A program made the position numbers and the translations under genes. Under the pieces are notes generated by a model. It searched no databases. It saw only the letters and a list, made by a program, of their open reading frames with translations, and was not told the DNA's origin. From positions 1-42,944 of the forward strand of contig CASDQQ010000095.1 of the NCBI GenBank assembly GCA_949282945.1: 42,944 bases of DNA, in the 5' to 3' direction. The stretch comes from an uncultured Eubacteriales bacterium (GTDB taxonomy: Bacteria > Bacillota > Clostridia > UBA1212 > CASDQQ01). The first letter of the stretch is position 1, and every line of letters begins with the position of its first letter. Shown piece after piece: positions 1 through 42,944 of this stretch.

Positions 1-20
1 TTTATTCGGATTTTTGAGAG

Positions 21-99
21 TTGCGTTTACTTCTTCCACGTTGCATTTAACTTTTCGCATTGCGTTTACTTCTTCGAGGTTGCGTTTACTTTTTCAACT
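21..99. repeat. Tandem repeat, four ~20-bp units
   Basis: Four imperfect copies of a unit close to TTGCGTTTACTTCTTC begin at 21, 41, 60 and 80, a period of 19-20 bp. Two copies of CAACTAAC (96-103 and 112-119) follow. On the minus strand one frame from an ATG at 60 stays open to the window edge and reads V-N-A-type repeats, so the array could be the start of a small repeat protein. It could equally be non-coding, and the left edge prevents a decision. Confidence 0.6.
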
Positions 100-118
100 A
101 ACGTAAATTTCAACTAAC

Positions 119-145
119 AAAAAGCGCGGCAATCCTGCCGCGCTT
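119..145 (-). terminator. Rho-independent terminator of the GH172 operon
   Basis: The arms AAGCGCGGCA (122-131) and TGCCGCGCTT (136-145) form a 10-bp GC-rich stem with a 4-nt loop. On the minus strand a T run follows at once. It sits 25 bp past the stop codon of the GH172 gene. Confidence 0.9.
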
Positions 146-169
146 AACCACACGCTTAACTATACTATC

Positions 170-2281
170 TTACTTTTCAAAACTTAGATAATCCAAGCCG
201 AGCATAAACGAACTGGAAAGTTTATTTTTCCCTTCCACCGTCACCCGCAGAACACTCAGGCCTTTAGGCAAAGATACCGTTCCAATTGTAATTTCGCCCG
301 TAGCTTTTACGGATGTGGCATAGAAATCCATAGCTTCTCCAATATTTTCCCCATTATAAGAAAACCTCGCTATTCCGTAATCTCCCGCCATAGTAAAATT
401 GCCCTTTATAGTATATGTTCCGGCCTCAGGCAGATTCACATATATATCTAATGTAGCTCCCGCCTTCGCAGGTTTCCACCACAGCTGACTGTCATTGGAC
501 CACTGATCCCCAAAATCTTTCATCCCCTGAGTATCTAGCGTACCGTTGCTGAACGATCTAATATACAGAGATTCTCCCTCAAAAAACGTACCTTCCGGAG
601 GCAGATACAGGTAATAATCTGTTCTTTCCTGTAAACTGCTTGCACCTATTGCGTCTTTTGCTCCTGATTCCAGATAAAAATATGCCACGTTAGCGTATCT
701 GACATAGTCTTCTCCATAATATTTTTCCAGATATCCCTGAAAACTTTCAAAAAAAGGAATATTATCAATAATCTGATATCTGCACAGAACTTTGTTCCCT
801 TCTTCATTCACACCGCCTTTATTATAGGTCTGAGCATGAAAAGCCTGGTCAAAAAGCGTCGGATCGCACCACGCGTATCCGAAGTAATCCTCCGTTCCTG
901 TGCCAAACCATGAAGGGAACTTTTCTCCGTCAATATAGAACTTTTCGTCACCTTCGCCCCACCATGCAAAACCTTCCCTGCAGTCCGGGTCTACTTCTCC
1001 GCTAGTTTTATAATTATGGAGCATCATTCCCAAAAATCTTCCGCGGCCGTTTACAGAAAGGACGCTGCTGTCCGGCCACCGCTGATCTTCGTCTTCCGCG
1101 TCCTCCATCCTCTGCCATTTAGCATGAAAGCGCATTTTATTTTCAACATCCGTTTCTTCGGTCACAACCCTTACCTTTATTTTGAAATCGCTGCTTCCGT
1201 CGTTTTCCACCAATATTTTCGCTCCGTCATTATATGGCATATACCATCTGCAGTAGAAAACACCGTCCTGAGTAACTCCAAGAGGCAGTGACTGGTAGGG
1301 ATTTACCCCTCCGGTAGTTCCAAAGAAATCTTCTAACGGCGTCCAGACACTGGGCTCTGATTCATTATCCCAATACATGGACAACGTCAATTCTTTCAGA
1401 GTCTGCCAATCCTCAAATTCTCCTGTAAGCCCTTCCACCTGAATCTGAAGTCCCTTAATAGCTCCTTTTCCAGTGGTGCTAAACAGCTCTGTCCGCTCCC
1501 CCGATTTGGCCGTTACCGTCTGTTCAAACTCTTTATCCCCTTCTTCCGCTTCGATCACACTCAGGTCTCCCGATAAATATTCATCCGCTTTTTTCAAAGC
1601 AGCTTCGTTTTCCTCGCTTAAAGGATATGTAAAGGATTCCACAGTGGCGTTTTCCGGCAGCGTGACATAGTTGATATGATAATATTGCCCCCATTTATCA
1701 TATACTACTACCTTACATGATTGGTTATAAGTTATAGGAACATAGCAGTTCAGACCTCTTGCCGCCATATAGGAAAGAGAATCATAGGGAAAAATCTTTT
1801 TGCTCCCTCTGAATAAACTTTGAAATGTGGTATCGATCACAGGAGTTTCATTACCGTCAATAAATATCTTGATTTTCCCCGACCCATAGCCGTTTACCTG
1901 AGCGGACCAGATCCTCGTAATGTACCCGGGACCTTCCATTTCCGCAATGACACTTCCTCCGTCCTCTTCTCTGATAATACCGTTTCCGTCCGCATTAGCG
2001 CTCCAGTTTTCATAAGTACCACTTTCTTCATTATAAACAGATCTTCTGTCATAGGAAGTAAATTCTTTTGATGATTCCCCGTATTTGGGAAGCTCTGCCA
2101 GGCGTTCCATATCATAAAGATAGGATACTATCTCGGCATAGGTATAATGTTTGCTTTCCACTTCTTCACGCTCCGTTTCCTGCGGATTTCCTGTTTCATC
2201 CGCTCCGTTGTTCTGACAGGACGCTCCCAGTACAGAGAGCGCCGTAAATATAGTTAAGACACAAATGATCCACTTTTTCAT
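170..2281 (-). CDS. GH172 (DUF2961) family lipoprotein
   Basis: A secreted protein of 703 residues in the DUF2961 family, now classed as glycoside hydrolase family GH172. Characterised members act on alpha-fructofuranoside or alpha-/D-arabinofuranoside linkages; the substrate here is unknown. The N terminus has a signal peptide ending L-G-A-S-C (Cys22), a slightly atypical lipobox. Family blocks visible are GPGYITRIWSA near residue 115 and GTGTEDYFGYAW around residues 465-475, the latter carrying a conserved acidic residue. The last ~120 residues look like a beta-sandwich accessory module. I chose the ATG at 2281 because AGAGGAAA lies just before it and because it overlaps the upstream gene's stop in ATGA; a longer frame to 2359 would bury the signal peptide. 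It is the last gene of a three-gene operon with two surface proteins, controlled presumably by the divergent AraC regulator. Confidence 0.88.
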   Translation of the reverse strand: MKKWIICVLTIFTALSVLGASCQNNGADETGNPQETEREEVESKHYTYAEIVSYLYDMERLAELPKYGESSKEFTSYDRRSVYNEESGTYENWSANADGNGIIREEDGGSVIAEMEGPGYITRIWSAQVNGYGSGKIKIFIDGNETPVIDTTFQSLFRGSKKIFPYDSLSYMAARGLNCYVPITYNQSCKVVVYDKWGQYYHINYVTLPENATVESFTYPLSEENEAALKKADEYLSGDLSVIEAEEGDKEFEQTVTAKSGERTELFSTTGKGAIKGLQIQVEGLTGEFEDWQTLKELTLSMYWDNESEPSVWTPLEDFFGTTGGVNPYQSLPLGVTQDGVFYCRWYMPYNDGAKILVENDGSSDFKIKVRVVTEETDVENKMRFHAKWQRMEDAEDEDQRWPDSSVLSVNGRGRFLGMMLHNYKTSGEVDPDCREGFAWWGEGDEKFYIDGEKFPSWFGTGTEDYFGYAWCDPTLFDQAFHAQTYNKGGVNEEGNKVLCRYQIIDNIPFFESFQGYLEKYYGEDYVRYANVAYFYLESGAKDAIGASSLQERTDYYLYLPPEGTFFEGESLYIRSFSNGTLDTQGMKDFGDQWSNDSQLWWKPAKAGATLDIYVNLPEAGTYTIKGNFTMAGDYGIARFSYNGENIGEAMDFYATSVKATGEITIGTVSLPKGLSVLRVTVEGKNKLSSSFMLGLDYLSFEK

Positions 2282-3183
2282 TTTGATTTCCTCTTCTTCC
2301 AGATCACAAATACGACTACTGCGGCCGCAGCGATCAAGACAACTCCTATAATGATCCAAAGAACAGTTCCGCCGTCATTATCTGATTCTGTTACATTTTT
2401 TTCAGCAGAAGCTGTCGGAGTATTATTTTCAACAGGCTCCTGATCCTGTTCAGCACCCTGTGTTTCCGGAATTTCTGTTTGCGGCGCCTCAGTGGGTTCG
2501 TCAGTATTTTCCGGTTCCGGCGAAGCATTAGGGTCTTTCCAACTTGGATCTTCTTCCGTAAACATATTTTCCTCGGCGTTAGAATCATAGTTTACCGTGT
2601 CGTACCGTTCTTCGACAACAGAGAATCCTTTATATCCTTCAAAATTATACCCATTCTCTGCAATGACCACTTCCAACAGTTCTACATCGATTCCGGCGCT
2701 GTGCCACATCCTGGCTTCTATCCTCTCACATTCTTCAGGGACCGTAAACGCTCCTACTAAAATAACTGTCTCACCCATATAATCCTGAAACTCGGCTATA
2801 GGGAAATCCGCTCCGTACTCGGTAAACACCCCGTCCCCCAGATCAAAAAGGGGATTTACTTTAAGCAGTCCGTCCTCCTGGCCAATACTGTTGATTTTGA
2901 CTATAAGCGCTATTTTCAGGACATCGTCAGCTTCAGCTCCTATATCGGACGGCAAAGTATAAAACCCCCAAATGTGTCCCTGAAACTCTTCCGGTATACT
3001 TATGCTTCCCGTTTCCTCACTGCGTTTTAGCATATCTTCCGGATTCTGGGCTTCACTTCCCAGAAAGGTTTTCAGAATTTCAGGAGATTCCTCGGCGTAT
3101 ATGTAAGCTCCCTGGATATTTCCTGTTAAAAGTATACAGACGGCAATAAGCAAACTTGCTGCTGTAACAAATTTCTTTTTCAT
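2278..3183 (-). CDS. Secreted membrane-anchored protein, paralogue of the next gene upstream
   Basis: A protein of 301 residues that I cannot assign to a named family. Visible parts are a signal peptide (residues 1-30), a globular domain of about 170 residues, a Pro/Glu/Thr-rich linker (about 215-262), a C-terminal membrane segment and a KKRKSK tail. The globular domain is clearly homologous to that of the gene at 3180-4004; shared blocks include GETVILVGAFT, W-H-S-x-G-x-D and IAENGYNFEGY. Unlike its paralogue it has no LPXTG-like motif before the membrane segment, so it is probably held in the membrane. Start and stop overlap both neighbours in ATGA, implying translational coupling. The pairing with a GH172 enzyme suggests a surface glycan-binding role, which is inference. 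Strong SD CAGGAGGAGAGC precedes the ATG. Confidence 0.85.
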   Translation of the reverse strand: MKKKFVTAASLLIAVCILLTGNIQGAYIYAEESPEILKTFLGSEAQNPEDMLKRSEETGSISIPEEFQGHIWGFYTLPSDIGAEADDVLKIALIVKINSIGQEDGLLKVNPLFDLGDGVFTEYGADFPIAEFQDYMGETVILVGAFTVPEECERIEARMWHSAGIDVELLEVVIAENGYNFEGYKGFSVVEERYDTVNYDSNAEENMFTEEDPSWKDPNASPEPENTDEPTEAPQTEIPETQGAEQDQEPVENNTPTASAEKNVTESDNDGGTVLWIIIGVVLIAAAAVVVFVIWKKRKSK

Positions 3184-4004
3184 GCTCTCCTCCTGTTTTT
3201 ATTAAACAACATGATTCCAACAGCAGAAAGCGTAATGCAGCAGAATGTAAAAGCAATTGAAAAATCTCCTGTTTTCGGTACTTCCGTTTTATCTCCATCA
3301 GTATCCTGAGGTTCCTTTATTTCGTCACCATCAGGCTGTTTATCAGTATCCTGAGGTTCGTCTTTTCCCTCCTCGCTTTCCTGTTCCTTTTGCTCAGTCT
3401 CGATATTTTCAACAGCATTCTGATCATTTATATCGCACTTTTCAGCCATTACAGAATATCCCTGATATCCTTCAAAATTATATCCGTTTTCCGCCACTAT
3501 AAATTCAAGCACTTCTATATCTGTGCCTTTACTGTGCCAAATTCTGTTTTCTACGCTTGTGCAGCCCTCAGGCAGAGTAAAAGCACCCACCAGTATAACG
3601 GTTTCGCCAATATGCTCTTCTATCTCGCTCACCTCAAAATCTGCTCCAAACTCACTGTTTCCGGCAGGCGCAGCGAATCCGGGATTAACTCTGATCCTGT
3701 CGGCCTCTTCTTCCACCCCGTTAATCTTGATTATAACGCCTAATTTGTAGATATCTCCGCCTGAAAGTCCTACCTCCTCAGGATTCATATACAGACCCCA
3801 TACATGTCCGTTAAAATCTACCGGTACTTTAAGTACTCCTGTAGCTTCATCTTTCACAAAACCCTCGTCAGTATTTTTAGCCTCGATTCCTTTCCATGAC
3901 GCAAGAACTTTTGCGCTTTCATCTCCCCATACCATAAGCTGCATACTGCTTATGGCCATAAAAACGGCTAATGCCGCCGCCAACAATTTTACTAATTTCC
4001 TCAT
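3180..4004 (-). CDS. Cell-wall-anchored surface protein with VPKTG sortase motif
   Basis: A protein of 274 residues and first gene of the operon. It has a signal peptide (1-28) and the same ~170-residue domain as its downstream paralogue (GETVILVGAFT, W-H-S-K-G-T-D, VAENGYNFEGYQG). Next comes an acidic linker in which E-P-Q-D-T-D occurs twice. The C terminus is VPKTGD (242-247), a hydrophobic segment and NKNRRRA, the layout of a sortase substrate with Val in place of Leu. The ATG follows a strong AGGAGGG. The domain is probably a beta-sandwich that may bind carbohydrate, but I see no recognisable CBM signature. The pair probably arose by tandem duplication, followed by loss of the sortase site in the second copy. 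Confidence 0.87.
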   Translation of the reverse strand: MRKLVKLLAAALAVFMAISSMQLMVWGDESAKVLASWKGIEAKNTDEGFVKDEATGVLKVPVDFNGHVWGLYMNPEEVGLSGGDIYKLGVIIKINGVEEEADRIRVNPGFAAPAGNSEFGADFEVSEIEEHIGETVILVGAFTLPEGCTSVENRIWHSKGTDIEVLEFIVAENGYNFEGYQGYSVMAEKCDINDQNAVENIETEQKEQESEEGKDEPQDTDKQPDGDEIKEPQDTDGDKTEVPKTGDFSIAFTFCCITLSAVGIMLFNKNRRRA

Positions 4005-4046
4005 AAAAAGGCCCTCCTGTCTTTGTTTGAAATTGTTTAACTATGA

Positions 4047-4075
4047 TTGCATTATATATCTTTTGCCTGTATAAT
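4047..4075 (+). promoter_or_regulatory. Sigma-A promoter for the AraC gene
   Basis: TTGCAT (4047-4052), a 17-bp spacer and TATAAT (4070-4075). The predicted start of transcription is about 50 bp before the ATG at 4134. The same 130-bp gap must also hold the divergent promoter of the surface-protein operon, for which I see no convincing -35/-10 pair. Confidence 0.65.
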
Positions 4076-4133
4076 GTATTTAGCAAAACTTTATTATATT
4101 TTAACTATTCTTGCTATTAAACGAGGGCTAAAT

Positions 4134-5012
4134 ATGTATAATTTTTCTAATATATCTCCATACGTACGCCGGGTCTGGGACCATACTGCTCCGGACCCCT
4201 TTATCATGAACGAACGAGAACTATTCGATTACGAATTGATCTATATTAAATCGGGCAAAGTTAAGATAAATATAGAAGGTACTTGCTATGAGGGAACGGA
4301 AGGATGTCTGTTCATAATCAAGCCCAGACAAAAACATATTATCCATTTTTATGACACCCCTGTGCGTCAGCCGCACATTCATTTTGACTTTTTTGAAGAT
4401 TCACTGAGTCCTGATCTTTATATTAATTATACTATTTATGAAAAAACAGATCCAAAATGCCTTCACTATTTTCGTAAAAACATTTTGGACAGCGAAGATT
4501 TTATTTTTCCAAATATGATACGGCTGAAAAATCCACTGGTATTTGAAAAATTATTTTTCTCATTGCTGCATGAATATGAAAATAATCTGTTCTTTCATAA
4601 TCTTTACTGCAAAGGAATATTCATAGAGATATGGTCCTTTATACTAAGGGAAATTTATTATACTGAAAATATGGATATCTATGACAAATTTCAGGAGATA
4701 CTTTCGGTAAAACAGTATCTTGACGATAATATCGACAGTACGGTATCCTTAGACGATCTGGCGGAAATTTCCCATATCAGTAAATATCATTTGTCCAGAT
4801 TGTTTAAAAAACATTACGGAATTTCTCCCATTCAGTATCATACAAATATCCGCATAGATCATGCTAAATATCTCCTGCTCTATTCTAATATGACGGTTTC
4901 AGAGATATCAGAGCGCTGCGGTTTCAGCTGTATACACACTTTTACCAGAGCATTTAAAAATAAAGAAGGCTTTTCTCCTACAAAATATAAGCAGACAGCC
5001 CGTAACAGTTAA
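4134..5012 (+). CDS. AraC-family transcriptional regulator
   Basis: A regulator of 292 residues: N-terminal cupin-like sensing half (His/Pro-rich segment around Q-K-H-I-I-H-F), then a C-terminal double helix-turn-helix. The first helix pair is near LDDLAEISHISKYHLSRLFK and the second near VSEISERCGFSCIHTFTRAF, ending in the usual F-S-P-T-K-Y-K. The ATG at 4134 follows CGAGGG; the frame extends upstream to 4047 but that part overlaps the promoter. It is transcribed away from the surface-protein/GH172 operon and most likely controls it in response to a sugar. The ligand cannot be read from sequence. Confidence 0.9.
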   Translation: MYNFSNISPYVRRVWDHTAPDPFIMNERELFDYELIYIKSGKVKINIEGTCYEGTEGCLFIIKPRQKHIIHFYDTPVRQPHIHFDFFEDSLSPDLYINYTIYEKTDPKCLHYFRKNILDSEDFIFPNMIRLKNPLVFEKLFFSLLHEYENNLFFHNLYCKGIFIEIWSFILREIYYTENMDIYDKFQEILSVKQYLDDNIDSTVSLDDLAEISHISKYHLSRLFKKHYGISPIQYHTNIRIDHAKYLLLYSNMTVSEISERCGFSCIHTFTRAFKNKEGFSPTKYKQTARNS

Positions 5013-5192
5013 TCAAAAGGTCTTATTCTTAGAACGGCAGTTTTTATAGCATTGACATTCACTGCATCCATTCCCGCAGCCCCTGCACTTATTTCTATCT
5101 TTCAGTATCTTGCGCACGGCAGCCAGAGCTGCGGCGGCAAGAATAAAAAAAACAACTATTGTTCCCCAGTTATTTATAATAAAATCTGCCAT
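5013..5192 (-). CDS. FeoB-associated Cys-rich small membrane protein
   Basis: A 59-residue protein: one N-terminal transmembrane helix (about residues 3-24, from the start MADFIINNWG), then a basic stretch and a cluster of seven cysteines in the C-terminal half, including C-R-G-C-G-N-G-C. This layout matches the family often found beside the ferrous-iron transporter FeoB. No feoB is present in this window. I prefer the ATG at 5192. A TTG at 5198 would give a 4-bp overlap with the yigZ-like gene, and neither has a strong SD. It is the last gene of the hflX operon and converges on the AraC gene with no gap. Confidence 0.75.
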   Translation of the reverse strand: MADFIINNWGTIVVFFILAAAALAAVRKILKDRNKCRGCGNGCSECQCYKNCRSKNKTF

Positions 5193-5194
5193 GA

Positions 5195-5830
5195 TCAAAT
5201 CTTTATATACTCGCTTTCATTGTTAAAAACCACCTGACAGCCTCCGTTTGTAAGCTCTGTGGCAAAATTTTTAAACTCGTCGAGCCCATCCTTTTTTATC
5301 ATAACTGTCAAAATTACTTTTTCCCCATAATCAATATCATCTATTACCCAGTCCCTTTTTGGGATTTCCCTTTGAAATCGGCTGAGAAATGAATAATCAA
5401 CCGTCAAATATAGCTTGTCGCAAAGAACATATTCCGATATTCCGGCCTGTTCAAGAGCCAAAGACGCTGCCTTTCCATACGCTCTTACAAGTCCTGGCGC
5501 CCCGAGCAGAACACCTCCAAAATATCTGGTGACCACGATAACAGTATTCATAATACCGCTTTTTCTTATAACATCAAGGACTGGCATTCCAGCGGTGCCC
5601 TGCGGCTCTCCGTCATCGCTGTATCTTTGGGAAAGCTCATTTCCAAGACCCGCGCAATAAGCATACGCGTTATGCTTCGCATCCCAATGCCTGCTTTTGA
5701 TCTTTTCTATAAAGTCTACGGCCTCTTCTTCATTTGCCACAGGTTTTATATATCCTATAAATCTGGATCTCTTCTCTGTAAACTCGGCGGAAGCTTCGCC
5801 CGCCGCCGTTTTGAATATATTGTTTTCCAT
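5195..5830 (-). CDS. YigZ/IMPACT family protein
   Basis: A cytoplasmic protein of 211 residues, normal length for the bacterial YigZ/YvyE branch of the IMPACT family. The conserved segments K-R-S-R-F-I-G-Y, H-x-A-x-A-Y, Q-R-Y-S-D-D-G-E-P-Q-G-T-A-G and V-V-T-R-Y-F-G-G are all intact. The eukaryotic relative regulates the kinase GCN2; the bacterial role is unsettled but translation-linked. The start ATG overlaps the hflX stop in TAATG, so the two are translationally coupled, and pairing with a ribosome-rescue GTPase fits a role in translation. Confidence 0.92.
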   Translation of the reverse strand: MENNIFKTAAGEASAEFTEKRSRFIGYIKPVANEEEAVDFIEKIKSRHWDAKHNAYAYCAGLGNELSQRYSDDGEPQGTAGMPVLDVIRKSGIMNTVIVVTRYFGGVLLGAPGLVRAYGKAASLALEQAGISEYVLCDKLYLTVDYSFLSRFQREIPKRDWVIDDIDYGEKVILTVMIKKDGLDEFKNFATELTNGGCQVVFNNESEYIKI

Positions 5831-7668
5831 TAGTTTCCTCTGCCGTCAATTTCATACTTTTTATATCGGCCCAGAATTTCGCCGCTTACGATAGCCTCTA
5901 CAATTACTCCCTTTTCACCGTATTCCGTTTTCTGCACCCCGCCGCTTTCATGAAGCGCAGAAAGTATTCCGCCTTCTGAAAATGGTATACAAAAAACAGC
6001 TTTTTTTCTGTATATCAATAAATTTTCAAATATAGCTTCAGCTAACTGTTCCATTCCCTCTCCCGTTTTAGCGGATACACAAAATGTTCTGACTCCTTTA
6101 TTTTCACCAGACGAGCTTTTGTATTCAACAGGTATCCTGAAATCGGACGGGGCTTTATCTATTTTATTAAATACGATAAATACCGGCGTTTTTTCCGCCC
6201 CTATACTGCAAAGGATTTTATCAACAACCTCCATATGCTCTAAAAAACGCTCGTTGGAAGCGTCCACCACATGCAGTATCAGATCGGCGAATACGGTTTC
6301 CTCCAAAGTAGACTTAAAAGCCTCCACCAAATCGTGAGGCAGCTTTCTTATAAATCCCACCGTATCTGAAAGAAGAGCCTCCCGACCTATGTTCTTAGGA
6401 TCTTTAAGCTTCCTCACTGTAGAATCGAGCGTGGCGAAAAGCATATCCTCCGCAAAAACGTCCGCGGCAGGACAAAGGTAATTCATTATGGTGGATTTTC
6501 CCGCGTTTGTATATCCGGCTAAAGCCGCGGTAGGCACAGCATTTCTTTTTCTGGCGTTCCTCAGCTCTCCGCGCCTGTTTCCCACCTCAGCGAGCTGTCT
6601 TTCTATAGCTTTTATACGCCTGTTTATATGACGTCTGTCCGTTTCAAGCTTTGTTTCTCCCGGACCTCTTGTCCCGATCCCGCCGCCAAGCCTTGACATA
6701 GCAACGCCCCTTCCCGTAAGCCTGGGAAGCATATATTTCATCTGCGCCAGCTCTACCTGTAGTTTTCCTTCCGTGGATTTAGCTCTTTGAGCAAAAATGT
6801 CCAGAATAAGAGACGTCCTGTCAATCACTCTGGCTCCCGTTATGGCCTCGAGGTTTCTTATCTGCGCTCCTGAAAGTTCATCATCAAATATGATAAGGTT
6901 TACATCCAGAGCCTGTCTCATCAAAGAAAGCTCCTCTGCCTTTCCCCGGCCTATATAAAAAGCCGAGTCAGCTCTTTCCTTCTTTTGAAGTATCCTTTTT
7001 TTTACTTCCGCGCCCGCGGTTTTCGCCAATTCCTCAAGCTCGGCAAGAGATTCTGTACCGTCGTATTCTGAACCGGGCAAAGAAAGTCCCACAAGTATGG
7101 CCCTCTCGCCTTTTTCCGCGATCTCGTCAGTATCTGAAAGACGGGACGCCTCTTTGTCCGTAGTATTTATGATTTCAAAAAAGCTATTTAATCTTTCACT
7201 GTCTTTTGGAAGGAAAAAAGGTCCGCCTACCCTCTGATCTTTCAACTCGCCTTTTTCATTTCTTTCCAGGCTGCCTACAAATATACTTCCGTCTTTAAGG
7301 CCTACCGCGATCATTGCGTCAAGCCTGAGATTGGACAACGTGCCCAAATCCACGTCAGAAAGCTTTCCTGATGCGGAAGGGTGGGTGTGTATACATCTTA
7401 TTCCCGACAGCCTTCTTTCGTCCCTTTTACCGCCTATCTCCGGCAGATCTACTTTATTGTTATCGCCAATAGCGACGGATACCAAATTGCCCCTCCGGTC
7501 TAAATATACCGCTATCTCTCTGTTAAGTTTTTCAGAACTATTGAATATCGTTTCATATATATTTAAAGGTATAAGCTCACTCTTTAATATCTCCGCGTCA
7601 TAAAGAGCCTCTAACTCTTCAAGCACGCTTTTCTTCACGGAATCTGTATTCCCATGTATTTTCCCCAT
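5830..7668 (-). CDS. hflX: GTPase HflX with N-terminal JAMM-like domain
   Basis: HflX binds ribosomes and splits stalled or stressed 70S particles. The protein has 612 residues, longer than the ~430 of E. coli HflX because of about 185 extra N-terminal residues. That extension holds an exact JAMM pattern H-x-H-x7-S-x2-D (H94, H96, S104, D107, in CIHTHPSASGKLSDVD) and a candidate upstream Glu51. The HflX glycine-rich domain (GGGIGTRGPGETKLE) follows, then the G domain with G1 GYTNAGKS (385-392), G3 DTVGF and G4 NKID. I start at the ATG at 7668; the frame reaches a TTG at 7695 that lacks an SD. It heads an operon with the yigZ-like and FeoB-associated genes. Confidence 0.93.
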   Translation of the reverse strand: MGKIHGNTDSVKKSVLEELEALYDAEILKSELIPLNIYETIFNSSEKLNREIAVYLDRRGNLVSVAIGDNNKVDLPEIGGKRDERRLSGIRCIHTHPSASGKLSDVDLGTLSNLRLDAMIAVGLKDGSIFVGSLERNEKGELKDQRVGGPFFLPKDSERLNSFFEIINTTDKEASRLSDTDEIAEKGERAILVGLSLPGSEYDGTESLAELEELAKTAGAEVKKRILQKKERADSAFYIGRGKAEELSLMRQALDVNLIIFDDELSGAQIRNLEAITGARVIDRTSLILDIFAQRAKSTEGKLQVELAQMKYMLPRLTGRGVAMSRLGGGIGTRGPGETKLETDRRHINRRIKAIERQLAEVGNRRGELRNARKRNAVPTAALAGYTNAGKSTIMNYLCPAADVFAEDMLFATLDSTVRKLKDPKNIGREALLSDTVGFIRKLPHDLVEAFKSTLEETVFADLILHVVDASNERFLEHMEVVDKILCSIGAEKTPVFIVFNKIDKAPSDFRIPVEYKSSSGENKGVRTFCVSAKTGEGMEQLAEAIFENLLIYRKKAVFCIPFSEGGILSALHESGGVQKTEYGEKGVIVEAIVSGEILGRYKKYEIDGRGN

Positions 7669-7725
7669 AATACTTTTCTTCTTTCTGTTAAACAACTGTA
7701 ATTCAGGTACAATCTACCATACAAT

Positions 7726-7754
7726 AATATAACAGCTTGCGCAAACTTTGTAAA
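7726..7754 (-). promoter_or_regulatory. Promoter of the hflX operon
   Basis: On the minus strand TTTACA, a 17-bp spacer and TATATT, about 50 bp before the hflX ATG. Confidence 0.6.
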
Positions 7755-7856
7755 TTTATAATAAATCTAACAAAACTATCACAATTTTTAACAAAAATTT
7801 TACGTGTACATATCAAATCAAATATGATATTATATTAAGAAGTATTAATCTGAAAA

Positions 7857-7885
7857 TTTTGGTATACTATAGAATAGTTTATAAT
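7857..7885 (+). promoter_or_regulatory. Promoter region of the 349-residue regulator gene
   Basis: Two -10-like hexamers lie close together: TATACT preceded by TGG (extended -10, 7860-7868) and TATAAT at 7880-7885. Neither has a good -35 box, which suggests an activator or an extended -10 mechanism. The ATG is at 7908. Confidence 0.45.
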
Positions 7886-7907
7886 GTAGAAGAAAGCGGC
7901 AAAAGTA

Positions 7908-8957
7908 ATGATATTTAAAAGGGAACCCGGTATAATAACGGACTCGGTACAGATGCTTACAATATTTTTCAACAGAGAATATTATACCGAAAAAATTTCA
8001 AAAAGTAATCACGATCTGGAACTGGAGCTTAGGATCTTTGATAAATATATAAAAATATTTGAACATAAGATCCCTAAATATTTATCTCCTTTCTTTTATT
8101 GTGATGGAAATATCTCTTCTCTTATAAATCTTATACTGGATGATTATCTTTCTGAAGACCGCTCGGATTTTAATGAATTTTTACAATATATAAAAGATAA
8201 TATTTCTGTTGAAAAGCTTTTAACGCACTATTTTGGAGACGATTTTCCAGAAGAAACATCAGAGCTTATAAATAAAATATTTGAATACAATATAAAAGAC
8301 TCTATAAAATTATCCTTTATATTTTGTATAAACAATTTTGATTCTGTAATAATCGATGTAACAAATATTTTAAAAACATCTTATAGCGTAGCGTGCGATT
8401 TTCATAATGAAAACGCTGATCTGGTAAAAGAAATATATGAAAAAATAAATTCCGACTCCATAAAGGATTCTCTTTGCCTGTGTCTTGGAACGGATAAAGA
8501 GAGTATAGAGAAAAGCGTGTGTTCCATATCACTGGCGGCGCCGTCTATAATGATATGCAAGCCGGAATCTCAGACCGACGCCATGCTTATCATACTGGGG
8601 GAATACTGTCAGTACGCAATAGATTCCAAAATATCATACTCCAACGTTTCCATAGAGACACTTTCTGAGATACTCTATAATCCGCTCAAACGTACTATAG
8701 TGGAATATCTGTGCAAAAACAAAGAAATAAATCCCACAGTAGCGGCCAAGATCACGTGGTCATCTCCGAGTACGTCAGGCAGGACGCTTACCGCAATGTT
8801 AGGAGACAGTATACTTTATATAAGCAGAAAAACAAAGCTTTCCGTTTACTATTCTTTGCGAGAGGAATATCTTCTTTATGCAAAAAAGTACATGATAGAT
8901 TATCTGTCTCAGCAAATAGAGCTATACAACACTAATGTAAAAAATAACCGGCATTAA
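7908..8957 (+). CDS. Unrecognised winged-helix regulator, paralogue of the 12976-13977 gene
   Basis: A soluble, mostly helical protein of 349 residues that I cannot place in a named family. The C-terminal third (about 255-330) looks like an ArsR/MarR-type winged helix: LSEILYNPLKRTIVEYL, a recognition-helix segment, then a wing followed by LYISRKTKLSVYYSL. The N-terminal two thirds is Asp/Ile/Tyr-rich and may be a sensing domain. It aligns along its length with the protein at 12976-13977: similar N termini, and a shared I-L-G core just before the winged helix. It converges on paaK, sharing the bases of the two stop codons. Its position next to the paaK/ior operon suggests it controls that operon or the hflX side; this is inference. 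Confidence 0.75.
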   Translation: MIFKREPGIITDSVQMLTIFFNREYYTEKISKSNHDLELELRIFDKYIKIFEHKIPKYLSPFFYCDGNISSLINLILDDYLSEDRSDFNEFLQYIKDNISVEKLLTHYFGDDFPEETSELINKIFEYNIKDSIKLSFIFCINNFDSVIIDVTNILKTSYSVACDFHNENADLVKEIYEKINSDSIKDSLCLCLGTDKESIEKSVCSISLAAPSIMICKPESQTDAMLIILGEYCQYAIDSKISYSNVSIETLSEILYNPLKRTIVEYLCKNKEINPTVAAKITWSSPSTSGRTLTAMLGDSILYISRKTKLSVYYSLREEYLLYAKKYMIDYLSQQIELYNTNVKNNRH

Positions 8958-8967
8958 TACCGGTTAT
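8937..8967 (-). terminator. Terminator of the ior-paaK operon, built over two stop codons
   Basis: ATAACCGG (8944-8951) and CCGGTTAT (8960-8967) pair around an 8-nt loop. On the minus strand the stem is followed by TTTTTT. The loop contains the TTAA in which the convergent stop codons of paaK and the 349-residue regulator overlap. The plus strand has no T run after the stem, so it terminates mainly minus-strand transcripts. Confidence 0.85.
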
Positions 8968-10186
8968 CAAATATCCTCGTGGATTTTTTTTCGCTTCTTG
9001 GAAGTTCTCCTATGTCAGTAGGCTTTACTTCTACGGATATGCCTATCGAAGACTTAAATTTATTCTGTATCTCTATCTCCGCCGCATATTTATTGACGCC
9101 GGGATTGGTTTCTACAAAAAGCGTGCATATATCTCTTCCGTTCAAATGGTCTATCATAAACTGATATTCGCTGGAGGCCCCCTCTACTCCTGAAAGCACC
9201 TCCTCTATCTGGCTCGGAAAAATATTTACGCCCTTTACCTTCACCATATCATCCGTTCTGCCCAGTATCGTATCTATCCTTGGGTATTTATTTCCGCACG
9301 GACAATCTCCCGGTATCACTCTTGTAAGATCGTGGGTTCTGTACCGTATGAGAGGAGCTCCTTCTTTTTTCAATGTGGTTATTACCAGTTCTCCGATTTC
9401 TCCGTCCGGAAGATTCTCTCCTGTCTTTGGATCGACTATTTCAAAGTAAATATAGTCGTCCCACATATGCATACCGCATTCAAAATCACAGCTTATTCCT
9501 ATGCCGGGTCCGTATACCTCGGTGAGTCCGTATATATCATAAAGCTTTACTCCAAGCTCCCCGGCTATCCTTTTTCTCATTTTTTCTCCCCATCTTTCAG
9601 AGCCTATTATTCCTTTTTTCAGATAAATTTTATCTTTTATTCCTCTTTTTTCAATTTCCTCTGCCAGTAAAAGAGCATAAGACGAGGTGGCGCAAAGTAC
9701 GGTGGATTTCATGTCCATCATCATCTTAAGCTGCTTATCAGTATTTCCGGGTCCCATAGGTATTACCATTGCCCCAAGTTTTTCGGCTCCGGCCTGAAAA
9801 CCTATTCCCGCTGTCCAAAGCCCGTATCCTGGAGTTATATGTACTCTGTCAAACTTGGTAAGGCCCGCAGTTTCATAACATCTGCAAAACATTTCCGCCC
9901 AGTCCGACACATCTTTTGCAGTATACGGGATTATTACGGGAGTTCCGGTAGTGCCCGAGGAAGAATGTATCCTTACTACTTCCCCGTCCGGGACCGCCTG
10001 CAGTCCCAAAGGATACGCCTCTCTTAAGTCCCCCTTCCATGTAAACGGAAGCTTCTGAAAATCTTCCTGAGAATTTATGCTCTCCACGTCTGTATCTTTA
10101 AGTTTCTCTCCGTAAAAGCCTTTCTGCACCTTCAAATTCTTCAGCTGCTCTTTTATAAGTATAAATTGGGATTCTTTCATTTTCAT
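8954..10186 (-). CDS. paaK: Phenylacetate-CoA ligase family protein
   Basis: A 410-residue ANL-superfamily enzyme of the PaaK branch, interconverting an aryl acetate plus ATP and CoA with the arylacetyl-CoA. Visible are the P-loop H-S-S-S-G-T-T-G-T-P, Y-G-L-T-E-V-Y-G-P, and the hinge region I-L-G-R-T-D-D-M-V-K-V-K-G. The ATG at 10186 follows GGAGGAG. It lies 21 bp after iorB in the same operon. With IorAB upstream it can act in either direction: it can release arylacetate with ATP formation, or activate exogenous arylacetate for synthesis of aromatic amino acids. The sequence does not decide the direction or which aryl group is preferred. Confidence 0.9.
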   Translation of the reverse strand: MKMKESQFILIKEQLKNLKVQKGFYGEKLKDTDVESINSQEDFQKLPFTWKGDLREAYPLGLQAVPDGEVVRIHSSSGTTGTPVIIPYTAKDVSDWAEMFCRCYETAGLTKFDRVHITPGYGLWTAGIGFQAGAEKLGAMVIPMGPGNTDKQLKMMMDMKSTVLCATSSYALLLAEEIEKRGIKDKIYLKKGIIGSERWGEKMRKRIAGELGVKLYDIYGLTEVYGPGIGISCDFECGMHMWDDYIYFEIVDPKTGENLPDGEIGELVITTLKKEGAPLIRYRTHDLTRVIPGDCPCGNKYPRIDTILGRTDDMVKVKGVNIFPSQIEEVLSGVEGASSEYQFMIDHLNGRDICTLFVETNPGVNKYAAEIEIQNKFKSSIGISVEVKPTDIGELPRSEKKSTRIFDNRY

Positions 10187-10207
10187 ATTATGCGTCTCCT
10201 CCGGTCA

Positions 10208-10795
10208 TCATTTATTTTCATATACAATTTCAATAGCTTTTAAATTTATTTCATGAAATCTTGACGGCACAAGCTTTAAAACGGCGCTTTCAAGCTCTTC
10301 TTTTGATATTCCCAAAGCCCCGGATCTTGCTGCCGCCGCCAGTAAAACAGTATTCAGCACCTTAAAAGATCCGCATTTTCCGTATATTTCATCCCCGTTG
10401 ATCACTGTCAGATTTTCTATATTACACTTTAAATAATCTAGCATTTCTTCTCCGTTGTATCCGCTGTCCATAAGCGCCGCCGTAACCGGTTTCACAGCTT
10501 TATCATTAACGATTACCGTCCCTCCTTTTTTCAGATAGGATATGCACCTCACGGCTTCCGCAGGTTCAAATGCTATGATTACGTCCGCCGTTCCCTTTGG
10601 TATAAGGGGTGAGTCTATATTTTTCCCTACTCTTACATGGCTTGCCACACAGCCTCCCCTCTGGGCCATTCCTATGGTTTCTGCCGTTCTTACGTCCATC
10701 CCCTTTTCCATTGCCGCAAAGGCTATAAGTCTTGACGCAAGCACCGTCCCCTGTCCTCCTACCCCGCAGAGCAGGCAATTATTTACTGAATTCAT
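10208..10795 (-). CDS. iorB: Indolepyruvate ferredoxin oxidoreductase, beta subunit
   Basis: A 195-residue subunit with the gamma-type fold of 2-oxoacid:ferredoxin oxidoreductases. Characteristic segments are LLCGVGGQGTVLASRL at the N terminus and M-A-Q-R-G-G-x-V-x-S-H-V-R. With IorA it oxidatively decarboxylates arylpyruvates (indolepyruvate, phenylpyruvate, hydroxyphenylpyruvate) to arylacetyl-CoA and reduces ferredoxin. Length matches the family. Its start overlaps the iorA stop in ATGA, so the two subunits are translationally coupled, as expected for a fixed-ratio complex. Confidence 0.95.
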   Translation of the reverse strand: MNSVNNCLLCGVGGQGTVLASRLIAFAAMEKGMDVRTAETIGMAQRGGCVASHVRVGKNIDSPLIPKGTADVIIAFEPAEAVRCISYLKKGGTVIVNDKAVKPVTAALMDSGYNGEEMLDYLKCNIENLTVINGDEIYGKCGSFKVLNTVLLAAAARSGALGISKEELESAVLKLVPSRFHEINLKAIEIVYENK

Positions 10796-12642
10796 TTTAA
10801 ATTCCCCTCCTTATCCGAAGAGCATATGGCGCCTTTAGGACATACCTGAGTGCAAAGTCCGCAGCCAAAGCAAAGGGAATCTTCTATTTCCACCTTTCCG
10901 CCGTTCCTTACGATAGCCGGGCACCCCAGTTCTCTGATACATTTTTTACAGCCTATACAATCTTCTTTGCTTACATTAAATTTTTTCAGCGGTTTGCTTA
11001 TTGCTATACACGGCGATTTAAATATCACAGCCCTTACTCCGTCTTTCCCCGCCGCTTCCTTAACGGCGGCCACAGCCTCTTCAAGGCAGAAAGGATCTAC
11101 CGTTTTTACGTATGCAAGGCCTATAGCCTTAAGTATATTTTCGATGCTGATCTTTTGGGATATTTCTTTCATCATTGTAACCCCTGTGCCCGGGTGCGGC
11201 TGATGTCCCGTCATAGCCGTTGTGGAGTTATCCAGAACTATAAGTATCATATCCGTCTTATTGTAAACGGCGTTTATGACTCCTGTAATTCCGGAAGCAA
11301 AAAATGTGGAATCACCGATAAAAGCGAAATTTAAAGTATCCGGTTCTATACGGTGTATTCCCTGAGCTATAGTTACGTCCGCTCCCATACAGAGACATGT
11401 ATCCACCATATCCAAAGGTTGGGAATTTCCGAGAGTATAGCAGCCTATATCGCCGCTGAATACTGCTTTTTTACCTTTCGCCGCCTGTTTGACCGCATAA
11501 AATGAAGCTCTGTGAGGACATCCGGCGCATAATACCGGAGGTCTTGCGGGCATGGGCGGTATGTCACCTGACACATCTTCTCCATAATTTATATTTAACA
11601 GGCTGTTTAATACGGACTGTACTGATTCTACGCTGTTTTCACCTGCGGCCTGCACCGTGCCGTCTGATTTTCCTTTTACGGTAACTTTAAGATTATGCTT
11701 TCCACATATGTATACAAGCTCTCTTTCTACAACCGGATCCAGTTCCTCAAATACCAACACTTCACTGGCGTCTTTTAAAAACTCAAGCGCCAGTTTTTCC
11801 GGAAAAGGATATGCCGTAGCTATTTTGAGTATCCTTACATTGCGGGAGATATTATCGCCCATACATTTTAACGCTTCTTTTAAATAAGCATAGCTTATTC
11901 CGCTTGCGGCGATATGAAGCCAATTTCCGCTTTCAGCCCCTTCTTTTGGGCAGTCTTCTATCCAATTAAACCGGTATGAGGAAAAATCTTCTCCTATTTT
12001 TGGATTTCTATTTTCTATCTTCAAATGATTCAAATATGATGTTCTCGGAAAAATAACCCATCTTTGCGTATCCTTTATAAAACCTTCCGGAACATTTTTC
12101 TTTATGTTTTCATTTACTTTTACAGAAGCGCATCCGTGGCAAACTCTTGTGGTAGGCCTGAAAAGTACCGGCGTATTATATTTTTCCGAATATTCAAAGG
12201 CGTCTCCGATCATATCATAGGCCTCTTCCGGAGAGGAAGGATCAAAAACCGGCAATTTAGCAAAAGCCGCAAAATGCCTTGTATCCTGTTCTGTCTGCGA
12301 GGAAATGGGACCGGGATCGTCCGCGGACACTATCACCATTCCTCCTTTTATTCCCACATAAGCCAGGCTCATAAGCGGATCGGAAGCTACGTTCAGACCT
12401 ACCTGCTTCATGGTTACCAGGGTACGGGCCCCGGCGTATGAAGCTCCCGCGGCCACTTCAAGAGCCGCTTTTTCATTTACCGACCACTCTACATATATAT
12501 CTCCGTTATTCCTTTTTGCCACTGTTTCCAAAATTTCCGTCGAAGGGGTTCCGGGATATCCGGCCACTAAATTTACTCCCGCATGTATCGCTCCAAGAGC
12601 AATAGCTTCGTTCCCCATTAAAAATTCTTTCTTAAGTTCCAT
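10792..12642 (-). CDS. iorA: Indolepyruvate ferredoxin oxidoreductase, alpha subunit
   Basis: The 616-residue thiamine-diphosphate subunit. The N-terminal domain begins with the typical A-G-Y-P-G-T-P-S-T-E-I. A TPP-binding part carries G-D-I-G-C-Y-T-L-G and G-D-S-T-F-F-A-S-G. The C terminus is a two-cluster ferredoxin domain with CIGCKKCIRELGCP and C-F-G-C-G-L-C-T-Q-V-C-P. It is the first gene of iorA-iorB-paaK. The SD before the ATG is weak. The operon serves amino-acid catabolism in anaerobes, typically yielding indoleacetate, phenylacetate or hydroxyphenylacetate together with reduced ferredoxin. Confidence 0.96.
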   Translation of the reverse strand: MELKKEFLMGNEAIALGAIHAGVNLVAGYPGTPSTEILETVAKRNNGDIYVEWSVNEKAALEVAAGASYAGARTLVTMKQVGLNVASDPLMSLAYVGIKGGMVIVSADDPGPISSQTEQDTRHFAAFAKLPVFDPSSPEEAYDMIGDAFEYSEKYNTPVLFRPTTRVCHGCASVKVNENIKKNVPEGFIKDTQRWVIFPRTSYLNHLKIENRNPKIGEDFSSYRFNWIEDCPKEGAESGNWLHIAASGISYAYLKEALKCMGDNISRNVRILKIATAYPFPEKLALEFLKDASEVLVFEELDPVVERELVYICGKHNLKVTVKGKSDGTVQAAGENSVESVQSVLNSLLNINYGEDVSGDIPPMPARPPVLCAGCPHRASFYAVKQAAKGKKAVFSGDIGCYTLGNSQPLDMVDTCLCMGADVTIAQGIHRIEPDTLNFAFIGDSTFFASGITGVINAVYNKTDMILIVLDNSTTAMTGHQPHPGTGVTMMKEISQKISIENILKAIGLAYVKTVDPFCLEEAVAAVKEAAGKDGVRAVIFKSPCIAISKPLKKFNVSKEDCIGCKKCIRELGCPAIVRNGGKVEIEDSLCFGCGLCTQVCPKGAICSSDKEGNLK

Positions 12643-12679
12643 TTTTTACACCGTCTTTCAAATACGTGATTTTTTTGAT

Positions 12680-12709
12680 ATTATACTACATATAGGCTGA
12701 AAAGGACAA
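12680..12709 (-). promoter_or_regulatory. Promoter of iorA-iorB-paaK
   Basis: On the minus strand TTGTCC, an 18-bp spacer and a perfect TATAAT, about 40 bp before the iorA ATG. Confidence 0.65.
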
Positions 12710-12760
12710 GGACAGGCCAGATCGCTCCAAATAGTCAAAGCTTTATTTTCATATTACGGC

Positions 12761-12809
12761 AAAAAAATATATGCAGCCATCGGTAAATATACACCGATCA
12801 CTGCATATA
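12761..12809 (-). terminator. Terminator after the regulator-peptide cassette
   Basis: The arms TATATGCAG (12768-12776) and CTGCATATA (12801-12809), with an inner ATCGGT/ACCGAT pair, form a long hairpin. On the minus strand a run of seven T follows. It ends the transcript 35 bp after the small peptide gene and separates it from the iorA promoter. Confidence 0.88.
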
Positions 12810-12843
12810 ACATAATTACGGTCATTAAACGCAAATGTAAATT

Positions 12844-12957
12844 TTATCTGCCGTAGGCGAACGGTCCGCAATAATCGCTGCAAGCGCCTAAAGCCACTTG
12901 CTTTTTAAGCTCGTTTTTTCCTATGACCGTCATGGTAAATCTTTTCCATTCCTTCAA
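12844..12957 (-). CDS. Small two-cysteine peptide, 37 residues, function unknown
   Basis: A very short gene starting with TTG. The start is supported by a full-strength SD, AAAGGAGGG (12964-12972), placed 6 nt upstream. The product begins MKEWKRF, has a charged middle (GKNELKKQ) and ends V-A-L-G-A-C-S-D-Y-C-G-P-F-A-Y-G-R. The charged front and the Gly/Cys/aromatic tail resemble a leader-plus-core precursor peptide of the signalling or RiPP kind, but no modification or export gene is next to it. It begins 18 bp after the stop codon of the winged-helix regulator and is followed by a strong terminator, so the two form one transcript. I do not recognise the peptide family. Confidence 0.65.
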   Translation of the reverse strand: MKEWKRFTMTVIGKNELKKQVALGACSDYCGPFAYGR

Positions 12958-12975
12958 GACAATCCCTCCTTTACA

Positions 12976-13977
12976 TCAGCTAGTCTTTCCTCCGTCCATG
13001 TAATGAGAAAGTTTATTATTCATTAAGGCGGAGGCAACTTTAAAATACTCCTTGTTTATTTTATAATAAATACACTTATTTGTCACCTCATAAACGTAAG
13101 TAACCTTTTCTTTCGTAAGCTCTGACAATACTCTGTACACAGACGCCTGGGAATAATCGTCAAGCAGGTTATATATATTGGCGGGAGTAAGTTTTTCATA
13201 TTCGTCCAGCAGGTCGATCACTTTCATTGCCAGGTCGCTTTTTAAAACATAGGCCACAGATTTAAAATTTACATGGGCATATCTATTGTTTTTCAGGAAA
13301 TCTCCACATCTCAATCCTAAAATATATACAGTTTCTTTATTATTTATAGAATATCTCAGAGCATACTGATCGAGCAGTGATATTCCGTATACCGTAATCT
13401 CATTTTCAAGCTCAAACCCGAGAGTGTTCTTTATCTGTCCCAACAAGCTTTTGCTCAGCTGAAAATTCTTTAAAACTAAATTGTTCTGTCGGTACAATTC
13501 GGATATATGCTTATATACAATTTCTACATCAGATATCAGTCTTTCGATCACCCTGTCATGCTCGTTGAAAAATATACCTATGCTGAGCTTGTGGTCGGCT
13601 TCAACGTCAAGCTCGAATATATCCGCGTACCCCACCGGTTTTTCACTATGAAAATAGAAATTCATTATGTAGTCAAACAGGACATCTTTATTATTGAATA
13701 ATCTACTGATCAGACTCTCCACAGACTGTATATTGTTAAAATTTTTCAGCAGAAAGTCCATTAAAGCGGAAGTCCTTATGCTGTTAACATATTTAAAAAA
13801 AACCAGATATTCCTTTGGAAAGCTATTTTCTATTTTTATCCTGCTGTAATATTTAAAAAACAGTATCTCATCATATCCGTAAAAGCTTATATCCGCATCT
13901 ATGGTATTTTTATTAAAATATATTTCAAAATATTTGACAGTATCATATAATATGGATCTGTTTAAATCAAATTGCAT
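12976..13977 (-). CDS. Unrecognised winged-helix regulator, paralogue of the 7908-8957 gene
   Basis: A soluble protein of 333 residues with a Phe/Tyr/Asn-rich helical N-terminal part and a C-terminal winged helix (about 235-315). The latter shows VIDLLDEYEKLTPANIYNLL, then DYSQASVYRVLSEL as the likely recognition helix and a wing ending in C-I-Y-Y-K-I. It is homologous to the 349-residue protein at 7908. I start at the ATG at 13977, which aligns with its paralogue's start; a TTG at 13992 is possible but has no SD. It is co-transcribed with the 37-residue peptide gene and lies upstream of iorA. A peptide-responsive or self-regulated switch is a reasonable hypothesis, not shown. Confidence 0.78.
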   Translation of the reverse strand: MQFDLNRSILYDTVKYFEIYFNKNTIDADISFYGYDEILFFKYYSRIKIENSFPKEYLVFFKYVNSIRTSALMDFLLKNFNNIQSVESLISRLFNNKDVLFDYIMNFYFHSEKPVGYADIFELDVEADHKLSIGIFFNEHDRVIERLISDVEIVYKHISELYRQNNLVLKNFQLSKSLLGQIKNTLGFELENEITVYGISLLDQYALRYSINNKETVYILGLRCGDFLKNNRYAHVNFKSVAYVLKSDLAMKVIDLLDEYEKLTPANIYNLLDDYSQASVYRVLSELTKEKVTYVYEVTNKCIYYKINKEYFKVASALMNNKLSHYMDGGKTS

Positions 13978-14021
13978 TGTATCACGTCTCAATTCATGTA
14001 GTTAATATTACTTTGTTTACC

Positions 14022-14050
14022 ATTATATTGTAATCTGGGTCTTATGTCAA
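14022..14050 (-). promoter_or_regulatory. Perfect-consensus promoter of the regulator-peptide cassette
   Basis: On the minus strand TTGACA, exactly 17 bp and TATAAT: full sigma-A consensus, about 45 bp before the ATG. Such strength is unusual for a regulator gene. TAATATTA in the leader could be part of an operator. Confidence 0.85.
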
Positions 14051-14069
14051 ATTTATGATCTGCTTTTTT

Positions 14070-14112
14070 ATAAAACCGGCGAGGGCCAAGGCCCCCGCCG
14101 TCACGGTTTTAT
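14070..14112 (-). terminator. Terminator after the amino-acid ABC operon
   Basis: ATAAAACCG (14070-14078) and CGGTTTTAT (14104-14112) flank a very GC-rich inner stem around GGGCC/GGCCC. The stem begins 14 bp past the ATPase stop codon. The T tract is part of the arm, so it may work on both strands. Confidence 0.75.
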
Positions 14113-14125
14113 ATGACTAAAAATT

Positions 14126-14878
14126 TTATATTACACTGTTTATAAAATTCGCTATTCTCGGCAGCTCCGGATGATTAAAAATCCTGTCCGGCACATCATC
14201 GGCCAGTATTCCCGTTTCGTCCATAAATATGACCCGGTCAGCCGCTTCCCTGGCAAACCCCATTTCATGCGTGACTACTATCATCGTCATTTTTTCTTCC
14301 GCAAGCTCTTTCATAACGGCCAGAACTTCTCCCGTAAGCTGAGGGTCCAAAGAAGAAGTGGGTTCGTCAAAAAGGAGCATATCGGGGCCCATCATAAGCG
14401 CCCTGGCAATAGCCACCCGCTGTTTTTGTCCCCCTGACAGCTGAGAAGGCTTGGCGTCCCCTTTATCGGAAAGCCCCACCTTTTTCAAAAGGGCGTCCGC
14501 CCTTTTTTTCAGCTCCGCCGTATCCTCCTTCTTCACAAATTTAGGCGCGTATATTAAATTATCCATAACAGAAAGATGTGGGAACAAATTAAAATTCTGA
14601 AAAACCATTCCCATTTTAGAGCATATGGCTCTGCAGATTTTTTCCGGCTTATATTTTCCGTCCTCCACAAAAGGAGTTCCTTCAATATAAATACTTCCGC
14701 CGTCGGCCTTTTCCAAATTGATAAGACATCTCAGCATAGTGCTCTTTCCTGAACCGGAAGGCCCTATGACCGCAACAGTCTCGCCCTTTTTAACAGAAAA
14801 CGAGATATTTTTCAAAACCTCTAAAGTTCCGAATTTCTTACTTAGATTATTTACGTTTATAATATTGTCAGCAACCAT
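14126..14878 (-). CDS. Polar amino-acid ABC transporter, ATP-binding protein
   Basis: A 250-residue ABC ATPase of the GlnQ/HisP type. It has Walker A GPSGSGKST, Q-loop V-F-Q-N-F-N-L-F-P-H, signature LSGGQKQRVAIARAL, Walker B L-L-F-D-E-P-T-S and the switch His in V-V-T-H-E-M. Length is normal. It is the third gene of a binding-protein/permease/ATPase operon, 28 bp after the permease. It powers import through a homodimeric permease at the membrane. The exact amino acid cannot be read from sequence. Confidence 0.94.
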   Translation of the reverse strand: MVADNIINVNNLSKKFGTLEVLKNISFSVKKGETVAVIGPSGSGKSTMLRCLINLEKADGGSIYIEGTPFVEDGKYKPEKICRAICSKMGMVFQNFNLFPHLSVMDNLIYAPKFVKKEDTAELKKRADALLKKVGLSDKGDAKPSQLSGGQKQRVAIARALMMGPDMLLFDEPTSSLDPQLTGEVLAVMKELAEEKMTMIVVTHEMGFAREAADRVIFMDETGILADDVPDRIFNHPELPRIANFINSVI

Positions 14879-14906
14879 TTTTTCACCTTTTATTCATGTG
14901 TTTATA

Positions 14907-15563
14907 TCAGTAAGCCATTTTCTTTTCAAGATATTTGAAAAGCCTGGTAAGAATAAGGGTAAACAGAAGATAAAACACAGCCGCGGCCACATAAGCTATG
15001 GGATTTGCGTCCCGGTTTACAGCTCCCTTTGTAAAATACAGTATTTCTGTCACGCCTATGGCGGTTATAAGCGAAGTATCTTTTACAAGGGTTATACACT
15101 CGTTTGCAACCGAAGGAAGGGAAACCCTCAGCATCTGCGGTACGACTATTTTTACAGAGGTCTGCGCCTGATTAAATCCAAGAACCTTGGCAGCCTCATA
15201 CTGGCCTTTGTCCACGCTCAACAATCCGCCTCTGAATATTTCGCAAAAATACGCCGCGTAATTTAATATAAACGCCAGACATGCCGCAGAAAATCTGTCC
15301 ATGACCAGATATTGCCCTATTCCCGGTATAAAGGTCAGCCCATAATAGAAGAAATAAAGCTGAAGTAAAAGAGGTGTTCCTCTCATCAGCCATATGTATC
15401 CGCCCAGTATACCTCTGAAAAAAGAGTATTTGCTGTTTCTTATAAAAGAAAGCAGCAAGCCTAAAGGTATTGCGATCACTACCGTGATCGCAAATAGCCC
15501 CAGAGTATATTTGATTCCCTCCGACAGTTGTCCGAAGAGCTTCAGCATATATGAAAAGTCCAT
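14907..15563 (-). CDS. Polar amino-acid ABC transporter, permease
   Basis: A 218-residue inner-membrane permease of the His/Glu/Gln/Arg/opine family with about five transmembrane helices. The family hallmark is present: a R-G-T-P-L-L-L-Q-L-Y-F segment near residue 60 and an EAA-like loop around GQYEAAKVLGFNQ. It starts 6 bp after the binding-protein stop and has only a distant AAGGA as SD, so it probably depends on coupling. One permease gene suggests a homodimer. Confidence 0.93.
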   Translation of the reverse strand: MDFSYMLKLFGQLSEGIKYTLGLFAITVVIAIPLGLLLSFIRNSKYSFFRGILGGYIWLMRGTPLLLQLYFFYYGLTFIPGIGQYLVMDRFSAACLAFILNYAAYFCEIFRGGLLSVDKGQYEAAKVLGFNQAQTSVKIVVPQMLRVSLPSVANECITLVKDTSLITAIGVTEILYFTKGAVNRDANPIAYVAAAVFYLLFTLILTRLFKYLEKKMAY

Positions 15564-15569
15564 TTTTTA

Positions 15570-16409
15570 TTATTTATCCTTTTCTATGATGTATCTTCCT
15601 ACGACCTCGTCCACAACCATGGCGTCAATACGTCCCGCTTTTAAGTCATTGTAAACGTCTACATTGTTAGGGTACTGAGAAATACTCTCAAACTCGTCTT
15701 TGATCGGGTCCGCATTAACCGCGTTAAGCGCTGAAGAACCTTCCTGAAGCCCTACTACTTTTCCTTTTAGATCCTCTTTGCTGTTTATCCCGGAGTTTTC
15801 GGCAACGATTATTATCTGTCTGTTATTTATGTAAGGCTTTGCGAAAAACATTTCTTCAAGACGCTCGTCCGTAATGGACATACCGTTCCATATACAATCT
15901 ATTTTTCCGGAATTAAGTTCAAACTCCTTTGAATTCCAGTCTATCGGCTGGATCTTCAGCTCCACTCCCATTCTTTTGGCAACCTCTTTTGCAAGGTCGA
16001 TATCATAACCTTTTATCTCGTTGTCCTCGTCCAAAAAACCCATTGGAGGGAAAGAATCGTCAAGGCCCAATATAAAATAACCTTTATCTTTTATAGCCTG
16101 TAAAGAATTGTCTCCTTCCGGAGCGGCAGATTCTTCCAGATAGGACGCGTCTCTCAGAAGAGTATCCTTTCCAAACCATTCTTCTGAAATTTTTAAAGCG
16201 GTCCCGTCGGCTATCATTTCATCAAGTATTTTCTGTACCTCAAGTCCAAACGCGATATCTGTGCTCCTGAAGCCGATCCCATACTGCTCGCTCCCGAAAT
16301 TGTCTTCAAGCACTATATAATTTTTCTCGCCCGTACTCTGACATCCTGCCAGTAAAGCAGCAAACATTATTCCCGCACATGCTAAAGCTATTATCTTTTT
16401 CAGTTTCAT
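15570..16409 (-). CDS. Amino-acid-binding lipoprotein of ABC transporter
   Basis: A 279-residue family-3 solute-binding protein. The signal peptide ends in L-L-A-G-C (Cys23), a canonical lipobox, so the protein is membrane-tethered outside the cell. The mature part shows the family blocks G-Y-F-I-L-G-L-D-D-S-F-P-P-M-G-F, GYDIDLAKEVAKRMG and W-N-G-M-S-I-T-D-E-R. About 70 residues between the lipid Cys and the usual domain start are extra compared with short family members. It is the first gene of the importer operon, with AAAGAAAGG before the ATG. Confidence 0.93.
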   Translation of the reverse strand: MKLKKIIALACAGIMFAALLAGCQSTGEKNYIVLEDNFGSEQYGIGFRSTDIAFGLEVQKILDEMIADGTALKISEEWFGKDTLLRDASYLEESAAPEGDNSLQAIKDKGYFILGLDDSFPPMGFLDEDNEIKGYDIDLAKEVAKRMGVELKIQPIDWNSKEFELNSGKIDCIWNGMSITDERLEEMFFAKPYINNRQIIIVAENSGINSKEDLKGKVVGLQEGSSALNAVNADPIKDEFESISQYPNNVDVYNDLKAGRIDAMVVDEVVGRYIIEKDK

Positions 16410-16457
16410 TTTTATAACCTTTCTTTAAAACACTTTATTACAATAATGATACATTTT

Positions 16458-16486
16458 ACTATAGCATTTATATCTGGAATTTTCAA
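16458..16486 (-). promoter_or_regulatory. Promoter of the amino-acid importer operon
   Basis: On the minus strand TTGAAA, 17 bp and TATAGT, about 50 bp before the binding-protein ATG. Confidence 0.75.
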
Positions 16487-16533
16487 CCTAAAAATATTTA
16501 TACTTTATAAAAATATAGTTTACATTTTGAAAA

Positions 16534-16561
16534 TTGCATTTTTACAGTCATGCTATATAAT
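16534..16561 (+). promoter_or_regulatory. Promoter of the phosphoesterase gene
   Basis: TTGCAT, 16 bp and TATAAT, 60 bp before the ATG at 16622. Confidence 0.7.
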
Positions 16562-16621
16562 GAATTGTGCTGAATAGGATAATATGTCAAAGCAAAGACG
16601 CCGCCAGGGAGTAGGTCAACG

Positions 16622-17692
16622 ATGAACACACCATTTGGAAAATTTATTGGAAAGGAAATTTTTGGAAAACTTTTTTCCGGCTTTATATTAGTAAGTATAA
16701 TCTGGATCGCCTTTATGAAAGGACGTGCCACTGATCTGCTGTCGGATAATATCTGGCTGTCCTTTATAATTGGCGCTATATATATCATAACGGGATTTTT
16801 AGTCCTGTTGCAGAAAAGTATCACAGAGAAATGGCGCGGCAAAAATCCGGAAAAGATAATAGGGTTTGCTTCTTGTTTTTTTATATATGATTTTATGATT
16901 TTGCTGTTCTGGCAGATCCTGGCCATTATATTTTCAGTTTCGGAAAAATCAGCGGCGGCAGGAGTTTTTTGTTCGGATATTCTTGCGGCGGCAACTGTAA
17001 CTATGGGATATATGCATGCAAAAACCATAAAATACACACCATATTCCGTAAATATCGGAATGAAAAGCTCAGGTTATAGGATTGCTTTAATAAGCGATAT
17101 TCATTTGGGAGCTTTTGTGGGAGAAAAACATATTCAAATGATCGTAGATAAAATAAATAAACTTAACGCAGATCTGGTCGTAATCTGCGGGGATATTATC
17201 GATTCAAACAACCATATCCTGGCATACGACGAGGTTCTTTCCAAAGTCAGCGCAATATTTCAAAAAATATATGCAAAGGAAGGCGTTTTTGCCGTATTAG
17301 GCAATCATGATCCCAAAGCGGAAAATGAAAAATTTAAAATTTTTTTGTGTGCCTCAAACATACAGCTTTTGCATAATCAGGTTGTCCGACTTTCAAAAAT
17401 AAATCTGATCGGAAGAACAAATGCATATAATAACTATCGTTGTCCGATAAAAAATCTTTTAGAGAAAATTGACGGATCAATGCCCACCGTCGTTTTGGAT
17501 CACGACCCCGGCGATATATCGGAGGCCGCTGAATCCGGCGCTGATTTAGTATTGAGCGGCCATACTCATAAAGGCCAGTTCTTTCCGGCAACATATTTTA
17601 CAAAATTGGCAAATGGTAAACACTATTTTTATGGACATGAAATGTTTGGGAAAACACATGCTATCATTTCTTCTGGCGCAGGCTTTTTCTAG
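16622..17692 (+). CDS. Membrane metallophosphoesterase (YkuE type), shortened by an in-frame TAG
   Basis: A 356-residue protein with about three N-terminal membrane helices (17-35, 46-64, 84-106) and a calcineurin-like phosphoesterase domain. Metal ligands are visible in S-D-I-H-L-G (D159, H161), C-G-D (D191), GNHD (227-230) and S-G-H-T-H-K-G-Q. YkuE-type proteins act at the membrane, some on UDP-linked lipid A or similar substrates; the role in Gram-positives is unsettled. The frame stops after S-S-G-A-G-F-F at a TAG (17690-17692). The next 17 codons in the same frame, up to TAA at 17746, read LPVRIGTSNEIVDIHLT, the usual end of this family. So a sense codon, possibly TGG, has probably become amber. 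The truncated protein keeps all metal ligands and may still work. Confidence 0.88.
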   Translation: MNTPFGKFIGKEIFGKLFSGFILVSIIWIAFMKGRATDLLSDNIWLSFIIGAIYIITGFLVLLQKSITEKWRGKNPEKIIGFASCFFIYDFMILLFWQILAIIFSVSEKSAAAGVFCSDILAAATVTMGYMHAKTIKYTPYSVNIGMKSSGYRIALISDIHLGAFVGEKHIQMIVDKINKLNADLVVICGDIIDSNNHILAYDEVLSKVSAIFQKIYAKEGVFAVLGNHDPKAENEKFKIFLCASNIQLLHNQVVRLSKINLIGRTNAYNNYRCPIKNLLEKIDGSMPTVVLDHDPGDISEAAESGADLVLSGHTHKGQFFPATYFTKLANGKHYFYGHEMFGKTHAIISSGAGFF

Positions 17693-17792
17693 CTTCCAGT
17701 CCGTATAGGAACAAGTAATGAAATCGTCGATATTCATCTTACATAACATTGGTTTTTAGATTTTGCCATATATTAGTAAAGCTAAACGGACC

Positions 17793-17846
17793 GGTCAAAA
17801 GTCAGGGCTAAAATGAATAGGCTTGTACATGCCCTGACCGTTGACC
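17793..17846 (-). repeat. Inverted repeat downstream of the isomerase gene
   Basis: GGTCAAAAGTCAGGGC (17793-17808) pairs with GCCCTGACCGTTGACC (17831-17846), leaving a 3-nt internal mismatch and a 22-nt loop. It begins 37 bp after the isomerase stop codon. There is no proper T tract, so it is either an atypical terminator or a 3'-end RNA structure. Confidence 0.55.
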
Positions 17847-17882
17847 GCCGACCGGTTGCTTTCACGGTCTGTGTACATCCTT

Positions 17883-19685
17883 TTAGCGAATGTTTCTGTA
17901 TAAAGGCCCGTATGCCTTACACGCCCTAAAATCCTGTCCTTCTTTATCCATACCGAATGCATTCCAGGACGCCGGGCGGAATATTTTTTCTTCTGGTACA
18001 TTGTGCATACATACTGGTATCCTGAGCATGGAACACATGGTTATCAGATCAGCCCCTATATGACCGTAGCTTATGGCCCCATGGTTGGCTCCCCAGTTAT
18101 TCATTACATCATACGCGGTTTTAAATGCTCCTTTTCCTGTTATCCTCGGAGCAAACCATGTGCACGGCCATGTATAATCCGTACGTTTCCATAATATATC
18201 CGATACCTCATCGGGCAGATTTACCGTCCAACCCTCGGCAATCTGTAAAACGGGACCAAGACCTTTCACAAGATTAAGCCTTATCATTGTGCATGGCATT
18301 TCCTCTCTTGTCAAAAATCTTGAAGAATATCCTCCGCCTCTGAAATATCCGTAATCCGCCGGATTCCATGTTACCGCTTTTAATATATCTTTCTGATCCT
18401 TTTGGGTAACCTCATACCACGGCTTGATAATACCTTTTCCGTTTTCATCCTTAGCCTCTCCGCACGCGTCGAGACAGGCCGCGCCTGAATTGATCAGGTG
18501 TATAAACCCTCCGGCCTCTTTGGCTGCTCCCTTTATATCGTATCCGGAAGCTTTTTTTACCGCCTCTTCAGACCAATATGTACGCACGTCCGCAAAAATC
18601 TGTGCTCTGTTGGTGAGCAGCTTCATAAACAACATGCCAATACCATTTAAGACATCATTTTCGGTGGCGAGTATATACGGTTCTCTCGCTCCGTTCCAGT
18701 CAAAGGAGGTATTTAGCAATGCTTCCGGAAAATCGCAGTTAGGATAAAAATCTGTCCACTGTCTCTGTCCCTGAAAACCTGCCGCCAACGCATTATGCCC
18801 GACTTTTTCCTCTTCGCAGCCCTGTGGAAGATTTTCATTCCCATTCATTAAATCTTTTATGATACACATCATTTTTACTACAAATTCCCAGTCTTTTTCT
18901 TTTTCTTCGGCCGTCTTTTGGACCTGCCCGGGATTTTTGTCAAAGCCCTCCCGGCATTTTTCTCTTGTCCATTTTAATGCCTTCTCATATTCTTCTTTAT
19001 CGTATATTTCTTCGGACATACGTCTTATGATCTCAACTTCGTCCACAGATTCCACACGCATACCCAAATAGTCCTCTATAAATTCACTGTTTATTATAGA
19101 ACCTCCTATGCCCATGCATATAGAACCTATCTGCAAATAGGATTTTCCTCTCATAGTCGCCACGGCAACCGCAGCCCTGGCAAACTGAAGTATTTTTTCC
19201 TTCACATCTTCAGGTATCGACGTGTCTTCGGCTTCCTGTACATCATGTCCATAAATGCCAAAGGCCGGAAGCCCCTTTTGCGCATGAGTAGCAAGCACGG
19301 ACGCCAGGTATACGGCTCCCGGCCTTTCAGTACCATTAAACCCCCAGACGCCTTTAATGGTGAGGGGATCCATGTCCATTGTTTCAGCCCCGTAGCACCA
19401 ACATGGCGTTACGGTAAGAGTAATATCTACTCCCGCTCTTTTAAATTTATCAGCGCAGGCCGCAGCCTCCGCGACCCTTCCTATAGTAGTATCGGCAATT
19501 ATTACGTTCACAGGTTCGCCGTTTGAATATCTTATATTTTCTCTAATAAGCTTTGCCGCTGATCTGGCCATATTTATGGTTTGCTCTTCCAGAGAACCTC
19601 TGACGTTAATATAACCTCTCCTGCCGTCAATTACAGGTCTGATCCCGATAACCGGATATTCTCCTATCAATCTGTTTTCAGCCAT
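17883..19685 (-). CDS. fucI: L-fucose isomerase (also D-arabinose isomerase)
   Basis: A 600-residue cytoplasmic enzyme matching the ~590-residue FucI family along its length. FucI converts L-fucose to L-fuculose using Mn2+, and usually D-arabinose to D-ribulose as well. Candidate metal ligands by comparison with E. coli FucI are the Glu in T-E-N-D-V-L-N-G, the Asp in F-A-D-V-R-T-Y-W and the His in [11 protein letters not shown]. The C terminus [14 protein letters not shown] is intact. I start at the ATG at 19685, which has GGAGG 5 nt upstream; a frame to a GTG at 19703 would put that SD inside the gene. No fuculokinase or aldolase is adjacent. The divergent AraC gene is its likely regulator. 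Confidence 0.94.
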
Positions 19686-19772
19686 TTCCGCCTCCATATA
19701 CACAATTAAAATTTTATTGAGATAAAATCACATCATATTTGTATTATATACGCTTATTTAATTGTTTACTTG

Positions 19773-19781
19773 TGTTATAAT
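19773..19781 (+). promoter_or_regulatory. Extended -10 promoter of the AraC gene next to fucI
   Basis: TGTTATAAT, a TGn-extended perfect -10, about 50 bp before the ATG at 19833. There is no good -35 box. On the other strand TATAAT (19743-19748 complement) may be the fucI -10, also without a clear -35, which would fit activator dependence. Confidence 0.5.
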
Positions 19782-19832
19782 CATAACAAATAGTAAAATA
19801 TTCACTTTTTAATATCTATTTGAGGAGGATTT

Positions 19833-20708
19833 ATGCGCTATATAGAATACCATGAACAGAGAAAACACGGTACAGCCGACTTTCCTTTTGCCTTTTATAA
19901 AATAGACCCTGCTCACCACAGATATATAATGACATACCACTGGCATAAAGAGACGGAGATAATACGCGTTCTTTCCGGATGTTTCTCACTTACACTGAAT
20001 AATTCGGAATATATGATAAATTCCGGAGAAGCTATGATAATTCCGGGAGGCGCTCTTCATGGCGGCGTCCCTGTGGACTGTAACTATGAATGTATCGTAT
20101 TTGATCTGGAGTCTGTATTGAGCGACAGCCGCATAGGGAAGAGATTTCTCTATTCATCTTACGGAGAAGATATAGATCTTAAGAATCATTTTACATCAAG
20201 CTTTAAAGATATACAGTTAACTATAAACGCTATGTTTGACGATATAGCCGCTGAGAAAAACGGATATAAATTTTTGATATACGGACATGTTTTTTCACTT
20301 ATAGGAAAAATCCTTCAATATGATTGTTTTGAACATAAAGAACCGGTTTCTTCAACAATAAAAAAGAGAACCTCGCAATATAAAACAATTATAAATTTTA
20401 TAGAAAACAATTATAAAAATAATATCAGTTTAAAGGATCTGTCAGATTCCGTACATATGAACAGCAGATATTTTTGCCGCTTTTTCAAAGAACTGACTCA
20501 CCAAACTCCCATTGAATATCTAAATTCCTACCGCATAGAAACAGCCTGCGAACTGCTTTCATATACGGGGAAAAATGTCACTGACGTCGCGTTTGAATGC
20601 GGTTTTAACGACATCAGCTATTTTATAAAAGTTTTTAAAAAATTTAAGGGAATGACTCCGATACAATACAGTAAGAAAAAAAACAATCTTAAAATTCAGG
20701 AGCCCTGA
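19833..20708 (+). CDS. AraC-family transcriptional regulator beside fucI
   Basis: A 291-residue regulator. The cupin half contains HWHKETEIIRVLSG and a P-G-G-A-L-H-G-G segment. The C-terminal pair of helix-turn-helices runs from about residue 190 (ISLKDLSDSVHMNSRYFCRFFK and VTDVAFECGFNDISYFIKVFK), ending G-M-T-P-I-Q-Y. The ATG follows a clear GAGGAGG. It is divergent from fucI with a 147-bp shared control region, so regulation of fucI by L-fucose, D-arabinose or a derivative is likely but unproven. It ends in a hairpin that includes its stop codon. Confidence 0.92.
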   Translation: MRYIEYHEQRKHGTADFPFAFYKIDPAHHRYIMTYHWHKETEIIRVLSGCFSLTLNNSEYMINSGEAMIIPGGALHGGVPVDCNYECIVFDLESVLSDSRIGKRFLYSSYGEDIDLKNHFTSSFKDIQLTINAMFDDIAAEKNGYKFLIYGHVFSLIGKILQYDCFEHKEPVSSTIKKRTSQYKTIINFIENNYKNNISLKDLSDSVHMNSRYFCRFFKELTHQTPIEYLNSYRIETACELLSYTGKNVTDVAFECGFNDISYFIKVFKKFKGMTPIQYSKKKNNLKIQEP

Positions 20709-20724
20709 TACTACAGGGCTCCTG
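20697..20724. terminator. Hairpin at the end of the AraC gene
   Basis: CAGGAGCCCT (20697-20706) and AGGGCTCCTG (20715-20724) form a perfect 10-bp stem with an 8-nt loop; the gene's TGA lies in the hairpin. There is no T run on the plus strand, so termination would be weak. The 110 bp that follow (20725-20834) are locally GC-rich and hold no gene I can support. Confidence 0.5.
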
Positions 20725-20834
20725 GAAAAGATATTACAATTCCATTAAAACGCGCCGCGCCAATTTTTGCCCGGATCGGCATGCATATTGTGGGCGTCAC
20801 AATCCGCTGCTCGCCAACCAGGACTGTGCTAAAG

Positions 20835-22433
20835 CTAAAGTTGTGGACATGAATCTATTTTAGAAAAAAGAATTGATATGTCGGGCGGGATCTGTTTAAT
20901 AACAACTTTTTGCTCTTTCCATTGAAGTGTGATGTTGAGCCATTCTGCTACTTTTGCAGATGAGAAAGGCAGGAATGGGTGCAACAGATTTGCGATATTT
21001 GCGATCAGGTAAGCACAATTGCCGATAGTATTTCTGCATTCTTCTGGATTTTCGATTCTTGTTTTCCAGGGTTGTTTGGAATCATAATACGTGTTGCCAA
21101 AGCGAACAGTTTCAAATATTTCTTCGAGAGCATCACGGAATGAACCCTTTTCTATTTTTGCACCCACAGATCCGTACAGCAGTTGCACTCGCTCTTTGAT
21201 ATACGTCTCAACAGTGACAGGAAGAATTTCACAATCAAGATACTTTAAAGTAAAAACAAGGGTACGGTTGACAAAATTCCCCCATGCACCTACAAGTTCT
21301 GAGTTGTTCTGCTTCTTGAACTCTCTAAAAGAGAAATCTGTGTCTCTTTTTTCCGGACCGTTTGCAATGAAAAAATATCTTATTGAATCCGGATCATATT
21401 CTTCAACGAGATCTTTAGCCCAAACCGCCCAATTTTGACTTGTAGATATTTTTCTTCCTTCAAGCGTTATATACTCGCTAGAGATAATTTCATCGGGAAG
21501 ATGAAAGCCTGCTCCGTAAGCAAGTAAAAGAGAAGGAAGAATGATTGTGTGGAAAGGTATATTATCTTTGCCATGTACATAATAATGGCGGCTTTCGTTT
21601 CCGTATACATCTTTAAAGTTGACACCTCTTTCTTTGCATAAGATTGATGTCGCGGATAAATAACCTAATACATTTTCTGCCCAAATATAGATTTTCTTAT
21701 CTTCATAACCGGGTTTGGGAACATCAATACCCCAATCGAGATCGCGTGTTATTGCACGATCCCGAAGTCCTTCATCTATATAGCGTTTTGTGAACGAAAT
21801 GGCATTCTTACGCCAATAAGGATGTGCAGCAAGAAAATTGCTCAACTCCTGTTTTAGTTTTGATATTTGCAGAAATAGCTGTGTCGTCTCTCCAAAGGAT
21901 AAATGCGAGCCACAGTCCGCGCACCTAGCTTCCGCAATGATATCTGTATCCAACACCTCCCCACAGGCATCGCACTGATCTCCACGTGTTGTGGCTCCGC
22001 AAGCAGGACAGATGCCAACTATCAATCTGTCTGTTATAACCCTTTTACAAGAAGGACAGTAGGCTTGCTTCACTACTCTTTCTTTAATATAGTCACTGCT
22101 ATACAGACGCTTATGAAATTCAGTAACAAATTCCTTGTGCCTTGGATCGGATGTCTTAGTATAAAGATCATATGAAAATCCGAGTTTTTTGAATACTTCA
22201 CAAAATTCTCTGTGATAATGCTCGCTGACCATCTCCGGAGTTGAGTTTTCTTGCTTTGCCCGAATAGTAATAGGTGTGCCGTGACAATCACTGCCGGATA
22301 CATAAAATACACGGCTTCCTTTTGCTCTAAAATAACGGGCCAGAATATCTCCCGGAAGAAGGGCTGCAATATGCCCTATGTGGAGAGAACCATTTGCATA
22401 TGGCCATGCTCCTCCTACAACAATATTGTCCAT
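20835..22433 (-). CDS. metG: Methionyl-tRNA synthetase with KISTS in place of KMSKS
   Basis: A 532-residue class I synthetase charging tRNA-Met. It shows the HIGH motif (18-21 in GSLHIGHIAA), four zinc-type Cys pairs (C126/C129, C142/C145, C154/C157, C171/C174), W-A-E-N-V-L-G-Y in the methionine pocket, and KISTS (328-332) at the KMSKS position. It ends after the anticodon-binding domain, without the extra C-terminal tRNA-binding domain of many bacterial MetRS. The four-Cys-pair, archaeal-like form resembles the MetRS2 type found as a second, inhibitor-resistant synthetase in some Gram-positives. Whether a main metG exists elsewhere is not visible. SD GAGGT precedes the ATG. Expression is controlled by the T-box leader upstream. 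Confidence 0.93.
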   Translation of the reverse strand: MDNIVVGGAWPYANGSLHIGHIAALLPGDILARYFRAKGSRVFYVSGSDCHGTPITIRAKQENSTPEMVSEHYHREFCEVFKKLGFSYDLYTKTSDPRHKEFVTEFHKRLYSSDYIKERVVKQAYCPSCKRVITDRLIVGICPACGATTRGDQCDACGEVLDTDIIAEARCADCGSHLSFGETTQLFLQISKLKQELSNFLAAHPYWRKNAISFTKRYIDEGLRDRAITRDLDWGIDVPKPGYEDKKIYIWAENVLGYLSATSILCKERGVNFKDVYGNESRHYYVHGKDNIPFHTIILPSLLLAYGAGFHLPDEIISSEYITLEGRKISTSQNWAVWAKDLVEEYDPDSIRYFFIANGPEKRDTDFSFREFKKQNNSELVGAWGNFVNRTLVFTLKYLDCEILPVTVETYIKERVQLLYGSVGAKIEKGSFRDALEEIFETVRFGNTYYDSKQPWKTRIENPEECRNTIGNCAYLIANIANLLHPFLPFSSAKVAEWLNITLQWKEQKVVIKQIPPDISILFSKIDSCPQL

Positions 22434-22490
22434 AATTCATACCTCATTTCTTATAGTTGATAACACTTGGTTCGCTTTTATAACAATCTG

Positions 22491-22826
22491 AAAAAAAACG
22501 CTCTCACCCCCATACATAAGCAGTACAAGGGGCGAGAGCGATATACTCACGCGTTACCACCCTAATTCGCTTGCTTCTCACGATAACAAGCCTTATCAAG
22601 TTCGGATAGGAAATGATCTATCGAAACTCTATCGCTGTTACGGGCGATCCCGGCATAGCCTAACCCAAAGACTCGGTATGCAGCTCGGAGATCATGTTCA
22701 GCAAAGTCCGCTTTACCCATTCACAGCGCATCTGAAGATGATAGGATTCTCTGAAAAGTTTCAGTTGCTTACTCTTTCTCGTCATTGCTGTTATTATGAT
22801 GATAGCATAAGTAACAAGGGTATGCA
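22491..22826 (-). promoter_or_regulatory. T-box riboswitch, methionine type, with terminator
   Basis: The complement of 22550-22563 is AGGGTGGTAACGCG, the conserved T-box sequence that pairs with the uncharged tRNA acceptor end. Upstream lie stem I elements (GAGAAAGAGTAAGC, complement near 22765-22780) and a likely specifier AUG in GAACATGATC (complement of 22693-22695), matching Met. Downstream is a terminator with arms CGCTCTC/GAGAGCG closing at 22499-22541 and a run of eight T (22491-22498). Uncharged tRNA-Met should stabilise the antiterminator and turn metG on. The 5' boundary is estimated; I see only a weak promoter around 22830-22855. Confidence 0.92.
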
Positions 22827-23245
22827 ATATTTTAAAAAGTCATTGACAAAGTTGAAAGAAAGTTCTTCCTTACGAAGTATTTCCATTGGAAAGGCCTCTT
22901 TTTCTATCTCTCTTTTTAATTAGCATATACCGTTAATCCTATTCTACATAGTGAGGCAAACGATAGCGGGAATAAAGATAATTTTTACAAAACACGCTGT
23001 AGCACATCAGAACAATTCAGATTTTGATACTAGAACAAAGCACCCATACGCAGTTCTTGCCTGTAACTACACAGACCGACAAGCAAGTAAGTCCTAATGG
23101 ACCCAATTTGTCCAAGTTAGTTTTCTTCTTGTGCACTAAATCGTTTGCCAGTACCGCCGAAACGCATATTTTATCGTTGTTTTGATTTTGATATATTTTG
23201 AAAATTTTAAAAATTATGGTCTATACAATTATGGTTCAAATATAT
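22827..23245. other. Non-coding stretch upstream of the T-box
   Basis: About 420 bp with no ORF I can support on either strand. It must contain the metG promoter at its left end. A 30-codon minus-strand frame at 22794-22886 overlaps the T-box start and is probably chance. Confidence 0.5.
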
Positions 23246-23313
23246 TCACAGTTTGTCCCAGACCTCACTCGCACTTTTAGCTATTTTTCACGCTTATGTC
23301 TGGGACAAAACGC
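23246..23313. repeat. Hairpin repeat element, copy 1
   Basis: A 68-bp unit flanked by the perfect 12-bp inverted repeats TTTGTCCCAGAC (23252-23263) and GTCTGGGACAAA (23298-23309) around a 34-nt loop. The second copy lies exactly 140 bp to the right. Confidence 0.8.
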
Positions 23314-23385
23314 CTCCGGCTGTATCAGGACTCCCTTACTCCACTCTGGTTGCAATCGCTTTTCCCTGCTTTTTTCTTCCTGCCC

Positions 23386-23454
23386 TCACAGTTTGTCCCA
23401 GACCACACTCGCGCTTTTAGCTATTTTCCATACTTGGGTCTGGGACAAAACGCC
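23386..23454. repeat. Hairpin repeat element, copy 2
   Basis: The same unit as copy 1: identical 12-bp arms (23392-23403 and 23438-23449), same loop length, and seven differences in the 34-nt loop. The loop keeps CACTCG and CTTTTAGCTATTTT. A dispersed, non-coding palindromic element is likely. Confidence 0.8.
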
Positions 23455-23561
23455 TTCTCGCAAGTCTACTATCACTTTTGATAACATCGGTTAGCTATTG
23501 AGGTACTTCATCAGTTTTCTCCTTCTGAATTTTATAAAATTATATTATATAATCATATAAA

Positions 23562-23596
23562 CAAAAAGAAATCGACTATCTTTCAATAGCCGACTT
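23562..23596 (-). terminator. Terminator downstream of the collagen-like gene
   Basis: On the minus strand AAGTCGGCTAT and ATAGTCGATTT pair, with G-U wobbles, around TGAAAG. A T-rich tail TTTCTTTTTG follows. It lies 60 bp past the collagen-like stop codon, with the tRNA-like fragment between. Confidence 0.75.
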
Positions 23597-23611
23597 CTTT
23601 CAACAGTTCAC

Positions 23612-23653
23612 TGGTCTGGGTGAGAGGGTTCAAACCTCTAACCTTTTGAGTCC
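23612..23653 (-). other. tRNA 3'-half-like fragment
   Basis: On the minus strand this reads like the end of a tRNA: AGGTT as a variable loop, a perfect 5-bp T-arm AGAGG/CCTCT around a 7-nt TTTGAAC loop, CACCCAG as an acceptor 3' strand, then A-CCA. A terminator follows at once. The 5' half (D arm and anticodon arm) is missing; that position holds the end of the collagen-like gene. It is not a functional tRNA and may be an attachment-site footprint. Confidence 0.4.
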
Positions 23654-23655
23654 TA

Positions 23656-25266
<1,611 letters not shown>

Positions 25267-25382
25267 CTATATCAAACTCCTTTATTTTTTAGATAAGAAT
25301 TTTATCAATTCAAACCAATATAACGAAGCAATTTAAAGTGCTTCAATTCAATATATTCAAAAAATTACTGATTAGTGAATGT

Positions 25383-26462
25383 CTATTTATGATTACTTTT
25401 ATTTTTAAAATATTCCAGATTTTTTAAATAGGCTTCCGACTTCGGATTATACTGTCCGGCAATCAAATTATATTTTTCCGCTTCTTCCGTATCTCCTATA
25501 CGATCATAACACACACAAAGCTGAATCGCCGGAATATATCCATAGCACTCGCTCATGACAAAAGCTCCGGACAGATCGTTTCTTTCAGCCGCTAAAGCCT
25601 CTTTATACCAGAAAACAGCAATTTTATAAAACTCTCTTTCAAAGAAGTGCTTACCTATATCACAGCATACCTCGGCTCTCGGCAAATCATATTTAAAAGA
25701 TCGTAAAAGACTTTCCAAAGCTTTATCCGGTTCGCCCAAAGAATAAAAACAATAAGCAAGAAAACGGCAGGCTTCAATATTATTTTCTATCCAACCCATA
25801 CCTATATCTAAAAAGCAATTGAAAATGTCTACGGCCTTTTTGAACTGTTCGTGATAAAAAAGCTCTCTTGCATAATAAAACATATCTCTGGGAGAAAACT
25901 CCTCGCCGTCTTTCAATTGTCTCTCATATATTTTGAGATTGCGATCTCCATATCCACTTTTCACCTTTTTATGAGAAACCGCCGCATCGGAATAAAATAT
26001 TTTCCCCGACGGAGCAATAGCCTCATGGACCCTTCCCCTCCACAAAAACATACCGTTATTTTTCAATATCCTCTCACGATAATATGAAAAAACCGGATTT
26101 CCAGATTCATCAAAAGCCGTATTATATTTCATCATAACGACGTCTACATCGTTTTCCATAGAATTTTTGAGAGAAATCAGCCTTTTTAAATCCTCATCTG
26201 TAAAAATATCATCTGCGTCAAGCCACATACAATATTCCATAGAGGCTTTTGAGAAAGAATAATTTCTGGCGGCCGAAAAATCATCAATCCATGTAAAGTC
26301 GTATATTTTGTCCGTATATTTTTTCGCCTCTTCCTTTGTATTATCTGAACTGCCGGTATCGACTACGATAATTTCGTCAACGGCAGGCTTTACGCTCTCC
26401 AGACAGCGGCCTATCACATCTTCTTCATTTTTTACGATCATACACAAACTTATAGTAATCAA
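25383..26462 (-). CDS. Family 2 glycosyltransferase with C-terminal TPR-like repeats
   Basis: A 359-residue cytoplasmic enzyme. The GT-A domain (1-210) has the typical start I-S-L-C-M-I-V-K-N-E-E, the nucleotide site V-V-D-T-G-S-S-D-N-T and a D-x-D in M-W-L-D-A-D-D. Residues 215-345 are TPR-like helices, as in transferases that modify repetitive protein substrates. I use the TTG at 26462: it keeps the first beta strand and has GGAG 8 nt upstream, while the first ATG (26441) would remove it. It is transcribed toward the Thr-rich collagen-like gene, so glycosylation of that protein is a sensible inference. Confidence 0.88.
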   Translation of the reverse strand: MITISLCMIVKNEEDVIGRCLESVKPAVDEIIVVDTGSSDNTKEEAKKYTDKIYDFTWIDDFSAARNYSFSKASMEYCMWLDADDIFTDEDLKRLISLKNSMENDVDVVMMKYNTAFDESGNPVFSYYRERILKNNGMFLWRGRVHEAIAPSGKIFYSDAAVSHKKVKSGYGDRNLKIYERQLKDGEEFSPRDMFYYARELFYHEQFKKAVDIFNCFLDIGMGWIENNIEACRFLAYCFYSLGEPDKALESLLRSFKYDLPRAEVCCDIGKHFFEREFYKIAVFWYKEALAAERNDLSGAFVMSECYGYIPAIQLCVCYDRIGDTEEAEKYNLIAGQYNPKSEAYLKNLEYFKNKSNHK

Positions 26463-26535
26463 AACAGATTCTCCGAAAAAACAGTCCCGTAAAACAGTAT
26501 ATTTTTTCAGGCAGAAATGTGTGACGCCGGTTTTG

Positions 26536-26562
26536 TTAGCATTCTCTTTAGTTGAGTGCTAA
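26536..26562. promoter_or_regulatory. CIRCE operator (HrcA site)
   Basis: TTAGCATTC, nine bases, GAGTGCTAA: one mismatch from the consensus TTAGCACTC-N9-GAGTGCTAA. It lies just upstream of the hsp20 promoter. HrcA repression of the Hsp20 gene is expected; hrcA itself is not in the window. The divergent glycosyltransferase starts 74 bp away and might also be affected. Confidence 0.92.
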
Positions 26563-26564
26563 AA

Positions 26565-26592
26565 TTAACAATTTTGACATATCTTATATTAT
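26565..26592 (+). promoter_or_regulatory. Promoter of the hsp20 gene
   Basis: TTAACA (26565-26570), 16 bp and TATTAT (26587-26592), directly after the CIRCE element. A perfect TTGACA at 26574 has no partner -10 at the right distance. The 5' UTR would be about 85 nt. Confidence 0.55.
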
Positions 26593-26685
26593 GTTTTGAA
26601 ACAAATGAGTATTAATATAAAGTTGTTGGAAAAAATAAGTTCCAACAGTAACAAATTAGGTAAATAAATTTAGGAGGTAAATATT

Positions 26686-27120
26686 ATGTTTGAACTTACA
26701 AATTGGAAAAACAGAAATAACAATACTTTATTTAATCCGTTTCAGGAGTGGGAAAATTTTGAAAGAGATTTCTTCAAAAATAATTCTCTGTCAGAATTTA
26801 AGACCGACATAAGGGACAATGGTAAAGAGTACACGATCGAGGCAGATCTTCCCGGATTCAAAAAGGAAGACATAAAGGTTGACGTAGACGGAAACTATCT
26901 TACGATCAGCGCTGAGCGCCATACTGAAAATGAGCATAAGGATGAAAAGGGAAACTTCATAAAACGTGAAAGATCTTACGGTTCTTTTAGCAGAAGTTTT
27001 GATATTTCTTCAGTAAAATCAGATTCGATAAGCGCTGAATATAAAGACGGAGTTCTTAAACTTGTCCTTCCTAAGAAGGAATCTACTGTTCCCTCATCAA
27101 GGAGACTAGAAATAAAATAA
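26686..27120 (+). CDS. Hsp20/alpha-crystallin small heat-shock protein
   Basis: A 144-residue ATP-independent holdase chaperone. The alpha-crystallin domain spans about 38-130, with Y-T-I-E-A-D-L-P-G-F-K-K-E-D-I, G-N-Y-L-T-I-S-A-E-R and the A-x-x-x-x-G-V-L-like stretch E-Y-K-D-G-V-L-K-L-V-L-P. The N-terminal arm contains F-N-P-F-Q-E-W. The ATG follows TAGGAGG. It is monocistronic, between a CIRCE-linked promoter and a strong terminator, so heat-shock control by HrcA is very likely. Confidence 0.96.
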   Translation: MFELTNWKNRNNNTLFNPFQEWENFERDFFKNNSLSEFKTDIRDNGKEYTIEADLPGFKKEDIKVDVDGNYLTISAERHTENEHKDEKGNFIKRERSYGSFSRSFDISSVKSDSISAEYKDGVLKLVLPKKESTVPSSRRLEIK

Positions 27121-27136
27121 ACTACATCTCATAAAT

Positions 27137-27176
27137 GAAAGCCGCCTGTTTTTTATTACAGGCGGCTTTCATTTTT
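27137..27176 (+). terminator. Terminator of the hsp20 gene
   Basis: GAAAGCCGCCTG (27137-27148) pairs perfectly with CAGGCGGCTTTC (27159-27170), followed by ATTTTTAT. It starts 17 bp after the stop codon. Confidence 0.93.
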
Positions 27177-27265
27177 ATGAATTCAGTCTTTTTCAGTCTT
27201 TGATAATTTCTCTTCAACCATAACTTTTCCACTGTAAATATTTTCCATCAAAAGTAAACAGTTCT

Positions 27266-27892
27266 TTATAAACGAATAAATAATTTTACTACTTCAGGAA
27301 ATCCTATCGCAAACACCGCAACATACACCCCTGCCGCACATATAATCGCTATAAACATATATAATATTTTTTTATATTGTGTAGAGGCGATCATAAATAA
27401 ATATGCTCCCGATATGATAAACACGGCTATCAAAGCTCCCATCCCGTCTATCAGCACGTCGGCCGCCATAGCTCCGCGTCCTGTAAAAATCTGGTGTATT
27501 TCATCAGAAACAGCGTATATAACAGTCACAATATATGCGGCCGAAAGCTTTTTTATAAAATCCATTTTTTCATATTTATATTTTTCTTCAACATTTTTTA
27601 ACCGCCAATGATAAAATATACTCATATAGCACATAAGGCACAAAAATCCAAAGGACGCCATGTGAGCGGTTTTTCTTACCAATACCGTTACCAGATCCAA
27701 CTCTTCCACGCTTATATTTTCAGAGCCTCCGAAGAAAATATCCGATATAAGTTCGACTAAACCGCTGCTAGTTTCCCTGGATTCTTCTATGTTCTCCGAA
27801 GAAAAATAAAATATTAACGCCATTAAAGACAGCGTTAATATTAAAGATATATAAAATTTGAGTTTTATTTTTCGTGCAGATTTTATTTTCAT
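27266..27892 (-). CDS. VanZ-like membrane protein
   Basis: A 208-residue protein with about five membrane helices. The VanZ family pattern is present: V-R-K-T-A-H-M-A-S-F-G-F-L around residue 75, and S-D-E-I-H-Q-I-F-T-G-R-G followed by D-V-L-I-D-G-M-G. VanZ homologues affect teicoplanin susceptibility in vancomycin clusters, but most chromosomal copies have no known role. Its start codon overlaps the stop of the acyl-CoA synthetase gene in TAATG, so the two are translationally coupled. Confidence 0.88.
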   Translation of the reverse strand: MKIKSARKIKLKFYISLILTLSLMALIFYFSSENIEESRETSSGLVELISDIFFGGSENISVEELDLVTVLVRKTAHMASFGFLCLMCYMSIFYHWRLKNVEEKYKYEKMDFIKKLSAAYIVTVIYAVSDEIHQIFTGRGAMAADVLIDGMGALIAVFIISGAYLFMIASTQYKKILYMFIAIICAAGVYVAVFAIGFPEVVKLFIRL

Positions 27893-29637
27893 TAATTTTT
27901 ATTCTTATTTTTATTTCCTGTTTCCAGATATCTTTTTATTTTCTTTGTAGTAGTCTTTACAAACTCATTATCTCTTATGCTGAATCCCTTTATATGCTTA
28001 TAAAGAGGAAGCTTTGTGTTGGTCTCTTTAACAGCGTCGTTTATAACCTTGTCAACCTCATTTTCAGAGGGCTTTCTGTTTATCTTAAGCATTTCTTTTA
28101 TAGCGTCGAAGTTAGGAAATATCTGAGCTTTTACCACTGTTTCATTCTCAATATCCTCGCCCCATACCATACACTCCTCTATATAGGGACTTGAGCTGAG
28201 GAAATACTCCAGTTCCTCAGGATAAATATTTTTTCCGTTCTTGGTAACGATAACATTCTTTATACGTCCTGTAATTTTAAAGAAACCGTTCTTATCCACA
28301 ACTCCCAAATCACCTGAGTGGAACCATCCGTCTTTTAAAACCGCTTCCGTAGTATCCGGATCATTATAATATCCCATCATAACATTGGGGCCTTTTATTA
28401 TTATCTCTCCTACCCCGTTTTCATCAGGATTATCTATCTTTACATCTACGTCAGGTATAGGGAATCCTACTGAGTCGTCTTTATACGCCTTATCGTTATT
28501 TCCAACTGCCAACGGCGAACATTCAGTAAGTCCGTAGCCCTGTAAAACTTTAAATCCGAATTTTCTCAGATCCTTGCTTACCTCGGGTCTTATAGCCGCG
28601 GCGCCTGTTATTATAAGCCTTAGCTTTCCGCCTACATTATTATGTATTTCAGCAAATATCTTCCTTCTTACATCTATGCCAACCGCTTTAAGAGTTCCTG
28701 ATATACCCTTTCCCAAAGCCAGTTTAAACTTTCCGCCCCTTTTCTGAGAAGCCGCCTTTATGATCTTCTTATGAAGGTTTTCAAGAAGCAGCGGTACGGT
28801 AACCAAAACCGAGGGATGCATTTGGGCCATATTTTTACCTATATTCTTGAGACTGTCGTTATAAACTATACTGGATCCGGCAAATACCGCGCATAAAAAT
28901 CCAATAGTACACTCATATGTATGGTGGAGCGGAAGTACGGAAAATAGTCTGTCCTCTTCGGTTATCCTTACTGTAGTCAATATGGAATGAATATTGGAAC
29001 AAATATTTCTCTGGCATAGCATAACGCCCTTTGCCATACCTGTAGTTCCGGATGTAAAAAGCAAATTGGAAAGTATTTCCGGGTCGGGCTGCGCATTTAT
29101 ATAATCGTCGTTTCCTTTTTCAAGAAGTTCTTTTCCCATAGCCACACATTCTCTAAAAGAGAGTATATTGTCTGCATCTTCTTCCGCGTCCATATCTATG
29201 AGCAGGATATCTTTATTTTCTATACGGTCTCTGTTTTCTTCTACCATTTTTCTCAGCTTACCGGAAAATACAAGAACTTTAGACTCCGATACATTTAATA
29301 TATTTATCACGTCGTCCGGTGGAACATCCTTATCTATAGGTACTATAACGCTTCCTCCGCAAAGTACGGCAAGATAAGTCATACACCATTCTTTACGATT
29401 TTCTCCCATAACCGCTATCCTTTCGCCTTTGAAGCCGCGGCTGAAAAAATATGTTCCCAGATTATTTACAACATCATAAACTTCGTTATAGGTCGTAGGC
29501 TCAAAAACTTTGCTGCTTTTATTCTTATCAAAAAACAGCGCTCTTTCCCCATAAAGTCCAACGCTTCTTTTAAACAGTTGCTTAATTGTTTCCATTCTTT
29601 CAACTTCATAAATGTGATTATCAAAATTCTTTCCCAT
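27892..29637 (-). CDS. Long-chain acyl-CoA synthetase (AMP-forming)
   Basis: A 581-residue ANL enzyme activating a fatty acid with ATP and CoA. Motifs seen are the P-loop LLFTSGTTGMAKGVML, G-Y-G-L-T-E-C-S-P-L and W-F-H-S-G-D-L-G, with a C-terminal Lys in the T-T-K-K-I-K-R end region. I use the ATG at 29637, with GGGAGG 5-6 nt upstream; the frame runs on to a TTG at 29655 that lacks an SD. It heads a two-gene operon with the VanZ-like gene, divergent from the DUF368 gene. Membrane-lipid or exogenous fatty-acid use is the likely context; chain length cannot be read. Confidence 0.92.
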   Translation of the reverse strand: MGKNFDNHIYEVERMETIKQLFKRSVGLYGERALFFDKNKSSKVFEPTTYNEVYDVVNNLGTYFFSRGFKGERIAVMGENRKEWCMTYLAVLCGGSVIVPIDKDVPPDDVINILNVSESKVLVFSGKLRKMVEENRDRIENKDILLIDMDAEEDADNILSFRECVAMGKELLEKGNDDYINAQPDPEILSNLLFTSGTTGMAKGVMLCQRNICSNIHSILTTVRITEEDRLFSVLPLHHTYECTIGFLCAVFAGSSIVYNDSLKNIGKNMAQMHPSVLVTVPLLLENLHKKIIKAASQKRGGKFKLALGKGISGTLKAVGIDVRRKIFAEIHNNVGGKLRLIITGAAAIRPEVSKDLRKFGFKVLQGYGLTECSPLAVGNNDKAYKDDSVGFPIPDVDVKIDNPDENGVGEIIIKGPNVMMGYYNDPDTTEAVLKDGWFHSGDLGVVDKNGFFKITGRIKNVIVTKNGKNIYPEELEYFLSSSPYIEECMVWGEDIENETVVKAQIFPNFDAIKEMLKINRKPSENEVDKVINDAVKETNTKLPLYKHIKGFSIRDNEFVKTTTKKIKRYLETGNKNKNKN

Positions 29638-29674
29638 TGTAACCTCCCGACGCAAACGAAAATATATATGTATA

Positions 29675-29703
29675 ATTATACACTCAATTCAGCGTTTTAT
29701 CAA
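29675..29703 (-). promoter_or_regulatory. Promoter of the acyl-CoA synthetase operon
   Basis: On the minus strand TTGATA, 17 bp and TATAAT, about 35 bp before the ATG. Confidence 0.8.
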
Positions 29704-29722
29704 TTATTTATCTGAATAAAAT

Positions 29723-29751
29723 TTGAATATAGCCCATAAAATTGGTAACAT
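29723..29751 (+). promoter_or_regulatory. Promoter of the DUF368 gene
   Basis: TTGAAT (29723-29728), 17 bp and TAACAT (29746-29751). Its position overlaps the first possible start codons and so favours the downstream TTG start at 29786. Confidence 0.55.
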
Positions 29752-29785
29752 GTTAATATTTTGTTTTTTTGAAAGGATCAGAGCA

Positions 29786-30664
29786 TTGAAAAGCTTTGTA
29801 AATTTTATAAAGGGTATTTTTATAGGGATCGCCGCTGTCATACCCGGATTATCGGGCAGTATATTCGCGGTTACCGTTGGACTTTACGATAAGCTTGTAA
29901 ACGCTGTAAATTCTCTTAAAAGCAATTTTAAGAAAAGCGTACTTTTTCTTATTCCCATAGCTATAGGCGGCGCCCTGGGAGTCCTTATATCCACAAAAGC
30001 CGTACTTTGGGTATGTGAAACATATGCAGGTCCCTCCTACGCGTTGTTTATCGGGCTTGTTTTAGGCAGCGTCCCACTGGTCTTAAATAAAATGAGACAA
30101 ACAAAATTCCGTCCTACATATATCCTGTTCCCTCTCATTTCATTCTCGGCAATAACCGCGCTCACTCTTTTAATAAACGAAAATGAAAGCTCTTATGTGG
30201 CTATCCGTGAAATTTATTCGGTATCGGACGCTCTTATAATTTTCGGAGCGGGAATATTTTCTTGCTCTCTTATGGCTGTTCCCGGAGTGAGCGGTTCGGT
30301 AATGCTCATGGTCATAAATCAATATGGCACTGTATATAATGCCGTATCCTCTATCACGTCTTCATGGCACAGTATAGCCATAACGATTATTTTTGCCCTC
30401 GGGGCTATAGTGGGATTTTTAGGCATAGCAAAATTTCTCTCCTGGGCGTTAGATAAATATAACGCTCAGACCTATTATTGTGTTCTTGGATTGATCTTCG
30501 GGGCGGTTTTTTCTCTGATCTATAATGGGCTTTTATCCTCCTTCACCGGGCTTTCGGCGGGAAAAATAATTTTACAGGCATTGATATATACGGGTTTCGC
30601 CGCTATAGGATTTCTTGTCGTAAAGAAAATTGGTAATAGCGACCGGCGTCCCTCTGTAATATGA
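29786..30664 (+). CDS. DUF368 membrane protein (PopT-type polyprenyl-phosphate translocase)
   Basis: A 292-residue membrane protein with about eight helices. Two copies of the family's P-G-x-S-G motif are visible, A-V-I-P-G-L-S-G-S-I-F near the N terminus and A-V-P-G-V-S-G-S-V-M near the middle, consistent with an internal repeat. DUF368 proteins have been implicated in returning undecaprenyl phosphate across the membrane for wall synthesis. I choose the TTG at 29786 (MKSFVNFIKGIF when read as start), with AAAGGA 8 nt upstream. Upstream TTG (29723) and ATG (29750) codons lie in the proposed promoter. Confidence 0.88.
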   Translation: MKSFVNFIKGIFIGIAAVIPGLSGSIFAVTVGLYDKLVNAVNSLKSNFKKSVLFLIPIAIGGALGVLISTKAVLWVCETYAGPSYALFIGLVLGSVPLVLNKMRQTKFRPTYILFPLISFSAITALTLLINENESSYVAIREIYSVSDALIIFGAGIFSCSLMAVPGVSGSVMLMVINQYGTVYNAVSSITSSWHSIAITIIFALGAIVGFLGIAKFLSWALDKYNAQTYYCVLGLIFGAVFSLIYNGLLSSFTGLSAGKIILQALIYTGFAAIGFLVVKKIGNSDRRPSVI

Positions 30665-30702
30665 AGTTTTTAAGTCATACTTAAAATCATACTTAACAAG
30701 CG

Positions 30703-30756
30703 CAAAAATAAAGCGCCGTCTCAAAAATATCATTTTAAGACAGCGCCTCTTTTTAG
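30703..30756. terminator. Bidirectional terminator
   Basis: A long hairpin from GCGC (30713-30716) to GCGC (30743-30746), with GTCT/AGAC and AAAA/TTTT inner pairs. The plus strand continues CTCTTTTT and the minus strand TTTATTTTTG. It serves the convergent DUF368 and GxGYxYP-type genes. Confidence 0.82.
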
Positions 30757-30784
30757 CTTTAATTTCAGTTAGAATACAGATAAG

Positions 30785-33187
30785 TTAGAATACAGATATA
30801 TTGCCCAATTTCACATAGCCTCCGCCGCTGAGTTTTATTTTTACTTCTATTACCATTTCTTCTTTGTCCACATCAAACGAGGCAGTAACCAATCTTATAT
30901 CATTTGAGCCAAAGAACTGAGAGCCCAATACTTTCTCCGAATTAAGAAGTTCTCCTGTACCCTTATCATAAATTTCAATCTCTATAAGCTCGGCGTCAGC
31001 CTCTGTAGTATCTAAAGTTCCCATTTCTACATTTACATGATGAGTACCTTCAAGAAGTCCCTCGACCTCTATTCCGCCGGCTACCAGATAGGAACCCTCT
31101 CCTGTCCCTGCTCCCGCCACAACATAATTTTCAGAAACTCGTCCGGTCTCCCTTGTTACAGATTGATCAGCGGCCGACTTTATAAATCTGTCGGAATTTG
31201 AAGCATATACCTCGAAATTATAGATTCTGGCTTTTCCGTCGGCTCCCCCGTCGATCACATTAAGCCTTACATATCTGGCAATTACCTTTTCTATACTTCT
31301 GTCGGTCATATCCTGAGTATTGTCGTTTACCCAGTCAACCTTCTCCCAACTTTCTCCGTCTTTGCTTACTTCTATGGAAAAACTTTTTGTATTAAGAGAA
31401 GGATCCTCTCCTCCGGCTTCCGCATGCTGAATAAGATATCTTGTCACATACATTTCCGAACCCAAATCTACTGTCAGGCTTTTAGTTCCATCCAAAGAGC
31501 TCTGCCACTTTCCCGTATTTGACCCGTTAAGGGCGAGTGAAGCCTCATACCCTTCGTCGGCTCCCGTTGCTTCGACATTTTTGTATAGAGCAGCGTTGTA
31601 AGGCAGACCGTAATATTCTCTGTAAAGCGCTAACATCTGGTCAAGACGGACATATTCGTAAATATCATCTCCAAGAGTTTCTGAAATCTTAACAAAATCA
31701 TTTATCCTCGCGGCCCACGAATTTCCCTGTATTCCAATAAACAAAGGTGATTTTCCGTCCCACTTAGCCACTTCATCTCTGATCGAATTAATAACAGTTT
31801 CTTCAATATTATCTCCCACATAGGCCTGCAGTAAAGATATAGCCGGCATATCCTGATAGATGGATGCAGAAACAGAACTTTGCGCTGTGATCCCCAAAAG
31901 AGTCTTGCATTTTTCCGCAAATAAAGAACCCCAAACATCATTTACGGAATACCATACTGTAATAGCCTGAAATCCTGTCTTTCTCAGATATCTGTCTGTA
32001 TTGTCCACAAAAGCCTTCATCCATTCCTCGTTGCTCCAGTCATTCAGTGAAGAATATCCCGCGCCTGATGGTCCCACCACAAGGCAATCCATTTCGGTGG
32101 CATTGGCATAATACCAGTTTAATATTACCGGAGCCGCGTCCAAAAGCATAGGCGAACAGGTCCAGCTTACAGGTATCCGGCCTCTTCCCTCTTCATCCCA
32201 CTTATTTCTGAGGCCGTGCTGGCAATATTGTATATTATCTCCTTCGCTCATCATAAAGGATATGTACACTTTGTTTTCTAATTCAGGCGTCTGAGGCATC
32301 GGATTTTTAATAATACATCTGTCGGTACCTGAATAAACTGTATAGTTTTCAAAATAATCGGCTGCCAGAGTAGGTATGCCATGCTCTCCGCCAGAAAAAG
32401 CAACGCCGTTGGGTTCATCCACCCACCAACCTACATACATAGCTTTTCCTACTTCCATATCATTAAAAAACTTGCTTAAAAGGCTTCGTTCTTCCGCCAC
32501 CATACTGTCAAGCCATACGATCGCTGATTTTGTAGCCACCGCCATATCCCTTATACAGGTCCTGTCAGTGGGTTTTACTCCTACTAAAATTCTTTTTTCT
32601 GTTTCCGGCCATAAATTTTCATACAGATAGTTGTACACTTCCAGCTTATCTTCAAACCTGTCATTGTAGTTTTCTTTAATTTCAAGATTATACGGGGCCT
32701 GGCTATATTTTTCCGCTTCTTTAGGCGAGCATACTATACAATCATTAAGCCCGGCGAAGGTTTCAGCCAAATTAAAGGTGTCGCTGAGACCGTCGTCGTA
32801 AACCACGATTCCTTTTATTTCAGAAATATATTTTAATATAGCGTCGTCCTGGCTGATCCTTTCATAGGGTACACCCAAAGCCTCCGGCCATGTATTGACT
32901 CCCTCGCTGGGTGAAGCCAGACATATAATTCTGGGTTTTGTCCTGTTTACTATACCTTGAAGCGAGACCGTAAGCCCATTGGCATTCAGAGAATCCAATT
33001 TTTCGGCTACAGGAGCAAAAGAAGGCAAAAGCTGTCCCTCTGGCCATGTGATTCCGGTATCCGCTATTGAAACCCGTTCTCCCTGAACGTAGTTGTCCGT
33101 TCCCGGCCCGTTTTTCCCGGAGCCTGTGCAAGACACTAATGTAAAAGTAACGCTTAACGTCAATAATAGACCTAGTATTTTTTTCAT
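30785..33187 (-). CDS. GxGYxYP-type putative glycoside hydrolase lipoprotein with discoidin domain
   Basis: An 800-residue exported protein with canonical lipobox L-V-S-C (Cys20). The central region (about 35-540) resembles the GxGYxYP putative glycoside hydrolases: L-Q-G-I-V-N-R-T-K-P-R near the start, then F-M-M-S-E-G-D-N-I-Q-Y and V-G-P-S-G-A-G-Y-S-S. The motif that gives the family its name is G-A-G-Y-S-S here, lacking the usual Tyr-Pro end. Residues 545-680 form an F5/8-type (discoidin) carbohydrate-binding domain (L-N-G-S-N-T-G-K-W-Q-S-S and a V-R-L-N-V strand). The last ~110 residues are a further beta domain. AAGGAG precedes the ATG. It is monocistronic, and no activity is established for the family. 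Confidence 0.82.
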   Translation of the reverse strand: MKKILGLLLTLSVTFTLVSCTGSGKNGPGTDNYVQGERVSIADTGITWPEGQLLPSFAPVAEKLDSLNANGLTVSLQGIVNRTKPRIICLASPSEGVNTWPEALGVPYERISQDDAILKYISEIKGIVVYDDGLSDTFNLAETFAGLNDCIVCSPKEAEKYSQAPYNLEIKENYNDRFEDKLEVYNYLYENLWPETEKRILVGVKPTDRTCIRDMAVATKSAIVWLDSMVAEERSLLSKFFNDMEVGKAMYVGWWVDEPNGVAFSGGEHGIPTLAADYFENYTVYSGTDRCIIKNPMPQTPELENKVYISFMMSEGDNIQYCQHGLRNKWDEEGRGRIPVSWTCSPMLLDAAPVILNWYYANATEMDCLVVGPSGAGYSSLNDWSNEEWMKAFVDNTDRYLRKTGFQAITVWYSVNDVWGSLFAEKCKTLLGITAQSSVSASIYQDMPAISLLQAYVGDNIEETVINSIRDEVAKWDGKSPLFIGIQGNSWAARINDFVKISETLGDDIYEYVRLDQMLALYREYYGLPYNAALYKNVEATGADEGYEASLALNGSNTGKWQSSLDGTKSLTVDLGSEMYVTRYLIQHAEAGGEDPSLNTKSFSIEVSKDGESWEKVDWVNDNTQDMTDRSIEKVIARYVRLNVIDGGADGKARIYNFEVYASNSDRFIKSAADQSVTRETGRVSENYVVAGAGTGEGSYLVAGGIEVEGLLEGTHHVNVEMGTLDTTEADAELIEIEIYDKGTGELLNSEKVLGSQFFGSNDIRLVTASFDVDKEEMVIEVKIKLSGGGYVKLGNISVF

Positions 33188-33316
33188 TTAGAAACTCCTT
33201 TATAAAATTGAATTGTCTTTTATTTAAAATAACATAATTTTTCGGCAAAGTATAGATTTTTATTTTTTCATAAACGATTCAGAATAATCATTTTTATCTT
33301 TATTTATAAACATAAC

Positions 33317-33362
33317 AGGAGTCCATGCTTTCGTATATTAAAAACGCAAAACATGAACTCCT
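33317..33362. repeat. Inverted repeat downstream of pyk
   Basis: AGGAGTCCATG (33317-33327) and CATGAACTCCT (33352-33362) pair with one G-U wobble around a 24-nt loop, 27 bp past the pyk stop. There is only a weak T-rich tail, so a pyk terminator is possible but not clear. No promoter for the GxGYxYP gene stands out in 33188-33316. Confidence 0.5.
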
Positions 33363-33388
33363 TTATGATCTTTGTATTTTAATTCAAA

Positions 33389-34807
33389 TCAGCATATTCT
33401 GTGTATCTTAAGCATATCGGTCTTCTTTTCGTTTATTACGGAACCCCCTATAATGACCACAAGATCATCCTTATCCACTAATCCGGTCTCCAGGGCCTTT
33501 TCTATTCCGTGGGCAAAAACTTCGTCTGTATTATCCTTTTCTTCCGCTTTTACCGGATATACATTCCACGCAAGGCTTAACTGCCTGTATCCTTTTTCCT
33601 CTATGACAGTAGCGATTATAGGGCATTTAGGTCTGTAGTCCGCTACCAGATCGGCCGTTTTTCCTGTACTTGTAACAACGATAAGCGCTTTAGCGTCTGT
33701 CTGATACGCCGCGCTACAGGAAGAACTTGCGATGGTATTTGATATATCGCAGCCAAGTTTAAGCTTATTTGTATTAAAACGTTTTTCATAGTCTATCGAA
33801 GCTTCCGTACTTTCGGCAATAGCCGCCATAGTCTTTACCGCCTCAATGGGATAATCTCCGGCCGCGGATTCTCCTGAAAGCATAATTGCCGTAGTTCCGT
33901 CGTAAACGGCGTTCGCTACGTCTGATACCTCCGCTCTTGTGGGCCTTGGGTTTTTAGTCATAGATTCAAGCATCTGAGTAGCCGTAACCACATATTTCCC
34001 CGCCCTGTAGCATTTCTTTATCATGTCCTTTTGTATTGCCGGAAGATCTCTAAAAGGAATCTCAACGCCCATATCTCCCCTTGCTATCATTATTCCGTCG
34101 CTTACCTTTATAATTTCATCAAGGTTCTCTATTCCCTGTGTATTTTCTATCTTGGAAATTATTTTTATTTTTTCTCCTCCGTTTACGTCCAAAAACGCCC
34201 TTAACTGCAAAACATCATATGCCGTCCTTACAAATGAAGCCGCCACAAAGTCCACGTCCTGCTCTATCCCAAAGAGCAGATCGCTTTTATCAACATCGCT
34301 TATATACGGCATATCTATCGCTACGTTTGGTACGTTTATACTTTTATGATTGCTGAGACGTCCTCCGTTTTCTGTCCTGCATACGATATCCCCGTTTTTT
34401 ATATCGATTATATTAAACGCGACTTTTCCGTCATCCACCAATATCCTTGTTCCCACCTTCACATTTTTGGCAAGGTTAGGATAACTCAGCCCTACTATTT
34501 TTTCATTTCCCATGATCGTACTGTCGTGGGAAAATACTATTTCGTCTCCTTCATTCAATGTAACATATCCGTTTTCAAAATCCTTAAGCCTTATCTCCGG
34601 TCCCTTGGTATCTAAGAGTATGGCTGTAGGCAGATTTAATTTTTCCCTTAACATTTTTATCTTGTCCATTCTCTCGCGCTGTTCCTCATGAGTCCCATGG
34701 GAAAAATTGAATCTCGCGCAATCCATTCCCGCCAACATAAGCTGCTCTAAAGTTTCGACATTGTCTACAGCCGGACCTAACGTACAAATAATTTTCGTTT
34801 TTCTCAT
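33389..34807 (-). CDS. pyk: Pyruvate kinase
   Basis: A 472-residue glycolytic enzyme making pyruvate and ATP from phosphoenolpyruvate and ADP. It shows the N-terminal T-K-I-I-C-T-L-G-P-A, the substrate loop N-F-S-H-G, L-D-T-K-G-P-E-I-R, and the active-site block I-M-I-A-R-G-D-M-G-V-E-I with K-I-E-N nearby. It lacks the extra C-terminal PEP-utiliser-like domain of Bacillus-type enzymes. The ATG follows GGAGGAA. It starts 20 bp after the GH43 gene and, having no visible promoter of its own, is probably co-transcribed with it. Confidence 0.96.
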   Translation of the reverse strand: MRKTKIICTLGPAVDNVETLEQLMLAGMDCARFNFSHGTHEEQRERMDKIKMLREKLNLPTAILLDTKGPEIRLKDFENGYVTLNEGDEIVFSHDSTIMGNEKIVGLSYPNLAKNVKVGTRILVDDGKVAFNIIDIKNGDIVCRTENGGRLSNHKSINVPNVAIDMPYISDVDKSDLLFGIEQDVDFVAASFVRTAYDVLQLRAFLDVNGGEKIKIISKIENTQGIENLDEIIKVSDGIMIARGDMGVEIPFRDLPAIQKDMIKKCYRAGKYVVTATQMLESMTKNPRPTRAEVSDVANAVYDGTTAIMLSGESAAGDYPIEAVKTMAAIAESTEASIDYEKRFNTNKLKLGCDISNTIASSSCSAAYQTDAKALIVVTSTGKTADLVADYRPKCPIIATVIEEKGYRQLSLAWNVYPVKAEEKDNTDEVFAHGIEKALETGLVDKDDLVVIIGGSVINEKKTDMLKIHRIC

Positions 34808-34827
34808 CTATTCCTCCAAAAAATTTA

Positions 34828-36396
34828 TTATTCTCCCGTGTTTTCTATAGTTCCCAATTCAGCGTTCAGTTTGCCGTACGCTTTAAATTCAAATATACCC
34901 ACTCTTTGCGGCTCTTTCCACCTGTCAGGATCTCCGTTGGCCTTGGAGCCGTAGTTTCTCGTGAGACTCTCGCAGTCAGTCACGGTAAGCCTTATATATT
35001 TCGCGGTAGCCTCTTTAACATCCTTTCTCGGCGTTCCCTCCGTCTTTTCGCTGCTGTTGTCCGCGTACATTTCCCAATTAATATTGTCTAAAGACGTTTC
35101 CAGAGTATATCTGTAATATTTCGACCCATATTCAAAATATATTTCCGTTCTTTTAATATCATATACATTATCAAGCTCTATTACCAAAGATATATTATCC
35201 TTTTTATCTTCTGATTTCCACAGGGTGGCATTGTTTTCATCTGTAAGATAAGCGGGTCTGTATCTGCTTTCTATTTTTTCCTCCGTGGTTACTGTAGCTC
35301 CGGCCGCCACATTCTTTAATTCAAATTCTTCCGCCGACCGGGTATAATCTATTGTTATTCCTTCATAAGAAGCTCTTATCGTATTTATCGTTCCGTCTTC
35401 ATTAAAGGTCATTTCGTCGGCGCAGACCTGCCTGAATCCAAATCCAAGGAAAGGTATGCTCTGTCTGTGATATACCAGTATACATCTGTCTCCGTCCATA
35501 ATCGTGGAATTATGTCCCGTCCCCAGAATTTTTCCGTCCCCTGGCGATTCCAGTATAGTCCCCATTACTGTATAGGGTCCGTATATACTGTCGGCCATAG
35601 CGTATACCACATGATAATCGCTTCCCGTCCAGGAGCCTTCCGAGTAGAGCATATAATATTTCCCGTTTCTTTTAAAGATTTCCTGGCCTTCTCTATAAGA
35701 ATGGCTGAGTTCTTCTATCCTTTCGATATGAAGCACATTTGTCAGATCATTAGGATCCAATTCACATATGGCGGTATATAGAACTTTATCCCCTTCAGTA
35801 GCATTCTCTCTCAGAAGATACGCCAGATATATTTTTCCGTCGTCGTCTAAAAACGCCTGAGCATCTATAGTTTTGTTTTCAGGGAAGGTGGCGTCAGTGG
35901 TTCCGAAAAGATTTCCAAGCACTGTAAAAGGTCCTTCGGGAGAATCACCCTCGGCGACCATCGTAAAGTAATCGCCCTGAGTAAAAAACAGATAATATTT
36001 ATTATTGTAATTCAGCATCGACGGAGCCCAGAAATAGGACTCAGATTTAGTATATTTCCTTCCGTTCTTTGTTAAAAGCTCCATAGGAGACGCTTCCCAA
36101 TTAACAAAATCCGTTGATTTCCATATCATAGGCCACCCGGCGTTTCCGTTTAGGACATATCCGTCTGTAGTGGAATATATATAATATGTATCTCCGAATT
36201 TATAAGCCGAGGGATCAGCATGATATCCCGCAAGTATAGGATTATTTACCTTTACCTTGCTAGTCACCGTCCCGTCATCATTATAAATAATGTCTGTATC
36301 TTCACCATTTTCTTTATTTTGTCCGCATGAAACCAAAACAGAAATCATCATAATAAGAGCCGCCGCGAACGCTACAGACCTTTTAAATTTATTCAT
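34828..36396 (-). CDS. GH43-type glycoside hydrolase lipoprotein with discoidin domain
   Basis: A 522-residue exported enzyme with lipobox L-V-S-C (Cys24). The five-bladed propeller domain carries the GH43 acidic triad: general base Asp in H-A-D-P-S-A-Y, modulating Asp in T-I-D-A-Q-A-F and general acid Glu in Y-R-E-G-Q-E-I-F. Residues 370-500 are an F5/8-type domain. GH43 enzymes mostly remove arabinofuranose or xylose; the substrate is not readable. The ATG at 36396 has AAAGGAG 8-9 nt upstream; the longer frame to 36453 runs over the promoter and gatB. Placement between gatB and pyk is odd for a secreted enzyme. Confidence 0.9.
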   Translation of the reverse strand: MNKFKRSVAFAAALIMMISVLVSCGQNKENGEDTDIIYNDDGTVTSKVKVNNPILAGYHADPSAYKFGDTYYIYSTTDGYVLNGNAGWPMIWKSTDFVNWEASPMELLTKNGRKYTKSESYFWAPSMLNYNNKYYLFFTQGDYFTMVAEGDSPEGPFTVLGNLFGTTDATFPENKTIDAQAFLDDDGKIYLAYLLRENATEGDKVLYTAICELDPNDLTNVLHIERIEELSHSYREGQEIFKRNGKYYMLYSEGSWTGSDYHVVYAMADSIYGPYTVMGTILESPGDGKILGTGHNSTIMDGDRCILVYHRQSIPFLGFGFRQVCADEMTFNEDGTINTIRASYEGITIDYTRSAEEFELKNVAAGATVTTEEKIESRYRPAYLTDENNATLWKSEDKKDNISLVIELDNVYDIKRTEIYFEYGSKYYRYTLETSLDNINWEMYADNSSEKTEGTPRKDVKEATAKYIRLTVTDCESLTRNYGSKANGDPDRWKEPQRVGIFEFKAYGKLNAELGTIENTGE

Positions 36397-36441
36397 AGCA
36401 CACACTCCTTTGGATATTTTAAGCCGTGTTACCATAGATTT

Positions 36442-36470
36442 ATTATAATTCAATTCAATTTTTCTTTCAA
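36442..36470 (-). promoter_or_regulatory. Promoter of GH43-pyk, inside the 3' end of gatB
   Basis: On the minus strand TTGAAA, exactly 17 bp and TATAAT, 45 bp before the GH43 ATG. The -35 lies within the last codons of gatB. Confidence 0.82.
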
Positions 36471-37877
36471 TATTGTGTTTATTTCCGAAGGATCCGCCGC
36501 TCCTTTCATGGCTTTCATAGTCTGCCCCACAAGATATCCGACGGCCTTCTCCTTTCCATTTTTGTAATCGTGAACCGGGCCGGGATTGTCCGAAATTACT
36601 TTATCCACTATTTTTTCTATTTCTTCGCGGTCGGAAAGCATTGACAGACCATTTTCTCTTACAAATGCCTCCGGATCGCGTTTTTCAAAAAATACCTTCG
36701 AAAGCGCCTGCTTTCCAATATTTCTATTTATTTTTCCGCCGTTTACCATTTTTATTATTTTTCCGATATGCTCAAAATCGATATTTATGGTTTCCGGATC
36801 GGCCCCCTCTTCATTTAAAATCTTCATTAGCTCCACCGTAATCCAATTGGCCGCATCCTTTGGACTTTTACAATATCCTGCCGTTTCTTCAAAAAGCTTC
36901 GCGATATTTTTTGAGCGGATCAATATATCCGCATCATATGAAGATATTCCCAATTCCTCTACATATCTTTTTTTCTTTGCGTCCGGAAGCTCAGGAAGAT
37001 TTCCTTTTATATTTTCTATCCATTGTTCGCTTATTTCTACAGGAGGTATGTCCGGCTCAGGAAAATATCTGTAATCGTGAACCTCTTCCTTTGAACGCAT
37101 GGCGCTGCTTTCTCCTTTAGCGTCATCCCATCTTCTGGTTTCCTGCCTTACTTTCTTTCCCGCTTCTATAAGTTCTATCTGCCTCCCGCTCTCATATTCT
37201 ATAGCTCTTGATATGGCTTTAAAGGAGTTTAGATTCTTCATTTCCGTTCTCGTTCCCATCTTCAGACAGCCTTTTTTTCTAACTGACAGATTTACATCAG
37301 CCCTCAAAGATCCCTCCTGCATTTTACAATCGGAGATTCCGGCATATATCAAAATATTTTTCAGCTTTTCCAGATAGGAAATTACCTCTTCTGCGCTTCT
37401 GAAATCGGGATGGCTCACTATTTCTAAAAGAGGTACCCCGCATCTGTTATAGTCTATAAGGGTACAATTTTCCCCATCGTGATGTATAAGCTTCCCCGCG
37501 TCCTCTTCCATATGTATCTCTTTTATACCGATTTTCTTTTTTCCATCCGCCGTATCTATCTCCAGATAACCGTTTTGGCAAACGGGCATATAAAGCTGAG
37601 ATATTTGATATGCTTTGGGCAGATCCGGATAAAAATAATTTTTCCTGTCAAATCTGCAGTGCCTGGTTATTTCACAATTTGTAGCTATGCCCGCCGCTAT
37701 GGCAAGACAGACCACCCGCTTATTTAATACCGGCAAAGATCCGGGCATCCCGGTACACACCGGACAGCACTGGGTATTAGGCTCTCCTCCGAATTTTGTC
37801 GTACACCCGCAAAATATTTTGCTCTCGGTGGCAAGCTCCGCGTGGACTTCAAGCCCGATCACTGTTTCATAGTTCAT
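36450..37877 (-). CDS. gatB: Asp-tRNA(Asn)/Glu-tRNA(Gln) amidotransferase subunit B
   Basis: A 475-residue subunit that binds misacylated tRNA, phosphorylates the Asp/Glu and transamidates it in the GatCAB complex. Visible are Y-E-T-V-I-G-L-E-V-H-A-E-L, a Cys-rich C-G-C...C-C-P-V-C segment near residues 25-40, and R-K-N-Y-F-Y-P-D-L-P-K. The C-terminal YqeY-like tail ends at the usual place. I use the ATG at 37877, preceded by GGGAGG and overlapping the gatA stop in ATGA. Confidence 0.97.
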   Translation of the reverse strand: MNYETVIGLEVHAELATESKIFCGCTTKFGGEPNTQCCPVCTGMPGSLPVLNKRVVCLAIAAGIATNCEITRHCRFDRKNYFYPDLPKAYQISQLYMPVCQNGYLEIDTADGKKKIGIKEIHMEEDAGKLIHHDGENCTLIDYNRCGVPLLEIVSHPDFRSAEEVISYLEKLKNILIYAGISDCKMQEGSLRADVNLSVRKKGCLKMGTRTEMKNLNSFKAISRAIEYESGRQIELIEAGKKVRQETRRWDDAKGESSAMRSKEEVHDYRYFPEPDIPPVEISEQWIENIKGNLPELPDAKKKRYVEELGISSYDADILIRSKNIAKLFEETAGYCKSPKDAANWITVELMKILNEEGADPETINIDFEHIGKIIKMVNGGKINRNIGKQALSKVFFEKRDPEAFVRENGLSMLSDREEIEKIVDKVISDNPGPVHDYKNGKEKAVGYLVGQTMKAMKGAADPSEINTILKEKLN

Positions 37878-39328
37878 CTTTTTGCCTCCCGGTATCCTGA
37901 CCATGACTCAAAAGTATATCCCGCTCTTATCAAATTACTTTCTTTCCAGGCGGGACCTATCAACTGCAATCCTATGGGAAGTCCGGCAGTATCCCTGCCG
38001 CAGGGCAGCGTCATTCCCGGAAGCCCCGTCAAATTTGCGGAAACCGTAAAAATATCTCCCGAATACATTTTCACAGGGTCGGATAAGCTTTCCCCAAGCT
38101 TCAACGCCGTTTCCGGAGCCGTCGGAGAAAGTATAATGTCGTATTTTTCAAATGCTTTATCAAAAGACCTCTTTATAATGTTTCTTACTCTTAAAGCCTT
38201 ATTGTAGTAAGCGTCATAATATCCTGAGCTAAGTACAAAATTCCCGAGCATTATCCTTCTTTTTACTTCCTCTCCAAATCCATCGGTCCTGGATCTTTCA
38301 TAGAGCTCTGAGATATTTTTACAATTTTCCGCTCTGTATCCGTATTTTATCCCGTCATACCTTGAAAGATTTGAACTTGCCTCTGCTGAAGCTATTATAT
38401 AATAAGCGGGCACAGCGTATTTCACAGCCTCAAGAGAAAATTCCTCAACCCTGGCCCCCATTATTTCAAACTGCTTTGCGGCGTTTAAAACCGCGTCCTT
38501 TACCTCCTGGTCCATACTCTCTTCAAAATATTCTCTGGGTATCCCTATCTTCATATTTTCAACGCCGTATACAAGATTCTTTAAAAAGTCTCCTTTTTCT
38601 GATTTTGACGATGTCCCGTCCTTTTCATCATAGCCGGAAATCACATTGAGTACCGCCGCGCAGTCGGAGACATTTTTAGCTATGGGTCCTATCTGGTCAA
38701 AAGAAGAAGCATAGGCAATGAGTCCATATCTTGATACTCTTCCATATGTAGGTTTTATTCCCGTTGTTCCGGTAAAAGAGCAGGGCTGTCTTATGGATCC
38801 CCCGGTATCTGACCCGAGAGAATACCATATTTCATTTGAAGCCACGGCCGCGGCAGGCCCTCCGCTGGACCCTCCGGGAGATCTGCCGGTATCTTCAGGA
38901 TTTTTAACCGCTCCAAAAAAAGATGTTTCGGATGTACTGCCCATAGCGAATTCATCCATATTCAGTTTTCCCAACAAAATTGCTCCCGCATTGTAAAGCC
39001 TCTCTATTGCTTCTGCGTTATACGCAGGTATAAAATTTTCAAGCATTTTTGAAGCGCATGTGGTTTTGATGCCGGAAGTGCAGATATTATCTTTTACAGC
39101 CATAGGAACGCCGGCCAAAGGTCCGTTAAGTTTTCCTTCGTTTATTTTTTTCTGGACATCCTCCGCCCGTCCCAGCGCCTCCTCTTCACAGACAGTTATA
39201 AAGGCGTTATATTTCTTATCGGTATCTTTTATATATTTAACAGCTTCCTTTACAGCCTCCAGGACTCCTATTTCTCTTTTATTTATTTTCTCCCCCAACT
39301 GAAGAGCGGTCATATTAAAAATATTCAT
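37874..39328 (-). CDS. gatA: Asp-tRNA(Asn)/Glu-tRNA(Gln) amidotransferase subunit A
   Basis: A 484-residue amidase that releases ammonia from glutamine for GatB. The Ser-cisSer-Lys triad is visible in M-A-V-K-D-N-I (Lys), G-G-S-S-G-G-P and G-S-D-T-G-G-S-I-R-Q-P (Ser residues). Length is standard. Its start overlaps the gatC stop and its stop overlaps the gatB start, both in ATGA, so all three subunits are translationally coupled. Confidence 0.97.
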   Translation of the reverse strand: MNIFNMTALQLGEKINKREIGVLEAVKEAVKYIKDTDKKYNAFITVCEEEALGRAEDVQKKINEGKLNGPLAGVPMAVKDNICTSGIKTTCASKMLENFIPAYNAEAIERLYNAGAILLGKLNMDEFAMGSTSETSFFGAVKNPEDTGRSPGGSSGGPAAAVASNEIWYSLGSDTGGSIRQPCSFTGTTGIKPTYGRVSRYGLIAYASSFDQIGPIAKNVSDCAAVLNVISGYDEKDGTSSKSEKGDFLKNLVYGVENMKIGIPREYFEESMDQEVKDAVLNAAKQFEIMGARVEEFSLEAVKYAVPAYYIIASAEASSNLSRYDGIKYGYRAENCKNISELYERSRTDGFGEEVKRRIMLGNFVLSSGYYDAYYNKALRVRNIIKRSFDKAFEKYDIILSPTAPETALKLGESLSDPVKMYSGDIFTVSANLTGLPGMTLPCGRDTAGLPIGLQLIGPAWKESNLIRAGYTFESWSGYREAKR

Positions 39329-39624
39329 TTGCCGTTTCCCGCCTCTATCGTCCTGGGAACCTTAAAATAGTTTTCTGTCCTTTCCTCGGCGTTTGCAACC
39401 ACAGCTTTTACAGGCTGCGATTCCTTTTTAACATCCTCCCGAAATACGTTGGATGTTGAAAAAATGTAAGGCAGCGGTTCAGTTTCGGTAACCTCTATCT
39501 CATTTAAAATACCGATATAGTTTATTATATCTTCCATATCTTTTTTAAGCTTTTCTTTTTCAGCCCTATTCATATTAAGCCTTGAAAGACGGCTTATGTG
39601 GTTTATAGTTTTATCGTCTATCAT
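39325..39624 (-). CDS. gatC: Asp-tRNA(Asn)/Glu-tRNA(Gln) amidotransferase subunit C
   Basis: A 99-residue scaffold subunit that wraps GatA and GatB. Typical start M-I-D-D-K-T-I-N-H-I-S-R-L-S-R-L, then M-E-D-I-I-N-Y-I. I choose the ATG at 39624, with GGAG 6 nt upstream; an ATG at 39648 has no SD and would add eight residues. It is the first gene of gatC-gatA-gatB. Confidence 0.95.
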   Translation of the reverse strand: MIDDKTINHISRLSRLNMNRAEKEKLKKDMEDIINYIGILNEIEVTETEPLPYIFSTSNVFREDVKKESQPVKAVVANAEERTENYFKVPRTIEAGNGK

Positions 39625-39669
39625 AATAAACTCCGTATCAAGGATCATCAGTCCGGATTTTTTATATAG

Positions 39670-39698
39670 ATTTTATCACCTGCTCATATACATTTCAA
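39670..39698 (-). promoter_or_regulatory. Promoter of gatCAB
   Basis: On the minus strand TTGAAA, 17 bp and TAAAAT with a TGA extension, about 45 bp before the gatC ATG. Confidence 0.75.
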
Positions 39699-39730
39699 AT
39701 CATATCAAAAAACAGACTTCAAAAAATCTT

Positions 39731-40624
39731 TTATATATTATTAGAAATCCCGCCCATATTTTCCAGCCTGCTTTTATACTCGCTGGGGCTTATACTCATG
39801 ATCTTTCTGAATACCGAAGCAAAATGGCTATTGGAGGAAAAACCAAGTCTTTCAGATATTTCATTAAATTTCATTCCCGATTCAATAAGTCTTTTTGCCT
39901 CTTCCACCTTGGTATAATTTAAAAACTGCATCGGCGGCATTCCCACCTGCTCGCCGAACTTATGCTTAAGGCCTGAAACAGAAAGGCCGCTGGCTTTTGC
40001 CAGATCCTCAAATTCTATATTGTTATATACGTTTTTATTTATATAGTCTATGGCTAGTTTTATATCTGACGAGGGCTCGTTTTTACCATGTTTTTCATTT
40101 TCCAAAAGCTCATTTATAAAATTGAGAAAAAGTATATGGGAACCTGAACGCTCCCATTCATTTCCGTTTACAAAACCGTCCATACATCTTTCAAGTATCC
40201 TGGCGTGCTGCTTGCTCAATTTTATTTTTCTGGCATCCAGTCCGCGCAGCCTGTCATACATTATGCGGTCCAGAGGACTGGCCAATCCAAGAAAACCTTC
40301 TGCATCATCAAACTCTATCTGTATCCAAAAATACTCACCGAACCCCTGACTTTTAGTACCTACGCTGTGGGGTTCGTCAATAAATGTAACATAAGCTTCA
40401 CCTCCGGACGCAAAATAGTCTTCTGACCCAACGGAATATGTTCTCATTCCCTGAACAACATATGTTATCTCCATAGCATTTTTGTGATAATGCTGTTTCA
40501 TGGAACCTTTCTGCGTTTTTCTCATGTCATGTCCCAAAAGCCTGAGCCCTTTTATTTTCATTTCTTCATATGTAAGAATCTTTCTCTTTTCATCCCATAT
40601 ATATGAGTCTCTTAAATCCTTCAT
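39731..40624 (-). CDS. AraC-family transcriptional regulator
   Basis: A 297-residue regulator with a cupin N-terminal half (K-Q-H-Y-H-K-N-A-M-E-I-T-Y-V and E-P-H-S-V-G-T). The C-terminal double helix-turn-helix runs IEFEDLAKASGLSVSGLKHKF and FNEISERLGFSSNSHFASVF, ending I-S-P-S-E-Y-K. A GAGAGGG lies about 10 nt before the ATG. It follows the phosphatase gene on the same strand, after a terminator, and precedes gatC with its own promoter. No divergent target is present; its target may be the surface phosphatase or a distant glycan gene. Confidence 0.9.
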   Translation of the reverse strand: MKDLRDSYIWDEKRKILTYEEMKIKGLRLLGHDMRKTQKGSMKQHYHKNAMEITYVVQGMRTYSVGSEDYFASGGEAYVTFIDEPHSVGTKSQGFGEYFWIQIEFDDAEGFLGLASPLDRIMYDRLRGLDARKIKLSKQHARILERCMDGFVNGNEWERSGSHILFLNFINELLENEKHGKNEPSSDIKLAIDYINKNVYNNIEFEDLAKASGLSVSGLKHKFGEQVGMPPMQFLNYTKVEEAKRLIESGMKFNEISERLGFSSNSHFASVFRKIMSISPSEYKSRLENMGGISNNI

Positions 40625-40683
40625 AAAATATGCCCTCTCAACCTAAATCTGCTGTTTATATATTTTATCACACACAAAAAAAA

Positions 40684-40738
40684 GTTCCAAAACAATAGTC
40701 CGGGCAGAAACATACCCGTCTGTCTCCGTCCGGACTAT
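40684..40738 (-). terminator. Terminator of the phosphatase gene
   Basis: ATAGTCCGG (40695-40703) and CCGGACTAT (40730-40738) pair. On the minus strand TTGTTTTGG and further T runs follow. It starts 8 bp after the stop codon. Confidence 0.78.
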
Positions 40739-40745
40739 CTAATGT

Positions 40746-42944
40746 TTAATTATATCTTTTCTTTTTTATGTTGATTGCCGCAAAGGCCGCCGCCAGTCCA
40801 AGTACAATATAAACTATCATATCGTGATCACCGGTGGTGGGATCCTCGTCTTTATCTGCCGGATCGTTCAAATCTCCTGGGTTTTCTATATTATCTTTAA
40901 ATTTAAGCCAAAATTCATACTCTGTTTTAGAGAAATCACTGTAATTTTCGACAAGAGCTTTTTGATCTGAGGTAAGCTTATCATAAATTTCTCTTGCCCT
41001 AACAAGTTCGTCTCTTATATCCCATGATATTTCTGACGGAAGCTTATTTATGATATCAATTAACTCCTGAGCCTTAATATAGTCCGCTTCCGGAAGCAGC
41101 CTAAGCCTTTTTATTTCCTTTTCAGCGTCGGTCTGACTGCTATAATTGTATATCGCGGCTTTCTCCTGCGCGCTGAGCAGATTATATTTTTGTCTGGTTA
41201 TCTTAATATAACTGTCCCATTCAAGAGTGATAAATTCCGGCAAAGCATTTATCCTTTCTATCACTTCGCTTACATTCTCAGGAAGTTCTTCTTCCACTCC
41301 GTTCAGCTTATTTATGATCTTTTTGGCTGCTAAAAGCTTATCTGAATTAATAACCGCTATCTTATATGATTCGTCAATATTTTCATATATGTCCATAAGC
41401 TCGTTTATTTCATTTTCATATTCCAATGTTATCTCATCGGGCAGCTGGTCTATCCTTTCAGTAAGCCTGGCTATCTCCTCATTTTTAAACAGCCCAAAGC
41501 TGTCCATTAATTTAACGCTTCCGTCCTCTCCTTCTTCCCACTCGTTAGCGTATCTGTAAACATTTATGACAAGCTTGTCACCGTCTACCGTCACGCCGGT
41601 AAACCACGATCCGGTACCGTTATCGATATATTTTTCGGGAAAAACATTTTCAGTGTCAAAAGTAATCTGTGGGTTATATACCTTACTTCCGGCCGCTCCC
41701 GAATCAATATATATTATTCCATCAGGATTTACGCACATATCTATTTTTTGGCCGTTATAATACTCGGATATATATACTCCTTCAGTATATTCAAAATCCT
41801 CCGTGGGCTTAGTCCTCATATACACATGGTCGTGTCCCTGGAATACCAGATCCGCTCCGCATTCATCCAATAAAGGTACAAGCTGATCTCTAAGTACTAT
41901 CACATCTTCGTTGCTGGCATGATTTCCTACAGAATATATAGCTTTATGCATAGCTACTATTTTCCATTTTGCCGAAGAATTTTTTAAAGCATTGTAAAGC
42001 CACTCATACTGAGTATCGCTTATACCCGTACTTCCGGAGGCATTGTTTACCACAAATATTTCCGCGTCCCCGTAAGTAAAGCTATAATAAGCCTTGGTTC
42101 CCGAGGAATCCTCCTTTACATCCGGTATGTTCCACAGAGAATTAAAATATGTGTTTCCGTTATCATGGTTTCCTACCGTAGGCGCTATAGACATAGCCAG
42201 CGACGCATTCTGATAATATTTGTAGAACCAATTCCACTGATTATTTGAAGAACCATTATTTACAAAGTCTCCCGTATGCAGTATAAATTCCGCGTCAGGA
42301 ATGGTTTCAACAGCCTTTTCAATTACTTCGCCGGCTTTTTTAAAGAACCATTCAGGATCGGTATTCCAACGGTCTACATCGGCGTCGGGCTGGCTGTCTG
42401 AGGCTACTATAAACTCTATAGCTCTGCTTCCACTTTCCGGAGCCGTGTATATAATGCCTATTCCTTCGCTCCAAACATTTTTAGAGCTGTCTCCCACTCT
42501 GTAAACATATTTAGAATCTGCATCAAGGCCGTCTACAAGTACCTTATTTATATATGTTCCCTCCCATGTTCCTCCATAGCTGTCCGCAGAAGAGCTATAA
42601 AGAGCGGAAGTGCCGTTTTTAAATTTCATTACCTCGGAAGAATTCCAGTCAAATACCCCGTTTTCATAAGGAAGCACCCATACTTCAGGAGTCAAAGCTT
42701 CATTTGACCACCATGATATACCCCTTTGAGAAGAGGGATCCCCGTTCATTGAGGAAACTATATTTTTGATCATTATACCGCTCTCTTCCAACTGCGCATA
42801 GTCAAACAAATGGGTTACAAGAGATACTCCCGTTTTGTCAGTTATTTTCGCAAACCAGGCGCTGTCTTCTTTTACTTCTGACAAATCTTCATAAGAAACG
42901 CTCATTCCGTTGCTTACAGTCTGTTCAGGCGCAATCGGCTCAAC
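40746..42944 (-). CDS. Cell-wall-anchored purple-acid-phosphatase-like protein (5' end outside window)
   Basis: At least 732 residues; the frame is open to the right edge, so the start and signal peptide are missing. A fibronectin-like N-terminal domain is followed by a metallophosphoesterase domain with V-A-S-D-S-Q, H-T-G-D-F-V-N-N-G, T-V-G-N-H-D-N-G, M-H-K-A-I-Y and F-Q-G-H-D-H-V-Y, the two-metal set of this family. Three helical repeats of about 60 residues follow, each beginning near L-P-x-x-I-T/S. The C terminus is D-P-T-T-G-D, a hydrophobic helix and KKKRYN, a sortase-substrate layout with Asp-Pro in place of Leu-Pro. It likely releases phosphate at the cell surface. Confidence 0.88.
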   Translation of the reverse strand, partial: VEPIAPEQTVSNGMSVSYEDLSEVKEDSAWFAKITDKTGVSLVTHLFDYAQLEESGIMIKNIVSSMNGDPSSQRGISWWSNEALTPEVWVLPYENGVFDWNSSEVMKFKNGTSALYSSSADSYGGTWEGTYINKVLVDGLDADSKYVYRVGDSSKNVWSEGIGIIYTAPESGSRAIEFIVASDSQPDADVDRWNTDPEWFFKKAGEVIEKAVETIPDAEFILHTGDFVNNGSSNNQWNWFYKYYQNASLAMSIAPTVGNHDNGNTYFNSLWNIPDVKEDSSGTKAYYSFTYGDAEIFVVNNASGSTGISDTQYEWLYNALKNSSAKWKIVAMHKAIYSVGNHASNEDVIVLRDQLVPLLDECGADLVFQGHDHVYMRTKPTEDFEYTEGVYISEYYNGQKIDMCVNPDGIIYIDSGAAGSKVYNPQITFDTENVFPEKYIDNGTGSWFTGVTVDGDKLVINVYRYANEWEEGEDGSVKLMDSFGLFKNEEIARLTERIDQLPDEITLEYENEINELMDIYENIDESYKIAVINSDKLLAAKKIINKLNGVEEELPENVSEVIERINALPEFITLEWDSYIKITRQKYNLLSAQEKAAIYNYSSQTDAEKEIKRLRLLPEADYIKAQELIDIINKLPSEISWDIRDELVRAREIYDKLTSDQKALVENYSDFSKTEYEFWLKFKDNIENPGDLNDPADKDEDPTTGDHDMIVYIVLGLAAAFAAINIKKKRYN

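Follow-up and report, generated by a model that had tools for sequence, protein, structure and literature searches.

A candidate family of modified-peptide precursors that travel with their own regulators in Clostridia

Introduction

The linear polyphosphorylated peptides (LPPs) were recently described by Popov et al. (2026, Nat Commun 2026; PMC13381572). In this system, the RRE LppB binds a YxxP leader, the kinase LppK phosphorylates Ser3 of the core and the signal-peptidase-like LppS carries out the cleavage, and these proteins are accompanied by an NTP transferase and an exporter; in experiments, all three, the RRE, the kinase and the SpI protease, acted on a precursor with a [YW]xxP leader (PMC13381572). 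Links between radical SAM RiPPs and gene regulation have been described in streptococci, where RaS-RiPPs are under the control of Rgg and SHP, the latter being a separate pheromone and the former an RRNPP protein (review PMC13361665). The locus described here resembles the streptococcal systems in that radical SAM RiPP clusters are coupled to a regulator next to which a small peptide is encoded, but here this neighbouring gene is itself the RiPP-type precursor gene, and the regulator has a C-terminal part of the ArsR type. To our knowledge, few peptide signals are known for gut and rumen Clostridia.

The cassette reported in this work is located in contig CASDQQ010000095.1 (assembly GCA_949282945.1) of an uncultured Eubacteriales bacterium, and the entire stretch of 42,944 nucleotides is referred to below as the window. 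It is a candidate for a new bacterial peptide-signalling or peptide-product system.

Results

Organization of the cassette. The regulator and peptide genes are encoded on the minus strand in a single unit, headed by a sigma-70 type promoter, TTGACA-17-TATAAT (14022..14050, minus strand), that agrees with the consensus at 12/12 positions; the promoters of the other peptide-bearing cassettes of the same genome have 12/12, 11/12 and 10/12 consensus sites. The regulator gene (12976..13977, minus strand) is an open frame encoding 333 amino acids from the ATG at 13977, a TTG at 13992 being a possible alternative start. After a gap of 18 nt follows the peptide precursor gene (12844..12957, minus strand), which has 37 codons and a TTG start and translates into LKEWKRFTMTVIGKNELKKQVALGACSDYCGPFAYGR, followed by a stop codon. 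Its AGGAGG ribosome-binding site (12965..12970, minus strand) is placed 7 nt before the TTG, and among the window ORFs of 20-130 codons such a site is unique to the peptide ORF. The unit ends with an intrinsic terminator (12761..12809, minus strand), whose hairpin at about 12768-12809 folds far better than shuffled sequences (region -29.4 kcal/mol, z -4.4) and is followed by a U run. The preliminary description, which had reported a TTG-started gene of 37 codons with a full Shine-Dalgarno sequence 18 bp after the regulator, bounded by a perfect promoter and a strong terminator, is thus accurate on each of these features.

The position of the peptide gene upstream of iorA-iorB-paaK was likewise correctly described: the identity of iorA was confirmed by TIGR03336, which scored above its cutoff, and the genes after it are iorB-like and paaK-like. 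However, these genes are neighbours outside the cassette unit, because the terminator and a promoter-like site (12709-12680) intervene, the latter serving the iorA/iorB/paaK side past the cassette terminator; a peptide forming part of an iorAB-paaK operon was rejected on the same grounds. A toxin-antitoxin pair was also considered for the cassette, and no support was found. No transporter or peptide-import gene was found in the window cassette or in the maturation locus of its genome, and a comparison of the own-genome cassettes by shared k-mers and inverted repeats identified neither an operator before the window regulator nor one common to these cassettes.

The regulator. The window regulator belongs to no Pfam family; the profile of its own family, A1, recognizes it with an E value of 1.1e-124, the protein itself being part of the alignment. 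The full-length AlphaFold2 model has a pLDDT of 85 and comprises two parts. The N-terminal domain (residues 1-235; 13273..13977, minus strand) is predicted to be mostly helical (AlphaFold2 pLDDT 88, pTM 0.89), has no match in the PDB (best E 1.7) or among the viral folds of BFVD (best E 0.77), and has no family in Pfam, NCBIfam or PHROGs. This domain is thus a candidate for a sensor fold, uncharacterised as far as PDB and BFVD structures can tell. The C-terminal part (residues 236-327; 12997..13272, minus strand) is an ArsR-type winged helix according to Foldseek, which matched it to ArsR proteins including CadC and SrnR, and a profile search found ArsR sequences of the PDB with E values down to 2e-16. 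The 90 C-terminal residues resemble the ArsR/SmtB proteins in both fold and sequence, whereas the 235-residue N-terminal domain is additional to them. RRNPP receptors such as Rgg and PlcR possess an N-terminal HTH and a C-terminal TPR domain; the layout of the window regulator is different, with a C-terminal HTH preceded by the domain that lacks a PDB match.

PADLOC matches to the regulator were to the winged helices of Csa3/CARF-type proteins only. Matches to the regulator profile in genomes G110, G271 and many others were rejected, as these are ordinary ArsR-type proteins that match the winged helix only. Four shorter family members (271-285 amino acids) that are encoded directly upstream of a peptide gene have no winged helix (L040:5243-6058, L038:9500-10345, L039:377-1234 and L108:6126-6953), which means that DNA binding of this kind is not open to every "regulator".

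A peptide family paired with regulators. Regulator and peptide profiles were searched at the order and class level; peptide matches weaker than about E 5e-4 were put down to chance. The alignment of the family contains 26 distinct peptides from many Clostridia with the motif MK-x-W-x-K-P...E-L...I...[AG]-x-S...C. The tryptophan column is occupied as such in 25 of the 26, and a proline is found three residues later in 24, the exceptions being the window peptide, with F in the sequence WKRF, and its paralogue on contig 83 (WTRY). All 26 peptides have A or G before the core and Ser/Thr at its start, with a fixed W-to-S spacing of 23 residues, and the first and second cysteines are present in 19/26 and 25/26, respectively. 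Across the first eight peptides compared, W4, C26 and S27 were invariant.

The window peptide matches this pattern with W4, A25, S27 and C30, the serine standing 23 positions after the tryptophan, and its TTG aligns where the homologues carry MKxW with an ATG; it departs from the WxKP leader in that W4 is kept and the motif proline is replaced by F7. Its leader (residues 1-25, MKEWKRFTMTVIGKNELKKQVALGA; 12883..12957, minus strand) corresponds to alignment columns 16-40 and is followed by the predicted core (residues 26-37, CSDYCGPFAYGR; 12847..12882, minus strand), which contains the conserved Ser27 and the second cysteine. A putative cleavage point between A25 and C26 is suggested by A/G at position -1, a small or aliphatic residue at -3 and the S24 protease described below. 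The window peptide has no family in Pfam, NCBIfam or PHROGs.

The regulator of unrecognised family that had been noticed beside the peptide is a recurrent feature. A regulator of this same family adjoins 25 of the 26 peptides, in 24 cases directly upstream, with gaps between -86 and +64 nt; in L068 the order is reversed and the peptide precedes the regulator. The sole peptide without a regulator is that of L114, where a YcaO gene is present instead. This related cluster (L114:7559-12294) contains a YxKP-leader peptide of 69 amino acids together with HprK-like, PqqD, radical SAM, YcaO and S24 genes, and is a possible bridge towards LPP-type clusters. Regulator and peptide distances are correlated (Mantel r 0.61 for the leader and 0.41 for the core; 0/5000 permutations), which can be explained by shared descent alone.

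Six pairs of related peptides gave pN/pS values of 0.14-0.31, indicating purifying selection on related peptide genes; these values cover family pairs, and the window peptide itself had no orthologue close enough for a direct test of selection. Peptide conservation beside homologous regulators, called for in the preliminary description, is therefore established at the family level. Purifying selection on the relatives and the presence of three homologous regulator-peptide cassettes elsewhere in the genome set the cassette apart from chance. As judged from these alignments, the peptides form a previously undescribed family of apparent precursors that travel with their own regulator.

Other cassettes and orphan regulators of the same genome. 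Genome-wide statements on the window's own genome rest on sequence searches of its contigs. A translated search with the peptide revealed two further small ORFs behind homologous regulators (L002 and L003), and the regulator search returned seven places in total, to which the profile adds one in the window. Four regulator-peptide cassettes were identified (window and contigs 83, 35 and 56), in which the peptides have the tryptophan and then C-S at a fixed distance but differ in their cores. Two of the four keep WxKP, whereas the window (WKRF) and contig 83 (WTRY) cassettes do not.

At least three regulators are peptide-less, namely, one on contig 121, one on contig 5 and another family member in the window (7908..8957, plus strand; profile E 1.0e-28); no family peptide was found beside any of them. 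The additional window regulator is divergent from hflX and adjoins paaK. Upstream of the contig-121 orphan regulator is a perfect 21-bp inverted repeat with a 10-nt gap (L016:6247-6298), which is a candidate operator. The contig 46 regulator is a fragment at the contig edge, followed only by the tail of a peptide gene. The regulator ends on contigs 56 and 46 (L017:7435-7917 and L021:1-415) are 90% identical, with an identical 119-bp 3' end, and most of the peptide gene present on contig 56 is missing from contig 46; the two may be strain variants or the result of a mosaic deletion.

Maturation genes. In related genomes, the peptide-regulator pair lies within or next to clusters. Full clusters there contain genes for a PqqD-type RRE, a radical SAM/SPASM enzyme with conserved CxxxCxxC and SPASM cysteines, an HprK-like P-loop kinase and an S24/signal-peptidase-like protease, and several add NTP_transf_5, FkbH-like or ACP genes and paired ABC exporters. 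When named genomes were scanned with the radical SAM alignment, further clusters of this type were detected in MAGs of Clostridia, from ruminants among other sources. Phosphopantetheine-carrier, FkbH-like and NTP_transf_5 genes occur in the full clusters at L119:11027-13230 and L124:11264-12910, hinting at acyl or glyceryl transfer onto the peptide.

The window's own genome has a single high-similarity radical SAM gene of this kind, on contig 18, where it lies in a row of PqqD, radical SAM, HprK-like and S24 genes (L107) beside which neither a precursor nor a regulator was found. As the sole maturation locus is on another contig and has no precursor, processing would occur in trans. Genome G003 shows the same split: one of its contigs carries PqqD, S24 and radical SAM genes, and a solo cassette lies on a different contig. 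Co-occurrence was tallied from the peptide and radical SAM search tables, with peptide matches of E <= 4.7e-4 counted as real: of 391 genomes of the class, the peptide occurs in 9, the radical SAM enzyme in 8 and both in 7. The enzyme is thus present in 7/9 peptide genomes versus 1/382 others (Fisher p about 1e-12, an optimistic value because related species are not independent). The assemblies of the two peptide-bearing genomes in which no radical SAM homologue was found are 72% and 86% complete.

Discussion

The family, the pairing of peptide and regulator, the separate maturation locus and the domain make-up can all be read from the sequences. The window gene had originally been proposed to encode a signalling or modified-peptide precursor. 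The second part of this proposal is now well supported by comparative evidence, namely, the leader, the [AG]-x-S motif, the second cysteine and the associated RRE, radical SAM, HprK-like and S24 genes, whereas a signalling role is what we infer from the arrangement. Neither the family nor the separate maturation locus had been part of that proposal.

It appears probable, although with considerable room for doubt, that the gene encodes a RiPP precursor which, together with its dedicated regulator, forms one autonomous cassette, is processed in trans and is sensed by that regulator. The precursor would be translated from the TTG, and its leader would be bound through the W4 motif by the PqqD-type recognition protein of the contig-18 locus. 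The core would then be modified by the radical SAM/SPASM enzyme and the HprK-like kinase, for which Ser27 is, by analogy with LPP, the most likely target, and the signal-peptidase-like S24 protease would cut after Ala25 to give a 12-residue product, CSDYCGPFAYGR. The regulator may sense its own peptide, either as precursor or as returned product, via the N-terminal domain and adjust its own promoter via the ArsR-type winged helix. Pairing and co-inheritance fit the switch of peptide and regulator put forward in the preliminary description, the switch itself being conjectural. With four cassettes that have different cores, at least three peptide-less regulators and one maturation locus, the genome's set looks like parallel peptide channels. 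The weakest link in the case for the window cassette is the missing leader proline (WKRF). The lack of a transporter or import gene and of a recognised operator, the two peptide-bearing genomes with no radical SAM homologue and the family members devoid of a winged helix also count against this reading. A more general reading, in which the family represents a new class of intracellular peptide-sensing regulators, built of an unrecognised N-terminal sensor domain and an ArsR-type winged helix, each with a signal matured by radical SAM enzyme and kinase and with one locus serving several channels, is proposed more tentatively and may well prove wrong.

An alternative, which we regard as unlikely, is that the RiPP is secreted and serves a different purpose, for instance as an antimicrobial or surface-modifying peptide, and that the regulator is an ordinary cluster regulator that responds to another cue and does not sense the peptide. 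The paired ABC exporters, NTP transferase and FkbH-like genes of the related full clusters are consistent with secretion, as is the resemblance of these clusters to LPP and paeninodin clusters, the roles of which are unknown (PMC13381572). However, none of the cassettes in the window's genome is adjoined by an exporter, an immunity gene or an enzyme, yet each keeps its regulator, and regulator and peptide remain paired even where the enzymes are located elsewhere.

It is less probable still that the unmodified peptide serves its own transcription factor as a small intracellular ligand or anti-regulator, with a RiPP likeness that is ancestral only. Translational coupling or near-coupling with the regulator, as the range of gaps suggests, the loss of the RRE-motif proline from the window leader and the family members without a winged helix would agree with such a role, but the leader, the core serine and the second cysteine are still conserved and the genome has kept an intact maturation locus. 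That the window cassette is in decay, an orphan whose formerly functional precursor is now unprocessed, might be suspected from WKRF in place of WxKP and from the truncated sister locus on contig 46, but is very improbable given the perfect promoter, full Shine-Dalgarno sequence, clean terminator and intact frame, and the same WxR-aromatic change in the contig-83 cassette, which has a different core and therefore suggests a functional subtype.

If the reading as a precursor processed in trans and sensed by its own regulator is correct, radical SAM RiPPs with a coupled regulator would connect the modification of peptides with gene regulation in Clostridia of the gut and rumen, and the one-to-one pairing would offer ready-made, testable pairs of regulator and ligand. 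Precursors encoded in trans to their enzymes would be missed by cluster-centred genome mining.

A literature search for HPr kinase, radical SAM and PqqD combined in RiPPs returned nothing. The solved proteins most closely related to the radical SAM enzyme are the radical SAM/SPASM peptide maturases SkfB, CteB and PqqE, but the enzyme scores far below the cutoffs of the named NCBIfam maturases listed. In sactipeptides and ranthipeptides, radical SAM enzymes form thioethers at cysteine, and the second cysteine of nearly all family peptides would fit such chemistry. With paeninodin-type lasso peptides the family shares a WxxP leader in most members, an RRE, an HprK-like kinase and an NTP transferase; it differs by the absence of Thr at position -2 and by a radical SAM enzyme instead. 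No match of the window peptide to NCBIfam models, including that of the paeninodin precursor (NF033524), was found, and this leader model matches one relative weakly, below cutoff (E 0.0016). No lasso cyclase (macrolactam synthetase) or B2 protease was recognised among the ORFs of L107, L110 and L023, which were inspected visually and in part scanned. Inspection of the cassette surroundings likewise revealed no AgrB-type processing protein of the kind that accompanies AgrD-type autoinducers.

The closest experimental system is LPP. Common to both are a discrete PqqD-type RRE, an HprK-like kinase and an archaeal/SipW-type signal-peptidase-like leader protease, an NTP transferase and ABC exporters in related loci, a [YW]xxP-type leader and a conserved serine near the core start; the LPP combination of RRE, kinase and SpI-like protease is found in L107 of the window's own genome, unlinked to the peptide. 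The family is not a member of LPP because its precursor motif, WxKP...EL...I...[AG]xS...C, does not conform to the LPP motif YxxPxVLxHQxIxFETxxS. Moreover, it has a radical SAM/SPASM enzyme, whereas the LPP paper names none (PMC13381572), and it is distinguished by short cores, a dedicated adjacent regulator and, in the window's genome, precursors scattered away from the enzymes. In LPPs a core serine is phosphorylated multiply; the corresponding elements of the present system are the conserved Ser27 and a P-loop kinase, which would make Ser27 a potential phosphorylation site.
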